A stretch of DNA of 64,000 nucleotides, from positions 229,075 through 293,074 of the forward strand of contig NZ_QJJS01000003.1 in assembly GCF_003201595.1 (NCBI RefSeq), written 5' to 3'. A program made the translations under genes and the position numbers. Source of the DNA: Sphaerotilus hippei. GTDB lineage: Bacteria; Pseudomonadota; Gammaproteobacteria; Burkholderiales; Burkholderiaceae_C. This document shows positions 1 to 64,000 of the stretch, piece by piece. Position 1 is the first letter of the stretch. Every line of letters starts with the position of its first letter. Below the pieces are notes generated by a model. The model was not told where the DNA came from and did not search any database. It was given only the letters and a program-made list of their open reading frames with translations.

Positions 1-585
1 GCGGTGGCGCTGCTGTCACGGCTGGTGCTGGGCGAGCGGCTGGAGGGGCGTGTGCTGGCGGGCATCGGCTGCGCCGTGGCCGGCATCGCGCTGGTGTCCT
101 GGAGCCGCCACCAGCCGGGGGCCGAGGTGCTCGCGCCCGCCGAGGCCCGTCAGGCGCTGCTGGGCAACCTGCTGCTGATCGGCGCGGTGTTCTGCGAGGC
201 CAGTTATGTCGTGATCGGCAAGCGGCTCACCGGCAAGCTCGGCCCGCGGCGCATCAGCTCGCTGGTCAATCTGTGGGGGCTGGCGCTGGTCGCGCCGCTG
301 GCGCTCTGGCAGGCCGTGAGCTTCGATTTCCCGGCCGTGCCGCTGCCCACCTGGACGCTGCTGGTGTTCTACGCGCTGGCGGCCAGCATGATCACCGTCT
401 GGCTGTGGATGACCGGGCTGCGCCAGGTGCCGGCGGCCCGGGCGGGGGTGTTCACCGTGCTGCTGCCGGTGTCGGCGGCGCTGGTCGGCGTGCTGCTGCT
501 GGGCGAGCGCTTCTCGGCAGCGCAGGCCATGGCCTTCGGCCTGGCGATGCTGGGCATCGTGCTGGCCACCTGGCCGCGGCGCTGA
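1..585 (+). CDS. EamA/DMT-family transporter, 5' truncated
   Basis: Partial inner-membrane permease of the drug/metabolite transporter superfamily. The reading frame is open to the left edge, so the true start lies outside the window. About 194 residues remain, corresponding to roughly the last six or seven membrane segments of a usual ten. Long hydrophobic stretches alternate with short basic loops, and the second EamA half (LLGNLLLIGAVFCEASYVV onward) ends with the typical ALVGVLLLGERFSAAQAMAF segment before the last helix. The substrate cannot be inferred. It converges on dusA with a 44-base gap and is unrelated to it in function. Confidence 0.8.
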   Translation, partial: AVALLSRLVLGERLEGRVLAGIGCAVAGIALVSWSRHQPGAEVLAPAEARQALLGNLLLIGAVFCEASYVVIGKRLTGKLGPRRISSLVNLWGLALVAPLALWQAVSFDFPAVPLPTWTLLVFYALAASMITVWLWMTGLRQVPAARAGVFTVLLPVSAALVGVLLLGERFSAAQAMAFGLAMLGIVLATWPRR

Positions 586-629
586 ACGGGGCACGTCGCG
601 GGGTCGGGCTCAGGCGGGCTCAGGCGGGA

Positions 630-1682
<1,053 letters not shown>

Positions 1683-1689
1683 CCGCCGA

Positions 1690-3711
1690 TTATCCCGTCC
1701 GCTGCAGCCAGCTCTGCACCACCGCGACCAGCTGTTCACGCCGCTCGCGGCGGGTGAAGGTGTGGTCGGCGTCGGTGATGTGCTGGATCTCGAGCCGGCC
1801 GAGCCGCTCGAGCGCACGCACCCGCGAGCCGGCCTGCGCGCGCAGCAGGGCCTCGCCCGGGTCGCCGACCGAGAAGACGAAGCGCAGCCGGATGTGGGCG
1901 GTGGCGATCGCCTCGAGCCGGCGCCCCAGGTCACGCGAGGAGGTCAGCCCGACGCGGCGCCCGGCGTCGCGCAGCAGGCCGCCGGTGGCCTGGCCCATCT
2001 GGCGGCCCAGCACCCGCAGCGGATTGAGCAGGTTGACCTCACCCTGCAGCAGGCGTCGCCACAGCGCTCCGGACCGCCAGAGGCTGCGGTAGCGCTGCAT
2101 CTCGCCGGCGGCCTGGTGGTCCGACAGGCCGCTGCCCGGCTGCCAGCGGTGGGCATCGCGGAACACCAGCGGGTTGATCGCCAGCACGCCGCTGACCGCG
2201 GGCAGCGAGGCCCCGCGCGGATGCACGACCGCATGGGTCCAGCCCGACAGCAGCGCGTGGTAGGCGCCGGAGCACAGGCCGACCAGCTCGACCCGATGCC
2301 CGCCGGTGCGCTGGCGCAGGAAATCGACCGCCGAGCGGATCTGCTCGGAGGCCCGTGCCATGTAGACCACCTGCTGGGGCGAGCCGGGCAAGGGCGCGCT
2401 CTCGCCCAGCCCGGCCAGGTCGATGCGCAGCACCGTGTGGCCCTGGCGGGCCAGCCGCCGCGCCAGCAGCACGTTCAGGCGCGACGGCCCGGTGTGGCGG
2501 GTGGCCCCGGCGTTGAGCAGCAGCACCGCCTGGGGCTGGTGCGCCTTGTGCATCGCGGCCCAGTCCTTCGGTCGTGAGTCGACCACCGGGTGGTCAAACG
2601 GTTCGCTGACGACACCAAACAGCACGTGGGCACCGTACTGCAGTCGCACCGCCCGCTCGATGACCTCGCCCATGATGACGGGCTGGGCCTCGCGGGTCAG
2701 CGACAGGTCGGCCGCCATCGGAGGCACACGCCGCGCCGGGTCGCGGGGGGGCGTGCGGCCAGCCTTCCGGCTGCGCTCGCGCGCGGTGCAGCACAGGATC
2801 GACAGGCGCTGCAGCCACTGCACGCTGGCCCGGCTCCACAGCGCCGGGAACTGGCTCTGGTGCGGGTCCTGCATCATCTCCACGTAACCGGGCAGGCGCA
2901 GGTGGTCGACCTGGACCCCGGCCTGCCGCAGCGAGTCGGCCCAGGCGCCGACGCCCTGCGGATCGTCGAGGTCGTTGCGCTCGAGCACCAGCCAGTGACC
3001 GACCTTGGTGTCGCGCTCGCGCCGCAGATCGGTGCGCGACAGCAAGGTGGCGGCATCGGCCGACAGCAGCAGCCCGCCTGCCTCGAAATGCGAGCTGGCC
3101 GACGGATCGGCCAGGCCGGCGTCCCCGGCCGCGGCCAGCAGGCGCAGCTCGCGCAGGTAGTTGCGGCCCGACAGCACCGGCATCCAGGTGACGACCGCCA
3201 GCACGTCGTCGCGTTGCGCCGCCGCCTGCACCGCCAGCAGCGCGCCGGCACGCAGGCCCATCAGCACCACGCGCTCGGTGCCGGCGAGGTCGCACAGCCC
3301 GTCGGCGGCCCGGTGCACGCTGCGGGCCCAGCGGCCCAGGGTGTCGGGATCGAACTCGTCCCCACCCGAATCGCCGCAGCCCGGGTAGTCGAAGCGCAGC
3401 GTCGGGATGCCGGCCTCGGCCAGCTGGGTGGCCAGCACGCGCAGGCTGGCGTGGCTGCATTCCTCCTCGCGACCGAGCGCGTTGCAGATCAGCACGCCGA
3501 ACGGTGGCTCGTCGATGTCGGCACGGGCCGACGGATGCCACCAGCCGCTGATGCGCTCCTGCCCGAAGCCGTCCTGAGGCCCCAGGCACACCGGCCCGGG
3601 CTGGGTCGCGCCCGGGCCTTCATCGTGGCCGTCGAGCGTGGGATGGATGAAGTCCAGCAGGCTGTCCGAAGGATCTTCGTGCTGCCAGACCACGTCCGGA
3701 TCGTGGGTCAT
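1690..3711 (-). CDS. Tandem alpha/beta hydrolase (two S33-like domains) in the carrier-protein cluster
   Basis: A 673-residue protein made of two alpha/beta-hydrolase domains, about residues 65-300 and 345-673. Both resemble the serine aminopeptidase/exosortase-associated hydrolase group. The nucleophile elbows are not canonical: domain 1 has GLRAG at 152-156, with Arg154 where serine is expected, and domain 2 has GLCSG at 478-482, with Cys480. Domain 2 keeps a late DADHTF histidine motif. The ATG at 3711 overlaps the stop of the upstream GH2 gene (ATGA) and follows a strong AAGGGGGG ribosome site, indicating translational coupling. No signal peptide is seen, so it is probably cytoplasmic. 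A thioesterase or acyltransferase releasing a carrier-bound product is an inference only. Confidence 0.75.
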   Translation of the reverse strand: MTHDPDVVWQHEDPSDSLLDFIHPTLDGHDEGPGATQPGPVCLGPQDGFGQERISGWWHPSARADIDEPPFGVLICNALGREEECSHASLRVLATQLAEAGIPTLRFDYPGCGDSGGDEFDPDTLGRWARSVHRAADGLCDLAGTERVVLMGLRAGALLAVQAAAQRDDVLAVVTWMPVLSGRNYLRELRLLAAAGDAGLADPSASSHFEAGGLLLSADAATLLSRTDLRRERDTKVGHWLVLERNDLDDPQGVGAWADSLRQAGVQVDHLRLPGYVEMMQDPHQSQFPALWSRASVQWLQRLSILCCTARERSRKAGRTPPRDPARRVPPMAADLSLTREAQPVIMGEVIERAVRLQYGAHVLFGVVSEPFDHPVVDSRPKDWAAMHKAHQPQAVLLLNAGATRHTGPSRLNVLLARRLARQGHTVLRIDLAGLGESAPLPGSPQQVVYMARASEQIRSAVDFLRQRTGGHRVELVGLCSGAYHALLSGWTHAVVHPRGASLPAVSGVLAINPLVFRDAHRWQPGSGLSDHQAAGEMQRYRSLWRSGALWRRLLQGEVNLLNPLRVLGRQMGQATGGLLRDAGRRVGLTSSRDLGRRLEAIATAHIRLRFVFSVGDPGEALLRAQAGSRVRALERLGRLEIQHITDADHTFTRRERREQLVAVVQSWLQRTG

Positions 3712-6368
3712 GTGCCCCCCTTGATGACGACAGGGCCGCTCAGGCCGGGCGCCAGCGCACAGCCCCGCAGCGGCGGGATGCGCTTCGAAGGCGCCAGGTC
3801 GATCGCGCGCAGCCGCACCGCACGCGTCTCGCCGGGCGCCAGATGGAAAAATTCGTCGTCGGCCACCCAGCCCGGCACGTCGAAATGGACCGCCGGACAC
3901 AAGGTCTCGGCCCGCAGCGTCACCTCGGCCACGCCATGGCCGAGCGCCTGCGCGTCGGCCTGCAGCTGCGCGGCTTCCCGGCCCGGCCGCAGCAGCCCGC
4001 CCGGGAAGTGCCAGTGTTCGGAGAGGGTCCGGCCGTCGGCGCCGAGCAGCCGGGCGCTCACCGCCTCATGCCCGCGGGGGCCGAAGCGGTGGGCCCAGGT
4101 CAGGTCGATCCAGCGGTCCAGGCTGGCGGCCACCGGGATCGCTGCGTGACCATGGGCCGCAAGCTCCAGGTCGATGCCCAGCGACTCGAGCGCCGAGCGC
4201 TGGCGCCAGACGTCCAGCCGCAGCCGCGCCTGCAGCGGCTGCGGCCCTTCATTGATCACATGGGCGACCAGTCCGCTGTGGCCTTCGTCGGCCAGCAGCA
4301 CGGCCTGCGGCTGCAGCACCCGGCGCAGCGCATGGCAGACCGACTTCGGCAGGCCGCGGTCATCGAGCAGGCCCCAGCCGGCGCCCGGGCGCAGGTCGCG
4401 CAGCCACCACACCAGCGCGCCGCGGCAGGCGCTGCCTGGCAGGCGCCATTCGGCCATCGCCGCGGCCATGACCTCGGCCGTCGTGATGCGCGACAGCATC
4501 AGGTAGCGGTCGTGGTCGCTGTAGCGCAGCGTGCGGGCCGACTCGCCCGACAGCAGCTCGAGGTAATGGTCCCGCACGTCGTCGAAGTCCCAGCCGGCGC
4601 CCAGGTCGCGGGGTGAGCCTTCCTTCCAGGCGGGATGGGTCACGCGCACCCCGGTGCCCCCGCGCAGGCGCGACAGCGTCGCCGCCGGCGGCACGTTGGC
4701 GAATGCCAGGCACTCGGTGGCAAAACGGGGCGCCAGCCGGCGAGCATCCTCCAGCGGACGCAGGTAGGCCCCGACCGCGTAGGCGCTGGTCGTGCCCGAA
4801 TCGGGGGCGTGGGGAAAGGCGCCGCCATGGGCGCTCGAGGGCCAGTACGGCGTGCCGGGCAGCACCTCGCCGACCAGCGCCGGCAGGGTCTCGTGGAACA
4901 GCGCGGGCTCCCAGTCGGCGCGGGGCGCACCCCACATCGCCGCCTGCTGGCCGACCTCCGAATTGCCGCAGACCAGCACCACGCAGGGGTGGGACTGCCA
5001 GTGGCCCAGCTGCTGGCGCGCCTCGGTCTCGACGCTGCGCCGCCAGGCCTCGTCGTCGTGCGGGAAATCCATGTTCGCGAACATGAACTCCTGCCAGACC
5101 ATCAGCCCGGCCCGGTCGCAGGCGGCGTGGAAGGACGCCTCCTCGTAGACCATCGTGCCGGCCACCCGCACCATGTTCATGCCGGTGGCGCAGACCTGCG
5201 CCACCGCCGCCTCATGCTGGTCGGGCGTGGCCCGCAGGCCGACGACATCGAGCGGCGTCCAGCAGGCGCCGCGGCAGAAGACCGGCTGCCCGTTGATGCG
5301 CACGCGGAAATCGCCGCCGTCGGTGTCCACCTCCACGCGGCGGAAACCGATGCAGCCCAGGTCGGTGAACGTGACCTGCATGCCGTCGTCGAGTCGCAGC
5401 GTCGCCCGGTAGAGCGCCGGCTCGCCGTGGGTGTGAGGCCACCACGGATCGACCACCGGCAGCCGCAGCCGGGTGCGCCAGCACGCGCGGCCCGCCTCGG
5501 GTTGCAGCAGCACGCGGGCCACCGGATCCTCCTCGACGAGGGTGTGGCGCTCGCGCGTCAGCAGCAGCTCCACCACCGGGGGCGGAGCGGCACGCAGGTC
5601 CGCGCCGCCGGCCTGCAGCGGCACCTCGATGTCCAGCCGACCTTCGGCACCGTCCAGCCAGGCCTGCAGCCGGGCCGGGCCGACCTGCCAGCCGGGCGAG
5701 GCGCCCGGCAGCACCAGCCGCACGTCCCGCCAGGCGCCGACCGGCGCGGCCGGGGGTGACCAGCCGGGCGTGCGCCCGAGCACGCTCGTGCGCCACCAGC
5801 GCAGCTGCTGGTGCTCGATCATCGGGGCACGCCAGCGCGGCCGCGGCCGGCGCTGCTGCAGCGCCGCGTCCAGCGAACGGGCGACGATCACCAGCCGATG
5901 CCGACCCGGGGTCAGCCCGTCCAGCGGCACGGCGTGGGCGACGAACATGTTGCGGCTGTCGAGCAGTCGCCGCCCGTCGAGCCAGACCTCGGCCAGCGTG
6001 GCCAGGCCGTCGAGCTCGAGCCGCGCCCCCCCGGCCCCCGCGAGCTCGTCGGCCCGCAGGAACAGGTCGAGCGCCATCCACCAGTCGGCGGCGTCCAGCG
6101 CATTGCCCAGCGCCGCGCCGGCCACAGGGGCCGCCGTCATGCGCTGCGCGACCACGCTCCAGTCGGCGCCGGCCGGGGCCAGCCCGCGCAGCATGGCCGC
6201 CACCGTGCCCAGGCGATCGACGGCCTGCCAGCCGGTGGCCGGCAGCTCGTCCGGGCCGGCCCACTGCCCGGGCGCCGAGGCGATCAGGCGCCAGGGCGAA
6301 GGCTCGCCGTGCTCGTCGACCGAGCCCGGCATCAGGGAAGGCGCCCGCAGCGCCGATGGCTCGCTCAC
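3708..6368 (-). CDS. Glycoside hydrolase family 2, beta-mannosidase-like protein
   Basis: An 886-residue protein with the GH2 domain order: an N-terminal jelly-roll (about 70-220), an immunoglobulin-like domain, then a TIM barrel (about 350-640). The motif FCRGACWTPLD starts the barrel. The expected acid/base lies in VCGNSE (Glu471) and the likely nucleophile in RFATECLAF (Glu552). The first motif differs from the usual GNNE. There is no signal peptide, which is unusual for a polysaccharide-degrading enzyme but fits a biosynthetic or glycoside-processing role inside the cell. The start is GTG at 6368, 11 bases after the carrier-protein stop, and the 3' end overlaps the hydrolase start by four bases. 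The substrate is unknown. Confidence 0.78.
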   Translation of the reverse strand: MSEPSALRAPSLMPGSVDEHGEPSPWRLIASAPGQWAGPDELPATGWQAVDRLGTVAAMLRGLAPAGADWSVVAQRMTAAPVAGAALGNALDAADWWMALDLFLRADELAGAGGARLELDGLATLAEVWLDGRRLLDSRNMFVAHAVPLDGLTPGRHRLVIVARSLDAALQQRRPRPRWRAPMIEHQQLRWWRTSVLGRTPGWSPPAAPVGAWRDVRLVLPGASPGWQVGPARLQAWLDGAEGRLDIEVPLQAGGADLRAAPPPVVELLLTRERHTLVEEDPVARVLLQPEAGRACWRTRLRLPVVDPWWPHTHGEPALYRATLRLDDGMQVTFTDLGCIGFRRVEVDTDGGDFRVRINGQPVFCRGACWTPLDVVGLRATPDQHEAAVAQVCATGMNMVRVAGTMVYEEASFHAACDRAGLMVWQEFMFANMDFPHDDEAWRRSVETEARQQLGHWQSHPCVVLVCGNSEVGQQAAMWGAPRADWEPALFHETLPALVGEVLPGTPYWPSSAHGGAFPHAPDSGTTSAYAVGAYLRPLEDARRLAPRFATECLAFANVPPAATLSRLRGGTGVRVTHPAWKEGSPRDLGAGWDFDDVRDHYLELLSGESARTLRYSDHDRYLMLSRITTAEVMAAAMAEWRLPGSACRGALVWWLRDLRPGAGWGLLDDRGLPKSVCHALRRVLQPQAVLLADEGHSGLVAHVINEGPQPLQARLRLDVWRQRSALESLGIDLELAAHGHAAIPVAASLDRWIDLTWAHRFGPRGHEAVSARLLGADGRTLSEHWHFPGGLLRPGREAAQLQADAQALGHGVAEVTLRAETLCPAVHFDVPGWVADDEFFHLAPGETRAVRLRAIDLAPSKRIPPLRGCALAPGLSGPVVIKGGT

Positions 6369-6379
6369 CCGCAGATCCG

Positions 6380-6646
6380 TCAGGCCGCCTGCAGTTCGAG
6401 CACGGCGCCACGGATGGCGGCGATGCTGGCGAACACCGCCCGGTTGAGCATGCTGTCCGGGAACTCGAGGTCAAAACGGCCCTCGAGGGCCAGCATCACG
6501 TTGACGCTCGCGTGCGAGCTCATGCCGGCCTGGTAGAGATCGGCGTCGGCGTCGAGCTCGAGCGCGTCCACGCTCAGGCGCGCGTGGGCCTTGAGCACCT
6601 CGCGGATGTCGGCGTCGATCGGGGTGTGGTCCTGGACCTGGGTCAT
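6380..6646 (-). CDS. Acyl carrier protein (putative aminoacyl carrier)
   Basis: An 88-residue acidic four-helix carrier protein. The phosphopantetheine attachment site is read as GMSSH, with Ser44 aligned to the serine of the usual G-x-D-S-L motif; the preceding aspartate is replaced by serine. It differs from the housekeeping AcpP, which is not in this window. It lies between an AcpS-type transferase (ATGA overlap with its stop) and the GH2 gene, so it is co-expressed with both. With a SerRS-like amino acid:[carrier protein] ligase across the divergent promoter, the most likely cargo is an amino acid thioester, not a fatty acyl chain. That cargo is inferred from context. Confidence 0.85.
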   Translation of the reverse strand: MTQVQDHTPIDADIREVLKAHARLSVDALELDADADLYQAGMSSHASVNVMLALEGRFDLEFPDSMLNRAVFASIAAIRGAVLELQAA

Positions 6647-7158
6647 CGTGTCGTGCTCTTGAAAAGGGAATGGGAAGGATCGGGGCAACACAGCAGTGTC
6701 ACGCAGGCCAGCGCGAACGGGCCGTCGTGACTGAGGCTGAGCGAGCAGCTGTACACGCCCAGCGCACGCGCACGCTGCTGCGCGTTGTCATGCAGAGTCA
6801 ATATCGGCTGTCCGAGCGCATCCCTGACCACCTCGATGGAGGTCCAGGACACCCCCAGATGGGTGAGCCCGAGCGCCTTGATCGCCGCCTCCTTGGCCGC
6901 GAAACGGGCGGCCAGCCGGGCCGCCTGCAGATCGACATCCGGTGTGCTCAGGGCATAGTCGATCTCCTGCGGCGTGTAGACCCGGCGCAGGTAACGTTCG
7001 CGATTTCCCCCCAAGGCCTGGGCAATGTCGGCCACTCCGGCCAGATCCACGCCGGTGCGCAGCACGGGCAGCAGCAGCTGACGGCGCGGCACACCGGCAG
7101 TCGCGGGCGCTCGGGGCCGGACGGTGGCACGTGGCCACAGTGGTCGAAAACGTTGCAT
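6643..7158 (-). CDS. AcpS-type 4'-phosphopantetheinyl transferase
   Basis: Moves 4'-phosphopantetheine from coenzyme A to a carrier-protein serine, producing the holo form. Both AcpS hallmarks are present: the metal-binding TGVDLAGV (about 35-42, the family's GxDxxxx) and ARFAAKEAAIKALG (from residue 84). The 171 residues exceed the usual 120-130 because of an Arg/Pro-rich N-terminal extension of about 30 residues. A later start is therefore possible, though none is clearly better. The stop overlaps the carrier-protein start (ATGA). The coupling suggests a dedicated enzyme for the adjacent carrier protein rather than the housekeeping AcpS, which normally sits with rnc/era/pdxJ. Confidence 0.85.
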   Translation of the reverse strand: MQRFRPLWPRATVRPRAPATAGVPRRQLLLPVLRTGVDLAGVADIAQALGGNRERYLRRVYTPQEIDYALSTPDVDLQAARLAARFAAKEAAIKALGLTHLGVSWTSIEVVRDALGQPILTLHDNAQQRARALGVYSCSLSLSHDGPFALACVTLLCCPDPSHSLFKSTTR

Positions 7159-7367
7159 CGGGTTGATCTGGACAGGAGTTTGGTTCCGGCTCTGCCGTTA
7201 TTATTACAAAGCGTTACTTCAGCAGTCGATTGTCTCGTCAACTTGGACCGATTCGGTGTCCGCACCGCATTTTCAGGCCTTCATTGCTCGCTTCAACTGC
7301 CGAAGGAAGTGTCATTGCATGTTCTGCATGCCGCCCCGTCACCCCCTTTGCACGAGCGATCGCCCGC
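7159..7367. promoter_or_regulatory. Divergent promoter region of the carrier-protein cluster
   Basis: A 209-base gap between the leftward AcpS operon and the rightward acyl-CoA dehydrogenase operon. The middle part (about 7195-7245) is clearly more AT-rich than its surroundings, with TTATTATTACAAAGCG at its left end, as expected of back-to-back promoters. I could not fix exact -35/-10 boxes or a convincing operator. Confidence 0.5.
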
Positions 7368-8546
7368 ATGGACACCCACAGCCGCCCCCACGATTTCCAG
7401 CTGATCCTTGAATCGGCCCGCCGCATCGCCGCCGACATCTGCGCGCCCCACGCAGCCGACGTCGACGCCCGTGCGCGCTTTCCGCAGGAAAGCGTGGAGG
7501 CGTTCCGGCGCCACGGCCTGCTGTCGGCCGCGGTGCCGGCCAGCCACGGCGGCCCGGGCTGCACGATGCGTCAGCTCGGGCAGCTGTGCGCGATCATCGC
7601 CGGGGCCTGCGGCTCCAGCGGCATGGTGCTGGCCATGCACTACAGCCAGCTGGCCTGCCTGGTCCGCCACGGTATCGGTGCGCCGTTCTTCGACACCTAC
7701 CTGCGCGAACTGGTGCAGCAGCAGTACCTGCTGGCCTCGATCACCTCGGAGGTCGGCACCTTCGGCGACACCCGCTCCAGCCTCTGCGCGGTCGAGCGCG
7801 ACGGCCAGCGCTTCACGCTGAACAAGGAGGCCACCACCGGCTCCTACTGCGCCCACGCCGACGCCATCCTGGTGACCTGCCGCCGCGACGCCGACGCCCC
7901 GGCGAGCGACCAGGTGCTGGTGCTCGTCACCCCCGGCGACTACAGCCTGACCCAGACCACCACCTGGGACACGCTGGGCATGCGCGGCACCTGCAGCCCC
8001 GGCTTCCGGCTCGAGTCCAGCGCCTCGGACGTGCAGATCCTGCCCGGCAGCTTCGCCGACAGCGCCTCGCAGAGCATGGTGCCGTACTCGCACATCCTCT
8101 GGTCGGCCCTGTGGACGGGCATCGCCACCGACGCGCTGTCCAAGGCCGCCGGTTGCGTGCGGGCGGCCGCCCGCAAGAACCCCGGCGAGGTGCCGGCCAC
8201 CGCGCGGCCGCTGGCCACCGCGATGCAGGCCCTGCAGTCCATGCGCCACAACTGGCAGGCGGTGGCCGACGAGTTCGACGCGATCGAGGCCCGGGGGGCA
8301 CGCTCGGAGCTGCTCAAGATGGGCTGGGCGCTGAAGATGAACCACCTCAAGGTGGCCTGCTCGGAGCAGGCCCCGCAGCTGGTGCATCAGGCGCTGCAGA
8401 TCATCGGCCTGCCGGCGTTCAAGAACGACAGCCCGCTGGCGCTGGGTCGCCACTACCGCGACGCGCTGAGCGCGGCGCTGATGATCGCCAACGAGCGCAT
8501 CCGCGGCAAGAGCGCGGCGCTGCTGATGGTGCTCAAGGACGAGTGA
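7368..8546 (+). CDS. Acyl-CoA dehydrogenase-family flavoprotein of the carrier-protein cluster
   Basis: A 392-residue member of the acyl-CoA dehydrogenase fold. It has an N-terminal helical domain (to about 120, with LLSAAVPASHGGPG), a middle beta domain with the flavin/substrate loop region (ITSEVGTFGDTRSS), and a C-terminal helical bundle ending in ALMIANERIRGKSAALLM. The ATG at 7368 matches where family similarity begins; an upstream in-frame extension is not domain-like. Relatives that oxidise aminoacyl groups on carrier proteins are known, for example the prolyl-carrier-protein oxidases of pyrrole biosynthesis. The neighbouring amino acid:carrier ligase therefore makes an aminoacyl-thioester substrate plausible, as an inference. 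It is first gene of the rightward operon. Confidence 0.85.
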   Translation: MDTHSRPHDFQLILESARRIAADICAPHAADVDARARFPQESVEAFRRHGLLSAAVPASHGGPGCTMRQLGQLCAIIAGACGSSGMVLAMHYSQLACLVRHGIGAPFFDTYLRELVQQQYLLASITSEVGTFGDTRSSLCAVERDGQRFTLNKEATTGSYCAHADAILVTCRRDADAPASDQVLVLVTPGDYSLTQTTTWDTLGMRGTCSPGFRLESSASDVQILPGSFADSASQSMVPYSHILWSALWTGIATDALSKAAGCVRAAARKNPGEVPATARPLATAMQALQSMRHNWQAVADEFDAIEARGARSELLKMGWALKMNHLKVACSEQAPQLVHQALQIIGLPAFKNDSPLALGRHYRDALSAALMIANERIRGKSAALLMVLKDE

Positions 8547-8613
8547 TCCGGCACCCGCGCCGCATCGCCCCGATCGACACCGCCCCCAACGACCTGCGAG
8601 GACACCCCTGCCC

Positions 8614-9534
8614 ATGAACGACGCGCCCCGGACCTTCGACATCGAGACCTTCTACCAGTCGCTGGTCGAGCACGGCCTGATCGTGCCCACCGGCATCCGC
8701 GGCGGCTACGGCCGCAGCGCGGTGTTCGAGGACATCCTCAACCGCTTCAACGACCTCGTCAGCCGCACGGCGGCCGACGACGGCGCGCAGTGGTTCACCT
8801 TCCCGCCCATCGTGCCGCGCACGCTGATCGAGAAGGTCGGCTACATGGACAACTTCCCGCAACTCTCCGGCTCGGTGCACAGCTTCTGCGGCGACGAGGC
8901 CGTCGCCAAGGAGATCTCGCGGCGCATCCATGCCGGCGAGCGCTGGGAGGATCTGCTCGACATCACCGAGGTCATGCTGACCCCGGCGGCCTGCTATCCG
9001 GTCTACCCGATGTTCTCCGGGCTGCTGCCGCAGGGCGGTCGGCTGGTGACGGTGCTCAACTGGGTCTACCGCCACGAGCCCTCGGACGAGCCGACCCGGC
9101 TGCAGTCCTTCCGCATGCGCGAGTTCATCCGGGTGGGCACGCCCGACGAGGTGGTCGCCTGGCGCAACCAGTGGCTCGACCGTGGCCTGGCGCTGCTCGG
9201 GAGCCTGGGCCTGCCGGTGGCCAGCGACGTCGCCAGCGATCCGTTCTTCGGCCGCGGCGGGCGTTTCATGGCCGCCAGCCAGAAGGACCAGCGCCTGAAG
9301 TTCGAGATCCTCTGCCCGGTCATCTCGCAGGAGAAACCGACGGCGATCTGCTCCTTCAACTGGCACCAGGATCACTTCAGCTCGGCCTTCGGCATCCGCA
9401 GCGCCGACCAGCAGATGGCCAGCACGGCCTGCCTGGGCTTCGGGCTGGAGCGGGTGACGCTGGCGCTGCTCAAGCACCACGGCCTGGACCCGAAGACCTG
9501 GCCCGCCGAGGTGCGCGCCCAGCTGTGGGGGTGA
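8614..9534 (+). CDS. SerRS-like amino acid:[carrier protein] ligase
   Basis: A 306-residue class II aminoacyl-tRNA-synthetase catalytic core without a tRNA-binding arm. Such proteins activate a small amino acid (glycine or alanine in the characterised Bradyrhizobium enzymes) and load it on the phosphopantetheine arm of a carrier protein. Motif 2 is seen at SFRMREF and motif 3 at GFGLER (Arg280). Cys127, Glu170 and Cys273 match the three zinc ligands of this family and of methanogen-type SerRS. The length is typical. It stands between the dehydrogenase homologue and a DUF1839 gene, the usual company of this family, and faces the carrier-protein operon. The amino acid used here cannot be read from sequence. 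Confidence 0.88.
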   Translation: MNDAPRTFDIETFYQSLVEHGLIVPTGIRGGYGRSAVFEDILNRFNDLVSRTAADDGAQWFTFPPIVPRTLIEKVGYMDNFPQLSGSVHSFCGDEAVAKEISRRIHAGERWEDLLDITEVMLTPAACYPVYPMFSGLLPQGGRLVTVLNWVYRHEPSDEPTRLQSFRMREFIRVGTPDEVVAWRNQWLDRGLALLGSLGLPVASDVASDPFFGRGGRFMAASQKDQRLKFEILCPVISQEKPTAICSFNWHQDHFSSAFGIRSADQQMASTACLGFGLERVTLALLKHHGLDPKTWPAEVRAQLWG

Positions 9535-9541
9535 GGCCGGC

Positions 9542-10567
9542 ATGAGCGACCTGTCCCTGCCCTGCTCCCCCGCACCGGCGGCGGCCGCGCCGCTGTGCGT
9601 GATCCCCGGCCTCGACGGCGAGGGCCGGCCGCCTCACGAGCTGCACCGCAGCGAACGTGTCTGGGTGGAGAAGAACTGTTATGCCGACCTGTGGATCGGC
9701 CTGCTCGGTGCGCTGGGCCACGAGCCGGCCGCCTGCCTGGGCTTCACGCTGGGGATCGACTTCCTCGGTGACCAGTGGACCTTCTACAAACCTTCGCACG
9801 ACGACCTGTTCCTGCTCTACGGCATCGACGTGCAGGAGCTGACCGTCTGGCGTCCGCTGATCGAGCATGCGCGCGAGCACCTCGGCGCGGGCCGGCTGAT
9901 CGCCACCGAGGCCGATGCCTGGTGGCTGCCCGACACCGCCGGCACCGACTACCGCCGCCAGCACACCAAGACCACCGTCGTGCTCAATGCGCTCGACGAG
10001 GCCGGCGAGCGCCTGGGCTACTTCCACAACGCCGGCTACCACCAGCTCGAAGGCGAGGACTTCCGGCGGACCTTCGCGCTCGGCCCGGACGCCCCCGCCC
10101 CGCTGATGCCCTTCTTCGCCGAGATCATCGATCTGCGCCAGCGGGTCGAGCACGAGGGGCCGGCGCTGCGGCAGCTGGCCCGCGGCCTGCTGCCGAGGGC
10201 GCTGCGCCGGCGCCCGGCCGACAACCCGGTCGAGCGTTTCGCGCGGCGCTACCAGCACGACCTGCCCGGGCTGCAGCAGCGCGGACTGGCGCACTACCAC
10301 GCCTGGGCCTTCGCCGCGACCCGGCAGCTGGGCTCGGCGGCCGAGCTGGCCGCCCATCACCTGCGCTGGCTGGAGGGCGCCCAGACCGGGCCGCTGCATC
10401 AGGCCGCCGACGGCTTCCAAGAGGTCGCCACGCTGGCCAAGACCTTCATCCTGAAGGGCGCACGTGCCGTGGCCTCGGGGCGGCCGTTCGCCGATGGCGA
10501 GCTGCTCGAGCGCATGAGCGTCGCCTGGTCGGCGGCGATGCAGGCCGTCGACCACCGTCCGGCCTGA
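9542..10567 (+). CDS. DUF1839 family protein
   Basis: A 341-residue soluble protein of unknown biochemical role, recognised from its overall pattern: VEKNCYADLWIGLLGALG near residue 40, DFLGDQWTFYKPSHDDLF near 80, and KTTVVLNALDEAGERLGYFHNAGYHQL. As I recall the family, such genes travel with amino acid:[carrier protein] ligases, as here. It starts seven bases after the ligase stop, so the two are translated from one message. The conserved Cys, His and aromatic residues suggest an enzyme or a papain-like fold, but this is speculation. It has no membrane segment and no signal peptide. Confidence 0.8.
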   Translation: MSDLSLPCSPAPAAAAPLCVIPGLDGEGRPPHELHRSERVWVEKNCYADLWIGLLGALGHEPAACLGFTLGIDFLGDQWTFYKPSHDDLFLLYGIDVQELTVWRPLIEHAREHLGAGRLIATEADAWWLPDTAGTDYRRQHTKTTVVLNALDEAGERLGYFHNAGYHQLEGEDFRRTFALGPDAPAPLMPFFAEIIDLRQRVEHEGPALRQLARGLLPRALRRRPADNPVERFARRYQHDLPGLQQRGLAHYHAWAFAATRQLGSAAELAAHHLRWLEGAQTGPLHQAADGFQEVATLAKTFILKGARAVASGRPFADGELLERMSVAWSAAMQAVDHRPA

Positions 10568-10576
10568 ACGGCCCGT

Positions 10577-11701
10577 TCACTCCAGGCTGCGCAGCGGATG
10601 CACGTGCGCCGGCCACGGGCTGGTGAAATGGGCCGCCACCATCTCGGGCGTGACGTCGGCGACATGGGTCGGGTTCCAGCGCGGCTGGTGGTCCTTGTCG
10701 ATGACCAGTGCGCGGATGCCCTCGACCGTCTCGCTGGCCGTGCCTGGGCGCAGGTGGAAGCAGCGCCGCACCAGGTCACGCTCCATGCGCAGGTCCTGGG
10801 CCAGCGTCAGGTGGCGGGCCCGCCGGACCAGCTCCAGGCTGACGGCCATCATCAGCGGTGAACGCTTGTTCAGCTGGGCCAGCGTGTGCTGGGCCCAGGG
10901 GCTGGCGTCGGCCGACAGCGAGGCCAGGATGTCGACCAGCGTCGCCCGGCTGAAATGGCTGTCGATGGCCTCGCGCTGCAGGGCCAGCTTCTCGAGGCTG
11001 GCGGGAATGCCGCTGCCCCGGGCCCGCTCGAGCAGCGCCACCGCGTCGATGAGCGTGGGGTCTGCCAGCCGCGCCACCAGCGTGGGCAGCGTCGCGCTGG
11101 CGTGGCACAGGTCGGCCAGTCCGAAGGTGATGGCGTCGGCCGCGCCCAGCGTCTCGCCGGTCAGCGCCAGGTACTCGCCCACATGCCCGGGGCAGCGGGC
11201 CAGGAACCAGCCCCCGCCCACGTCGGGAAACAGGCCGATCTGGGTCTCGGGCATCGCCAGCCGGCTGTGTTCGGTGACCACCCGCAGGCTGCAGCCCTGG
11301 GCCAGCCCCATGCCCCCGCCCATGCAGATGCCGTCCATCAGCGCGAGGGTCGGCTTGGGGTAGGTGTGCACCAGGTGGTCGAGGGCGTACTCCTCGGTGA
11401 AGAAGTCCTCCAGCCGCGGGTCCCCGGCGAGCGCGGCCTGGTGGAAGAAGCGGATGTCCCCGCCGGCGCAGAAGGCCGGCGGCTTGCCCTCGCGCCCGGC
11501 CCCTCGCAGCAGCACCGCCAGCACCCGCTCGTCGGCCTGCCAGTGCAGCAGGCAGCTCGTGAGGTCACGCACCATCTCCAGCGACAGCGCGTTGAGCGAG
11601 CCGGCGCGGTGCAGCGTGATCACGCCCAGCCGGCCGTTCACCTCGGCCTGGACCTGCCCGTTCGACACCAGACGGGGGCCGTTCACCTGTTCGCTGTTCA
11701 T
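10577..11701 (-). CDS. Enoyl-CoA hydratase/isomerase family, 3-hydroxyisobutyryl-CoA hydrolase-like
   Basis: A 374-residue crotonase-fold enzyme. The oxyanion-hole segments are visible: FCAGGDIRFFH (about residue 80) and CMGGGMGLAQGCSLRV (about 120), followed by MPETQIGLFPDVGGGWFL. These are typical of 3-hydroxyisobutyryl-CoA hydrolases of valine breakdown, whose usual length is about 350-380. The C-terminal ECH_2 region (residues 180-350) is complete. The ATG at 11701 gives a short polar leader. It converges on the DUF1839 gene with a nine-base gap and is probably not functionally linked to it. It could be another short-chain acyl-CoA hydrolase or hydratase. Confidence 0.85.
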   Translation of the reverse strand: MNSEQVNGPRLVSNGQVQAEVNGRLGVITLHRAGSLNALSLEMVRDLTSCLLHWQADERVLAVLLRGAGREGKPPAFCAGGDIRFFHQAALAGDPRLEDFFTEEYALDHLVHTYPKPTLALMDGICMGGGMGLAQGCSLRVVTEHSRLAMPETQIGLFPDVGGGWFLARCPGHVGEYLALTGETLGAADAITFGLADLCHASATLPTLVARLADPTLIDAVALLERARGSGIPASLEKLALQREAIDSHFSRATLVDILASLSADASPWAQHTLAQLNKRSPLMMAVSLELVRRARHLTLAQDLRMERDLVRRCFHLRPGTASETVEGIRALVIDKDHQPRWNPTHVADVTPEMVAAHFTSPWPAHVHPLRSLE

Positions 11702-11745
11702 CTGTCGTCCTCGTGATGGATCCGGAGGACGATTGTGCCGACGCT

Positions 11746-12672
11746 TCAGGAGACTTTCATTGACGTGACTGCGGATGCGCCCGCTCGGGTGCTGCCGCTC
11801 CACAGCGCCCAGGCCTCGTTGCCTGCCAGCGCGAGCAGCACCAGCGAGCCTCCGCCCACGACCTCGACCGTCGGCGATTCGCTGGTGCCCAGCCAGGTCA
11901 GCACCACGCCGAACAGGATCTCCAGCAGGCCCAGCAGCGAGGCCTCGGGGGCCTTGAGCACCCGCCCGGCGGCCACCGCCAGCAGGCAGGGCACGGCCAG
12001 CTGCACGACCCCCAGCATGCCGAGCAGGCCGATGTCGTGGGCCGACGCGGCGAACGGCAGCGACAGCGGCAGCGTCACCGCCGTCGAGACCAGCGCCCCC
12101 AGCAGCACGGCCGGGGTCATGTCGCTGCGGGTCTCGGGGTGCTGGCGGGCGTTGTGCTGCAGCAGCGTCCACATCGTCGCCCCGGCCACGGGCACGCTCA
12201 GCGCCACCAGCGTGCCGATCAGGTCACGCCCGGTGCCCGCCCCGACCTGCGAGCCGTACATCCACGCGATGCCGCCCCCGGCGACCGCGATGGCCAGCCA
12301 GGTGCGCAGCGGCAGCCGGTGGCCGAGCGTGACGCGGGCGATCAGCGCGGTGAACAGCGGGGCCAGCGACATCGTGATCAGCACGTTGGCCACCGTGGTC
12401 AGCGTCAGCGCCACCATGAAGGAGGTGAACATCACGCTCCAGCACAGCGCCGACAGCCACAGCGTGCGCCCGCCGGCGCGGATCGCCCCCAGCAGGCCGC
12501 GCCAGCCCTGGCGGGCGATCATCCAGCCGCCCAGCACCAGGGCGGTCACCGCGCTGCGCCAGAAGGTGACCTCGAAGGTCTGCGCCGATTCGAGGTGTCG
12601 TGTCACCACGCCGGCAATGCTCCAGAGCAAGGTGACCAGCAGCATCGTGGCCACCGCTTGACGATGTGTCAT
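11746..12672 (-). CDS. EamA/DMT-family transporter
   Basis: A complete 308-residue inner-membrane permease with about ten predicted membrane helices and two EamA repeats (about 8-140 and 155-285). The first helix is AVATMLLVTLLWSIAGVV, followed by the conserved FWRSAVTALVL segment. The substrate is unknown; relatives export amino acids or small metabolites. It lies between the hydratase gene and the typA terminator and is read in the same direction as both neighbours. A 44-base gap to the hydratase gene makes co-transcription possible. Confidence 0.85.
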   Translation of the reverse strand: MTHRQAVATMLLVTLLWSIAGVVTRHLESAQTFEVTFWRSAVTALVLGGWMIARQGWRGLLGAIRAGGRTLWLSALCWSVMFTSFMVALTLTTVANVLITMSLAPLFTALIARVTLGHRLPLRTWLAIAVAGGGIAWMYGSQVGAGTGRDLIGTLVALSVPVAGATMWTLLQHNARQHPETRSDMTPAVLLGALVSTAVTLPLSLPFAASAHDIGLLGMLGVVQLAVPCLLAVAAGRVLKAPEASLLGLLEILFGVVLTWLGTSESPTVEVVGGGSLVLLALAGNEAWALWSGSTRAGASAVTSMKVS

Positions 12673-12710
12673 GACCGGTTGAGTCTCATCGAGGGTTCAG
12701 TGAAAACGGA

Positions 12711-12745
12711 AAAGGCGGCCCGCGGGCCGCCTTGCTGGAGCGTCA
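12711..12745 (-). terminator. Intrinsic terminator of typA
   Basis: A GC-rich perfect inverted repeat (AAGGCGGCC / GGCCGCCTT, 12712-12733) lies 3' of typA. On the minus strand it is followed by a T-rich tail (CTTTTCCGTTTTC) running on past the hairpin toward lower coordinates. This ends the typA transcript ahead of the EamA gene. Confidence 0.75.
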
Positions 12746-12775
12746 GCGCCCGCCCGAAGGCGGGTGGGCGACGGC

Positions 12776-14605
12776 TCAGGCGCCGGAACGCGAAGCGCGC
12801 TTGCGGTCGTGTTCGCTCAGGTGGCGCTTGCGCACGCGGATCGACTTGGGCGTGATCTCGACCAGCTCGTCGTCATCGATGAAGTCCACGCCGTATTCCA
12901 GCGTCAGGTCGATCGGCGGCGTGATCTTGATCGCGTCTTCCTTGCCCGACACGCGGAAGTTGGTCAGCTGCTTGGTGCGCGTGGCGTTGACCACCAGGTC
13001 GTTGTCGCGGCTGTGGATGCCCACGATCATGCCTTCGTAGACCGGGTCGTTCGGCTTGACGAACATGCGGCCGCGGTCGTCGAGCTTGCCCAGCGCGTAG
13101 GTGAAGATCTCACCGTCGTCCATCGAGATCAGCACGCCGTTCTTGCGGCCGCCGATGTCGCCCTTGTGCGCTTCGTAGCCGTCGAAGATCGACGAGATCA
13201 GGCCCGAGCCACGCGTCAGGTTCATGAACTCGTTGGAGAAACCGATCAGGCCACGGGCCGGGATGCGGTATTCCAGGCGCACGCGGCCATGGCCGTCCGG
13301 CTCCATGTTCAGCATCTCGCCCTTGCGCAGGCCCAGCGCCTGCATCACGCCGCCCTGGTGGGTTTCTTCCACGTCGGCGGTCACCAGCTCCATCGGCTCC
13401 TGCTTCTCGCCGTTGACGTCCTTGAACATCACGCGGGGCTTGGAGACGGCCAGCTCGTAGCCTTCGCGGCGCATGTTCTCCAGCAGGATGGTCAGGTGCA
13501 GTTCGCCCCGGCCGCAGACCTCGAAGATGCCGTCTTCGTCGGTTTCCTTCACGCGCAGCGCGACGTTGTGCTGCAGTTCCTTCTGCAGGCGATCCCAGAT
13601 CTGGCGGCTGGTGACGAACTTGCCTTCACGACCGGCCAGCGGCGAGTTGTTGACGCAGAAGTTCATCGTCAGCGTGGGCTCGTCCACCTTCAGCATCGGC
13701 AGCGGCTGGGGGTTGATCGGGTCGGTCACGGTCACGCCGATGTTGACGTCCTCGATGCCGTTGATCAGCACGATGTTGCCCGGACCGGCTTCGGTCACCT
13801 GCACGCGGTCCAGACCGTGGAAGGTCAGCACCTGGTTGATGCGGCCCTTGACGGCCTTGCCCTCGGGGCCTTCCATCACGACCACGTCCTGGCCCGGCCG
13901 GGCCGTGCCCTGGCTGATGCGGCCCACGCCGATGCGGCCGACGAAGGTCGAGAAGTCCAGCGCCGAGATCTGCAGCTGCAGCGGGGCGGCCGCGTCACCG
14001 GACTGGGCCGGCACGTGCTTGAGCACCGTGTTGAACAGGGCCGACATGTCGGGGCCCCACTGCTCACCCGGCGTGCCCTCTTCCAGCGAGGTCCAGCCGT
14101 TGATGCCCGAGGCGTAGACCACGGGGAAGTCGAGCTGCTCGTCGGTGGCGCCCAGCTTGTCGAACAGGTCGAAGGCGGCGTTGATCACGGCGTCGGGCTT
14201 GGCGCCCGGCTTGTCGACCTTGTTGACCACGACGATGGGCTTCAGGCCCAGGGCCAGCGCCTTCTTGGTCACGAAGCGCGTCTGCGGCATCGGACCTTCC
14301 TGCGCGTCGATCAGCAGCACCACGCCGTCGACCATCGACAGCGCGCGCTCGACTTCACCGCCGAAGTCCGCGTGTCCCGGGGTGTCGACGATGTTGATGT
14401 GCGTGCCTTCCCAGCTCACGGCGCAGTTCTTGGCCAGGATGGTGATGCCGCGCTCGCGTTCGATGGCGTTGTTGTCCATCACGGTGTCGACGACCTTCTC
14501 GTGGTCGGCGAAGGTGCCGGACTGGCGCAGCAGCTGGTCGACCATGGTGGTCTTGCCATGGTCGACGTGGGCGATGATGGCGATGTTACGGATTTGCGTG
14601 CTCAT
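12776..14605 (-). CDS. typA: Ribosome-associated GTPase TypA/BipA
   Basis: A translational GTPase of the EF-G/LepA class that binds 70S ribosomes and helps ribosome assembly and stress adaptation. The G domain is at the N-terminus: P-loop [10 protein letters not shown] near residue 11, the [13 protein letters not shown]3 motif and [11 protein letters not shown]4. It is followed by domain II, the EF-G-like domains III and V, and the BipA-specific C-terminal domain ([20 protein letters not shown]). The 609 residues match the family length. It lies downstream of truB with a 63-base gap and ends at a strong terminator. Confidence 0.97.
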
Positions 14606-14668
14606 GGGCTTGTGGCTCGGGCTCGGGAATGGCGATACGTGATGGAAGGAGGCGACCTTGACGTCGAC

Positions 14669-15691
14669 TCAGGCGGGCGCCATGGCCTGCACTTCCGGTG
14701 GACTGAGGAGGCGGTCGGCGATCAGCTCGCCGGCCTCGATGTGGGCACTGCCCAGAAAGGTGCGCTCATCCGGGCCATACACGCGCACATGTGCGGCATC
14801 GGGCAACGAGACAAGACGGCGCATGCCGGACAGGAAACGCGCGGCCTCGTCGGCGCGCAGGGACACGGTGGGCCAGTCGGCCAGCAGCACGTCGACCGGC
14901 AGCAGCAGCGCGGCACGCTGCTCCTCGCTCATGGCCTCGAGGGCCGCGAGCGTGGTCGAGCCGGCCAGCGTCAGCGGGCCGCTGCAGATGCGCCGCAGCG
15001 CCGACAGGTGGGCGCCACAGCCGAGCGCCTGGCCGATGTCATCGGCCAGGGTGCGGATGTAGGTTCCCTTGCTGCAGTGCACGTCGATCACCAGGCGCTC
15101 ATCCTGCCAGGAGACGATGTCGATCGTGTGCAGGGTGACGCGGCGGGCGACCCGTTCGATGGTCTGGCCGGCACGGGCGTACTCGTAGAGCGCCTTGCCC
15201 TGGTGCTTCAGGGCCGAATGCATCGGCGGCATCTGGTCGATCGGGCCGGTGTAGGCCGCGCAGACCCGCTCGATGTCGGCCCGGGTGCAGGTGACCGGAC
15301 GCTCTTCGGTGACCGGGGTCTCCGCATCGGCGCTGGCCGTGCGCTGGCCCAGCCGCAGCGTCGCGCGATAACCCTTGTCGGCCTCCAGGCTGACCTGGGA
15401 AAACTTGGTCGCCGCGCCGAAGCACAGCGGCAGCAGGCCGGTGGCGAGCGGGTCGAGCGTGCCGGTGTGACCGGCCTTCTCGGCGCGCAGCAGCCACTTG
15501 GCCTTCTGCAGCGCATCGTTGCTGGACAGCCCGATCGGCTTGTCCAGCAGCAGCACCCCGTGCAGCGCACGGCGCACGATGCGCACGCGCGGCGCACGCG
15601 CCTCGCCGCGGCGAGCGCTGCGGGGCGTGTCCTGGGCGGTCGGCTCCGTGTCGGTCACGACAGGGGCGCCGGAAAGCTCGACTAGGCTCAT
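14669..15691 (-). CDS. truB: tRNA pseudouridine(55) synthase TruB
   Basis: Makes pseudouridine 55 in the T-loop of tRNAs. The motif HGVLLLDKPIGLSSNDALQ starts the fold, and the catalytic aspartate lies in HTGTLDPLATGLLP. Motifs II and III (CSKGTYIRTLADDIG) and the C-terminal PUA-like part are present. The 340 residues include an N-terminal polar extension of about 38 residues before the conserved core, longer than in Escherichia coli. It is translated just after rbfA (12-base gap), as in most Burkholderiales infB operons. Confidence 0.96.
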   Translation of the reverse strand: MSLVELSGAPVVTDTEPTAQDTPRSARRGEARAPRVRIVRRALHGVLLLDKPIGLSSNDALQKAKWLLRAEKAGHTGTLDPLATGLLPLCFGAATKFSQVSLEADKGYRATLRLGQRTASADAETPVTEERPVTCTRADIERVCAAYTGPIDQMPPMHSALKHQGKALYEYARAGQTIERVARRVTLHTIDIVSWQDERLVIDVHCSKGTYIRTLADDIGQALGCGAHLSALRRICSGPLTLAGSTTLAALEAMSEEQRAALLLPVDVLLADWPTVSLRADEAARFLSGMRRLVSLPDAAHVRVYGPDERTFLGSAHIEAGELIADRLLSPPEVQAMAPA

Positions 15692-15703
15692 GGATGAATG
15701 CGG

Positions 15704-16075
15704 CTATTCGTCGGAATCGAGCGCACGCGTGGCGTTGGCCCGGGAGATCAGCGCGGAGAGTTCCAGCGCCTTTTCGGTGGTCTTGTCGAAGCGGAAATGC
15801 AGCGTCGGCACGGTGTGGATCTGCAGGCGCTTGAACAGGCTGTTGCGCAGGAAACCCGCGGCCTCGTTCAGTCCGATCTCGCACTCGACCGGCTCGCCGA
15901 CCAGCACCGAGAAGTGGATCGTGGCGTGGGCGTAGTCGGGCGTGACGTTGACGGAATTGAGCGTGACCATGCCCACGCGCGGATCCTTCAGCTCACGGAT
16001 GAGCTCGGCCACGTCGCGCTGGATCTGATCGGCGACGCGGAACTGGCGGTTCGGCGTGGAACGCTTGTGTCGCAT
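15704..16075 (-). CDS. rbfA: 30S ribosome-binding factor RbfA
   Basis: A small KH-fold assembly factor that binds the maturing 30S subunit and 16S rRNA. The 123 residues show the family start ([17 protein letters not shown]), the central [21 protein letters not shown] and the ending helix [12 protein letters not shown]. It lies between infB and truB in the standard order. The gap to infB holds two hairpins described separately, so its expression may be partly uncoupled from infB. Confidence 0.96.
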
Positions 16076-16097
16076 GGATGACCTCGAACAAACAAAG

Positions 16098-16150
16098 TGG
16101 CCCCGACACGGGTCGGGGCCAGCGCAAACCGGTGCGGCCGAGGCCGCACC
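16098..16150 (-). terminator. Hairpin pair between infB and rbfA
   Basis: Two stem-loops stand in the 84-base gap. One is TGGCCCCGAC/GTCGGGGCCA (16098-16121, 10-bp stem); on the minus strand it is followed by CTTTGTTTGTT. The other is GGTGCGGCC/GGCCGCACC (16131-16150). The first resembles a weak terminator and could attenuate read-through from infB into rbfA-truB-typA. Complete termination is unlikely given the operon order. Confidence 0.5.
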
Positions 16151-16159
16151 CGACTCGCA

Positions 16160-19135
16160 TCACAGGGTGCGAGCCACTTCCTTGATCTCGAAGAACTCCA
16201 GCTGGTCGCCTTCGGCGATGTCGGTGTAGTTCTTGAGCTTGATGCCGCACTCGAAGCCTTCCTTGACTTCCTTGACATCGTCCTTGAGTCGGCGGATCGA
16301 ATCGACTTCGCCGGTGTAGATGACGATGTTCTCGCGCAGCAGGCGGAACTTGCAGTTGCGGCGCACCAGACCCGAGGTGACCATCGAGCCGGCGATGGTG
16401 CCGATCTTGGTCGCCACGAACACGGTGCGGATCTCCGCGGTGCCCAGGGCCTCTTCGCGCTGCTCCGGAGCCAGCATGCCCGACATCGCCAGACGGATCT
16501 CGTCGACCGCGTCGTAGATGATGTTGTAGTAGCGCAGGTCGACACCGTTGTGCTCGGCCAGCTTGCGCGCGCCGGCATCGGCACGCGTGTTGAAGCCGAT
16601 GATGACCGCCTTCGAAGCCAGCGCCAGGTTGACGTCGGATTCGCTGATGCCACCCACCGCGGCGTGCACGATCTGCACCTTGACCTCGTCGGTCGACAGC
16701 TTGAGCAGCGAGGTCGCGAGCGCTTCCTGCGAACCCTGCACGTCGGCCTTGATGATCAGCGGCAGCGTCTGGGCAGCGCCCTGGCCCATGCCCTCGAAGA
16801 TGTTCTCGAGGTTGGCGGCCTGGCGCTTGTTCAGCGTCACTTCGCGGTACTTGCCCTGACGGAAGGTGGCGATCTCGCGGGCACGACGCTCGTCGGACAG
16901 CACCATGAACTCGTCGCCGGCCGAAGGCACCTCGGTGAGGCCCTGGATCTCGACCGGGATGGACGGTCCGGCTTCCTGGCAAGGCTTGCCGTTCTCGTCG
17001 AGCATGGCGCGCACGCGGCCGTAGCTCTGGCCCGCCAGCACGGCGTCGCCGCGCTTGAGGGTGCCGGACTGGATCAGCACGGTGGCCACCGGGCCGCGGC
17101 CCTTGTCCAGGCGCGCTTCGATCACCAGGCCCTTGGCCAGCGCGACCACCGGAGCCTTCAGCTCCAGCACTTCGGCCTGCAGCAGCACCTGTTCCAGCAG
17201 CTCGTCGATGCCCTGGCCGGTCTTGGCCGACACCAGGCAGAACGGCGACTCACCACCGAACTCTTCCGGGATCACGCCTTCGGCGACCAGCTCGCTCTTG
17301 ACGCGCTCGAGGTTCGAATCGGGCTTGTCGATCTTGTTGATCGCCACCACGATCGGCACGCCGGCCGCCTTGGCGTGGTGGATGGCTTCCTTGGTCTGCG
17401 GCATCACGCCGTCGTCGGCGGCCACCACCAGGATGACGATGTCGGTCGCCTTCGCACCACGGGCACGCATGGCGGTGAACGCCTCGTGGCCCGGGGTGTC
17501 GAGGAAAGTGATCACGCCACGCTCGGTCTCCACATGGTAGGCACCGATGTGCTGCGTGATGCCGCCGGCTTCGCCCGCGGCCACGCGGGCCGTGCGCACG
17601 TAGTCCAGCAGCGAGGTCTTGCCGTGGTCGACGTGACCCATGACGGTGACGACCGGGGGACGAGCCACCGACTCGCCAGCGGTCTCGGCATGTTCTTCCT
17701 CGAGGAAGGCGTCCGGATCGTCCAGCTTGGCCGGGAAGGCCTTGTGACCCATCTCTTCCACGAGGATCATCGCGGTTTCCTGGTCCAGCTGCTGGTTGAT
17801 GGTGACCATCTGACCCAGCTTCATCAACTGCTTGATGACTTCCGAACCCTTGACCGACATCTTGTGGGCCAGATCGGCCACCGAGATGGTCTCGGGAACG
17901 TGGACTTCGTAGATCTGGGCCTCGACGGGCGCGACGAAGGTCGACGCGCTCTCGCCACGCGAGTCGCCACGGCGACCACCACGGCCACCCGGCGACTTCC
18001 AGCCACCACGGCCGGCATCCGGACGACCCTTGGTGGCGGCGGCGCGCTTCTTGGCGGCGTCATCGGCCCAGCTGGACGACAGCTTCTCGGACTTGACGGC
18101 CTTCTTGTCACCCGGCTTGGCCGCGGTGGTGGCGGCAGGCGCCGCACCCGGCGTGCCCGGCTTCGGACGATGGATCGTGCCCTTGATGCCGTCCTTGCCG
18201 GCCTGAGCACCCGCAGCGGCGGCGGGGGCCACCGGCTTGGGTTCTTCAGGCTTCTTGGCGATCATCACCTTGCTCTTGCGCGCCATCATGTCGCGGATGG
18301 CGGCGGCTTCCGCCTCGGCGGCCTTGCGGCGGCGCTCGAGGTCGCTCTGACGCTGCGCATCGGTGGCCGCCGCATCGGCGGCCTTCACCACACGTACGGC
18401 CGCACCGGTGCCGGCGGGACCGCCTGCGGTACTGACGATGCCGGGCGTGGCCGGGCGAGCGGCTGCCGTCGGAGTCGGGGCCGCGCTGCGCGGGGGAACG
18501 GCCACGGGGGTGGCCGGAGCGGCTGCTGCCGGTTTCTGTTGTTGTTGAGCGGTGACCACTGCTGCTGCTGCAAGAGCTTCCTGTTCGCGGACTGCTGCGG
18601 CTTGCGCTTCGGCGGCCGCACGGGCAGCCGCTTCGCGAGCGACACGTTCGGCTTCTTCGCGGGCGCGGGCTTCACGGGCCTGCTGTTCCTGCTCTTCAGC
18701 CACGCGGCGCCGTTCGGCAGCAGCTTCTTCTTCAAGGCGCAGCGCTTGCGCCTCACGTTCGGCTTCTTCCTCGCGCCGCTGGAGCTCGAGGTCCTCGGCG
18801 TCGGTTTCAGCCACTTCGGCGCCACCGGCGGCCCCATCACGCTTGACGAAGACACGCTTCTTGCGGACCTCGACCTGGATGGTGCGGGCCTTGCCCGAGG
18901 CGTCAGCCTGTTTGATCTCGCTGGTCGATTTTTTCGTCAGCGTGATCTTCTTGCGGTCGGCACTGGTGGTGCCGTGCGCATTGCGCAGGTAGGCGAGCAG
19001 GCGTTCCTTGTCGGTCTCGGTGAGCGCGTCACCGGCCGAAGCCTTGTTCACACCTGCGTGTTGGAGTTGCTCGAGCAGTGTCGATGCCGGGCGATTGAGC
19101 TCGGCAGCGAACTGAGCAACGGTGGTCACAGCCAT
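16160..19135 (-). CDS. infB: Translation initiation factor IF-2
   Basis: A GTPase that places initiator tRNA on the 30S subunit. The 991-residue protein has an IF2_N module at the start ([18 protein letters not shown]). A long low-complexity Ala/Glu/Arg-rich and then Ala/Pro/Thr-rich linker follows (about 120-380), with a second IF2_N-like segment ([20 protein letters not shown]). Then come the G domain ([31 protein letters not shown]) and domains II to IV ending KEVARTL. The linker is long, as is common in Betaproteobacteria. It follows nusA with a 50-base gap. Confidence 0.97.
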
Positions 19136-19185
19136 GTCGATGATTCCTTGAGACGTGCGTGCAGTGTCGTCGGGCGAGTGCGGTG

Positions 19186-20664
19186 TCAGACAGCGAACCA
19201 GTGTTCGCGCGCTTTCATGATCAGTGCCTTGGCATTCGCCTCGTCGACACCCGTCATCTCGGTCAGTTCGTCCACCGCCAGGTCCGCGAGGTCATCGCGG
19301 GTATGGACGCCACCTTCCGCCAGCGCCGCGATCAGTTCGGGCGTCAGGCCCTCCAGATCACGCAGGTCCTGAGAGACTTCTTCCGCCTCTTCTTCCTTGG
19401 CGATTTCCATCGTCAGGAGGACGTCCTTGGCACGATTGCGCAATTCTTGCACCGTCTCCTCATCGAAGGCGTCGATCTCCAGAATTTCCTGAAGCGGCAC
19501 ATAGGCCAGCTCTTCCAGACTGGCGAAACCTTCGGCGATCAGGATGTTGGCGACTTCCTCGTCCACGTCGAGCTTCTCGACGAAGAGCTTGCGGATGCCG
19601 TCGGACTCCTGAGCCTCCTTGGCGGCCGACTCCTCGGCCGTCATGATGTTGATGCGCCAGCCCGTGAGGTCCGAGGCCAGGCGCACGTTCTGCCCGCCAC
19701 GTCCGATGGCGATCGCGAGGTTCTCCTCGTCGACCACCACGTCCATCGCGTGCTTCTCTTCGTCGACCACGATCGACTGGACATTGGCCGGCGCCAGGGC
19801 GCCGATCACGAACTGGGCCGGATCCTCCGACCACAGCACGATGTCCACCCGCTCGCCGGCGAGTTCATTGGTGACCGCGTTGACACGCGAGCCACGCACC
19901 CCGACGCAGGTGCCGATGGGGTCGACCCGCTTGTCGTAGGAGACCACGGCGATCTTGGCGCGCGAACCCGGATCCCGGGCGCAGGTCTTGATCTCCAGCA
20001 GGCCCTGCTCGATCTCGGGCACTTCCTGGCGGAAGAGCTCGATCATGAACGACGGCGCGGAGCGCGACAGCAGGATCTGGGGGCCGCGCAGGGTCGAGTC
20101 GATCTCGACCATCATGGCCCGCACCCGGTCGCCGCTGCGCAGGTTTTCCTTGGGGATCAGCTCGCTGCGACGCAGACGACCCTCGACCCGGCCACTCTCG
20201 ATGATCAGGTCACCCTTGTCCAGGCGCTTGACCGTGCCGTTGAAGATCTTCTCGCCGCGCGACAGGAAGTCGTTGAGCAGCTGCTCGCGCTCGGCGTCAC
20301 GGATCTTCTGCAGGATCACCTGCTTGGCCGCCTGGGCACCGATGCGACCGATCGGCACCGACTCCACCGGCTCCTCGAGGTAGTCGCCCACCTCGATGTC
20401 GTCGATCTGTTCCTTGGCTTCGAAGTGCAGGATCTCCGCCTCGGCTTCCTGCAGACCGGCCTCGTCCGGCACGACGTGCCAGCGGCGGAAGGTCTCGTAC
20501 ACGCCGGTGTCGCGGTCGATGGCGACACGGATGTCGACTTCGCCTTCGTACAGCTTCTTGGTGGCCGAGGCCAGCGCCAGTTCGACGGCGCCGAACACCA
20601 CGTCACGCTCGACGTTCTTCTCACGCGAAATCGCGTCCACCAGCATCAACAGTTCGCGGTTCAT
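19186..20664 (-). CDS. nusA: Transcription termination/antitermination factor NusA
   Basis: Binds RNA polymerase and nascent RNA, promoting pausing, termination or antitermination. The 492 residues show an N-terminal polymerase-binding domain, an S1 domain (about 135-200), two KH domains ([15 protein letters not shown] and [18 protein letters not shown]) and two acidic C-terminal helix-hairpin-helix repeats, the second ending [21 protein letters not shown]. The ATG at 20664 overlaps the rimP stop by four bases, so the two are translationally coupled. Confidence 0.97.
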
Positions 20665-21233
20665 TCTTCGTGACCTCCGGATTCCTGAGTCTTGTCGGCC
20701 GCGTCTTCCCCGGCGTTCTTGCGTTTCTTCTTGAAGTCCACCAAGGGCACCAGACGGGCCTCACGGATCTCCTCGATCGTGAAGCCGAGCACCTTGTCTT
20801 CCTTGCCGTCCTGGAACACCAGCTCGAAGGAATCGGCCTGCGGCGCCGCCTCGCTGTCGGCGGCCGGCTCGGCCAGGCGCAGCAGTCCGCGGTATTTCTT
20901 GCGTCCCTGGAAGACGACCTTGAGCGTCAGGTCGATCTCGGAGCCGGCGAAGCGGCGGAAATCCGCCGCCTTGCGCAGGGGTCGATCCAGACCCGGCGAG
21001 GACACCTCGAGCCGGCCGTAATCGACGTTGGCCACTTCCAGCACCAGTTGCAGCTGGCGCGTCACCAGTTCGCAGTCGTCGACGGTGATGAACTCGCCGG
21101 GACCGCTGGGATAGACCCTCTCAGGCACCCGATCGATGAAAACGCCGAGCAAGCCACCCGGACTGCGCCCGCAATCGACGAGCTCGTAGCCCATCCCGGT
21201 CACTGTCTTCTCAACGGCTTGCTGCCAACTCAT
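20661..21233 (-). CDS. rimP: Ribosome maturation factor RimP
   Basis: A factor for 30S maturation, first gene of the rimP-nusA-infB block. The start was set at ATG 21233 ([20 protein letters not shown]), which matches the family N-terminus; a longer frame upstream adds no family-like sequence. Family motifs include [10 protein letters not shown] and [17 protein letters not shown]. The 190 residues are slightly longer than in Escherichia coli because of a Lys-rich C-terminal tail with an Ala/Glu insert. Its stop overlaps the nusA start. Confidence 0.95.
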
Positions 21234-21632
21234 CGATGCGATTTTCCTGTTCAGTTCAAGACCATTCAGCCGCGCCATCAACAACAACGGCAGCCCAGGC
21301 GAGCGCCCGACGCGCACTCCACCCACAGATGGAGCACCGCATCAGGCACAGAAGCCGGCTGCCGCACTTGATATTCTGACCTCACCACCCGCGATTTCCA
21401 GCCTTCAAAGCCGGGTCACGAGCATGAAGCAAAAAAGTGAATGAAACGTTTATTCACTTGAAGCGACTTAGCGAATTCGAGATTATCACCCAGAAAGCAG
21501 TCTGCAGCAAGGGGCGACTCGACCCGGCCCACCGGACCCGCCTGGCAGGCGGGGCTGCACGAGGGGTGGACGGAACCCGGGCGGCGCGTGAGACAATCCA
21601 CGACTTCCTCAGTTCCCCGAACCGGAGACTTC
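21234..21632. other. 399-base divergent intergenic region between rimP and fabI
   Basis: This gap must hold the promoters of the leftward rimP operon and the rightward fabI gene. It contains an AT-rich core (about 21425-21490) with a near-perfect palindrome and a sigma70-like promoter for fabI, both listed separately. No tRNA gene (the metY seen before rimP in enterobacteria) and no convincing open frame were found. Confidence 0.6.
21435..21486 (+). promoter_or_regulatory. Palindromic operator overlapping a fabI promoter
   Basis: The palindrome AAGTGAAT-GAAACGTTT-ATTCACTT occupies 21435-21459 (8-bp arms and a nearly symmetric AAACGTTT centre). It overlaps a -35 box TTGAAG (21458-21463). A 17-base spacer and a -10 GATTAT (21481-21486) follow. 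The arrangement suits a dimeric repressor acting on fabI. The resemblance to operators of fatty-acid regulators with TGAATGA half-sites is from memory. Confidence 0.5.
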
Positions 21633-22430
21633 ATGGGTTTTCTCGCCGGCAAACGCCTTCTGATCACCGGCCTGCTTTCGAATCGTTCGATCGCATATGG
21701 CATTGCCCGCGCCTGCAAGCGCGAGGGCGCCGAGCTCGCCTTCAGCTATGTGGGCGAACGCTTCAAGGACCGCATCACCGATTTTGCTGCCGAGTTCGAC
21801 TCCAGCCTGGTCTTCGACTGTGACGTCGGTGACGACGCCCAGATCGAGCGCCTGTTCAGTGACCTCGGCCAGGTCTGGACCGACGGCTTCGACGGCTTCG
21901 TGCACTCGATCGGCTTCGCCCCGCGCGAGGCGATCGCCGGTGACTTCCTCGACGGCCTGAGCCGCGAGTCCTTCCGCATCGCCCACGACATCTCGGCCTA
22001 CAGCTTCCCGGCACTGGCCAAGGCCGCCCTGCCGCAGCTGCGCAGCAATGCCTCGCTGCTGACGCTGAGCTACCTGGGCGCCATGCGCTTCGTGCCGAAC
22101 TACAACACGATGGGCCTGGCCAAGGCCTCGCTCGAGGCCAGCGTGCGTTATCTCGCCGCCAACCTCGGCCCGCGCGGCATCCGCGTCAACGGCATCTCGG
22201 CCGGCCCGATCCGCACGCTGGCGGCCAGCGGCATCAAGGACTTCGGCAAGCTGCTCAACCTGTTCGCGCAGAACGCGCCGCTGCGCCGCACGGTCACCAT
22301 CGAGGACGTTGGCAACGTGGCCGCGTTCCTGCTGTCGGACCTGGCCGCGGGCATGACCTCGGAGATCACCTACGTCGACGGCGGCTTCAGCCACGTGATG
22401 GTGGGTCAGACCCCGGGCGAGTCGGACTGA
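21633..22430 (+). CDS. fabI: Enoyl-[acyl-carrier-protein] reductase (NADH) FabI
   Basis: Catalyses the last step of each fatty-acid elongation cycle, reducing enoyl-ACP. The 265-residue short-chain-dehydrogenase fold has the FabI-type nucleotide motif [13 protein letters not shown], the SIGFAP segment and the active-site Tyr-Lys pair in NYNTMGLAK. The C-terminal [10 protein letters not shown] closes the fold. The ATG at 21633 ([13 protein letters not shown]) is chosen over an upstream in-frame start because the family begins here. The gene has its own long leader and an operator-like palindrome upstream. Confidence 0.96.
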
Positions 22431-22441
22431 GCTCGAGGGCC

Positions 22442-23152
22442 ATGACGCCACCAGTCATGCGCGCCCTGCTCGCCGAGGACGATGCGCTGCTGGCCGACGC
22501 GCTGTCGGCCAATCTGCAGTCGGCGGGCTTCGAGGTCGAGGTGGCCACCAACGGGGCGGTGGCCGAATACCTGCTGACCCGCCAGCCCTTCGATGTCGGC
22601 ATCATCGACCTGGGCCTGCCGCTGGTCGACGGCCTGTCCGTCATCCAGCGGGTCCGCGCGGCCCAGCAGACCCTTCCGCTGCTGATCCTGACGGCACTGG
22701 ACGGCCTGGAGAACCGGGTCGCCGGCCTGAACGCGGGGGCCGACGACTACCTGACCAAGCCCTTCGACTTCCCGGAGCTCGAAGCCCGCATCCGGGCGGT
22801 GCTGCGCCGCACCCACGGACCGGGCGGCACGACCGCCAGCGCCTCGATGGCGGCAGCGATGACCGTGGGCCAGTTGCAGTTCGACCGCGACACCCGCCGC
22901 GCCACCGTGGCGGGCCAGCCCGTCGACCTGTCGCCCCGCGAGTGGCTGCTGCTCGACCTGCTGCTGACCCAGCGCCGCAAGGTCATCACCAAGGAGCAGA
23001 TCGCCCAGGCCTGGTCGACCGAGGTCTCCGAGAGTGGCGGCCCCAGCTCGCTGGAGGTCTACATCCACCGCCTGAGGCGCAAGCTCGAGGGCTCCGGCGT
23101 GGGCATCCGCACCGTGCGCGGCCTGGGCTACCTGCTCGAGTCGCAGGACTGA
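22442..23152 (+). CDS. OmpR/TctD-family response regulator
   Basis: A 236-residue two-component regulator with an N-terminal receiver domain and a C-terminal winged-helix DNA-binding domain. The acidic pair is EDD at 12-14, the phosphorylated Asp56 is in IIDLGLP, and KPFD carries the conserved lysine. The DNA-binding domain has SPREWLLLDLLL and YIHRLRRKLEG before the closing VRGLGYLL. It is followed 22 bases later by its kinase. The glucose-type ABC transporter starts 104 bases after the kinase, so regulation of that uptake operon is likely, like GltR/GtrS in pseudomonads though with a different kinase type. Confidence 0.93.
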   Translation: MTPPVMRALLAEDDALLADALSANLQSAGFEVEVATNGAVAEYLLTRQPFDVGIIDLGLPLVDGLSVIQRVRAAQQTLPLLILTALDGLENRVAGLNAGADDYLTKPFDFPELEARIRAVLRRTHGPGGTTASASMAAAMTVGQLQFDRDTRRATVAGQPVDLSPREWLLLDLLLTQRRKVITKEQIAQAWSTEVSESGGPSSLEVYIHRLRRKLEGSGVGIRTVRGLGYLLESQD

Positions 23153-23174
23153 GCGCACGTCGGCACCGGCTCGC

Positions 23175-24620
23175 ATGGACCGCGCCATCGTCAGCGGCGG
23201 ATCGCTGCGCCGCCAGCTGCTGACCTGGCTGCTGCTGCCCCAGCTCGTGCTGTGGTTCGCGGCGGCCACGGTCAGCTACAACGTCGCGCTGAGCTACGCC
23301 CACCAGGCCAATGACCGCAGCCTCTACATGCTGGCCCGGGCGCTGGCCCGGCAGGTCAAGCCCATCGGCAGCGGCCTGCTGATCGACTTTCCGCGCGCGG
23401 CCCAGGACATCATCGAGACCGATCCGGACGATCAGGTCTACTACACCGTCAGCTCCCCGCCGGGGCAGTTCATCCTCGGCAACCACAAGCTCTCCGGCCC
23501 GCCCGCCGGCTCGCCGCTGCGCGATGACCGGCCCACCTTCTACGACGGCGCCGTCATCGCCCGCGATGGCGTGTCGATCCCGGTCCGCGTGGGCGCGATC
23601 GCGCTGGCCTGGGGCGAGGCCGGCAACCAGCAGACCATGATGGTGCAGGTCGCCAAGAGCCGCATCAGCCGCGAGGCCCTGGCCTCGGGCATCCTGCTCG
23701 ACACGGTGCTGCCGCTGTCGGTGCTGATGCTGATGATGTCGGCGCTGGTCTGGGCGGGGGTGCGCAACGGTCTGGCGCCGCTGACCCGGCTGCGCGATGC
23801 GGTCGGCGGGCGAGCGCCCAACAACCTCGCTCCCATCGAGCTCAAGGCCGCGCCGGAGGAGGTCCGTGACCTGGCCGTGGCCCTCAACAGCCTGCTGCTG
23901 TCGGTGCACGAGAACGTCGTGGTGCAGCGGCGTTTCATCAGCGACGCCGCCCACCAGCTGCGCACCCCGCTGGCCGGCCTGAAAGGCCAGACCGAACTGG
24001 CGCTGAAGGAGGCCGGCGACCCGCTGCTGCGCGCCCGGCTGGAGCGGGTCAACGAAAGCGCGACCCGCAGCGTGCACCTGGTCACCCAGCTGCTCACGCT
24101 GGCGCGGGCCGAACCCGAGTCGGTCTCGGCGGTCGGGCGCAGCTGCTTCGACCTGCGCCGCATGGTGCACGAGCTGACCGCCGAACTGGTGCCGCGTGCG
24201 CTCGGCCAGGGCGTGGACCTGGGACTGGACGAGGCCGACGGCGACGACGAGACTGCCCTGCCCGTCGAAGGCCAGGCGCTGCTGATCCGCGAGGCGGTCA
24301 TCAACCTGATCGACAACGCCATCCGCTACGCCGGGCGCCACAGCGAGGTGACGGTGCGGGTGCATGCCGGCGGCCCCGGCCTGGCCGTCGTCGAGGTCGA
24401 CGACAACGGGCCGGGCCTGCCCGCCGAGCTGCACGAGCGGGTGTTCGAGCGCTTCTTCCGCGCCACGCACGACAGCAGCGGCTGCGGCCTGGGGCTGGCC
24501 ATCGTGCGCGAGATCGTCGAGCGCCACCGCGGTCGCACCGAGCTGGAGAGCCTGAAACCGCGCGGACTGCGCGCGCGCATCGTGCTGCCGCTGTCGAGCC
24601 GGCCGGCGGCCACCCCTTGA
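23175..24620 (+). CDS. Sensor histidine kinase, TctE-like
   Basis: A 481-residue inner-membrane kinase. A first membrane helix at about 14-36 and a second at about 175-197 flank a periplasmic sensor of the 2CSK_N type. Then come a HAMP-like linker, the H-box FISDAAHQLRTPL with His260, the N-box EAVINLIDNAIRY and the G boxes DNGPGLP and GCGLGLAIV. It pairs with the preceding regulator. The signal is unknown; the next genes encode a sugar-binding protein and permeases, which suggests a sugar or its uptake state. Confidence 0.93.
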   Translation: MDRAIVSGGSLRRQLLTWLLLPQLVLWFAAATVSYNVALSYAHQANDRSLYMLARALARQVKPIGSGLLIDFPRAAQDIIETDPDDQVYYTVSSPPGQFILGNHKLSGPPAGSPLRDDRPTFYDGAVIARDGVSIPVRVGAIALAWGEAGNQQTMMVQVAKSRISREALASGILLDTVLPLSVLMLMMSALVWAGVRNGLAPLTRLRDAVGGRAPNNLAPIELKAAPEEVRDLAVALNSLLLSVHENVVVQRRFISDAAHQLRTPLAGLKGQTELALKEAGDPLLRARLERVNESATRSVHLVTQLLTLARAEPESVSAVGRSCFDLRRMVHELTAELVPRALGQGVDLGLDEADGDDETALPVEGQALLIREAVINLIDNAIRYAGRHSEVTVRVHAGGPGLAVVEVDDNGPGLPAELHERVFERFFRATHDSSGCGLGLAIVREIVERHRGRTELESLKPRGLRARIVLPLSSRPAATP

Positions 24621-24644
24621 CCCGGGGGATTGGGGATTTCACCT

Positions 24645-24671
24645 ATCGTTAAGCTATTAATGCATCGTTAA
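24645..24671 (+). promoter_or_regulatory. Direct repeats upstream of gtsA
   Basis: Two exact ATCGTTAA copies (24645-24652 and 24664-24671), 19 bases apart start to start, stand in an AT-rich patch of the 104-base gap before the sugar-binding protein gene. Direct repeats on one face of the helix are typical binding sites for OmpR-family regulators, so this may be the target of the regulator at 22442-23152. Confidence 0.45.
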
Positions 24672-24724
24672 TCTTCGGTCACCGTCACCAACAGAGGTGG
24701 CGACTTCACCACAACGGAGACCCG

Positions 24725-25999
24725 ATGAACACGATGCAAAAAGCCCCTGCCGCACGCTTTGCCCGCCACCTGATCGCCGCTGCCGCCCTGGTCGGCTTCG
24801 CAGGCCTGAGCGTTGCCGGTGAAGTCGAGGTGCTGCACTGGTGGACGGCCGGCGGCGAAGCCAAGGCCGCCAGCGCCCTGAAGGCCACGCTGCAGGCCAA
24901 GGGCCACACGTGGAAGGACTTTGCCGTGGCCGGCGGTGGCGGTGACTCGGCCATGACCGTGCTGAAGTCGCGCGTGGTCTCGGGCAACGCCCCGGCCGCC
25001 GCCCAGATCAAGGGCCCGTCGCTGCAGGAATGGGCGGCCGAGGGCGTGCTGGCCAACATCGACGACGTGGCCAAGGCCGAGAAGTGGGACAGCCTGCTGC
25101 CGCCGGTGGTCGCCAACGTCATGAAGTACAAGGGCAACTACGTCGCCGTGCCGGTCAACGTGCACCGCGTGAACTGGCTGTGGGCCAACCCGGAGGCCTT
25201 CAAGAAGGCCGGCGCCAAGGTGCCGGCGACGTGGGACGAGTTCTTTGCCGCCGCCGAGAAGCTGAAGGCCGCGGGCATCATCCCGATCGCCCACGGTGGC
25301 CAGAACTGGCAGGACTTCACCACGTTCGAGGCGGTCGCGCTGGGCGTGGGCGGCACCGAGTTCTACAAGAAGGCGCTGGTGCAGCTGGACCAGGGCACGC
25401 TCAAGAGCCCGACGATGGAAAAGGTCCTGACCACCTTCAAGAAGGTCAAGGACTACACCGACAAGAACGCCCCGGGCCGCGACTGGAACCTGGCCACCGC
25501 GATGGTGATCAAGGGCGAGGCCGGCATGCAGATCATGGGTGACTGGGCCAAGGGCGAGTTCATCGCCGCCGGCAAGGTCCCGGGCAAGGACTTCACCTGC
25601 GCCGCCGCTCCGGGCACGGCCAAGGCCTTCACCTTCAACGTCGACTCGTTCGCGATGTTCAAGGTCAAGGGCGATGACAAGGTCAAGGCCCAGAAGGACC
25701 TGGCCGCGGCCATCATGTCGCCGGACTTCCAGGAAGTGTTCAACCTGAACAAGGGCTCGATCCCGGTGCGCCTGAACATGAAGATGGACAAGTTCGACGA
25801 CTGCGCCAAGCTGAGCTCGAACGACTTCGTCGCCACCGCCAAGAGCGGCTCGCTGGTGCCGTCGATCGCCCACGGCATGGCGGTGTCCTCGTCGGCCGAA
25901 GGCGCGATCAAGGATGTGGTCAGCCAGTTCTGGAACAGCGACAAGATGAGCGCTGCCGATGCGATGAACAAGATCGCCGCCGCCGCCAAGATGAAGTAA
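24725..25999 (+). CDS. gtsA: Sugar ABC transporter, periplasmic binding protein (glucose/mannose type)
   Basis: A 424-residue extracellular family-1 solute-binding protein. Signal peptide: a basic start then AAAALVGFAGLSVAG (cleavage near residue 34). The mature protein opens EVEVLHWWTAGGEAKA, the pattern of GtsA-type glucose/mannose binders, with aromatic residues in VNVHRVNWLWANP and MQIMGDWAKGEF. An intrinsic terminator immediately follows and should leave this message more abundant than the permease message. Binding of glucose is inferred from family and from the glucokinase gene downstream. Confidence 0.88.
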   Translation: MNTMQKAPAARFARHLIAAAALVGFAGLSVAGEVEVLHWWTAGGEAKAASALKATLQAKGHTWKDFAVAGGGGDSAMTVLKSRVVSGNAPAAAQIKGPSLQEWAAEGVLANIDDVAKAEKWDSLLPPVVANVMKYKGNYVAVPVNVHRVNWLWANPEAFKKAGAKVPATWDEFFAAAEKLKAAGIIPIAHGGQNWQDFTTFEAVALGVGGTEFYKKALVQLDQGTLKSPTMEKVLTTFKKVKDYTDKNAPGRDWNLATAMVIKGEAGMQIMGDWAKGEFIAAGKVPGKDFTCAAAPGTAKAFTFNVDSFAMFKVKGDDKVKAQKDLAAAIMSPDFQEVFNLNKGSIPVRLNMKMDKFDDCAKLSSNDFVATAKSGSLVPSIAHGMAVSSSAEGAIKDVVSQFWNSDKMSAADAMNKIAAAAKMK

Positions 26000-26015
26000 G
26001 GCGCTTGCGCACCAC

Positions 26016-26050
26016 AGCCCCCTGGCCACGCGCGCGGGGGGCTTTTTTTT
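26016..26050 (+). terminator. Intrinsic terminator/attenuator between gtsA and gtsB
   Basis: The hairpin AGCCCCC/GGGGGCT with a loop containing CACGCGCG (26016-26043) is followed by eight T residues (26043-26050). It lies inside the operon, 17 bases before gtsB, so it should cut transcription after the binding-protein gene and let a fraction read through. Confidence 0.75.
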
Positions 26051-26066
26051 GAGAAACCGACCGCCC

Positions 26067-26951
26067 ATGGCCACCTCCCCCACTGCTCGCAGACTGGACC
26101 ACTGGCTGCCACGCCTCGTGCTGGCGCCCAGTTTCCTGATCTCGTTCCTCTTCATCTACGGCCTGATCGCCTGGAACGGCTACCTGTCGGTCTCGGCCTC
26201 GCGCCTGCTGCCGAACTACGAGTTCGTCGGACTGGCCCAGTACGAGATCCTCTTCGAGAGCGAGCGCTGGATGGTGGCGCTGAAGAACCTGGGCATCTTC
26301 AGCGTGCTGTTCATCGGCGTGGGCATGGCCGTGGGCCTGCTGCTGGCCATCCTGCTGGACCAGAAGATCCGGGCCGAAGGGGTGCTGCGCACGATCTACC
26401 TCTACCCGATGGCGCTGAGCTTCATCGTCACCGGCACGGCCTGGAAGTGGATCCTCAACCCGGGCCTGGGCATCGAGCACGTGGTGCAGTCCTGGGGCTT
26501 CGAGAGCTTCACCTTCGGCTGGCTGGTCGACCCGGACCTGGCGATCTACACCGTGGTCATCGCCGGGGTCTGGCAGAGCGCGGGCTTCGTGATGGCGCTG
26601 TTCCTGGCCGGCCTGCGCGGCATCGACGAGTCCATCATCAAGGCCGCCCAGGTCGATGGCGCGAGCCTGCCGCGCATCTACTGGCGCATCCTGATCCCCA
26701 GCCTGCGCCCGGTGTTCTTCAGCACGCTGATGGTGCTGGCCCACATCGCGATCAAGAGCTTCGACCTCGTCATGGCGCTGACCGCCGGCGGCCCGGGCTA
26801 CGCCACGGACGTGCCGGCCACGTTCATGTACTCGATGGCCTTCACCCGCGGCCAGATCGGCCTGGGCGCGGCCTCGGCCACCGTGATGCTGGCGACCATC
26901 GCCGCCATCGTCGTGCCCTACCTCTACAGCGAACTGCGCTCGCGCAAGTGA
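26067..26951 (+). CDS. gtsB: Sugar ABC transporter permease, MalF-like
   Basis: A 294-residue inner-membrane permease with about six helices, beginning LVLAPSFLISFLFIYGLIAW. The EAA loop contacting the ATPase is visible at DESIIKAAQVDGASLPRIYW (20 residues). The ATG at 26067 follows the internal terminator; a TTG further upstream lies inside the terminator T-run and was not used. It works with gtsC as a heterodimeric channel for the binding protein at 24725-25999. Confidence 0.93.
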   Translation: MATSPTARRLDHWLPRLVLAPSFLISFLFIYGLIAWNGYLSVSASRLLPNYEFVGLAQYEILFESERWMVALKNLGIFSVLFIGVGMAVGLLLAILLDQKIRAEGVLRTIYLYPMALSFIVTGTAWKWILNPGLGIEHVVQSWGFESFTFGWLVDPDLAIYTVVIAGVWQSAGFVMALFLAGLRGIDESIIKAAQVDGASLPRIYWRILIPSLRPVFFSTLMVLAHIAIKSFDLVMALTAGGPGYATDVPATFMYSMAFTRGQIGLGAASATVMLATIAAIVVPYLYSELRSRK

Positions 26952-26970
26952 TGCGGCACCCGAGAACGTC

Positions 26971-27819
26971 ATGAAAACCCTGCACCGATTCATCATCTGG
27001 AGCCTGCTGCTCCTGTTCGCGGCCTTCTTCCTGCTGCCGCTCTACGTGATGCTGGCCACGTCGCTCAAGGACATGGCCGACATCCGCAACGGCAACCTGC
27101 TGTCGCTGCCCAGCGCGCTCAACTTCGACGCCTGGGGCAAGGCCTGGTCGACCTCGTGCACCGGCACCGACTGCAGCGGCCTGAAGCCCTACTTCTTCAA
27201 CTCGCTGATCATGATCGTGCCGGCGGTGGCGATCTCGACCACGCTGGGCGCGCTCAACGGCTACGTGCTGACCAAGTGGCGCTTCAAGGGCAGCGAGCTG
27301 CTGTTCTCGCTGATGCTGTTCGGCGTGTTCATGCCGCTGCAGGTCGTGCTGCTGCCGATGTCGCAGGTGCTGGGCTGGATCGGCCTGTCGGACTCGGTCT
27401 GGGGCCTGGTCTGCGTGCACGTGCTGATGGGCCTGGCCTCGACCACGCTGTTCTTCCGCAACTACTACATCGGCCTGCCCGACGAGCTGATCAAGGCGGC
27501 GATGCTCGACGGTGCCGGCTTCTTCCGCATCTTCTGGCGCATCGTGCTGCCGCTGTCCACGCCCATCCTGGTCGTCACGCTGATCTGGCAGTTCACCAAC
27601 ATCTGGAACGACTTCCTGTTCGGCGTGGTGTTCTCGGGCGCCGACTCCAAGCCGATCACGGTGGGCCTGAACAACCTGGCCAACACCTCGAGTTCGGTCA
27701 AGGAATACAACGTCGACATGGCCGCCGCCATGATCGCGGCGCTGCCGACGCTCGCGGTCTACGTGCTGGCCGGCAAGTACTTCGTGCGCGGGCTGACCGC
27801 CGGCGCGGTCAAGGGTTAA
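26971..27819 (+). CDS. gtsC: Sugar ABC transporter permease, MalG-like
   Basis: A 282-residue partner permease with about six helices; the first is FIIWSLLLLFAAFFLLPLYV. The EAA loop reads LPDELIKAAMLDGAGFFRIF (20 residues). A soluble insert with two cysteines (STSCTGTDCSGLKP) between helices 1 and 2 may be periplasmic and disulfide-bonded. It starts 19 bases after gtsB and is followed 24 bases later by the ATPase gene. Confidence 0.93.
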   Translation: MKTLHRFIIWSLLLLFAAFFLLPLYVMLATSLKDMADIRNGNLLSLPSALNFDAWGKAWSTSCTGTDCSGLKPYFFNSLIMIVPAVAISTTLGALNGYVLTKWRFKGSELLFSLMLFGVFMPLQVVLLPMSQVLGWIGLSDSVWGLVCVHVLMGLASTTLFFRNYYIGLPDELIKAAMLDGAGFFRIFWRIVLPLSTPILVVTLIWQFTNIWNDFLFGVVFSGADSKPITVGLNNLANTSSSVKEYNVDMAAAMIAALPTLAVYVLAGKYFVRGLTAGAVKG

Positions 27820-27843
27820 GAGCAAGAGACTACAGAGGCCATC

Positions 27844-28914
<1,071 letters not shown>

Positions 28915-29038
28915 AACCCCCCTGATACCCGAGCAAGGCGCTAGGATGCCGCGGTGTGCGTGAAAACGCATGCGCTGCGCCCCTGGCGCCTTTTTTGCGT
29001 CGAGCGATCACACCGAGCTACTTTCTGCCTTCCCCTTC

Positions 29039-30016
29039 ATGACAAACGGTATCCACGGCTCGCCCTATCCGCATCTGGTCGCCGACATCGGCGGCACCAA
29101 CGCCCGTTTCGGCTGGATCGAACACGCTGGTGCGGAGATCGCCGACGTGATGGCGCTGCCCACGTCGGGCCATCCGACGCTGGCCGACGCCGCCCGCGAC
29201 TACCTGGCCCGCACCGGCCACCACGGGGCCGCCTCGATGGCCATGGGCATCGCCAACCCGGTCACCGGGGACGAGGTGCGCATGACCAACCACCACTGGG
29301 CGTTCTCGATCAGCGCCCTGCAGGCCGAACTCGGCCTGCAGCGGCTGGTGGTGATCAACGATTTCACCGCGCTGGCGCTGTCGCTGCCCTCGCTGCAGGC
29401 CGGGCAGCTGCGCCAGGTCGGTGGTGGCAGCGCCCGCGCGAATGCGCCGATCGCGCTGCTGGGCCCGGGCACGGGCCTGGGCGTGTCGGGCCTGCTGCCC
29501 AGCGCCGGGCGCTGGGTGCCGCTGTCGGGCGAAGGGGGCCATGTGACGCTGTCGGCCGTCAACGCCCGCGAGGCCGCGCTGATCGACCAGCTGCGTCGCC
29601 GCTACGGCCACGCCTCGGCCGAACGTGCCCTCTCGGGGGCCGGTCTGGTGGCACTCTACGATGCGGTCTGCGCGCTCAACGGCCGGGCGCCGGACCCGAT
29701 GCGCCCGGCCGACGTCAGCGACCGCGGCCTCAACGGCAGCGATCCGGCCTGCGTCGAGGCGCTGGAGCACTTCTGCGCCCTGCTCGGCTCGGTGGCCGGC
29801 AACCTCGCGCTGACGCTGGGCGCCCACGGCGGGGTCTACATCGGCGGGGGCATCGTGCCGCGCCTGGGGGCCTTCTTCGACCAGTCGCTGTTCCGCAAGC
29901 GTTTCGAGGCCAAGGGCCGTTTCCAGGACTACCTGGCCGCGATGCCGGTGCTGGTGATCAACGCCGAGGTCTCGCCCGCGCTGATGGGCGCGGCCCGCGC
30001 GCTCGAACAGGCCTGA
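29039..30016 (+). CDS. glk: Glucokinase (Glk, proteobacterial type)
   Basis: Phosphorylates glucose with ATP to glucose 6-phosphate. The phosphate-binding motif ADIGGTNARFGW is at the N-terminus, followed by VINDFTALALSLPSL, GPGTGLGVSGLLP and SGEGGHVTL; near the end come GGVYIGGGIVPRLG and FEAKGRF. The 325 residues match bacterial Glk. The ATG at 29039 is preferred because family similarity begins a few residues later; a start at 28970 would add 23 unrelated residues. It lies 124 bases after the ABC operon and probably works on the glucose it imports. It converges on ligA across a GC-rich 42-base gap. Confidence 0.94.
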   Translation: MTNGIHGSPYPHLVADIGGTNARFGWIEHAGAEIADVMALPTSGHPTLADAARDYLARTGHHGAASMAMGIANPVTGDEVRMTNHHWAFSISALQAELGLQRLVVINDFTALALSLPSLQAGQLRQVGGGSARANAPIALLGPGTGLGVSGLLPSAGRWVPLSGEGGHVTLSAVNAREAALIDQLRRRYGHASAERALSGAGLVALYDAVCALNGRAPDPMRPADVSDRGLNGSDPACVEALEHFCALLGSVAGNLALTLGAHGGVYIGGGIVPRLGAFFDQSLFRKRFEAKGRFQDYLAAMPVLVINAEVSPALMGAARALEQA

Positions 30017-30058
30017 GGCCGGGCCGCGCCGGGCCCGCGCGGATCCGGCGCGCGGCCT

Positions 30059-33396
<3,338 letters not shown>

Positions 33397-33501
33397 GACT
33401 GCAGCTCCCTCGTCGCCGCCGGACCGGCGGGAGTGATCGGTATCAAGCCAGGATTGCTCACGCCGTCTTGCTCATTCGTTCTTGTTGCGCATGAATGGAC
33501 A

Positions 33502-36500
33502 TCATGCCTCAGCCATGGTCATGGCCGCCTCCATGTCGACGGCCACAATGCGCGAAACGCCCTGTTCCTGCATCGTCACGCCGATCAGCTGTTCCGCCAT
33601 TTCCATGGCGATCTTGTTGTGCGAGATGAACAGGAACTGCGTGCCGCTGGACATCTTCTGCACCAGCCGGGCGTAACGCTCGGTGTTGGCGTCGTCCAGC
33701 GGTGCATCGACCTCGTCGAGCAGGCAGAACGGCGCCGGGTTCAGCAGGAAGATGGCGAACACCAGCGCGATCGCCGTCAGTGCCTTCTCGCCACCCGACA
33801 GCAGGTGGATGGTGCTGTTCTTCTTGCCCGGCGGCTGGGCCATGACCTGCACGCCGGCGTCGAGGATCTCGTCGCCGGTCATCACCAGCCGGGCCTGGCC
33901 GCCGCCGAACAGGCTCGGGAACATCTCGCCGAAACCCTCGTTGACCTGGTCGAAGGTGGCCTTCAGCAGGTCGCGGGTCTCCAGGTCGATCTTGCGGATC
34001 GCGTCCTCGAGCGTGGTCATCGCCCGGGTCAGGTCCTCGTTCTGCGCGTCGAGGAAACCCTTGCGCTCGCGGGCGGCCCCGAGTTCGTCGAGCGCGGCCA
34101 GGTTAACCGCCCCCAGCGCGGTGATCTCGCGGTTGATGCGGTCGATCTCCGTCTGCAGCCCGTGCAGGCGGACCTGGCCGGACTCGATGCCCCGGGCCAG
34201 CGCGGCCAGGTCGACGGCCGCGGCCAGCAGCTGCTCCATGTACTGGGCGCCGCCCAGCTGGGCGGCCTGCTCCTCGAGCTGCAGCCGGGTGATCTCGTCG
34301 CGCAGCGGCTGCAGGCTGCGCTCGTGACCCAGGCGCATCTCGTCGGCGCGGCGCAGCTGGATCGACAGCTCGTCGTAGCGGCTGCGCGTGCGGGCCAGCA
34401 CCGCCTCGCGCTCGAGCCGCAGCGCAAGCGCTTCCTGCAGGCCGTCCTGCGTGGCCGCGTCGTCCAGGCGCGCCAGCTCCTCCTGGAGCTGCTCGGCAAA
34501 ACGCTCGTTGCCCAGCAGCTGCTGCTGGGCGGTCTCGGTGGCCCGCTGCAGCTCGCCACGGCGTGCCAGCAGCGTGCGGGCGGCGAACTGGGCTTCCTGG
34601 GCCCGGCGCTCGAGGCTGCGCTGCTGCTCGCGCGCGTCGGCCAGGCGCCGCTCGGCCTCGATCACCTGGTCCTCCAGCGTGGCGTGGCGCTCCTGCTCCT
34701 CGGCCAGCGTGAGGTCGAGCTCCTCGAAGCGGGCCTCGCCGGTCAGGCGACGCTCCTCCAGCTCCTCGAGCTGGGCGTCGATCTCCTCCAGCTCGGCCGT
34801 CAGCTGGTCGCGCCTGAGCGTCACCTGCTCGGCCTGCTGCGCCAGGCGCAGCACCTCGACCTGCAGCTGGTGCGCCCGCGTCTGCGTCTCGCCGGCCTCG
34901 CGGCGGGCCAGCGTCAGGTGCTGGGCCGCTTCGGTGTAGGCGGCCTCGCTGCGCACCAGCGCGCTGCGCGCCTCGTCGGCCATCAGGGTCTGGGCACGCA
35001 GCTGCAGCGTCAGGTTCTCGATCTCATGGGCGCGCGCCAGCATGCCGGCCTGCTCGGAGTCCGGCGCGTGGAAGCTGACCGCATGCGCGCTGACCGCGTG
35101 GCCCGCGGGGGTCATGACCACCTCGCCATGCGCCAGACCGGCGCGCAGCGACAGCGCCTCGTCCAGCGTGGCCGCGGTGTAGACCCCCTCGAGCCAGTCG
35201 GCCAGCAGCGCCTTCAGGCCGGTGTCCTGCAGCCGCAGCAGGTCGACCAGGCCGGGCAAGGCCGGCGTGCGGGCGGCCGGTGCGCACGCCGGCGGGGTGT
35301 AGAAGGCCAGCTTGGCCGGCGGCGCATCGAGCTCGAAGGCCCGCACCGTGTCGATGCGGCCGACCGCCAGCGCGTTCAGGCGCTCGCGCAGCGCCGCCTC
35401 GAGGGCGGTCTCCCAGCCCGGCTCGACGTGCAGCCGGGTCCACAGGCCCTTCAGGTCGTCCAGGCCGTGGCGCGCCAGCCAGGGCTTGAGCTTGCCTTCG
35501 GTCTGGACCTTCTCCTGCAGCGCCCGCAGCGCCTCCAGCCGGGCCGACAGCTCGGCCTGGCGGGCCGACTCGCCGTTGACCTGCGCCTGCCGGGCACGCC
35601 GCTGCTCGTCGAGCTGCGGCACCTGCAGCGACAGCGCCTGCAGCTGCTCGTGGGCGGCCAGCTGCTGCACCTCGGCCTCGCTCATCTGGCTGCGCAGCAG
35701 GCTCAGGCGATCGTCGTCGGGGGCCGCCAGCTGGCGGCGCTCGGTGGCCAGGCGCTCGCGGCGCTGCTGCAGGTCGCGGCTGCGCTCGTCGAGGTTGCGC
35801 GACTGCGCGGCCAGCAGCTGGATCTGCTGCTGGATCTCCGCGGCCTGGGCCCGCTGGCGGGCGGCCGCCTGGCCACGGGTGCGCAGCAGATCCTCGGCCA
35901 CCGGCAGCGCCATGGACTGCTCCTCGGCCTGCGCGGCCAGCACCTCGCTCTGCTCCTCGGCCACGAGGATCTGCTCGGCGATGTGCTCGAGCTCGGCGGC
36001 GGATTCGTCACGCTTGAGCGCCCACTGCTGGTTCTGCGCGGCCACCTCGGCCAGGCGCCGCTCGGCGCGCTGGCGGCCTTCGACCACGTGGCGGATGCGC
36101 TCCTCGAGCCGGCTGACGTCCATCGCCGCCTCGGCCAGCGCGCCCTGGGCCGCGTGCAGCTCGTCATTGGCCTCGTAGTGGGCCTGGCGCACCGACTCGA
36201 GCTCGGCCTCGACCTGACGCAGATCGGCCAGGCGGGCCTCGAGCGCCGTCGTGGCCTCGGCCACCGCCAGGCGCACCCGGTCCTGCTCGGTGGTGGCGTC
36301 GCGGTGCTTCAGGAACCACAGCTGCTGCAGCTTGAGCGTGCCGCTCTCCTGCAGACGGTGATAACGCGCCGCGACCTCCGCCTGCACCTCCAGGCGCTCG
36401 AGCTGGGCGTTGAGCTCGCGCAGGATGTCGTCGACCCGCACCAGGTTCTCGCGGGTGTCGCGCAGGCGCAGCTCGGTCTCGCGGCGCCGCTCCTTGTACT

Positions 36501-37014
36501 TGGAGACGCCCGCGGCCTCCTCCAGGAACAGGCGCAGCTCTTCCGGGCGGCTTTCGATGATGCGGCTGATCGTGCCCTGGCCGATGATGGCGTAGGCCCG
36601 CGGGCCCAGGCCGGTGCCCAGGAACACGTCCTGCACGTCGCGGCGGCGCACCGGCTGGTTGTTGATGAAGTAGCTGCTGGTGCCGTCGCGCGTGAGCACG
36701 CGCTTGACGGCGATCTCGCTGAACTGGTTCCACTGGCCGCCGGCGCGCGCGAGCGTGTTGTCGAAGATCAGCTCGACGCTGGAGCGGCTGGCCGGCTTGC
36801 GGTTGCCCGAGCCGTTGAAGATGACGTCCTGCATGGACTCGCCACGCAGCTCGCTGGCCTTGCTTTCACCCAGCACCCAGCGCACGGCATCCATGATGTT
36901 GGATTTGCCGCAGCCGTTGGGACCGACCACCCCGACCAGCTGGCCCGGCAGCTGGAAATGGGTCGGATCCGCGAAGGATTTGAAGCCCGACAGCTTGATC
37001 GAATTCAGTCGCAT
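33502..37014 (-). CDS. smc: Chromosome segregation protein SMC
   Basis: A large ATPase that organises and segregates the chromosome with ScpAB. The 1170 residues have the full SMC order. The N-terminal Walker A is GPNGCGKSNIMDAVRW (about residue 32). A long coiled coil follows, then a hinge at about 510-650 (LKPWLARHGLDDLKGLW onward) and a second coiled coil. The C-terminal signature is LLSGGEKALTAIALVFAIF and Walker B is FCLLDEVDAPLDDANTE. Long Ala/Glu/Gln/Arg-rich heptads make up the arms. It is the first gene of the smc-zipA-ligA block and is divergent from dapC. Confidence 0.97.
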   Translation of the reverse strand: MRLNSIKLSGFKSFADPTHFQLPGQLVGVVGPNGCGKSNIMDAVRWVLGESKASELRGESMQDVIFNGSGNRKPASRSSVELIFDNTLARAGGQWNQFSEIAVKRVLTRDGTSSYFINNQPVRRRDVQDVFLGTGLGPRAYAIIGQGTISRIIESRPEELRLFLEEAAGVSKYKERRRETELRLRDTRENLVRVDDILRELNAQLERLEVQAEVAARYHRLQESGTLKLQQLWFLKHRDATTEQDRVRLAVAEATTALEARLADLRQVEAELESVRQAHYEANDELHAAQGALAEAAMDVSRLEERIRHVVEGRQRAERRLAEVAAQNQQWALKRDESAAELEHIAEQILVAEEQSEVLAAQAEEQSMALPVAEDLLRTRGQAAARQRAQAAEIQQQIQLLAAQSRNLDERSRDLQQRRERLATERRQLAAPDDDRLSLLRSQMSEAEVQQLAAHEQLQALSLQVPQLDEQRRARQAQVNGESARQAELSARLEALRALQEKVQTEGKLKPWLARHGLDDLKGLWTRLHVEPGWETALEAALRERLNALAVGRIDTVRAFELDAPPAKLAFYTPPACAPAARTPALPGLVDLLRLQDTGLKALLADWLEGVYTAATLDEALSLRAGLAHGEVVMTPAGHAVSAHAVSFHAPDSEQAGMLARAHEIENLTLQLRAQTLMADEARSALVRSEAAYTEAAQHLTLARREAGETQTRAHQLQVEVLRLAQQAEQVTLRRDQLTAELEEIDAQLEELEERRLTGEARFEELDLTLAEEQERHATLEDQVIEAERRLADAREQQRSLERRAQEAQFAARTLLARRGELQRATETAQQQLLGNERFAEQLQEELARLDDAATQDGLQEALALRLEREAVLARTRSRYDELSIQLRRADEMRLGHERSLQPLRDEITRLQLEEQAAQLGGAQYMEQLLAAAVDLAALARGIESGQVRLHGLQTEIDRINREITALGAVNLAALDELGAARERKGFLDAQNEDLTRAMTTLEDAIRKIDLETRDLLKATFDQVNEGFGEMFPSLFGGGQARLVMTGDEILDAGVQVMAQPPGKKNSTIHLLSGGEKALTAIALVFAIFLLNPAPFCLLDEVDAPLDDANTERYARLVQKMSSGTQFLFISHNKIAMEMAEQLIGVTMQEQGVSRIVAVDMEAAMTMAEA

Positions 37015-37234
37015 GAGACATGAACGGCGGCAATCACCGGCCGAAAGCCTGACGAGCGGCTTGAAGTGTGCGCGCCAAGCTGTTGAATAGAGTTGTTTTT
37101 ATGGCGTTACGGCAAGCCGGCAAACAGCGTGGATGATACCACCCGACCTCGGCGCACCGGACCGGACGGGAGTTTCCTCGTCGATACACCCGAGGGCGAG
37201 GAAGCCGGCGCGCCAGGCCGGATAATCACGCCCC
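37015..37234. promoter_or_regulatory. Divergent smc/dapC intergenic region
   Basis: A 220-base gap between two head-to-head operons. An AT-rich patch (about 37083-37100, with GAATAGAGTTGTTTTTATGG) is the likely promoter core for one or both directions. I could not assign exact boxes. Confidence 0.4.
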
Positions 37235-38458
37235 ATGAATCCCCTGCTGAACCGATTGCAGCCTTATCCGTTCGAACGGCTGCGCCTGCTGATCCGCGAC
37301 ATCACCCCCAACCCCGCGCTGCGCCCCATCAGCCTGGGCATCGGCGAGCCCAAGCACCCGGCACCGGCGCTGCTCAAGGAGACGCTGGCCGCCTCGCTGG
37401 ACAGCCTGGCGGCCTATCCCGCCACCGCCGGCCTGCCGGTGCTGCGCCAGGCCTGCGCCGACTGGGTGCAGCGCCGCTACGGCGTGACGCTCGACCCGGC
37501 CCGCCAGGTGCTGCCGGTCAACGGCTCGCGCGAGGCGCTGTTCGCGCTGGCCCAGACCGTCATCGACCCCACGCGCGACCTCGAGCGCGGCGGCGCGGTG
37601 GTGGTCAGCCCCAATCCTTTCTACCAGATCTATGAAGGCGCGGCCTTCCTGTCGGGCGCCACGCCGGTGTTCGCCAACAGCGATCCGGCCCGCAACTTCG
37701 CGGCCGACTGGGGCCAGATCGACGAGGCCACCTGGTCACGCACCCAGCTGCTCTACGTCTGCTCGCCGGGCAATCCGGCCGGGGCGGTCTTGCCGCTGGA
37801 CGAGTGGCGCCAGCTGTTCGAGCTGTCGGACCGGCACGGCTTCGTCATCGCCTCCGACGAGTGCTACTCCGAGATCTACTTCCGCGACGAGGCCCCGCTG
37901 GGCGCGCTCGAGGCGGCTCGCAGGCTCGGCCGCGACGACTTCCGCCGGCTCGTCGTGCTGACCAGCCTGTCCAAACGCTCGAACGTGCCGGGCCTGCGCT
38001 CGGGCTTCGTCGCCGGGGATGCCCAGGTGCTGCAGGCCTTCCAGCTCTACCGCACCTACCACGGCAGCGCCGTCAACCCGGCGGTGCAGCTGGCCAGCGT
38101 CGCCGCCTGGAACGACGAGGCCCACGTGGTCGAGAACCGTGCGCTCTACCGCCGCAAGTTCGACCAGGTCACGCCGATGCTGGCGCGGGTGATGGACGTG
38201 CGCCTGCCCGACGCGGGCTTCTACCTCTGGGCCCGCGTGCCCGAGGACGTCTGCGGCGGCTCGGACACCGAGTTCACCCGGCTGCTGCTGGCTCAATACA
38301 ATGTGGCCGTGCTGCCGGGCAGCTACCTGGCCCGCGAGGCGCACGGCGTGAACCCGGGCGCCGGACGCATCCGCATGGCCCTGGTGGCCGGCGTCGACGA
38401 ATGCACCGAAGCCGCACAGCGCATCGTCGACTGCATCACCCAGCACCGCAGCCGCTGA
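37235..38458 (+). CDS. dapC: Succinyldiaminopimelate transaminase DapC
   Basis: A PLP-dependent class I/II aminotransferase that makes N-succinyl-L,L-diaminopimelate in lysine and peptidoglycan-precursor synthesis. The N-terminus ([19 protein letters not shown]) is typical of this family. The cofactor lysine lies in [16 protein letters not shown] (about residue 240), and SPGNPAGAV and [11 protein letters not shown] form the PLP pocket. The 407 residues match. It heads the dapC-dapD-pilU-dapE-prmB row, all in one direction. Confidence 0.94.
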
Positions 38459-38513
38459 GCTCGTCGTCCGAGCCCTGCACCGACTCCCCTTTTTTCCTGT
38501 CCAGACTTCCACC

Positions 38514-39347
38514 ATGAGCCAACAACTCCAGCAGATCATCGAAGCCGCCTGGGACGACCGAACCAGCCTGTCCATCACCGCAGCCCCGGCCGAAGTGCGT
38601 GAAGCCGTCAGCCACGTGATCGCCGAACTCGACGCCGGCCGCCTGCGCGTGGCCGAACGCCAGGCCGTCGGCCAGTGGCAGGTCAACCAGTGGGTCAAGA
38701 AGGCCGTGCTGCTGAGCTTCCGCCTCAACGACAACGTCGTGCAGGGCAGCGGCGACCTGACCTTCTTCGACAAGGTGCCCACCAAGTACGCCGACCTGAG
38801 CGACGCCGAACTGCGCGCCACCGGCGTGCGGGTGGTGCCCCCGGCCGTGGCGCGCCGCGGCAGCTTCGTCGCCAAGGGCGCGATCCTGATGCCCTCCTAC
38901 GTCAACATCGGCGCCTACGTCGATGAAGGCACGATGGTCGACACCTGGGCCACCGTCGGCTCCTGCGCCCAGATCGGCAAGAACGTGCACCTGTCGGGCG
39001 GCGTAGGCATCGGTGGCGTGCTCGAGCCGCTGCAGGCCAACCCGACCGTGATCGAGGACAACTGCTTCATCGGCGCCCGCTCCGAGGTGGTCGAGGGCGT
39101 GATCGTCGAAGAGCACTCGGTGCTGGGCATGGGCGTGTACCTGGGCCAGAGCACGCCGATCTTCGACCGCGCCACCGGCGAGATCAGCTACGGCCGCGTG
39201 CCCAGCGGCTCGGTCGTGGTCAGCGGCAACCTGCCCAAGACGGCGGCCAATGGCGCGGCCTACAGCATGTACGCGGCCATCATCGTCAAGCGGGTCGACG
39301 CCCAGACGCGCTCGAAGACCAGCATCAACGAACTGCTGCGCGACTGA
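38514..39347 (+). CDS. dapD: Tetrahydrodipicolinate N-succinyltransferase DapD
   Basis: Transfers succinyl from succinyl-CoA to tetrahydrodipicolinate, the step before DapC. The 277-residue protein has a helical N-terminus and a left-handed beta-helix built of hexapeptide repeats (about 100-240; [20 protein letters not shown] and later [16 protein letters not shown]). The ending [20 protein letters not shown] is the family C-terminus. It starts 55 bases after dapC. Confidence 0.97.
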
Positions 39348-39402
39348 GCACGGCCCGGGCGGTGACGCCGCCACGACAGGGACAGGACGAGGAAAACATC
39401 CG

Positions 39403-40650
39403 ATGAGCAGTACCCAGAAGAACATGGAACGTGTGCTGCGACTGATGGCGGAGAAACGGGCCTCGGACGTGTTCCTGTCGGCCGGCATGCCGATCCTGAT
39501 CAAGATCAACGGCCAGATGCTGCAGCTGACCCAGGAGTCGCTGGGTCCGCAGCAGCCACGCCAGCTGCTGGCCGAGATCCTGACCCCCGCGCAGCTCGAG
39601 GAGCTCGACGAGACCGGCGAGCTCAACATCGGCCTGCCGATGCCCGACGTGGCGACCTTCCGCCTGTCGGCCTTCAAGCAGCGCGGCACGCTCGCGGCGG
39701 TGTTCCGCTGCATGCCCACCGAGATCCCGCAGCTCGACTCGCTGAACCTGCCGGAGTCGCTGAGCACGCTGGCCATGGCCCGGCGTGGCCTGGTGCTGAT
39801 GGTGGGCGCCACGGGTACCGGCAAGAGCACCACGCTCGCGTCGATGATCCAGCACCGCAACCGCCAGGTCGCGGGCCACATCCTCACCATCGAGGACCCG
39901 ATCGAGTTCCTGTTCACCAACTACAAGTCGGTGGTCAACCAGCGCGAGGTCGGCCGCGACGTGCAGTCGCTGCAGATCGGCCTGAAGAACGCGATGCGCC
40001 AGGCACCGGACTGCCTGTTCATCGGCGAGATCCGCGATCGCCACACCATGAGCGCGGCGCTGTCGTACGCGCTGTCGGGCCACCTGGTGCTGTCGACCAT
40101 GCACGCCAACAACAGCCACCACGCGCTCAACCGCATCCTGTCGTTCTACACGCCGGAGGCGCGGCCGTCGCTGCTGTCGGACCTGTCCTCGGGCCTGCGT
40201 GCCGTCATCTCGCAGCGCCTGCTGCGTTCGGTGCGCGGCGGGCGCGTGCCGGCGGTCGAGGTGCTGTTCAACACCCAGCTGGTGGCCGAGATGATCGACC
40301 AGGGCAACTTCGCCGGCGTCAAGGAGGCGATGGAGCGCTCGATGGCCGAGGGCTCGCAGACCTTCGAATCCGACATCGCCCGCCTGATCACCGATGGCCT
40401 GGTCACCCGCGAGGAGGGCCTGAGCCACGCCGACTCCCCGACCAACCTGCTGTGGCGGCTGCAGAACAACATGGTCGACCAGAAACGCCAGAGCGAGATC
40501 GAGGTCGAGGCCGAACCCGGCCCCTCGTTCACCGAGATCACGCTCGACGTGCACAACAACGGCAAGCCGAGCGCCCAGATGCCCAGCGGCATCGCGCGCC
40601 TGACCAGCTTCGCCAGCCGCGCGGCTTCCCCCGGGAAGTCCACGCGCTGA
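39403..40650 (+). CDS. pilU: PilT/PilU-family type IV pilus retraction ATPase
   Basis: A 415-residue hexameric secretion ATPase that assists PilT in pilus retraction. It shows an N-terminal PAS-like domain ([19 protein letters not shown]) and Walker [11 protein letters not shown] (about residue 133). The Asp box is LTIEDPIEF, the Walker B region LFIGEIRDR and the His box TMHANNSHH. It looks more like PilU than PilT because of its long C-terminal part and the spelling of the N-terminal region. The ATG at 39403 follows a GAGGAAAA-type ribosome site; the frame upstream is a shadow of dapD. No other pilus gene lies nearby. Confidence 0.88.
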
Positions 40651-40661
40651 ACCTTCATCCC

Positions 40662-41810
40662 ATGCACCTGCCCACCCTCACGCTGCTCGAGCAGCTGATT
40701 TCCCGCGCCTCGGTCACCCCGGACGACGCCGGCTGCCAGGACCTGATCACCGCGCGGCTGGAGCCGCTCGGCTTCGCCTGCACCGCCCTGCCCTTCGGCC
40801 CGTCCGACGGCGTGGTCAGCAACCTGTGGGCGGTGCGCGATGGCGGCCGACCCGGCCCGACCCTGGTGCTGGCCGGCCACACCGACGTCGTGCCCACCGG
40901 ACCGCGCGAGCGCTGGACCACCGATCCTTTCGTGCCCAGCCACCGCGACGGCCGGCTCTACGGCCGCGGCAGCGCCGACATGAAGGCCTCGCTGGCGGCC
41001 ATGGTCGTCGCGGTCGAGGAATTCGTCGCGACCCGGCCGATGCACGCCGGGCGCATCGCCTTCCTGCTGACCAGTGACGAGGAAGGTCCGTCGGTGGATG
41101 GCACGGTGCGGGTCTGCGAGTGGCTCGAGGCCCGCGGCGAGACGCTGGACGCCTGCATCGTCGGCGAGCCGACCTCGGTCGAGGTGATCGGCGACATGAT
41201 CAAGAACGGCCGGCGCGGCTCGCTGTCGGGTCGCCTCGTGGTCGTCGGCAAGCAGGGCCACATCGCCTACCCGCACCTGGCGCGCAACCCGATCGCCGCG
41301 GCCATGCCGGCGCTGGCCGAACTGGCCGCGGTGAGCTGGGACGAGGGCAACGAGCATTTCCCGCCCACCAGCTGGCAGATGTCCAACATCCACGCCGGCA
41401 CCGGCGCGACCAACGTCATCCCCGGCGAGCTGCAGGTCGACTTCAATTTCCGCTTCTCGACCGAATCGACGCCGGAGACGCTGCGCGCGCGCGTGCACGA
41501 GGTGCTCGACCGGCATGGCCTGGACTACCGCCTGGACTGGACGCTCAGCGGCCGGCCCTTCCTGACCCGACCCGGCACGCTGCTGGCCGCGCTGGGCGAC
41601 GCGATCACCACGGTGACCGGCCGGCAGGCCACGCTGTCGACGACCGGCGGCACCTCCGACGGGCGCTTCATCGCCAGGATCTGCCCGCAGGTGGTGGAGT
41701 TCGGCCCGGTCAACGCCACCATCCACCAGATCGACGAGCACTGCGAGCTGTCCGCGCTGCAGCCGCTCAAGGACATCTACCTGAACACGCTGAGGAACCT
41801 GCTGACATGA
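40662..41810 (+). CDS. dapE: Succinyl-diaminopimelate desuccinylase DapE
   Basis: A two-zinc M20 amidohydrolase that removes succinate to give L,L-diaminopimelate. The zinc-binding and catalytic motifs are clear: [21 protein letters not shown] and [11 protein letters not shown]. The dimerisation domain and the C-terminal [16 protein letters not shown] follow. The 382 residues are standard. It starts at ATG 40662, 11 bases after pilU, and its TGA overlaps the prmB ATG (ATGA). Confidence 0.96.
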
Positions 41811-42694
41811 ACACTGTGCGACTCCTGGTCGACGCCATGGCGCACCAGCTCGACGCCGCGGGCGTGTCCTACGGACACGGCACCGGCAACGCCTTCGACG
41901 AAGCCGCCTGGCTGACGCTCTGGAAACTCGGCCTGCCGCTGGACGGCCTGGATGAACTGGCCCAGGCGCCGGTGACCGAAGCCTCGGCCAAGGCGGTGCA
42001 GGCGCTGATCGATGAACGCATCCGCAGCCGCAAGCCCGCGGCCTACCTGACGCACGAAGCCTGGCTGCAGGGCGTGCCGTTCTACGTCGATGAACGCAGC
42101 ATCGTGCCACGCTCCTTCATCGCCGAGCTGCTGGTCGATCCGGAATACGGCGTGGCGCTGGATGCCTGGCTGTCCGACCGCACGCGCCGGGTGCTGGACC
42201 TGTGCACCGGCAACGGCAGCCTGGCCATCCTGGCGGCGATGGCGTTTCCCGAGGTCGAGGTCGATGGTGCGGACCTGTCCGAGGCCGCCCTCGAGGTGGC
42301 CAAGGTCAATGTGCAGCGCCATCACCTGACCGAGCGCATCACGCTGATGAGCAGCGACGGCCTGGCCTCGGTGCACGGCCCCTACGACCTGATCCTGTGC
42401 AATCCTCCGTACGTCAACAGCGAATCGATGCAGTCGCTGCCCCCTGAATACCAGGCCGAGCCGGAACTGGCACTGGCCGGTGGCCGGGATGGCATGGACT
42501 TCATCCGGCCGCTGCTGCAGCAGGCCTCGGGCCAGCTGAGCGGCGAAGGCGTGCTGGTGCTGGAGATCGGCCACGAGCGCCACCACTTCGAGAACGCCTT
42601 CCCCACCCTCGAGGCGGTCTGGCTGGAAACCAGTGCGGGCGAGGATCAGGTGCTGCTGCTGACCCGCGACGCCCTGCTGCTGGCAGGTTTGTGA
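41807..42694 (+). CDS. prmB: Ribosomal protein uL3 N5-glutamine methyltransferase PrmB
   Basis: Methylates a glutamine of ribosomal protein L3 using S-adenosylmethionine. The 295 residues comprise a helical N-terminal domain ([14 protein letters not shown], 78-110 region) and a Rossmann methyltransferase domain with [13 protein letters not shown] and the catalytic NPPY motif in [11 protein letters not shown]. The start overlaps the dapE stop. It resembles PrmC but has the PrmB-type ending. It closes the dap operon. Confidence 0.94.
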
Positions 42695-42703
42695 GCACAG
42701 GAC

Positions 42704-42723
42704 AGGGGCCGGTAGCGGCCCTT
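42704..42723 (+). terminator. Possible terminator hairpin after prmB
   Basis: AGGGGCCG/CGGCCCTT with a GTAG loop stands ten bases after the prmB stop. It lacks a proper T-tract (GCGCCCCTATTT follows), so it may be a weak terminator or a 3' protective hairpin. Confidence 0.35.
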
Positions 42724-42852
42724 GCGCCCCTATTTGGTCAAGACCGAAATCTGGTTGTCAGTCTGCTATGCGGTTAGTCTATTTAATTAGAACGAAAGCT
42801 TGGAGATCCACCTGACCGCGAGGCGGTCGCGGTGATGCCGGGGACAGTCGCT

Positions 42853-43653
<801 letters not shown>

Positions 43654-43699
43654 TTCAGGCCGGAGCCGGTGCTGCTCGCGTGCCAGCTGTCGTTGTGGG

Positions 43700-43776
43700 T
43701 GGCCTGCCCGGAGGGACTCGAACCCCCGACCTGTTGCTTAGAAGGCAACTGCTCTATCCAGTTGAGCTACGGGCAG
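43700..43776 (-). tRNA. tRNA-Arg (anticodon TCT)
   Basis: A complete 77-base cloverleaf. The acceptor is CTGCCCG/CGGGCAG, the anticodon loop is CTTCTAA (TCT) and the T-loop is TTCGAGT with a GGGGG/CCCTC stem. A genomically encoded CCA end is read at 43700-43702. It decodes AGA/AGG codons, rare in this genome. It is immediately upstream of the AcrVA2-like gene and downstream of tRNA-Pro. Confidence 0.95.
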
Positions 43777-43857
43777 CAAGACCGGGCCAGCGAGCTCCAC
43801 GCGCCGATGGCAGCGGCGGGTCACTGGCAGCGGTGGATTATGGCACCAGGCGGAAAC

Positions 43858-43884
43858 GAAAAAGGCCATGAAGATCATGGCCTT
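43858..43884 (-). terminator. Intrinsic terminator after tRNA-Pro
   Basis: AAGGCCATGA/TCATGGCCTT hairpin (43861-43884). On the minus strand it is followed by TTTTTCGTTT, 13 bases past the 3' end of tRNA-Pro(TGG). tRNA-Arg must therefore rely on read-through or its own promoter. Confidence 0.75.
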
Positions 43885-43897
43885 ATCGCTGAAATCT

Positions 43898-43974
43898 TGG
43901 TCGGGGCGGCGGGATTCGAACTCGCGACCCTCTGCTCCCAAAGCAGATGCGCTACCAGGCTGCGCTACGCCCCG
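43898..43974 (-). tRNA. tRNA-Pro (anticodon TGG)
   Basis: A complete 77-base cloverleaf. The acceptor is CGGGGCG/CGCCCCG, the anticodon loop is CTTTGGGA (TGG), the T-loop is TTCGAAT and CCA is encoded at 43898-43900. A consensus-like sigma70 promoter and an intrinsic terminator frame it, so it forms its own transcription unit. Confidence 0.95.
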
Positions 43975-43987
43975 ACAAGAGCTCGCT

Positions 43988-44017
43988 AGTATATATCGAA
44001 ATCAGGCCACAAGCCAA
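43988..44017 (-). promoter_or_regulatory. Sigma70-like promoter of tRNA-Pro
   Basis: On the minus strand, -35 TTGGCT (44012-44017), an 18-base spacer and -10 TATACT (43988-43993) end 13 bases before the mature tRNA 5' end, the normal distance for a tRNA gene. Confidence 0.6.
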
Positions 44018-44036
44018 GGCCTTGGCCAAAATCGCC

Positions 44037-44987
44037 TCAGACCTGTGCCGGCAGCTCGGCGCGGCGCGGCAGATCGGGGCCGCGGCGGGTGCAGGTGATC
44101 GCCGCCGCGCCCGCGGCGAAGGCCGCGATGCGGCGCAGCTCGTCGAGCGTCACGGTGGTGATGCCCTGCGGGTCGAGCTTGCCCAGTTCCTGCAGCGCCA
44201 CCAGCGTGGCGGCCTGGAAGGTGTCGCCGGCACCGACGGTGTCGAGCACCGTGACCCGGGGGGCCGGCACCTCGACGCGGCCTTCGGTCGTCCAGGCCAG
44301 CGCGCCCTCCCCGCCCCGGGTCATCATCACCACCGCGACACCGGCCTGCAGCCACTGCGCGGCCAGATCGTCCGGCGACTGCCCCGGATAGAGGCGCTCG
44401 AAGTCCTCGTCGCTGAGCTTGAGCAGGTGGGCGCGCTGGCTCATCCAGACCACCATGTCGCGCCAGACGGCCAGGTCGGGCTCGACGTTCAGGCGCACGT
44501 TGGGATCGTAGGAGATGACGCTGCCCGAGCGACGCTGCTCGACCAGGGCTCGCACGGTCGAGCCGATCGGCTCGACCACGCAGGCGTAGGAGCCGAAATG
44601 GAAGGCGGCCACGTCGGCCGGCAGCACCGACAGGTGCTCGGGACGCAGTTGCCGGTCCGCCCCGCCGGTGCCGTAGAAGCGGTAGCTGGGCACGCCCCGG
44701 GCATCCACGCCCACCAGGCTCAGCGTCGTCGGCGCGTCGCAGCGCACCAGCGCGTCCAGCGAGATGCCCTCCTGGCGGATCGACTGCTCGATGCGGGCGC
44801 CCAGGAAGTCGCTGGACAGGCCACCGAAGAACGCCACCGGCGCCCCCAGGCGGGCGATGCCGGCCGCCACGTTCAGCGGCGAGCCGCCGACGACCGCATC
44901 CAGGTTCAGTCCGGTGGGCGTGACGCCGTGCTCGAACACGTCCAGCAGGGACTCGCCGCACACCACGAGGGTCTTGTTGTTGGCCAT
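44037..44987 (-). CDS. frcK: PfkB-family fructokinase
   Basis: A 316-residue ribokinase-fold sugar kinase, most like bacterial fructokinases. The N-terminal VVCGESLLDVFEHG, the substrate motif VGGSPLNVAAGIARLG and the catalytic DTVGAGDTFQAA (anion hole and base aspartate) are present. It probably makes fructose 6-phosphate from the sugar imported by the divergent transporter at 45290-48212. It is divergent from frcB across a 302-base regulatory region; in rhizobial frc operons the kinase gene is instead at the end of the operon. Specificity for fructose over other ketoses is inferred. Confidence 0.9.
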   Translation of the reverse strand: MANNKTLVVCGESLLDVFEHGVTPTGLNLDAVVGGSPLNVAAGIARLGAPVAFFGGLSSDFLGARIEQSIRQEGISLDALVRCDAPTTLSLVGVDARGVPSYRFYGTGGADRQLRPEHLSVLPADVAAFHFGSYACVVEPIGSTVRALVEQRRSGSVISYDPNVRLNVEPDLAVWRDMVVWMSQRAHLLKLSDEDFERLYPGQSPDDLAAQWLQAGVAVVMMTRGGEGALAWTTEGRVEVPAPRVTVLDTVGAGDTFQAATLVALQELGKLDPQGITTVTLDELRRIAAFAAGAAAITCTRRGPDLPRRAELPAQV

Positions 44988-45289
44988 AGCTTGATCAGTT
45001 GGTCAGGAAGATTGATTTAGGTAAAAGCCCGCAGGCCCGACAGGTGCGGCTGCATTCGATCAGGCCGGAATGCTCTCACTCTCGATCAGGGTGCGCACTA
45101 GGGTAATCACTAAATCCATCTACTTGATTTAAGAAACAGAGCCGTTAGCATACGACCCGTGCCGACAGAAAGGACGGACGAGGCCCCGGACACACGGGTG
45201 CATCGAGTCGACCTGATTCCCGCCGGCACGCTGGCGCCGCGAGCGACTGCCGCGCCGGCGGTTCAAGTTCCATCCACGGAGACAATCCA
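44988..45289. other. 302-base divergent fructokinase/frcB control region
   Basis: Holds the promoters of both directions. AT-rich motif copies occur at TTGATTTAG (45012-45020), CTAAATC (45110-45116) and TTGATTTAAG (45124-45133); the last two form an inverted repeat about 24 bases long. A possible frcB promoter is -35 TTGATT (45124-45129) and -10 TAGCAT (45146-45151) with a 16-base spacer. This would place the inverted repeat on the -35, where a repressor would act. No open frame or RNA gene was seen. Confidence 0.5.
45110..45151 (+). promoter_or_regulatory. Candidate ROK operator and frcB promoter
   Basis: Inverted repeat CTAAATC-N9-GATTTAAG overlapping the -35 of a weak sigma70-like promoter. 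AT-rich inverted half-sites are usual for Mlc/NagC-type ROK repressors, and a ROK regulator gene lies downstream at 48779-50020. Confidence 0.4.
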
Positions 45290-46294
45290 ATGAAGCGCCT
45301 TACCACCCTGAGCCTGGCTGCCACGCTCGCCTGTGCCGCAACGTTCGCCACCGCCGCCGACCAGCCGGTCATCGGCCTGATCACCAAGACCGAGACCAAC
45401 CCCTTCTTCGTGAAGATGAAGGAAGGCGCGACCGCCGCCGCCAAGGCCAAGGGTGCCAAGGTGATCGCCGCCGCGGGCAAGGCCGACGGCGACAACGCCG
45501 GCCAGGTGACCGCGATGGAGAACATGATCGCCGCCGGCGCCAAGACCATCCTGATCACCCCGAGCGACTCCAAGGCCATCATCCCGGCCATCAAGAAGGC
45601 CCAGGCGCAAGGCGTGCAGGTGATCGCGCTGGACAGCCCGACCGACCCGGCCGAAGCCACCGACGCGCTGTTCGCCACCGACAACTACAAGGCCGGCGTG
45701 CTGATCGGCCAGTACGCCAAGGCGGCGCTGGGCGGCAAGAAGCCCGTGATCGCCACGCTGGACCTGTTCCCCGGCCACCCGGTGGGCGCGCAGCGTCACA
45801 ACGGCTTCCTGTCGGGCTACGGCCTGCAGACGCTCGACGCCAAGAGCAACGAGCTGGCCAAGCCGGCTGAAGTGGTCTGCATGGCCGACAGCTTCGGCGA
45901 CCGCGCCAAGGGCCAGACGGGCATGGAGAACTGCCTGCAGAAGAACCCCAACATCAACGTCGTCTACACCATCAACGAACCCGCTGCCGCCGGTGCCTAC
46001 AACGCACTGAAGGCCGCCGGCAAGGAGAAGGACGTCGTGATCGTGTCGGTCGACGGCGGCTGCGACGGCATCAAGGACGTGATGGCCGGCAAGATCGCCG
46101 CCACCTCGCAGCAGTACCCGCTGCAGATGGCCGCCATGGGCGTCGAGGCCGGCATCGAATACGCCAAGAACGGCAAGAAGGTCAAGGCGGGCTACACCGA
46201 CACCGGCGTGACCCTGATCGCCGCCAAGCCGGTCGCCGGCGTGGAAAGCAGCGATGCCAAGGTCGGCCTGAACAAGTGCTGGGGCAACAAGTAA
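45290..46294 (+). CDS. frcB: Sugar ABC transporter, periplasmic binding protein (fructose type)
   Basis: A 334-residue type-I periplasmic binding protein of the ribose/xylose/fructose group. The signal peptide (MKRLTTLSLAATLACAATFA, cleavage near TAA) is followed by QPVIGLITKTETNPFFVKM. Later segments include NMIAAGAKTILITPSD and VVSVDGGCDGIKDV with the paired Cys residues also seen in FrcB (CMADSF, CLQKN, CWGNK). Two strong hairpins follow before the permease gene. The fructose assignment rests on the neighbouring fructokinase. Confidence 0.88.
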   Translation: MKRLTTLSLAATLACAATFATAADQPVIGLITKTETNPFFVKMKEGATAAAKAKGAKVIAAAGKADGDNAGQVTAMENMIAAGAKTILITPSDSKAIIPAIKKAQAQGVQVIALDSPTDPAEATDALFATDNYKAGVLIGQYAKAALGGKKPVIATLDLFPGHPVGAQRHNGFLSGYGLQTLDAKSNELAKPAEVVCMADSFGDRAKGQTGMENCLQKNPNINVVYTINEPAAAGAYNALKAAGKEKDVVIVSVDGGCDGIKDVMAGKIAATSQQYPLQMAAMGVEAGIEYAKNGKKVKAGYTDTGVTLIAAKPVAGVESSDAKVGLNKCWGNK

Positions 46295-46310
46295 TCCGGC
46301 ATTGAACCTG

Positions 46311-46361
46311 CCGCCGCTGCCCCGGCAGCGGCGGCTCGCCTGCGGCCACGCGGCCGCAGGC
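46311..46361 (+). other. Two tandem hairpins between frcB and frcC
   Basis: Stem 1 pairs CCGCCGCTGCC (46311-46321) with GGCAGCGGCGG (46324-46334). Stem 2 pairs GCCTGCGGCC (46338-46347) with GGCCGCAGGC (46352-46361), loop ACGC. Neither has a T-tract, so they look like mRNA stabilisers or pausing elements protecting the frcB message. Compare the terminator in the same place of the gts operon. Confidence 0.6.
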
Positions 46362-46464
46362 GCCTGATCCGAACGGCGCGCTCGACCCGTTCCCCCCACG
46401 CCCGCCAGGTTCGACCTGCCCCGTGCCGCGTGCGGACCTCTTCTCCATCCGTCCAAGGACCATC

Positions 46465-47424
46465 GTGAACACCTTGAAAGACAAGCTGCCACCGATCAGC
46501 CAGCTGGGACCGTTCATCGCTCTGGTGATCGCCTGCGCCATCTTCGGCGTGACCACCGACAACTTCTTCACAGGTGCCAACTTCGCGCTGATCCTGCAGC
46601 AGGTGATGGTCGTCGGCGTGATCGCCATCGGCCAGACGCTGATCATCCTGACCGCCGGCATCGACCTGTCCTGCGGCATGGTGATGGCGCTGGGCAGCAT
46701 CGTGATGACCAAGGTCGCGGCCGACTTCGGCCTGCCGGCCCCGCTGGCCATCCTGCTGGGCATCGCCGTGACTGCCGCCTTCGGCCTGATCAACGGCCTG
46801 CTGGTCACGCGCATCAAGCTGCCGCCGTTCATCGTCACGCTGGGCACCTTCAACATCGCCTTCGCGATCACGCAGCTGTACTCCGGCGCCCAGACCGTCA
46901 CCCAGGTGCCGGACCTGATGAGCTGGCTGGGCAACACCTTCCGCATCGGCAACACCGCCATCGCCTACGGCACCGTGCTGATGATCCTGCTCTACCTGGG
47001 CGTGTGGATCTGGCTGCGCGACACCGCCTCGGGCCGCCACGTCTACGCCGTGGGCAACAACCCCGAGGCGACCCGCCTGGTCGGCATCCCGACCGAACGT
47101 GTGCTGCTGGGCGTCTACGTGCTGGCCGGCGTGTTCTACGGCATCGCCTCGCTGCTGGCCGTGGCCCGCACCGGCGTGGGTGACCCGAACGCCGGACAGA
47201 CCGAGAACCTCGACGCGATCACCGCGGTCGTGCTGGGTGGCACCAGCCTGTTCGGCGGCCGTGGCGTGATCCTGGGCTCGCTGGCCGGCGCGATCGTCGT
47301 GGGCGTGCTGCGCAACGGCCTGACGCTGATGGGCGTGTCGTCCGTCTACCAGGTGCTGATCACCGGCATCCTGGTGATCGTGGCAGTGACGGTTGATCAA
47401 CTCTCGCGCAAGGGAGCCCGCTGA
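46465..47424 (+). CDS. frcC: Sugar ABC transporter permease (fructose type)
   Basis: A 319-residue inner-membrane permease of the ribose/fructose RbsC group. About eight to ten helices are visible, with the family segments GIDLSCGMVMALGSIV and TRIKLPPFIVTLGTF near the middle and VVLGGTSLFGGRG near the end. The GTG at 46465 follows AAGGA with a five-base spacing and is preferred over an upstream in-frame ATG at 46423 that lacks a ribosome site. Its TGA overlaps the frcA ATG by one base. Confidence 0.92.
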   Translation: MNTLKDKLPPISQLGPFIALVIACAIFGVTTDNFFTGANFALILQQVMVVGVIAIGQTLIILTAGIDLSCGMVMALGSIVMTKVAADFGLPAPLAILLGIAVTAAFGLINGLLVTRIKLPPFIVTLGTFNIAFAITQLYSGAQTVTQVPDLMSWLGNTFRIGNTAIAYGTVLMILLYLGVWIWLRDTASGRHVYAVGNNPEATRLVGIPTERVLLGVYVLAGVFYGIASLLAVARTGVGDPNAGQTENLDAITAVVLGGTSLFGGRGVILGSLAGAIVVGVLRNGLTLMGVSSVYQVLITGILVIVAVTVDQLSRKGAR

Positions 47425-48212
47425 TGGCTACGCAACAAATCGTGATGAAGGCCACCGGCCTGGTGAAACGCTACGGTCAGGTCACCGCGCTGGATGGCGC
47501 CGACTTCGAGCTGCGCGCCGGCGAGATCCTCGCCGTGATCGGTGACAACGGCGCGGGCAAGTCCAGCCTGATCAAGGCGCTGTCGGGCGCGACGATCCCC
47601 GACGAAGGCAGCATCGAGCTCGACGGCAAGCCGATCCGCTTCAAGAGCCCGATCGACGCCCGCCGCGTGGGCATCGAGACGGTCTACCAGGACCTGGCGG
47701 TGGCCCCGGCCATGTCGATCGCCGAGAACCTCTTCCTCGGCCGCGAACTGCGCCGCGAAGGTTTTGCCGGCAACGTGCTGCGCATGCTCGACAAGAAGAA
47801 GATGCTCGAGATCAGCATCGCCCGCATGAACGACCTGAAGGTGGGCATCCGCTCGATGACCCAAGCGGTCGAGACGCTGTCGGGCGGCCAGCGCCAGTGC
47901 GTGGCGGTGGCGCGTGCGGCGGCCTTCGCCGAACACGTGGTCATCCTCGACGAGCCGACCGCCGCGCTCGGCGTCAAGGAGGGCAACATGGTGCTCGAGC
48001 TGATCCGCCGGGTGCGCGACAAGGGCCTGCCGGTGATCCTGATCAGCCACAACATGCCGCACGTCTTCGAGATCGCCGACCGCATCCACGTCGCCCGCCT
48101 GGGCAAGCGGGCCGCGGTGCTGAACCCGAAGAAGATCTCGATGTCCGACACCGTCGCGGTGATGACCGGGGCGATGAGCCCCGACCAGATCCCGCGCGAG
48201 TGCCTCGCCTGA
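47424..48212 (+). CDS. frcA: Sugar ABC transporter ATP-binding protein (FrcA-like)
   Basis: A 262-residue single-domain ATPase, unlike the duplicated RbsA type. Walker A is GDNGAGKSSLIKAL, the signature LSGGQRQCVAVARA, Walker B VVILDEPTAALG and the H-loop VILISHNMPHVFE. It works with frcC and frcB. Its short form matches FrcA of fructose uptake systems. The gene start overlaps the frcC stop (TGATG), implying tight coupling. Confidence 0.92.
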   Translation: MATQQIVMKATGLVKRYGQVTALDGADFELRAGEILAVIGDNGAGKSSLIKALSGATIPDEGSIELDGKPIRFKSPIDARRVGIETVYQDLAVAPAMSIAENLFLGRELRREGFAGNVLRMLDKKKMLEISIARMNDLKVGIRSMTQAVETLSGGQRQCVAVARAAAFAEHVVILDEPTAALGVKEGNMVLELIRRVRDKGLPVILISHNMPHVFEIADRIHVARLGKRAAVLNPKKISMSDTVAVMTGAMSPDQIPRECLA

Positions 48213-48234
48213 ACGGCACACGGAAGGTACAGAC

Positions 48235-48705
48235 ATGCTCAAGGGCATCCCCCCCCTGCTGACGCCGGACCTGCTCAAGGTGCTGGCCGACATGGGCCAC
48301 GGCGACGAGATCATCATCGCTGACGCCAACTTCACCGCCGCCAGCCTGGCGGTCGGCCCGCACGGCGAGCGCAAGCCGCTGATCCACCTGCCGGGGGCCA
48401 GCGTGCAGCAGGCCAGCGCCGCCGTGCTCGCCCTGCTGCCGCTGGACCGCGCGGTGGAGCAGCCGGTGGCCTACATGAAGGTCTGCGACACCCCCGACGG
48501 CTACCGCAGCCGCCAGCAGCGTGAGGTCATGGCCATGCTGGAACAGGACGGCCACGCCACGCCGGCCCAGTGCCTGGCGACCGAGCGCTTCGCGTTCTAC
48601 GAACGGGTGCGCCACGCGTTCGCGATCGTGCTGACCGGGGAGCTGCAGCCCTATGGTAATTTCCTGTACAAGAAGGGTGTGATCGGGGAGCCCCTGGTCG
48701 CCTGA
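48235..48705 (+). CDS. RbsD/FucU-family sugar mutarotase-like protein
   Basis: A 156-residue member of the RbsD/FucU family, which interconvert sugar anomers. The N-terminal DMGHGDEIIIADANF contains the catalytic His and Asp. The C-terminal GELQPYGNFLYKKGVIGEP is typical of FucU. Here it probably supplies the right anomer of the imported ketose to the fructokinase, as inferred from context; no specificity can be read. It is downstream of frcA by 22 bases. Confidence 0.88.
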   Translation: MLKGIPPLLTPDLLKVLADMGHGDEIIIADANFTAASLAVGPHGERKPLIHLPGASVQQASAAVLALLPLDRAVEQPVAYMKVCDTPDGYRSRQQREVMAMLEQDGHATPAQCLATERFAFYERVRHAFAIVLTGELQPYGNFLYKKGVIGEPLVA

Positions 48706-48778
48706 GGCCGGCCGGACCGGAGCTCGAACGCGCCCGGTCCCTCCCCCGTCCCTTTCCTGCCAGCGCCTTCACCACACC

Positions 48779-50020
48779 ATGAGCACACGAGCCTCGGCCC
48801 CGGCCCAGCCCCAGCTGCGACCGAGAGGATCCAACCATGTGGGGATGCGCCAGTACAACGAGCGGGTCGTGCTGCAGGCGATCCGCCTGCACGGCGAATT
48901 GCCCAAGGCCGACCTCGCGCGGCTGACCCACCTGAGCACGCAGACGGTCTCGCTGATCGTCAACCGCCTGATCGAGGACGGGCTGCTGCTCAAGCTCGAT
49001 CCGCTGCGCGGGCGCATCGGCCAGCCGTCGGTGCCCATCGCGCTCAATCCCGATGGAGCCTACTCGCTGGGCGTCAAGATCGGCCGGCGCGGCATGGACG
49101 TGCTGCTGATCGACTTCATCGGCACGGTGCGCGAGCGCTGGGCGATGGACTACGAGTTCCCCGATCCGGACACGCTGTTCGACGCGCTGCAGCAGATCCT
49201 GCGGGCCGCCGAGGCCCGCCTGGGTGACGGCGCCGGCCGGCTCAGCGGCATCGGCGTGGCCGCTCCGCTGTCGATCGGCGGCTGGCAGAGCCTGCTCGGC
49301 GTGCCGCCCGCGCAGGCCCGCGCCTGGCAGGAGGTCGACCTGTCGGCCCGCATCGCGCTGATGACCGACCTGCCGGTGCACCTGATCAAGGACACCGCGG
49401 CGGCCTGCGTGGCCGAACTGGTGGCCGGCCGCGGGCGCAGCATGAAGAGCTTCCTCTACCTCTTCGTCGACACCTTCATCGGCGGAGGCCTGGTGATCGA
49501 CAGCCACCTCTATGCCGGCGCCCAGGGCAATGCCGGGGCCGTCGGCTCGATGCCCTTGAGCCTGGCCGGACCGGGCAACACGCCCGGACAGGTGCTCAGC
49601 GCCGCATCGCTGCTGGGTCTGCAGCGCCTCTACGAAGCCGCCGGCCTGGACGGCCTGGCCGCCACCGACGAGCGTGCCCTCGAGCCGCCATGGGCCGTCC
49701 ACACCCGGGTCTGGCTGCGCCACGCCAGCCAGGCGATGGCGCTGTCGATCGTCAACGCCGCCTGCCTGCTCGACATCAGCGACGTGATCATCGACGGCGT
49801 GTTCACCCGGGACCTGCTGTCGCGCGTGATCGCCCACGTCGAGGAAGCGCTCGACTCGCACAGCTGGGAAGGCGTGCAGCGACCGAGCATCCGCGGGGGC
49901 ACCATCGGCTCGGACGCCCGCGCGCTGGGCGGCGCGCTGCTGCCGCTCTACGCGAGCTTCGCGCCGGATCCGGAAGTCTTTCTCAAGACCGGCGCGGCGC
50001 CGACCCCCAACCCGGCCTGA
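48779..50020 (+). CDS. ROK-family transcriptional regulator
   Basis: A 413-residue regulator with an N-terminal winged helix (QYNERVVLQAIRLHGELPKA; LSTQTVSLIVNRLIEDGL) and a ROK sugar-kinase-like domain (about 95-400). The kinase signature is degraded (FVDTFIGGGLVIDSHLYAG), as expected of a sensor rather than a kinase, and the Cys zinc site of Mlc/NagC is not clear. Probably the repressor of the divergent frc promoters, like FrcR in rhizobia. It ends about 107 bases before cheZ. Confidence 0.88.
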   Translation: MSTRASAPAQPQLRPRGSNHVGMRQYNERVVLQAIRLHGELPKADLARLTHLSTQTVSLIVNRLIEDGLLLKLDPLRGRIGQPSVPIALNPDGAYSLGVKIGRRGMDVLLIDFIGTVRERWAMDYEFPDPDTLFDALQQILRAAEARLGDGAGRLSGIGVAAPLSIGGWQSLLGVPPAQARAWQEVDLSARIALMTDLPVHLIKDTAAACVAELVAGRGRSMKSFLYLFVDTFIGGGLVIDSHLYAGAQGNAGAVGSMPLSLAGPGNTPGQVLSAASLLGLQRLYEAAGLDGLAATDERALEPPWAVHTRVWLRHASQAMALSIVNAACLLDISDVIIDGVFTRDLLSRVIAHVEEALDSHSWEGVQRPSIRGGTIGSDARALGGALLPLYASFAPDPEVFLKTGAAPTPNPA

Positions 50021-50126
50021 ATGGCGGCAATCGCCCTCAAGTTGTGGGCAGAAGCGCCGAAAGCACACGACAAGGACACCCGGATCCGAGACAGAATCCG
50101 CCTTCCAACCTTCATCTGATCGCCCC

Positions 50127-50729
50127 ATGAACGCACGTGAGAATGGTCTGCAGCCCATCCATGACAAGCTGGAAGCCGTGGTGCATCAGTTGCACGACGC
50201 GCTGCAGAGCCTGGGCTACGACATCACCTTGCGCAAGATCGCGACCGAGATCCCCGATGCGAGGGACCGGCTGGCCTATGTGGGCCAGATGACCGACAAG
50301 GCCGCCAACCGGGTGCTGACCCTGGTCGATGCGGCCATGCCGTCGTGCGCGACCCTGGCCGAGGAAGGACAACAGCTGCAGCAGCGCATCGATGCGGCCC
50401 TCGCGGGCCCGGCACCGGACGCCGAGACGGCCGCGCTGCTGGCGGCCTGCAGCGGCCACCTCGAGCAGAGCTGCGGCTTCGCGCGCCAGCAGCGGGACAC
50501 GCTGACCGACATCATGATGGCCCAGGACTTCCAGGACCTGTCGGGTCAGGTGATCGGCAAGGTCATCGGCATCATCAGCCGCACCGAAGAGCAGCTGGTG
50601 GAGCTGATGCGCGACACCGGCACCGACGTGCCGCAGGAGGCCAGCCAGGAACTGGCCGGCCCCCAGGTGCCCGACAAGGCGCTGCAGCAGGACGACGTGG
50701 ACGACCTGCTGGCCTCCATGGGCTTCTGA
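50127..50729 (+). CDS. cheZ: Protein phosphatase CheZ
   Basis: Dephosphorylates CheY-P to reset chemotaxis. The 200-residue long helical hairpin carries the catalytic region MAQDFQDLSGQVIGKV, where Asp and Gln match the catalytic pair of Escherichia coli CheZ. The C-terminal CheY-binding helix DDVDDLLASMGF is present. The gene is alone here with no other che or flagellar genes in the window, so it is separated from the main chemotaxis cluster. It converges on the GlsB gene. Confidence 0.9.
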   Translation: MNARENGLQPIHDKLEAVVHQLHDALQSLGYDITLRKIATEIPDARDRLAYVGQMTDKAANRVLTLVDAAMPSCATLAEEGQQLQQRIDAALAGPAPDAETAALLAACSGHLEQSCGFARQQRDTLTDIMMAQDFQDLSGQVIGKVIGIISRTEEQLVELMRDTGTDVPQEASQELAGPQVPDKALQQDDVDDLLASMGF

Positions 50730-50733
50730 GCCC

Positions 50734-50752
50734 GCGGCCGGCCGGCGGCCGC
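50734..50752. terminator. GC hairpin between cheZ and the GlsB-like gene
   Basis: GCGGCCG/CGGCCGC with a five-base loop lies between two converging genes. It has no T-tract on either strand, so it is only a possible bidirectional terminator. Confidence 0.3.
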
Positions 50753-50759
50753 CGGGGGA

Positions 50760-51020
50760 TCAGGTCGTGCCGGACGAGCCGCCCTTGAGCTTGCCCACCA
50801 CGTAGAGCAGGATCGCCGCCCCGACCACGGAGGCGATGAAGCCCGCCGGCCGGCCCACGGCATACCAGCCCAGCTGCTGGCCGACCATGCCCGCCAGGAA
50901 CGATCCGGCGATGCCGAGGACCGAGGTCAGGATGAAGCCCAGCGACTGCGTGCCCGGCAGGATCCAGCGGGCCACCAGCCCGACGACAAAACCCACCAGC
51001 ACCATCCATACGAATTGCAT
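50760..51020 (-). CDS. GlsB/YeaQ/YmgE-family membrane protein
   Basis: An 86-residue inner-membrane protein with three helices (VWMVLVGFVVGLVARWILPG; FILTSVLGIAGSFLAGMVG; GFIASVVGAAILLYVVGKL). It belongs to the small transglycosylase-associated/stress-response family of unknown molecular role. It ends with a Gly/Ser/Thr-rich tail. It is monocistronic between converging cheZ and hrpA, with a 16-base stretch upstream containing a GGAGGGA ribosome site. Confidence 0.88.
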   Translation of the reverse strand: MQFVWMVLVGFVVGLVARWILPGTQSLGFILTSVLGIAGSFLAGMVGQQLGWYAVGRPAGFIASVVGAAILLYVVGKLKGGSSGTT

Positions 51021-51100
51021 TTCACATCCCTCCGTGATGACGCCGCCCCTGCGGCGATGTCACCATCCTAGGCGATCGATGTGAAATTTGTCACAAGCTG

Positions 51101-54100
51101 TCAACTGCTGAGCTGGCTCCAGACCTTGTCCAGCCGCTTGACGCTGACCGGCTGAGGCGTGCGCAGCTCCTGGGCGAACAGGCTGACCCGCAGCTCCTCG
51201 AGCAGCCAGCGGTACTCGTCGAGGCGGCTGTCGCCCGAGCCCTTCAGGTCCGCCAGCCGGCGGATGCAGCGCTGCTCCAGCGGGCGCAGTTCGGCCAGGC
51301 GCTGGCTGTCGCGGGCAGGATCGGCGCGCAGCTTGTCCAGCCGCAGCGTCACCGCCTTGAGGTAGCGCGGCAGGTGCTGCAGCTGCGCCCACGGCGTGAG
51401 CACCAGGAAGCGCCGGGGCATCAGGCGCTGCAGCTGGGCGCTGACGTCGTCGGCGACCTCCTTGGGCGGGCGGCTGTCCTTGAGCTTGCGCAGTGCCGCC
51501 GCATGCTCGGCCAGCACGATCGCCGCGGTCCGGGCCACCTCCTGGGCGATCAGGTTCAGGCGTGAGCGCCCCTGCTCGATGCGGGCCTTGAAGCCGGCCG
51601 CATCGACGGGCAGCGGATCCCCGAGGAAGGCCCGGTCCATCGCCACCTCGATGACCTGGTCACGCAGCTCGTCCTGCGTGCCCAGCGACATGTAGGAGAC
51701 CGCCATCTTCTGCAGATCGGGGATGTTCTTCTCCAGGTACTTCAGCGGCTCGCGGATCTGCAGCGCGATCAGCCGCCGCAGGCCGGCACGATGCTTCGAC
51801 GCGGCCGCCTCGGGCTCGTCGAAGACCTCGATCTCGACGTGGGCGCCCCGATCGATCAGTGCCGGAAAGCCGATCAGCGTCTGGCCGGCCTTGCGGATCT
51901 CCATCAGCTCGGGCAGCTCGCCGAAGGTCCAGTCGGTGTAGGCCAGCACGGCGACCGGCTCCACGGCCGGCGCCGGCGAGTCCTGTCGGGCCGGCCGGCC
52001 CGGCGTGCGGGCCGGCTCGCCGGCGGCCGGGGCGGGCGAGCCGGCCGCCGGCGGCGCCACCTTCAGCGCCGCCAGCGCCTGGAAGGCCGAACGGGCCTGC
52101 CCGCCCAGCTCCGCCTTCAGCGTGGCGAGGTTGCGCCCCATGCCCAGCTGGCGACCGTGCTCGTCGACGATGCGGAAATTCATGAACAGGTGCGCCGGCA
52201 CCATGTCGAGCTTGAAGTCGTTGCGCTGCACCGCCAGCTGGGTGCGTTCGCGCACCGCCTTCAGCAGCGTCTCGAGCAGCGCGCCGCGGGCGAATTCGCT
52301 CAGCTCGGCGAACTCGGCCACGAACTCGGGCAGCGGCACCAGCCGCGAGCGCGGGCGCTGGTGCAGGCTCTTGACGAGGGCCAGCACCTTGGCCTCGAGC
52401 ATGCCCGGCACCAGCCACTCGCAGCGCTCCTCGCTGACCTGGTTGAGCGCATAGATGGGCACCGTCACGGTGACGCCGTCCTTGGCATCGCCCGGATCGT
52501 GCAGATAGGTCGCGGCGCAGTCGATGCCCCCCAGGCGGATCGCCTTCGGAAAGGCCGCGCTGGTGATGCCGGCGGCCTCGTGGCGCATCAGCTCGTCGCG
52601 CGTGAGGTGCAGCAGCTTGGGCTGGGTGCGGCTTTCCTGCCGGTACCAGCGCTCGAAGCTGGCGCCGCTGACGACGTCGGCGGGCAGCTGCGCGTCGTAG
52701 TAGGCGTGGATCAGCTCGTCGTCGACCAGCACGTCCTGGCGGCGCGACTTGTGCTCCAGCTCCTCGACCTGGCGGATCATCTTCTGGTTGTGGGCGAGGA
52801 AAGGCAGCCTCGACTCCCACTCGCCGTTGACCAGCGCCTCGCGGATGAAGATCTCGCGCGCGGCCGGGGCGTCGACGTTGCCATAGTTCACGCGCCGGTT
52901 GCTGTAGATGACGATGCCGTAGAGCGTGGCGCGCTCCAGCGCGATGACCTCGGCGGCCTTCTTCTCCCAGTGCGGCTCGAGCAGCTGGACCTTCAGCAGG
53001 TGGCCGGCGATCGGCGGGATCCACTGCGGCTCGATCGCCGCCAGCCCGCGGCCGAACAGCCGGGTGGTGTCGACCAGCTCGGCCGCGACCAGCCAGCGCC
53101 CCGGCTTCTTGCTCAGGTGCGCACCCGGGTGGCGCCAGAACTTGATGCCGCGCGCCCCCAGGTACCACTCGTCGTCATCGGCCTTCAGGCCGATGTTGCC
53201 CAGCAGGCCGGCCAGCATCGACAGGTGGACCTGGTCGTAGGTGGCTGCCGAGCCGTTCAGGCGCCAGCCGTGCTCGGCCACCACGGTGTGCAGCTGGCTG
53301 TGGATGTCGCGCCACTCGCGCACGCGGCGCGGGCTGACGAAGCTCTCGCGCAGGCGCTGCTCCTGCTGGCGGTTGCTGAGCTTGTGGCTGTCGACCTTCT
53401 GGCCGGCCTGGGCCGCGGCGGCGTGGCCATGCTGGCCACGACCTTCCTCGATCCACTTCCACAGCTTCAGGTAGCCCATGAACTCCGAGCGCTCGTCGTC
53501 GAACTTCTTGTGCTTCTCGTCGGCGGCCTGCTGCGCCTCCATCGGCCGGTCGCGCACGTCCTGCACGCTCAGCGCGCTGGCGATGATCAGCACCTCGCTG
53601 AGCGCCTCGCGGTTGCGCGCCTCGAGGATCATGCGACCCACCCGCGGATCCAGCGGCAGCCGCGCCAGCTCCTGGCCGATCGGCGTGAGCTCGTTGAGCT
53701 CGTCGACCGCACCCAGCTCGCCCAGCAGCGCGTAACCGTCGGCGATCGCCTTGCGCGGCGGCGGCTCCAGGAAGGGGAAGTCCTCGACCAGCCCCAGGTG
53801 CAGCGACTTCATGCGCAGGATCACGCCGGCCAGCGACGAACGCAGGATTTCCGGGTCGGTGAAACGCGGACGGCCGAGGAAGTCCTTCTCGTCGTAGAGC
53901 CGGATGCAGATGCCGTTGGCGACCCGGCCGCAGCGCCCGGCGCGCTGGTTGGCAGCGGCCTGGCTGATCGGCTCGACCTGCAGCTGCTCGACCTTGTTGC
54001 GGTAGCTGTAGCGCTTGACGCGGGCGTGGCCGGTGTCGATGACGTAGCGGATGCCGGGCACCGTCAGCGAGGTTTCCGCGACGTTGGTGGCCAGCACGAT

Positions 54101-55090
54101 GCGTTTGCCGCCACCGGTCTCGAAGACGCGGTCCTGCTCGGGCTGCGACAGCCGCGCGAACAGCGGCAGGATGTCGGCGTCGCGGTGCAGCGGCTGGTGG
54201 CTGAGGTGGCGGCGCAGGTGGTCGGCGGCCTCGCGGATCTCGCGCTCGCCGGGCAGGAAGACCAGGATGTCGCCCGAGCCGGCGCGCCACAGCTCGTCGA
54301 CCGCATCGGCGATGGCGTCGTCCAGGCCGTATTCCCGGCTCTCCTCGAAGGGCTTCCAGCGCTGCTCGACCGGGAAGGTGCGACCGCTGACCAGGATCAC
54401 CGGCGCGGGGCCCCGGGCCGAGGCGAAATGCTGGGCGAAACGGTCGGCATCGATGGTGGCCGAGGTGACGACGATCTTCAGGTCGGGGCGGCGCGGCAGG
54501 ATCTGGCGCAGGTAGCCGAGCAGGAAATCGATGTTGAGGCTGCGCTCGTGGGCCTCGTCGATGATCAGCGTGTCGTAGGCCTTGAGCAGCGGATCGGACT
54601 GGGTTTCCGCCAGCAGGATGCCGTCGGTCATCAGCTTGACCGACGCCCCCGGCTGCAGCCGGTCCTGGAAGCGCACCTTGTAGCCGACCACCTCACCCAG
54701 TGGCGACTTCAGCTCCTCGGCGATGCGCTTGGCCACCGAACTGGCGGCGATGCGGCGCGGCTGCGTGTGGCCGATCAGGCCGCTGCCGCCCGCGCCCAGG
54801 CCACGCCCGAGCTCGAGCGCGATCTTGGGCAGCTGCGTGGTCTTGCCCGAGCCGGTCTCGCCGCAGACGATGACGACCTGGTGCTCGCGCAGCGCCTGCG
54901 CGATCTCCTCGCGCCGGGCGGACACCGGCAGGGACTCCGGATAGGTGATCGGCGGCACCGGCGTGGCCGGGCGGCACCGGGCCGGGCCGGGCCGCGGGCC
55001 GCGCTCGCGCGGGCGACGACGTGGTGCACCGGGGCCGTCGGTCGGGGCGTCCGCGGACGCAGGGATGGAGGTGGGGTCGGTCTGATTCAC
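51101..55090 (-). CDS. hrpA: ATP-dependent RNA helicase HrpA
   Basis: A DEAH-box helicase that acts on mRNA and stalled ribosomes. About 1329 residues from a GTG at 55090 (after CCCCCTCCC). The motifs are ordered: GETGSGKTTQLPK (I), TQPRRIAA (Ia), IIDEAHERSLNIDF (II), VVTSATIDADRFA (III), the C-terminal helicase region with ATNVAETSLTVPGI and QRAGRCGR, then HA2, OB-fold and a long C-terminal domain. Pro/Ala/Gly-rich insert VAPPAAGSPAPAAGE lies near residue 1020. A start at 55156 would also be in frame, but it overlaps the argA promoter region. Confidence 0.94.
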   Translation of the reverse strand: MNQTDPTSIPASADAPTDGPGAPRRRPRERGPRPGPARCRPATPVPPITYPESLPVSARREEIAQALREHQVVIVCGETGSGKTTQLPKIALELGRGLGAGGSGLIGHTQPRRIAASSVAKRIAEELKSPLGEVVGYKVRFQDRLQPGASVKLMTDGILLAETQSDPLLKAYDTLIIDEAHERSLNIDFLLGYLRQILPRRPDLKIVVTSATIDADRFAQHFASARGPAPVILVSGRTFPVEQRWKPFEESREYGLDDAIADAVDELWRAGSGDILVFLPGEREIREAADHLRRHLSHQPLHRDADILPLFARLSQPEQDRVFETGGGKRIVLATNVAETSLTVPGIRYVIDTGHARVKRYSYRNKVEQLQVEPISQAAANQRAGRCGRVANGICIRLYDEKDFLGRPRFTDPEILRSSLAGVILRMKSLHLGLVEDFPFLEPPPRKAIADGYALLGELGAVDELNELTPIGQELARLPLDPRVGRMILEARNREALSEVLIIASALSVQDVRDRPMEAQQAADEKHKKFDDERSEFMGYLKLWKWIEEGRGQHGHAAAAQAGQKVDSHKLSNRQQEQRLRESFVSPRRVREWRDIHSQLHTVVAEHGWRLNGSAATYDQVHLSMLAGLLGNIGLKADDDEWYLGARGIKFWRHPGAHLSKKPGRWLVAAELVDTTRLFGRGLAAIEPQWIPPIAGHLLKVQLLEPHWEKKAAEVIALERATLYGIVIYSNRRVNYGNVDAPAAREIFIREALVNGEWESRLPFLAHNQKMIRQVEELEHKSRRQDVLVDDELIHAYYDAQLPADVVSGASFERWYRQESRTQPKLLHLTRDELMRHEAAGITSAAFPKAIRLGGIDCAATYLHDPGDAKDGVTVTVPIYALNQVSEERCEWLVPGMLEAKVLALVKSLHQRPRSRLVPLPEFVAEFAELSEFARGALLETLLKAVRERTQLAVQRNDFKLDMVPAHLFMNFRIVDEHGRQLGMGRNLATLKAELGGQARSAFQALAALKVAPPAAGSPAPAAGEPARTPGRPARQDSPAPAVEPVAVLAYTDWTFGELPELMEIRKAGQTLIGFPALIDRGAHVEIEVFDEPEAAASKHRAGLRRLIALQIREPLKYLEKNIPDLQKMAVSYMSLGTQDELRDQVIEVAMDRAFLGDPLPVDAAGFKARIEQGRSRLNLIAQEVARTAAIVLAEHAAALRKLKDSRPPKEVADDVSAQLQRLMPRRFLVLTPWAQLQHLPRYLKAVTLRLDKLRADPARDSQRLAELRPLEQRCIRRLADLKGSGDSRLDEYRWLLEELRVSLFAQELRTPQPVSVKRLDKVWSQLSS

Positions 55091-55253
55091 GGGAGGGGGA
55101 TTATCTATGACGGTCGCACGATCGCCGCCCCCCGATCCGCCCGCGGTGGGGCACAATCGGCCGCGCCGTCAGCCGGTCACCGCCACCCGCGGGCATGCGT
55201 CTGATGTCACGAGTTCCCGTTTGATGACGGCACGCCGATCACCCGCCACCCGC

Positions 55254-56600
55254 ATGTCGATGAACCTCGTATTTCCTCACACCTTCGTGCCGCTGTTCCG
55301 GGCCGTGGCGCCCCATATCCACGCCTACCACGGCAAGACTTTCGTGGTGGGCATGGCCGGCGAATTGATTGCCGCCGGCAAGCTCAATGCCTTCGCGCAG
55401 GACCTGGCGATCCTGCATGCCATGGGCATCAAACTGGTGCTGGTGCACGGGTTTCGCCCCCAGGTGAATGAACAGCTGCAGGCCAAGGGGCACCCCTCGC
55501 GGTTCAGCCACGGCAAGCGCATCACCGACGCGGTGGCGCTCGACTGCGCCCAGGAGGCCGCCGGGCAGTTGCGCTTCGAGATCGAGGCGGCATTTTCCCA
55601 GGGCCTGCCCAATACCCCGATGGCCAACGCCACCGTGCGGGTCGTGTCGGGCAATTTCCTGACCGCCCGCCCGGTCGGCATCGTCGACGGCGTCGATTTC
55701 ATGCACAGCGGCGTGGTACGCAAGGTCGACGCGATCACGATACGGCGCGCGATCGACATCGGCGCCCTGGTGCTGCTGTCGCCCTTCGGTTTCTCGCCGA
55801 CCGGCGAAGCCTTCAACCTGACGATGGAGGAGGTCGCGACCAGCACCGCCGTGGCCCTGCAGGCCGACAAGCTGCTGTTCATGACCGAGACCGCCGGCAT
55901 CCGCGAGGACCTGCACGATCCGGAAAGCGCGATCGACACCGAACTCGCGCTGGCCGATGCCCGGCGCCTGCTCGCCGGCCTGCCCGATGCCACCCTGCCG
56001 ACCGATCCGGCGTTTTATCTTCAATATTGCGTGAAGGCCTGTGAAGGCGGCGTCGAGCGTTCCCACATCCTGCCGTTCTCGGTCGACGGGGCGCTGCTGA
56101 TGGAGGTATTCACCCACGACGGCATCGGCACGATGGTGGTGGACGAAAAACTCGAGAGCCTGCGCGAGGCCGGCCCGGACGACGTCGCCGGCATCGTGCA
56201 GCTGATCGAGCCCTTCGAGCGCGATGGCACGCTCGTCAAGCGCAGCCGCACCGAGATCGAGCGTGATGTCTCCTGCTACAGCATCATCGAGCACGACGGC
56301 GTGATCTTTGGCTGCGCCGCGCTCTATCCTTATCCCGAGGCGCGCACGGCCGAGATGGCCGCGCTCACCATCTCGCCGCAGGTGCAGAGCCAGGGCGACG
56401 GCGAACGCATCCTCAAGCACATCGAGCACCGGGCCAAGGGCATGGGCCTCGAGAGCATCTTCGTGCTCACGACCCGCACCATGCACTGGTTCATCAAGCG
56501 CGGTTTCCAGCAAGTCGACCCCAACTGGCTGCCGGACGCCCGCAAGCGCAAATACAACTGGGATCGCCGCTCGCTGGTGCTCGTCAAGCGCCTGAGCTGA
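55254..56600 (+). CDS. argA: N-acetylglutamate synthase ArgA
   Basis: First step of arginine synthesis: acetyl-CoA plus glutamate. The 448-residue protein joins an N-terminal amino-acid-kinase-fold domain (VLVHGFRPQVNEQL; residues about 15-285) that binds arginine for feedback control, and a C-terminal GNAT acetyltransferase domain (about 300-440; TISPQVQSQGDGERILKHIE). The ATG at 55254 (MSMNLVFPHTFVPLFR) was chosen because family similarity starts there, although the frame is open for 49 more codons upstream. It is divergent from hrpA. Confidence 0.94.
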   Translation: MSMNLVFPHTFVPLFRAVAPHIHAYHGKTFVVGMAGELIAAGKLNAFAQDLAILHAMGIKLVLVHGFRPQVNEQLQAKGHPSRFSHGKRITDAVALDCAQEAAGQLRFEIEAAFSQGLPNTPMANATVRVVSGNFLTARPVGIVDGVDFMHSGVVRKVDAITIRRAIDIGALVLLSPFGFSPTGEAFNLTMEEVATSTAVALQADKLLFMTETAGIREDLHDPESAIDTELALADARRLLAGLPDATLPTDPAFYLQYCVKACEGGVERSHILPFSVDGALLMEVFTHDGIGTMVVDEKLESLREAGPDDVAGIVQLIEPFERDGTLVKRSRTEIERDVSCYSIIEHDGVIFGCAALYPYPEARTAEMAALTISPQVQSQGDGERILKHIEHRAKGMGLESIFVLTTRTMHWFIKRGFQQVDPNWLPDARKRKYNWDRRSLVLVKRLS

Positions 56601-56633
56601 CCCCATACACCCACCCTGAAAACGGAGAGAAAG

Positions 56634-56906
56634 ATGGCTCGTATCGTCCAATGTGTCCTGCTGAAGAAGGAAGCCGAAGGGCTCGACTTTTCGCCTTATC
56701 CCGGCGAACTGGGCAAGCGCATCTACGAAGGCGTCAGCAAGGAAGCCTGGCAGCAGTGGCTCAAGCACCAGACCATGCTGGTCAACGAAAACCGCCTGAA
56801 TCTGGCCGATGCGCGCGCCCGCCAGTATCTGGCGCGCCAGATGGAACGTTTCTTCTTCGGCGAAGGGGTCGATCAGCCGGTCGGTTTCGTGCCCCCGGCC
56901 GCCTGA
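56634..56906 (+). CDS. yggX: Fe(2+)-trafficking / oxidative damage protection protein YggX
   Basis: A small 90-residue protein that protects iron-sulfur clusters. The start [18 protein letters not shown] has the conserved Cys7, and [18 protein letters not shown] and the ending [12 protein letters not shown] are typical. It follows argA by 33 bases and likely shares its transcript. Confidence 0.95.
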
Positions 56907-56985
56907 CCGGCTGCCATTCGTGATTTGCTGCGCCGCCTCCTGGTGATCCGGCGCGGCAGACATGGATAACCCCATCGATGAGTGC

Positions 56986-57015
56986 TGGACAAATAGGACC
57001 ACAGTTTCCTAGAAT
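56986..57015 (+). promoter_or_regulatory. Sigma70-like promoter of the H-NS-like gene
   Basis: -35 TGGACA (56986-56991), 18-base spacer and -10 TAGAAT (57010-57015), followed at 57048 by an ATG with a GGAAAGAG ribosome site. Confidence 0.55.
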
Positions 57016-57047
57016 CCGTCCAACACAACACCGACGGAAAGAGCAGT

Positions 57048-57383
57048 ATGGCAACGTATCAGGAACTGATGGCCCAGAAGGCCGCGCTGGATGAACAGAC
57101 GGCGCAGCTGGAAAAGCAGATCGCGGAAACCCTGCGTGCCGAACGCACCGGCGTGATCAATCAGATCAAGACGCTGATGGCCGATCATGGCGTGACGCTG
57201 GCCGATCTGGGCGCCAAGGCCGGCAAGCCCGTCAAGGCACCGGCCGGCGATGTCACCCGCAAGGTCGCACCAAAATACCGTGACCCGAACACCGGCGAAA
57301 CGTGGTCGGGCCGCGGCCTCAAGCCGAAGTGGCTGTCCGCCGCGCTGGAAACCGGCCGCACGCTCGACGAATTCGCAGTCTGA
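57048..57383 (+). CDS. H-NS histone-family protein
   Basis: A 111-residue nucleoid protein that silences AT-rich DNA. The N-terminal half (residues about 1-45) is a coiled coil (EQTAQLEKQIAETLRAERTG). The C-terminal domain begins PKYRDPNTGETWSGRGLKPK and includes the DNA-binding loop WSGRGLKPKWL, the AT-hook-like Arg-Gly pattern of Betaproteobacterial H-NS proteins. It is monocistronic, with a clear promoter and a very strong terminator. Confidence 0.93.
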   Translation: MATYQELMAQKAALDEQTAQLEKQIAETLRAERTGVINQIKTLMADHGVTLADLGAKAGKPVKAPAGDVTRKVAPKYRDPNTGETWSGRGLKPKWLSAALETGRTLDEFAV

Positions 57384-57462
57384 TAACCGGACCGCACCGA
57401 CCCGCAATGGACGTCGGAGTGACTTGATCTGCATCGAATCCCTCGCGAATCGACCGGATCAC

Positions 57463-57496
57463 GGGTGTGGAATCATGGATTCCACACCCTTTTTTC
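57463..57496 (+). terminator. Strong intrinsic terminator after the H-NS-like gene
   Basis: A perfect 12-bp stem GGGTGTGGAATC/GATTCCACACCC with a three-base ATG loop (57463-57489) is followed by a run of T (57489-57495). Confidence 0.92.
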
Positions 57497-57589
57497 TTGG
57501 ACCGGCACTTTCTGTCATATGCCCAATACCGCAGCGCGGAGCAAGGTTGTCAACTTGACACATCAGCTCACGCCAGTAACCTCGCGGCC

Positions 57590-58273
57590 GTGATAGCCGT
57601 ACCGCACCCCTCTTCGCTGTTCGCCTCGATCCGTCTGTTCCTGTCGCGAGCTTCCCTCATCGGCATGCTGGGCCTCACGCTCGGCGCTTGCGCCACCGCC
57701 GCCCCGGCCAACGACACGCTGGACCCGATCTCCCGCCTGCTGCAGGAGCGCAACCTCACCGCCGCCCCCACCGAAGAGTCCCGGACCACCAGCGACGCCT
57801 ACCGGCGCATGCGGGACACGGCCTCCGACCTAGTGCTGTCGGCGATGAACTTCCTGGGCGTGCCCTACGTGCGCGGCGGCAACACCGAAGCCTCGGGCTT
57901 CGACTGCAGCGGCTTCACCCGGCATGTGTTCGAGAACAGCGTGGGCCTGCTGCTGCCGCGCCGCTCGGCCGAACAGGCCACCTCGGCCGGCCTGCTCGAC
58001 GTCGGTCGCACCGAGCTGCGCCCCGGTGACCTGGTGTTCTTCAACACCATGCGCAGCGCCTTCTCGCACGTGGGCATCTACGTCGGCGACGACAAGTTCA
58101 TCCACGCGCCGCGCACCGGCAGCAACGTGCGCATCGAGGACATGCGGCAGAGCTACTGGCAGCAGCGCTTCGACGGTGCGCGCCGCGTGCCGGGTCTGGC
58201 GCTGAAAGGCCAAGTCCGCCTGCCGGCCGACCTGCTGCCGTCGGCCGTGGCCTCGCCGCTACGCGCCGAATGA
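57590..58273 (+). CDS. C40-family NlpC/P60 peptidoglycan endopeptidase, probable lipoprotein
   Basis: A 227-residue cell-wall hydrolase. A GTG at 57590 starts a signal peptide with lipobox LGAC (LIGMLGLTLGACATA), so it is probably anchored to the outer membrane. The catalytic domain (about 85-210) has the cysteine in GFDCSGFTRHV, the first histidine in AFSHVGIYVGDD and a third polar residue in FIHAPRTGSNV. The family cuts D-gamma-glutamyl-meso-diaminopimelate bonds. An upstream ATG in the same frame lies inside the hns terminator and is not used. Confidence 0.88.
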   Translation: MIAVPHPSSLFASIRLFLSRASLIGMLGLTLGACATAAPANDTLDPISRLLQERNLTAAPTEESRTTSDAYRRMRDTASDLVLSAMNFLGVPYVRGGNTEASGFDCSGFTRHVFENSVGLLLPRRSAEQATSAGLLDVGRTELRPGDLVFFNTMRSAFSHVGIYVGDDKFIHAPRTGSNVRIEDMRQSYWQQRFDGARRVPGLALKGQVRLPADLLPSAVASPLRAE

Positions 58274-58333
58274 GTTGACGTGAGTTGATGTCACTGCGCG
58301 GACACGGTCCGCGCAGGCGCGACAATCGGTGCC

Positions 58334-59482
58334 ATGTCCGAGCGCCACATCATCCCGATCCTTCCCCCGTCCGAGGGCATGCGGCCCGCGGGCCTGCCCA
58401 TGCCAGCGGGCGCCGGCCCGGTCGACGGGCTCGGCGACGTCAGGGATCGCCTGCAGCGGCCGCTGCGTGACCTGCGCATCTCGGTGACCGACCGGTGCAA
58501 CTTCCGCTGCAGCTACTGCATGCCGCGGGAGGTGTTCGGCCAGGACTACCCCTACCTGCCGCAGAGCGAGCTGCTGAGCTTCGAGGAGATCACCCGGGCG
58601 GCCCGGCTGTTCATCGGCCTGGGCGTGCGCAAGCTGCGCCTGACCGGCGGCGAGCCGCTGCTGCGGCGCCACCTGGACCGGCTGGTCTCGATGCTGGCGG
58701 ACCTGCGCACGCCGGACGGCCAGCCGCTGGACCTGACGCTGACCACCAACGGCGCGCTGCTCGCGCGCACGGCCGCGCGCCTGAAGGCGGCCGGCCTGCA
58801 GCGCATCACGGTCAGCCTGGACGCGCTGGACGATGCCGTGTTCCGGCGCATGAACGACGCGGACTTCCCGGTCGCCGACGTGCTGGCCGGCATCCAGGCC
58901 GCGCTCGATGCCGGTCTGGAGCGGGTCAAGGTGAACATGGTGGTGCAGCGTGGCACCAACGACCACGAGGTGCTGCCGATGGCCCGCCACTTCCGTGAAC
59001 GCTTCGGACCGCGGGTCTCGCTGCGCTTCATCGAATACATGGACGTGGGCGCGAGCAATGGCTGGCGCATGGACGAGGTCGTGCCGTCGGCCGAACTGCT
59101 GGCCCTGCTGCAGGGGCATTTCCCGATGGAGGCGGTGCGCGACGACGTGCCCGAGGGCGAGACCGCCCGGCGCTGGCGCTACCTCGACGGCCGGGGCGAG
59201 GTGGGTTTCATCTCCAGCGTCACCGAGGCCTTCTGCGGCGACTGCAACCGGGCCCGCCTGTCGACCGAAGGCCAGCTCTACCTCTGCCTGTTCGCCGGAC
59301 AGGGCCACGACCTGCGCCAGCTGCTGCGCGCCGACCCGCCGCTGTCCGACGAGCACCTGCTCCAGGCCGTGGCCGCCGTCTGGCAGGGCCGCCAGGACCG
59401 TTATTCGCAGCGGCGCCATGAGCAGACCCCGGGCGGCTCGACCCCTCGCCGGCGGGTCGAGATGAGCTACATCGGTGGCTGA
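58334..59482 (+). CDS. moaA: GTP 3',8-cyclase MoaA
   Basis: A radical-SAM enzyme for the first step of molybdenum-cofactor synthesis. The first 4Fe-4S site is [10 protein letters not shown] (Cys-x3-Cys-x2-Cys). The second cluster site is [14 protein letters not shown] with a further Cys at YLCLF, and the C-terminal Gly-Gly tail (SYIGG) needed for activity is present. The 382 residues include a Pro-rich leader before the core. It overlaps mobA by eight bases. Confidence 0.96.
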
Positions 59483-60095
59483 TCCGGCGATCACCGGCCT
59501 GGTGCTGGCCGGCGGACTGGCCCGGCGCATGGGCGGCCTCGACAAGAGCCTGCAGCCGCTGCGGGGCCGCCCGCTGCTGGCCTGGGTGGTCGAGCGCCTG
59601 CAGCCCCAGGTGCACACCGTCGTGCTCAACAGCCACCGGCTGCCCGCCGGCGCCGGCGGCCTCGACCTGCCCGTGTGGCCCGACAGCCTGCCCGATCACC
59701 CCGGCCCGCTGGCGGGCCTGCTGACCGGCCTGCAGCGCATGGACACCGACTGGCTGCTCACCGTGCCCTGCGACGTGCCGCTGCTGCCGGCCGACCTGGC
59801 GTCACGGCTGATGCAGGCGGCCCGGCAGGCCGGGGCGGACGTGGCCATCGCCACGGCCCCGGACGCGCAGGGCTGGCGACGCCATCCGGTGTTCTGCCTG
59901 GCGCACCGGCGGGTGCTCGCCTCGCTGGCCGAGGCGCTGGAGCGCGGCGAGCGTCAGGTCGACCGCTGGGCCCTGCGGCAGCAGGCGGCCCAGGCGCGCT
60001 TTCCAGACGCGGGCGCCTTCCGCAACCTCAACACCCTGCAGGACCTGGCCACGCTGGAAGCAAGCCCGGACCTGAGCACCGGGACCCCATCGTGA
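59475..60095 (+). CDS. mobA: Molybdenum cofactor guanylyltransferase MobA
   Basis: Attaches GMP to molybdopterin to form the bis-MGD precursor. The GTP-binding start [18 protein letters not shown] and later VPCDVPLLP define the family. The 206 residues are normal. It starts with GTG at 59475 inside the end of moaA and its TGA overlaps the GTG start of moeA, so all three genes are translationally coupled. Confidence 0.94.
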
Positions 60096-61429
60096 GCGAG
60101 AACCGCCCCATCACCGACCCCGCCCTGCCCGACCTGGCCGCGCTGTTCGCCCGCCTGCCCGCCCACGACGAACAGGCCATGCCCGTCGAACGGGTGCAGG
60201 CTCTGCTGCACGAGGCGATCGCCCTGGCCGGCCCGGTGGCCGGTCCTTTCGAGACCGTGCCGCTGCACCAGGCACTGGACCGGGTGCTCGCCGTCACCGT
60301 GGACTCGCCGATCGACGTGCCGGCGCACGACAACGCCGCGATGGACGGACATGCGCTGGACGGCAGCGCCCTGCGCCCGGGCGAGCCGACCGAGCTGGAC
60401 GTGGTCGGCCGGGCGCTGGCCGGCCAGCCCTTCCTCGGCAGCACGCCGGTGAGGGGCTGCGTGCGCATCATGACCGGCGCGGTGATGCCACCCGGCCTGG
60501 ACACCGTCGTGCCGCAGGAGCTGTGCGAGACCCTGGCCGACGGCCGGGTGCGCATCCCGGCGGGGGCGGTGCGACGGGGCGACCATCGGCGTGCCCGCGG
60601 CGAGGACCTCGCCATCGGCCGCCCCGCCTTGCTGGCCGGGCGCCGGCTGAGGCCGGCCGACCTCGGCCTGCTGGCCTCGCTCGGCCTGACGAGCGTGGTG
60701 CTGCACCGGCGCCTGCGGGTCGCGTGCTTCTCCACCGGGGACGAGCTGCGGGCCGCGGGCGAGCCGCTGCCTCCGGGCTGCATCTACGACAGCAACCGCC
60801 AGAGCCTGCTGGCCAGCGTGCAGCGCCTGGGCATGGAGGCGATCGACCTGGGCATCGTGCCCGACCAGCCCGAGGCGCTGACCCGCGCCCTGCAGTCGGC
60901 CTGCCGGCAGGCCGACGTGGTGCTGACCAGCGGCGGCGTCAGCGCCGGGGATGCGGACCACACCCGCGACGTGATCGCCCGGCTGGGCCAGGCGGCCTAC
61001 TGCAAGCTCGCGATGCGCCCGGGCCGCCCCTTCGCCTTCGGCGCCCTGGCCGGGGGCACGCCGGACCAGCCGCGCACGGTCTGGCTCTTCGGCCTGCCCG
61101 GCAATCCGGTGGCCAGCCTGGTGTCCTTCCACGTGCTGGTGCGTCAGGCGCTGGAGCGGCTCGCGGGCGCCGACGCACGCCCCCCGGTGGTGCTGACGGC
61201 CCGCAGCCTGGAGGCGATCCGTAAGCGAGCGGGCCGCAGCGAGTACCTGCGCGGGCGGCTCGAACGCGACCCGGACGGTGAACTGGCCGTGCGGCTGACC
61301 GGAGCGCAGGGCTCGGGCATCCTGCGCAGCCTCAGCGAGGCCGACGCGCTGGTCGTGCTGCCGCAGGCGCAGGGCCCGGTCGCGCCTGGCGACCGGGTCG
61401 AGGTCTGGCCCTTCGACGGCCTGATCTGA
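60092..61429 (+). CDS. moeA: Molybdopterin molybdenumtransferase MoeA
   Basis: Inserts molybdate into adenylated molybdopterin. The 445 residues show the four-domain MoeA layout: the VPAHDNAAMDGHAL active-site segment (about residue 80), IMTGAVMPPGLDTVVPQE, ACFSTGDELRAAGEPL, TSGGVSAGDADHTRDVI and FGLPGNPVASLVSF in order. A 45-residue N-terminal leader precedes family similarity. It begins with GTG at 60092 (GTGA overlap with mobA). It converges on ispF with a nine-base gap. Confidence 0.94.
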   Translation: MSENRPITDPALPDLAALFARLPAHDEQAMPVERVQALLHEAIALAGPVAGPFETVPLHQALDRVLAVTVDSPIDVPAHDNAAMDGHALDGSALRPGEPTELDVVGRALAGQPFLGSTPVRGCVRIMTGAVMPPGLDTVVPQELCETLADGRVRIPAGAVRRGDHRRARGEDLAIGRPALLAGRRLRPADLGLLASLGLTSVVLHRRLRVACFSTGDELRAAGEPLPPGCIYDSNRQSLLASVQRLGMEAIDLGIVPDQPEALTRALQSACRQADVVLTSGGVSAGDADHTRDVIARLGQAAYCKLAMRPGRPFAFGALAGGTPDQPRTVWLFGLPGNPVASLVSFHVLVRQALERLAGADARPPVVLTARSLEAIRKRAGRSEYLRGRLERDPDGELAVRLTGAQGSGILRSLSEADALVVLPQAQGPVAPGDRVEVWPFDGLI

Positions 61430-61438
61430 GCGCCCGGC

Positions 61439-61930
61439 TCAGTCGCGCATCAGCAGGCAGACCGCACGCGCCTCGATCGACTCGCCCCGGCCGACCGGGC
61501 CGAGCCGCTCGGCGGTCTTGGCCTTGACGTTGACCGCGTCGAGCGGCAGCTCCAGGGCCGCGGCGATGCGCTCGCACATGGCCGGGATGTGAGGGGCCAT
61601 CTTCGGCGCCTGGGCGACGATGGTGGAGTCGATGTTGACGATGCTCCAGCCCGCCGCGCGCACCCGGCGGGCCGCCTCGGCCAGCAGCACCCGGGAGTCC
61701 GCGCCCTTGAACTCGACGGCGGTGTCGGGGAAATGGCGGCCGATGTCGCCCAGCCCCGCCGCACCGAACAGCGCGTCGGTGATGGCGTGCAGCAGCGCGT
61801 CGGCATCCGAGTGCCCCAGCAGCCCGTGGCTGTGGGCGATGGTCACGCCACCGAGCACCAGGGGCCGCCCGGTCACCAGGGCGTGGGTGTCCCAGCCTTC
61901 ACCGATCCGCAGGGCCTTCATCGCCGTCAT
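61439..61930 (-). CDS. ispF: 2-C-methyl-D-erythritol 2,4-cyclodiphosphate synthase IspF
   Basis: MEP-pathway enzyme forming the cyclic diphosphate. The zinc site is in GEGWDTHAL (Asp and His), followed by [18 protein letters not shown] and [10 protein letters not shown]. The C-terminal [19 protein letters not shown] is complete. The 163 residues fit the family. The ATG at 61930 overlaps the stop of the NYN gene (ATGA), so it is translationally coupled to that gene; a start nine bases later is also possible. Confidence 0.95.
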
Positions 61931-62511
61931 TGCGCACGCTCCCGTTCCTTGTCCTTGTCCTTTTCCTTGTCCTTGTCGATGGTCGGGTGCATGTCGTCCA
62001 TCCACAGCACCTCGTCGGCATAACACTGCAGGTCGGTCGACAGGTTGGCCATCGCGCCGTGCAGCCAGAACTCCTTGTGCAGCTCGGACTTGATGTACTG
62101 GATCGCATCCTCGAAGTCACCGTCGCCGGCCGACAGGATCAGGCGGTCGTACACCCCCTGCGCCGCCAGCTTGATGATCAGCGTGGCGATGCCCACGTCC
62201 ACGCCCTTCTGCATCGAGCGGGTGAACCCGTGGCCGCAGCTGGTGCAGCTGCAGTTCAGGTCCTTGAGCGCATAGAGCTGCACCCGCATCTTCGGGCCCC
62301 GCGGCGGGGCCGACTTCAGCCAGCTGTGGAAGGCGTTCTGGCTGTCGGTGGACAGGTCCGGTGCGGTGTTGAGGTAGTAGCTCTCGTAGATCGGGCCGCC
62401 GTTGGCACGCTCGATCTCCTCCTTGAGCTTCAGGTAGTCGAACGGGCGGTTGCGCCCGTAATTGAACAGGTACGCTCCGTCCACGATCCAGACGGTCTTG
62501 CGGGGTTCCAT
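61927..62511 (-). CDS. NYN-domain (PIN-like) protein
   Basis: A 194-residue protein of the NYN/LabA family, a PIN-like RNase fold. Acidic residues for metal binding are seen in [27 protein letters not shown] and [16 protein letters not shown] Cys pair (CSCTSCGHG) lies between them. The C-terminal 15 residues are a charged Asp/Lys/Glu repeat ([14 protein letters not shown]), encoded by TCCTTG hexamers on the plus strand. It sits between ispD and ispF, and its function is unknown. An RNA or nucleotide target is plausible from the fold. Confidence 0.85.
61946..61975. repeat. Hexanucleotide repeat in the NYN gene 3' end
   Basis: Five TCCTTG units (third is TCCTTT) encode the Asp/Lys/Glu tail of the NYN protein. 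Because the unit is six bases, copy-number changes would shorten or lengthen the tail without a frameshift. Confidence 0.75.
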
Positions 62512-62668
62512 AAGCTCTTTCTATACGGAGAAGTCATATCGAAGCCCTCCGGCTTCAGGTGCGACAGCATACGCGTTGCCGCACGGTGCTTCAGGTCGAA
62601 GGAGAACGCGAAAAACCGGCCATCCACCACGGCGCCACGGCGTCCGGAGGTGGCGGGCCCGCAGGCGC

Positions 62669-63376
62669 TCAGGCCGGACCGTGCGCCAGCAGCCGGGCCG
62701 CCAGCGCGAAGTCCTCCGGCCAGGTGACCTTCAGGTTGCACAGGTCGCCGCGCACCAGAAGCGGAGCGTGGCCGAGCGCCTCGATCGCCGAGGACTCGTC
62801 GGTGACCGCCTCGCCGGCCTGCAGCAGCGCCGGGCGCAGCAGGCCCAGGCGGAACATCTGCGGCGTCTGCGCGGCCCACTTGCCGGCGCGGTCGACGGTG
62901 GCCCCGACCCGGCCCGACCGCTCCTGCTTGAGGGTGTCGGCCACCGGCAGCGCCAGCAGGCCGCCGACCTCGTCGGCCTCGCAGGCGTCGATCAGGCGAT
63001 CGACCCATTCCGGGCGGATCAGGCAGCGGGCCGCGTCGTGCACCAGCACCCAGTCGTGCGGCTGCACCCCGCGGGCCAGCAGCTCGGCCAGGCCGCTGGC
63101 GACCGATTCGGCGCGGCTGGCGCCGCCGCAGCGCGCCACCCAGGTGCGCTCGCCGGGGGGCAGGCTCACGTCGGCCTCGAAGCGCGTGTCCTCGGGCGAG
63201 AGCACGACCAGCGTGGCCTCCAGCCGCCGCACCCGCGACAGCGCGTGCAGCGTGTGCTCGACCAGGGGCCGGCCGGCCACCGGGTGGTATTGCTTGGGCC
63301 CGCCGACGCCGGCGCGCTGGCCCACCCCGGCGCAGGGCACCAGGGCAAAACAACGGGGAATGCTGTTGATCTGCAT
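62669..63376 (-). CDS. ispD: 2-C-methyl-D-erythritol 4-phosphate cytidylyltransferase IspD
   Basis: MEP-pathway enzyme that makes CDP-methylerythritol from CTP. The CTP-binding start ALVPCAGVGQRAGVGGPKQY (20 residues) is clear, followed by DWVLVHDAARCLI and TPQMFRLGLL. The usual second residue Ala (AAG) is replaced by Cys here (CAG). The 235 residues match the family. It is 157 bases upstream of the NYN gene and transcribed toward it. Confidence 0.94.
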   Translation of the reverse strand: MQINSIPRCFALVPCAGVGQRAGVGGPKQYHPVAGRPLVEHTLHALSRVRRLEATLVVLSPEDTRFEADVSLPPGERTWVARCGGASRAESVASGLAELLARGVQPHDWVLVHDAARCLIRPEWVDRLIDACEADEVGGLLALPVADTLKQERSGRVGATVDRAGKWAAQTPQMFRLGLLRPALLQAGEAVTDESSAIEALGHAPLLVRGDLCNLKVTWPEDFALAARLLAHGPA

Positions 63377-63423
63377 GGGGCGCGATTGTGCCCGGCATGA
63401 CCACCGGCCCCGCGCCGGGTCGA

Positions 63424-64000
63424 TCAGGTACCTGCCAGCACCCCCAGCACCCCCAGCACCCCCAGCGCGAGCCGGTGCAGCTCGGGGCTGGCGGCCGCGA
63501 CCACGTCCCCCTCGCTGTGCATCGTCAGCGGCTGGCCGGCCCAGTCGGTGATGACCCCGCCGGCGCCTTCGATGACGGTGACCATCGACAGGTAGTCGTA
63601 GGGCTGCAGGCCGGCCTCGACCACCAGGTCGACCTGGCCGCTGGCCAGCAGGCCGTAGGCATAGCAGTCACCGCCGTAGCGGCGCATCGCCACCTGGGCG
63701 GTCAGGCGCTGGAAGGCCTCGAACTGCGCGGCCGAGAAGATGTCGGGCGAGGTGGCGTAGAGCCGGGCCCGGCTCAGCTCGGTCAGGCCGCTGGTGCGGC
63801 ACAGGTCCTGGCGACCGGGCGCGCGGTGGTCGTTGCGGTGCCGGGTCGGCCCGCCCAGCGCGCGGCTCCAGCGCTCGCCCAACGCGGGCACGTCGACCAG
63901 GCCGAGCACCGGGCGGCCGTGGTGCAGCAGCGCCAGCAGCGTGCCCCACAGCGGCAGGCCGCTGATGAAGCTGCGGGTGCCGTCGATCGGATCGATCACC
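63424..64000 (-). CDS. Inositol-monophosphatase family protein, 5' truncated at the window edge
   Basis: At least 191 residues of a lithium-sensitive phosphatase fold, missing the first motif (off the right edge). The second motif IDPIDGTRSFISG is at the left of what remains, and the third site is in GGDCYAYGLLASGQVDLVVE. Histidinol-phosphate phosphatase (HisN) is one likely assignment. The C-terminus ends LGVLGVLGVLAGT, from three 9-base repeats AGCACCCCC on the plus strand (63437-63463). Confidence 0.8.
   Translation of the reverse strand, partial: VIDPIDGTRSFISGLPLWGTLLALLHHGRPVLGLVDVPALGERWSRALGGPTRHRNDHRAPGRQDLCRTSGLTELSRARLYATSPDIFSAAQFEAFQRLTAQVAMRRYGGDCYAYGLLASGQVDLVVEAGLQPYDYLSMVTVIEGAGGVITDWAGQPLTMHSEGDVVAAASPELHRLALGVLGVLGVLAGT

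Follow-up and report, generated by a model that had tools for sequence, protein, structure and literature searches.

Seven genes arranged in two divergent operons of Sphaerotilus hippei may well encode a cytosolic pathway to an aminoacylated amine, a reading to which we give a probability of roughly 0.55. The steps would be carried out by an AcpS-type phosphopantetheinyl transferase, a SerRS-like amino acid:[carrier protein] ligase, an acyl-CoA-dehydrogenase-like flavoprotein, a DUF1839 protein, a GH2-like protein and a tandem alpha/beta hydrolase, acting around a small carrier protein (CP).

All coordinates are positions in the window, the whole 64,000-nt stretch of S. hippei DNA that was analyzed (NZ_QJJS01000003.1, 229,075-293,074, forward strand). 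The initial annotation described seven genes in two divergent operons at 1690-10567, and all seven were found there. The ATGA overlaps that it had running through the leftward operon are present at two of three junctions (AcpS/CP and GH2/hydrolase), whereas CP and GH2 are separated by an 11-base gap if GH2 begins at its GTG. The divergent intergenic region (7093..7367), judged from sequence only, presumably holds the promoters of both operons.

Genes for a predicted carrier-bound amino acid

The AcpS-type enzyme (6643..7092, or to 7158 with an alternative start, minus strand) was recognized by family profiles (TIGR00556, 74.3 bits, cut-off 45.35; TIGR00516, 61.7 bits, cut-off 59.8) and by its D / KE-K motif, which is kept across loci (D16 in 24/24; K67, E68 and K72 in 25/25). 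In a profile search the CP (6380..6646, minus strand) scored 101.7 bits against NF005480 (cut-off 72), and its phosphopantetheine Ser44, within the motif GMSS, is conserved in 55 of 55 copies across loci. The ligase (8614..9534, plus strand), a protein of 306 aa comprising the catalytic domain only, was assigned to NF005479/PRK07080 by profile search (407.5 bits, cut-off 357) together with its metal-site residues, C127 (74/74 across loci), E170 (75/75) and C273 (75/75). These residues align with the metal site of Bradyrhizobium Bll0957, which we take to be C131/E176/C279 in that protein. The aminoacyl-CP intermediate proposed in the initial annotation is thus borne out to the extent that all parts are present with their key residues.

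Bll0957 (PDB 3mey, 4h2w and others) belongs to the NCBIfam family for which the window ligase exceeds the cut-off, shares with it the build of a catalytic domain only and the aligned metal-site residues, and is 44% identical to it over 277 residues. By analogy with it, we infer that the window ligase aminoacylates the dedicated neighboring CP. As a direct guide to the window locus Bll0957 was rejected, since it is 95-96% identical to the ligases of a second class of loci (class 2) and belongs to that class, which is without DUF1839 and GH2.

The flavoprotein (7368..8546, plus strand) has a fold of the acyl-CoA dehydrogenase type (TM about 0.8), and dehydrogenases and monooxygenases are interleaved in the fold search. 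All 59 of 59 copies are without both textbook catalytic Glu residues and have Ile/Val and Ser/Ala/Thr/Cys instead, at positions that we take to be the catalytic Glu sites MCAD-376 and IVD-254. The best sequence-profile match is 7p98, a dehydrogenase, for which the alignment gives Thr, not Glu, at the C-terminal catalytic position; a few ranks lower are the nitrososynthases DnmZ and 3m9v (1.7e-22, 4.6e-21), and a prolyl-ACP dehydrogenase is far lower in the list (4e-14). Since 7p98 is without the C-terminal Glu and the fold matches are mixed, loss of the Glu pair alone does not prove oxygenation. The flavoprotein probably modifies the carrier-bound amino acid, either dehydrogenating it with the help of an unusual base or oxygenating it.

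The zwittermicin aminomalonyl-ACP system (ZmaG-J; PMC6395733) resembles the window set in containing a CP, an acyl-CoA-dehydrogenase-like enzyme and an enzyme for loading an amino acid, there serine. An aminomalonyl-ACP system was ruled out for the window set because no 3-hydroxyacyl-CoA dehydrogenase lies in the window at 1690-10567. A Streptomyces locus (L110) has an aminomalonyl-type layout with a 3-hydroxyacyl-CoA dehydrogenase and a homolog of the SerRS-like ligase.

Conservation of the gene set across genomes

Co-occurrence was counted in those 59 of 75 ligase loci whose flanks reached 5.5 kb on each side, the other 16 being shorter on a side; the locus counts leave out L001, L028-L057 and L106-L110. 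The loci were gathered by a ligase search and are partly biased toward near relatives of the window. Among matches from a sample of 398 genomes, G041, G133 and G137 are not among the regions, which include 40 of the 47 remaining match rows (the window's own also set aside).

DUF1839 was present in 33 of the 59 loci, and its partners there were CP (33/33), the flavoprotein (32/33), GH2 (32/33) and the hydrolase (24/33). GH2 was found in none of the 26 ligase loci without DUF1839. Sixteen of the 398 sampled genomes carry DUF1839, and all 16 also carry the ligase, which is adjoined by 16 of the 18 DUF1839 genes. The gene set recurs in Burkholderiales, Alphaproteobacteria and one Myxococcales MAG. 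Pairwise distances co-vary among CP, flavoprotein, ligase, DUF1839 and GH2 (r 0.81-0.92, 38 loci), and hydrolase distances co-vary with those of the other genes (r 0.71-0.85, 26 loci); in each case the observed r was reached by 0 of 500 label permutations, which ignore shared species history. Co-occurrence across the 59 ligase loci rules out the seven genes being chance neighbors. For the DUF1839 class, the earlier idea of one dedicated pathway survives, since the flavoprotein and GH2 are conserved next to the ligase and the hydrolase nearby. The flavoprotein is missing at L003, GH2 is missing at L024, and the hydrolase was not found in the fetched stretch of 9 of the 33 DUF1839 loci, so these genes are dispensable or located elsewhere in such cases.

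Class-2 loci (L072-L077, L079-L082) have CP, flavoprotein and ligase and are without DUF1839, GH2 and hydrolase; CP is missing as well at L083 and L084. Such loci are consistent with GH2 and the tandem hydrolase being passengers, the true pathway consisting of CP, flavoprotein and ligase, as in this Bradyrhizobium-type class, plus DUF1839. We consider this very unlikely, given that GH2 tracks DUF1839 in the counts above, that its distances co-vary with those of the other genes (r 0.82-0.90) and that its catalytic Glu pair is kept, although this case is weaker for the less constant hydrolase. At four Ramlibacter loci (L005, L009, L019 and L021), where DUF1839 was not found, an NRPS-type A-luciferase-CP protein adjoins the ligase. 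The acceptor side is exchangeable between loci, with the Ramlibacter NRPS-type gene in one case and DUF1839 in the other.

DUF1839 as a candidate amide-forming enzyme

DUF1839 (PF08893; 9542..10567, plus strand), to which the initial annotation assigned no role, is here predicted to be a carrier-dependent amide synthase with a papain-like fold and the residues C46, T144/T145 and H162. The profile search gave 330.5 bits against a cut-off of 22.5. No PDB sequence match was found by phmmer up to E 10. Its structure model (pLDDT 90.6) was matched by Foldseek to AziU3/U2, CtaG and CcbD at ranks 1-19 (E 1.6e-6 to 1.9e-3), with E 0.11 at rank 20; the query-normalized TM-scores against the PDB matches are moderate (0.40-0.55). 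In the alignment Cys46 (35/37), Thr144 (35/37) and His162 (37/37) are conserved, and in the predicted model Cys46 opens the first core helix (residues 46-57). Two genomes whose operon copy is without the Cys have another DUF1839 gene: at L071 a second copy with Cys lies 4.8 kb away, and genome G255 carries a second DUF1839 gene.

The Cys-Thr-His pattern, as described for DUF1839 (PMC10318531), differs from the Cys-His-Glu triad of the lincosamide enzymes CcbD/LmbD, which have no detectable sequence likeness to DUF1839 but share with it the fold, the catalytic Cys and an aminoacyl-CP partner. The lincosamide pathways load the CP by an A domain, whereas the window set would do so by a SerRS-like ligase. 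CcbD moves CP-bound proline via its Cys onto the amino group of a thiooctose, an amino sugar (PMC12945683). Given this reaction and the match of the predicted DUF1839 fold to the CcbD group, the most likely role of DUF1839 is to use aminoacyl-CP as the donor for an amide bond, as judged from the model and this analogy.

CtaG (closthioamide) and AziU3/U2 (azinomycin) share the fold at Foldseek ranks 1-11 and act in antibiotic pathways of the NRPS type. The best match, AziU3/U2, is aziridine-forming rather than amide-forming, so the shared fold does not guarantee amide formation by DUF1839. The likeness to these two enzymes would also suit a product that is either peptide-like or a small antimetabolite of the amino-acid type. 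The bound amino acid would then be oxidized and released or joined to another, and the substrate of GH2 would be a glycosylated form serving for storage or protection. Related donor genes do have NRPS or PKS neighbors in Ramlibacter and Streptomyces; in Priestia they are accompanied by an ATP-grasp protein, a DMT transporter, Alr and AlaP, a D-Ala-D-Ala ligase lying upstream. However, the DUF1839 loci have in common no gene of the NRPS, ATP-grasp, exporter or resistance type, and the window's genome has three PP-binding proteins; we therefore think such a product improbable.

The GH2-like protein, the tandem hydrolase and the acceptor

The GH2-like protein (3708..6368, minus strand) has a GTG start, with a later ATG at 6332, and its nearest solved relatives are beta-mannosidases. 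Aligned to 2je8, it keeps both catalytic Glu residues, presumably the acid/base and the nucleophile, in 39 of 39 copies. The Trp of RxWGG, expected in a GH2 beta-mannosidase, is replaced by Ala/Gly/Pro/Ser in 39/39. Profile and motif reading of the tandem alpha/beta hydrolase (1690..3711, minus strand) gave an N-terminal half without a nucleophile (GLRAG) and a C-terminal half with a Cys nucleophile (GLCSG), kept in 31/31, and a DH pair. The C-terminal half resembles exosortase-A-associated hydrolase 1 (TIGR03100) and the N-terminal half hydrolase 2 (TIGR03101), but unlike in those hydrolases both halves are fused in one protein, and its scores (116.6 and 86.0) are under the cut-offs of 168 and 203. 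For TIGR03100, the window's own genome is likewise below the cut-off.

A neighborhood of ACP, redox enzyme, SerRS paralog, the conserved but uncharacterized Atu2574 and a glycosidase, with a prediction of amide formation on a sugar, was printed in 2010 (PMC2922099). Its core and predicted amide chemistry are as in the window, where an AcpS-type enzyme and the tandem hydrolase are added and the genes form two divergent operons. From the printed description we infer that Atu2574 is DUF1839. The neighborhood and a similar model have been known since 2010, and what is named here is DUF1839 as the likely bond-forming enzyme. A literature search of titles and abstract starts returned no phenotype report for this cluster.

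The 2010 prediction amounts to aminoacylation of a surface glycan or lipid-linked precursor, with DUF1839 adding the (oxygenated) amino acid to a polysaccharide amino sugar and GH2 editing the glycan. Besides that precedent, glycan genes lie beside L023 (flippase-like, GT2), L060 (GT), L063 (Polysacc_synt_3) and L003 (polysaccharide deacetylase), and an exopolysaccharide cluster of Tsukamurella (L104) holds a ligase of this family. Yet no glycosyltransferase or export gene is common to the 43 DUF1839 loci, some of which are cut by contig ends; the commonest non-core family, ABC-ATPase-like as judged by eye, is found in 14/43 and the next in 8/43. Around several annotated loci on plasmids (Azospirillum B510, Caballeronia, Rhizobium) there is no glycan cluster. 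In addition, a crude test for a hydrophobic N-terminus put none of the window proteins above threshold, which suggests that the steps are cytosolic. Taken together, a surface glycan appears to us an unlikely destination.

Proposed pathway

In the cytosolic pathway that we favor, the AcpS-type enzyme, judged by its family and motifs, would first convert the CP to holo-CP, onto which the SerRS-like ligase, acting like Bll0957, would load an activated small amino acid; the initial annotation had suggested glycine or alanine. The flavoprotein would then alter the bound amino acid in one of the two ways given above. Next, the aminoacyl group would pass to Cys46 of DUF1839 and from there to an amine, yielding an amide in a CcbD-like reaction, the acceptor most likely being an amino sugar, either as such or within a glycoside. 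Finally, GH2 may trim or transfer a sugar on either the acceptor or the product, and proofreading, or the release or transfer of an acyl group, may fall to the Cys-type hydrolase. Only the GH2 gene and the likeness of DUF1839 to CcbD point to the involvement of a sugar.

Speculatively, and with considerable doubt, the product could be an intracellular metabolite of a new class, an aminoacyl amino sugar with a mycothiol-like architecture but made by a carrier-protein route. DUF1839 would join a small amino acid in oxidized form (imino, dehydro or N-hydroxy) to a cytosolic glycoside through an amide bond, and GH2 would act on the acceptor. The operon would be self-contained, lack an exporter of its own and be spread over Alphaproteobacteria, Betaproteobacteria and Myxococcota.

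With DUF1839 as the candidate for bond formation, CcbD as a mechanistic analog of known structure and defined locus classes, the question becomes accessible to in vitro reconstitution with a limited set of amines. Should the acceptor prove to be an amino sugar, the gene set would stand beside lincosamide and mycothiol chemistry as a second route to aminoacyl sugars, one fed by a SerRS-like enzyme.

Gene organization and distribution

Seven genes in two divergent groups, the layout proposed in the initial annotation, were borne out at positions 1690-10567 of the window, which itself spans G000:C3:229075-293074. The leftward group encodes a tandem hydrolase, a GH2-like protein, a small carrier protein (CP) and an AcpS-type transferase, and the rightward group a flavoprotein, a SerRS-like amino acid:[carrier protein] ligase and DUF1839. 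The ATGA overlaps described for the leftward operon were present at two of its three junctions and absent at the third. Profile scores of the ligase, CP, AcpS-type enzyme and DUF1839 exceeded curated family cut-offs, while GH2 (N-terminal domain above cut-off) and the flavoprotein (acyl-CoA dehydrogenase N- and C-terminal domains above, middle domain below) were assigned from partial Pfam matches. Since one of the three PP-binding matches and one of the two AcpS-type matches in the whole genome lie within the cluster, the CP and its transferase look dedicated to it. On the hydrolase strand, dusA (630-1690) begins 7-8 bases beyond the stop codon of that gene and may be transcribed by read-through from the leftward operon.

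Scanning of genome contigs for the ligase gave 26 loci, 25 from Burkholderiales and one from a Myxococcales MAG (L023), in which AcpS-CP-flavoprotein-ligase-DUF1839-GH2 run in one direction and the hydrolase in the opposite one. In a sample of 398 genomes of the phylum, the ligase family was found in 44 (28 over cut-off) and DUF1839 in 16, all among those 28; the ligase was absent from all 11 other sampled genomes of the window's family, so the gene set is patchy. Six of nine plasmid regions compared through their annotation carry ACP, acyl-CoA dehydrogenase, ligase, DUF1839 and GH2 in this order, followed directly by the hydrolase in three (Azospirillum argentinense, Azospirillum B510 and Mycetohabitans).

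No window protein exceeded a simple threshold of N-terminal hydrophobicity, and the most widespread non-core gene family occurred in 14 of 43 DUF1839 loci. Both results favour a cytosolic product and make a surface-glycan reading less likely.

The predicted fold of DUF1839 resembles AziU3/U2, CtaG and CcbD

The predicted structure of DUF1839 (mean pLDDT 90.6) was compared with the PDB using Foldseek. Ranks 1-19 were all azinomycin AziU3/U2, closthioamide CtaG and lincosamide CcbD structures (E 1.6e-6 to 1.9e-3), and later matches had E values of 0.11 and weaker. According to PMC12945683 (pathway in PMC4351081), CcbD and LmbD take proline from its CP onto a Cys and transfer it to a thiooctose amino group. 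Cys46 of DUF1839 opens the first core helix, and the 37 aligned copies retain Cys46 (35/37), Thr144 (35/37) and His162 (37/37). The exceptions, without Cys and Thr, are the operon copies of L062 and L071; a further DUF1839 gene in L071 (15232-16197) keeps the full pattern, and the L062 genome has a second copy on a different contig.

The papain-like assignment is already in print: PMC10318531 assigns DUF1839 to the papain-like proteins, describes a Cys-(Thr/Ser)-His pattern and, from gene context, suggests glycan processing. PMC2922099 (2010) likewise contains the neighbourhood and the prediction that Atu2574, an uncharacterised protein linked to it, forms an amide bond to a sugar-borne amino group. 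If Atu2574 is DUF1839, as we infer, the fold match, which is new, gives this proposal independent support. In the literature library searched, DUF1839 was found in one paper, and none of the papers listed links it to CcbD or CtaG.

Residue states of the flavoprotein, GH2 and hydrolase

Two flavoprotein positions, at which medium-chain and isovaleryl dehydrogenases carry their base, were inspected in 59 copies. Eight residues after the RD-motif Asp, all copies have Ile or Val; the second position, ten residues ahead of the conserved Gly in the other helix, holds Ser, Ala, Thr or Cys, with Glu in 0/59; His242, directly after the second position, is invariant. This lack of the Glu pair is a new observation. 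Neither profile search nor fold search separated a dehydrogenase from a monooxygenase, and the best profile match is a dehydrogenase itself without Glu at the first position.

The residue states of GH2 and the hydrolase are also newly described. The nearest relatives of GH2 are beta-mannosidases (5n6u, 3.7e-48; 2je8, 7.7e-37). Since both catalytic Glu positions are kept in 39/39 copies and the beta-mannosidase Trp is replaced by Ala, Gly, Pro or Ser, GH2 is probably active with a changed substrate. In the hydrolase, the first nucleophile position is Arg or Gly (32/32) and the second is Cys in all 31 copies that extend to it, a pattern that would fit acyl transfer or thioester work.

Classes of ligase loci and a proposed donor module

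Gene calls and profiles covered 75 ligase loci, among which L003 and L104 had no flavoprotein gene near the ligase; the 59 with at least 5.5 kb on either side were used for counting. Class 1, with DUF1839 and GH2, accounts for 33/59; in the 33 DUF1839 loci, CP was counted in 33, the flavoprotein and GH2 in 32 each, the hydrolase in 24, and an AcpS-type gene in 13, these being Burkholderiales loci and L023. GH2 was absent from all 26 other counted loci. Class 2 (flavoprotein and ligase, mostly with CP, without DUF1839 or GH2) accounts for 11/59 (L072-L077, L080-L084), with L079, which has a short side, as a twelfth locus outside the 59. Ten loci hold solitary, low-scoring ligase-like genes, and five remain (L005, L019, L021, L103, L104). 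Bll0957, a Bradyrhizobium relative with PDB structures, shares 95-96% identity with the ligases of L072-L077. Published biochemistry, including the reported ligase activity, thus concerns class 2. The co-occurrence counts, the class split and the placement of Bll0957 in class 2 are new.

Other genes, possible further acceptor or product branches, come after some class 2 ligases: L083 has a PLP enzyme of Cys/Met metabolism and a protein resembling homoserine O-succinyltransferase, L080 has Abhydrolase_3 and AMP-binding proteins, and L082 has a class-IV aminotransferase. On a Priestia megaterium plasmid (L103; NZ_CP085444.1, 7866-21689), the order is acpS-ACP-flavoprotein-ligase-DMT transporter-ATP-grasp-hydrolase-AlaP-Alr, and upstream lie genes for a D-Ala-D-Ala ligase and a ComX/kinase/regulator set; the whole resembles an alanine-antimetabolite cluster that carries spare target enzymes. 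A Streptomyces sp. NBC_00557 plasmid (L110, 9431-14252) encodes a 3-hydroxyacyl-CoA dehydrogenase, a carrier protein, an acyl-CoA dehydrogenase, a SerRS-like ligase homologue (annotated as hypothetical) and an acyltransferase, the same layout as the aminomalonyl-ACP set but with a SerRS-like loader instead of the adenylation enzyme. A radical SAM protein at 6939-7991 of L060, close to the cluster, gave a lysine-2,3-aminomutase C-terminal match and is possibly EpmB beside EF-P genes.

In four Ramlibacter MAG loci (L005, L009, L019, L021), an NRPS-type protein adjoins the ligase, an exchange newly described here. Its adenylation domain contains a luciferase-like insert, a carrier domain is also present, and three of the four proteins have a formyltransferase domain as well. 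PKS domains were found in L005 and L019, the two loci whose next genes were scanned, and L009 is cut on the left side, so that a GH2 gene may lie beyond the sequence covered. The exchange points to a donor made by CP, AcpS, flavoprotein, ligase and hydrolase, whereas DUF1839 and GH2 would serve one kind of acceptor.
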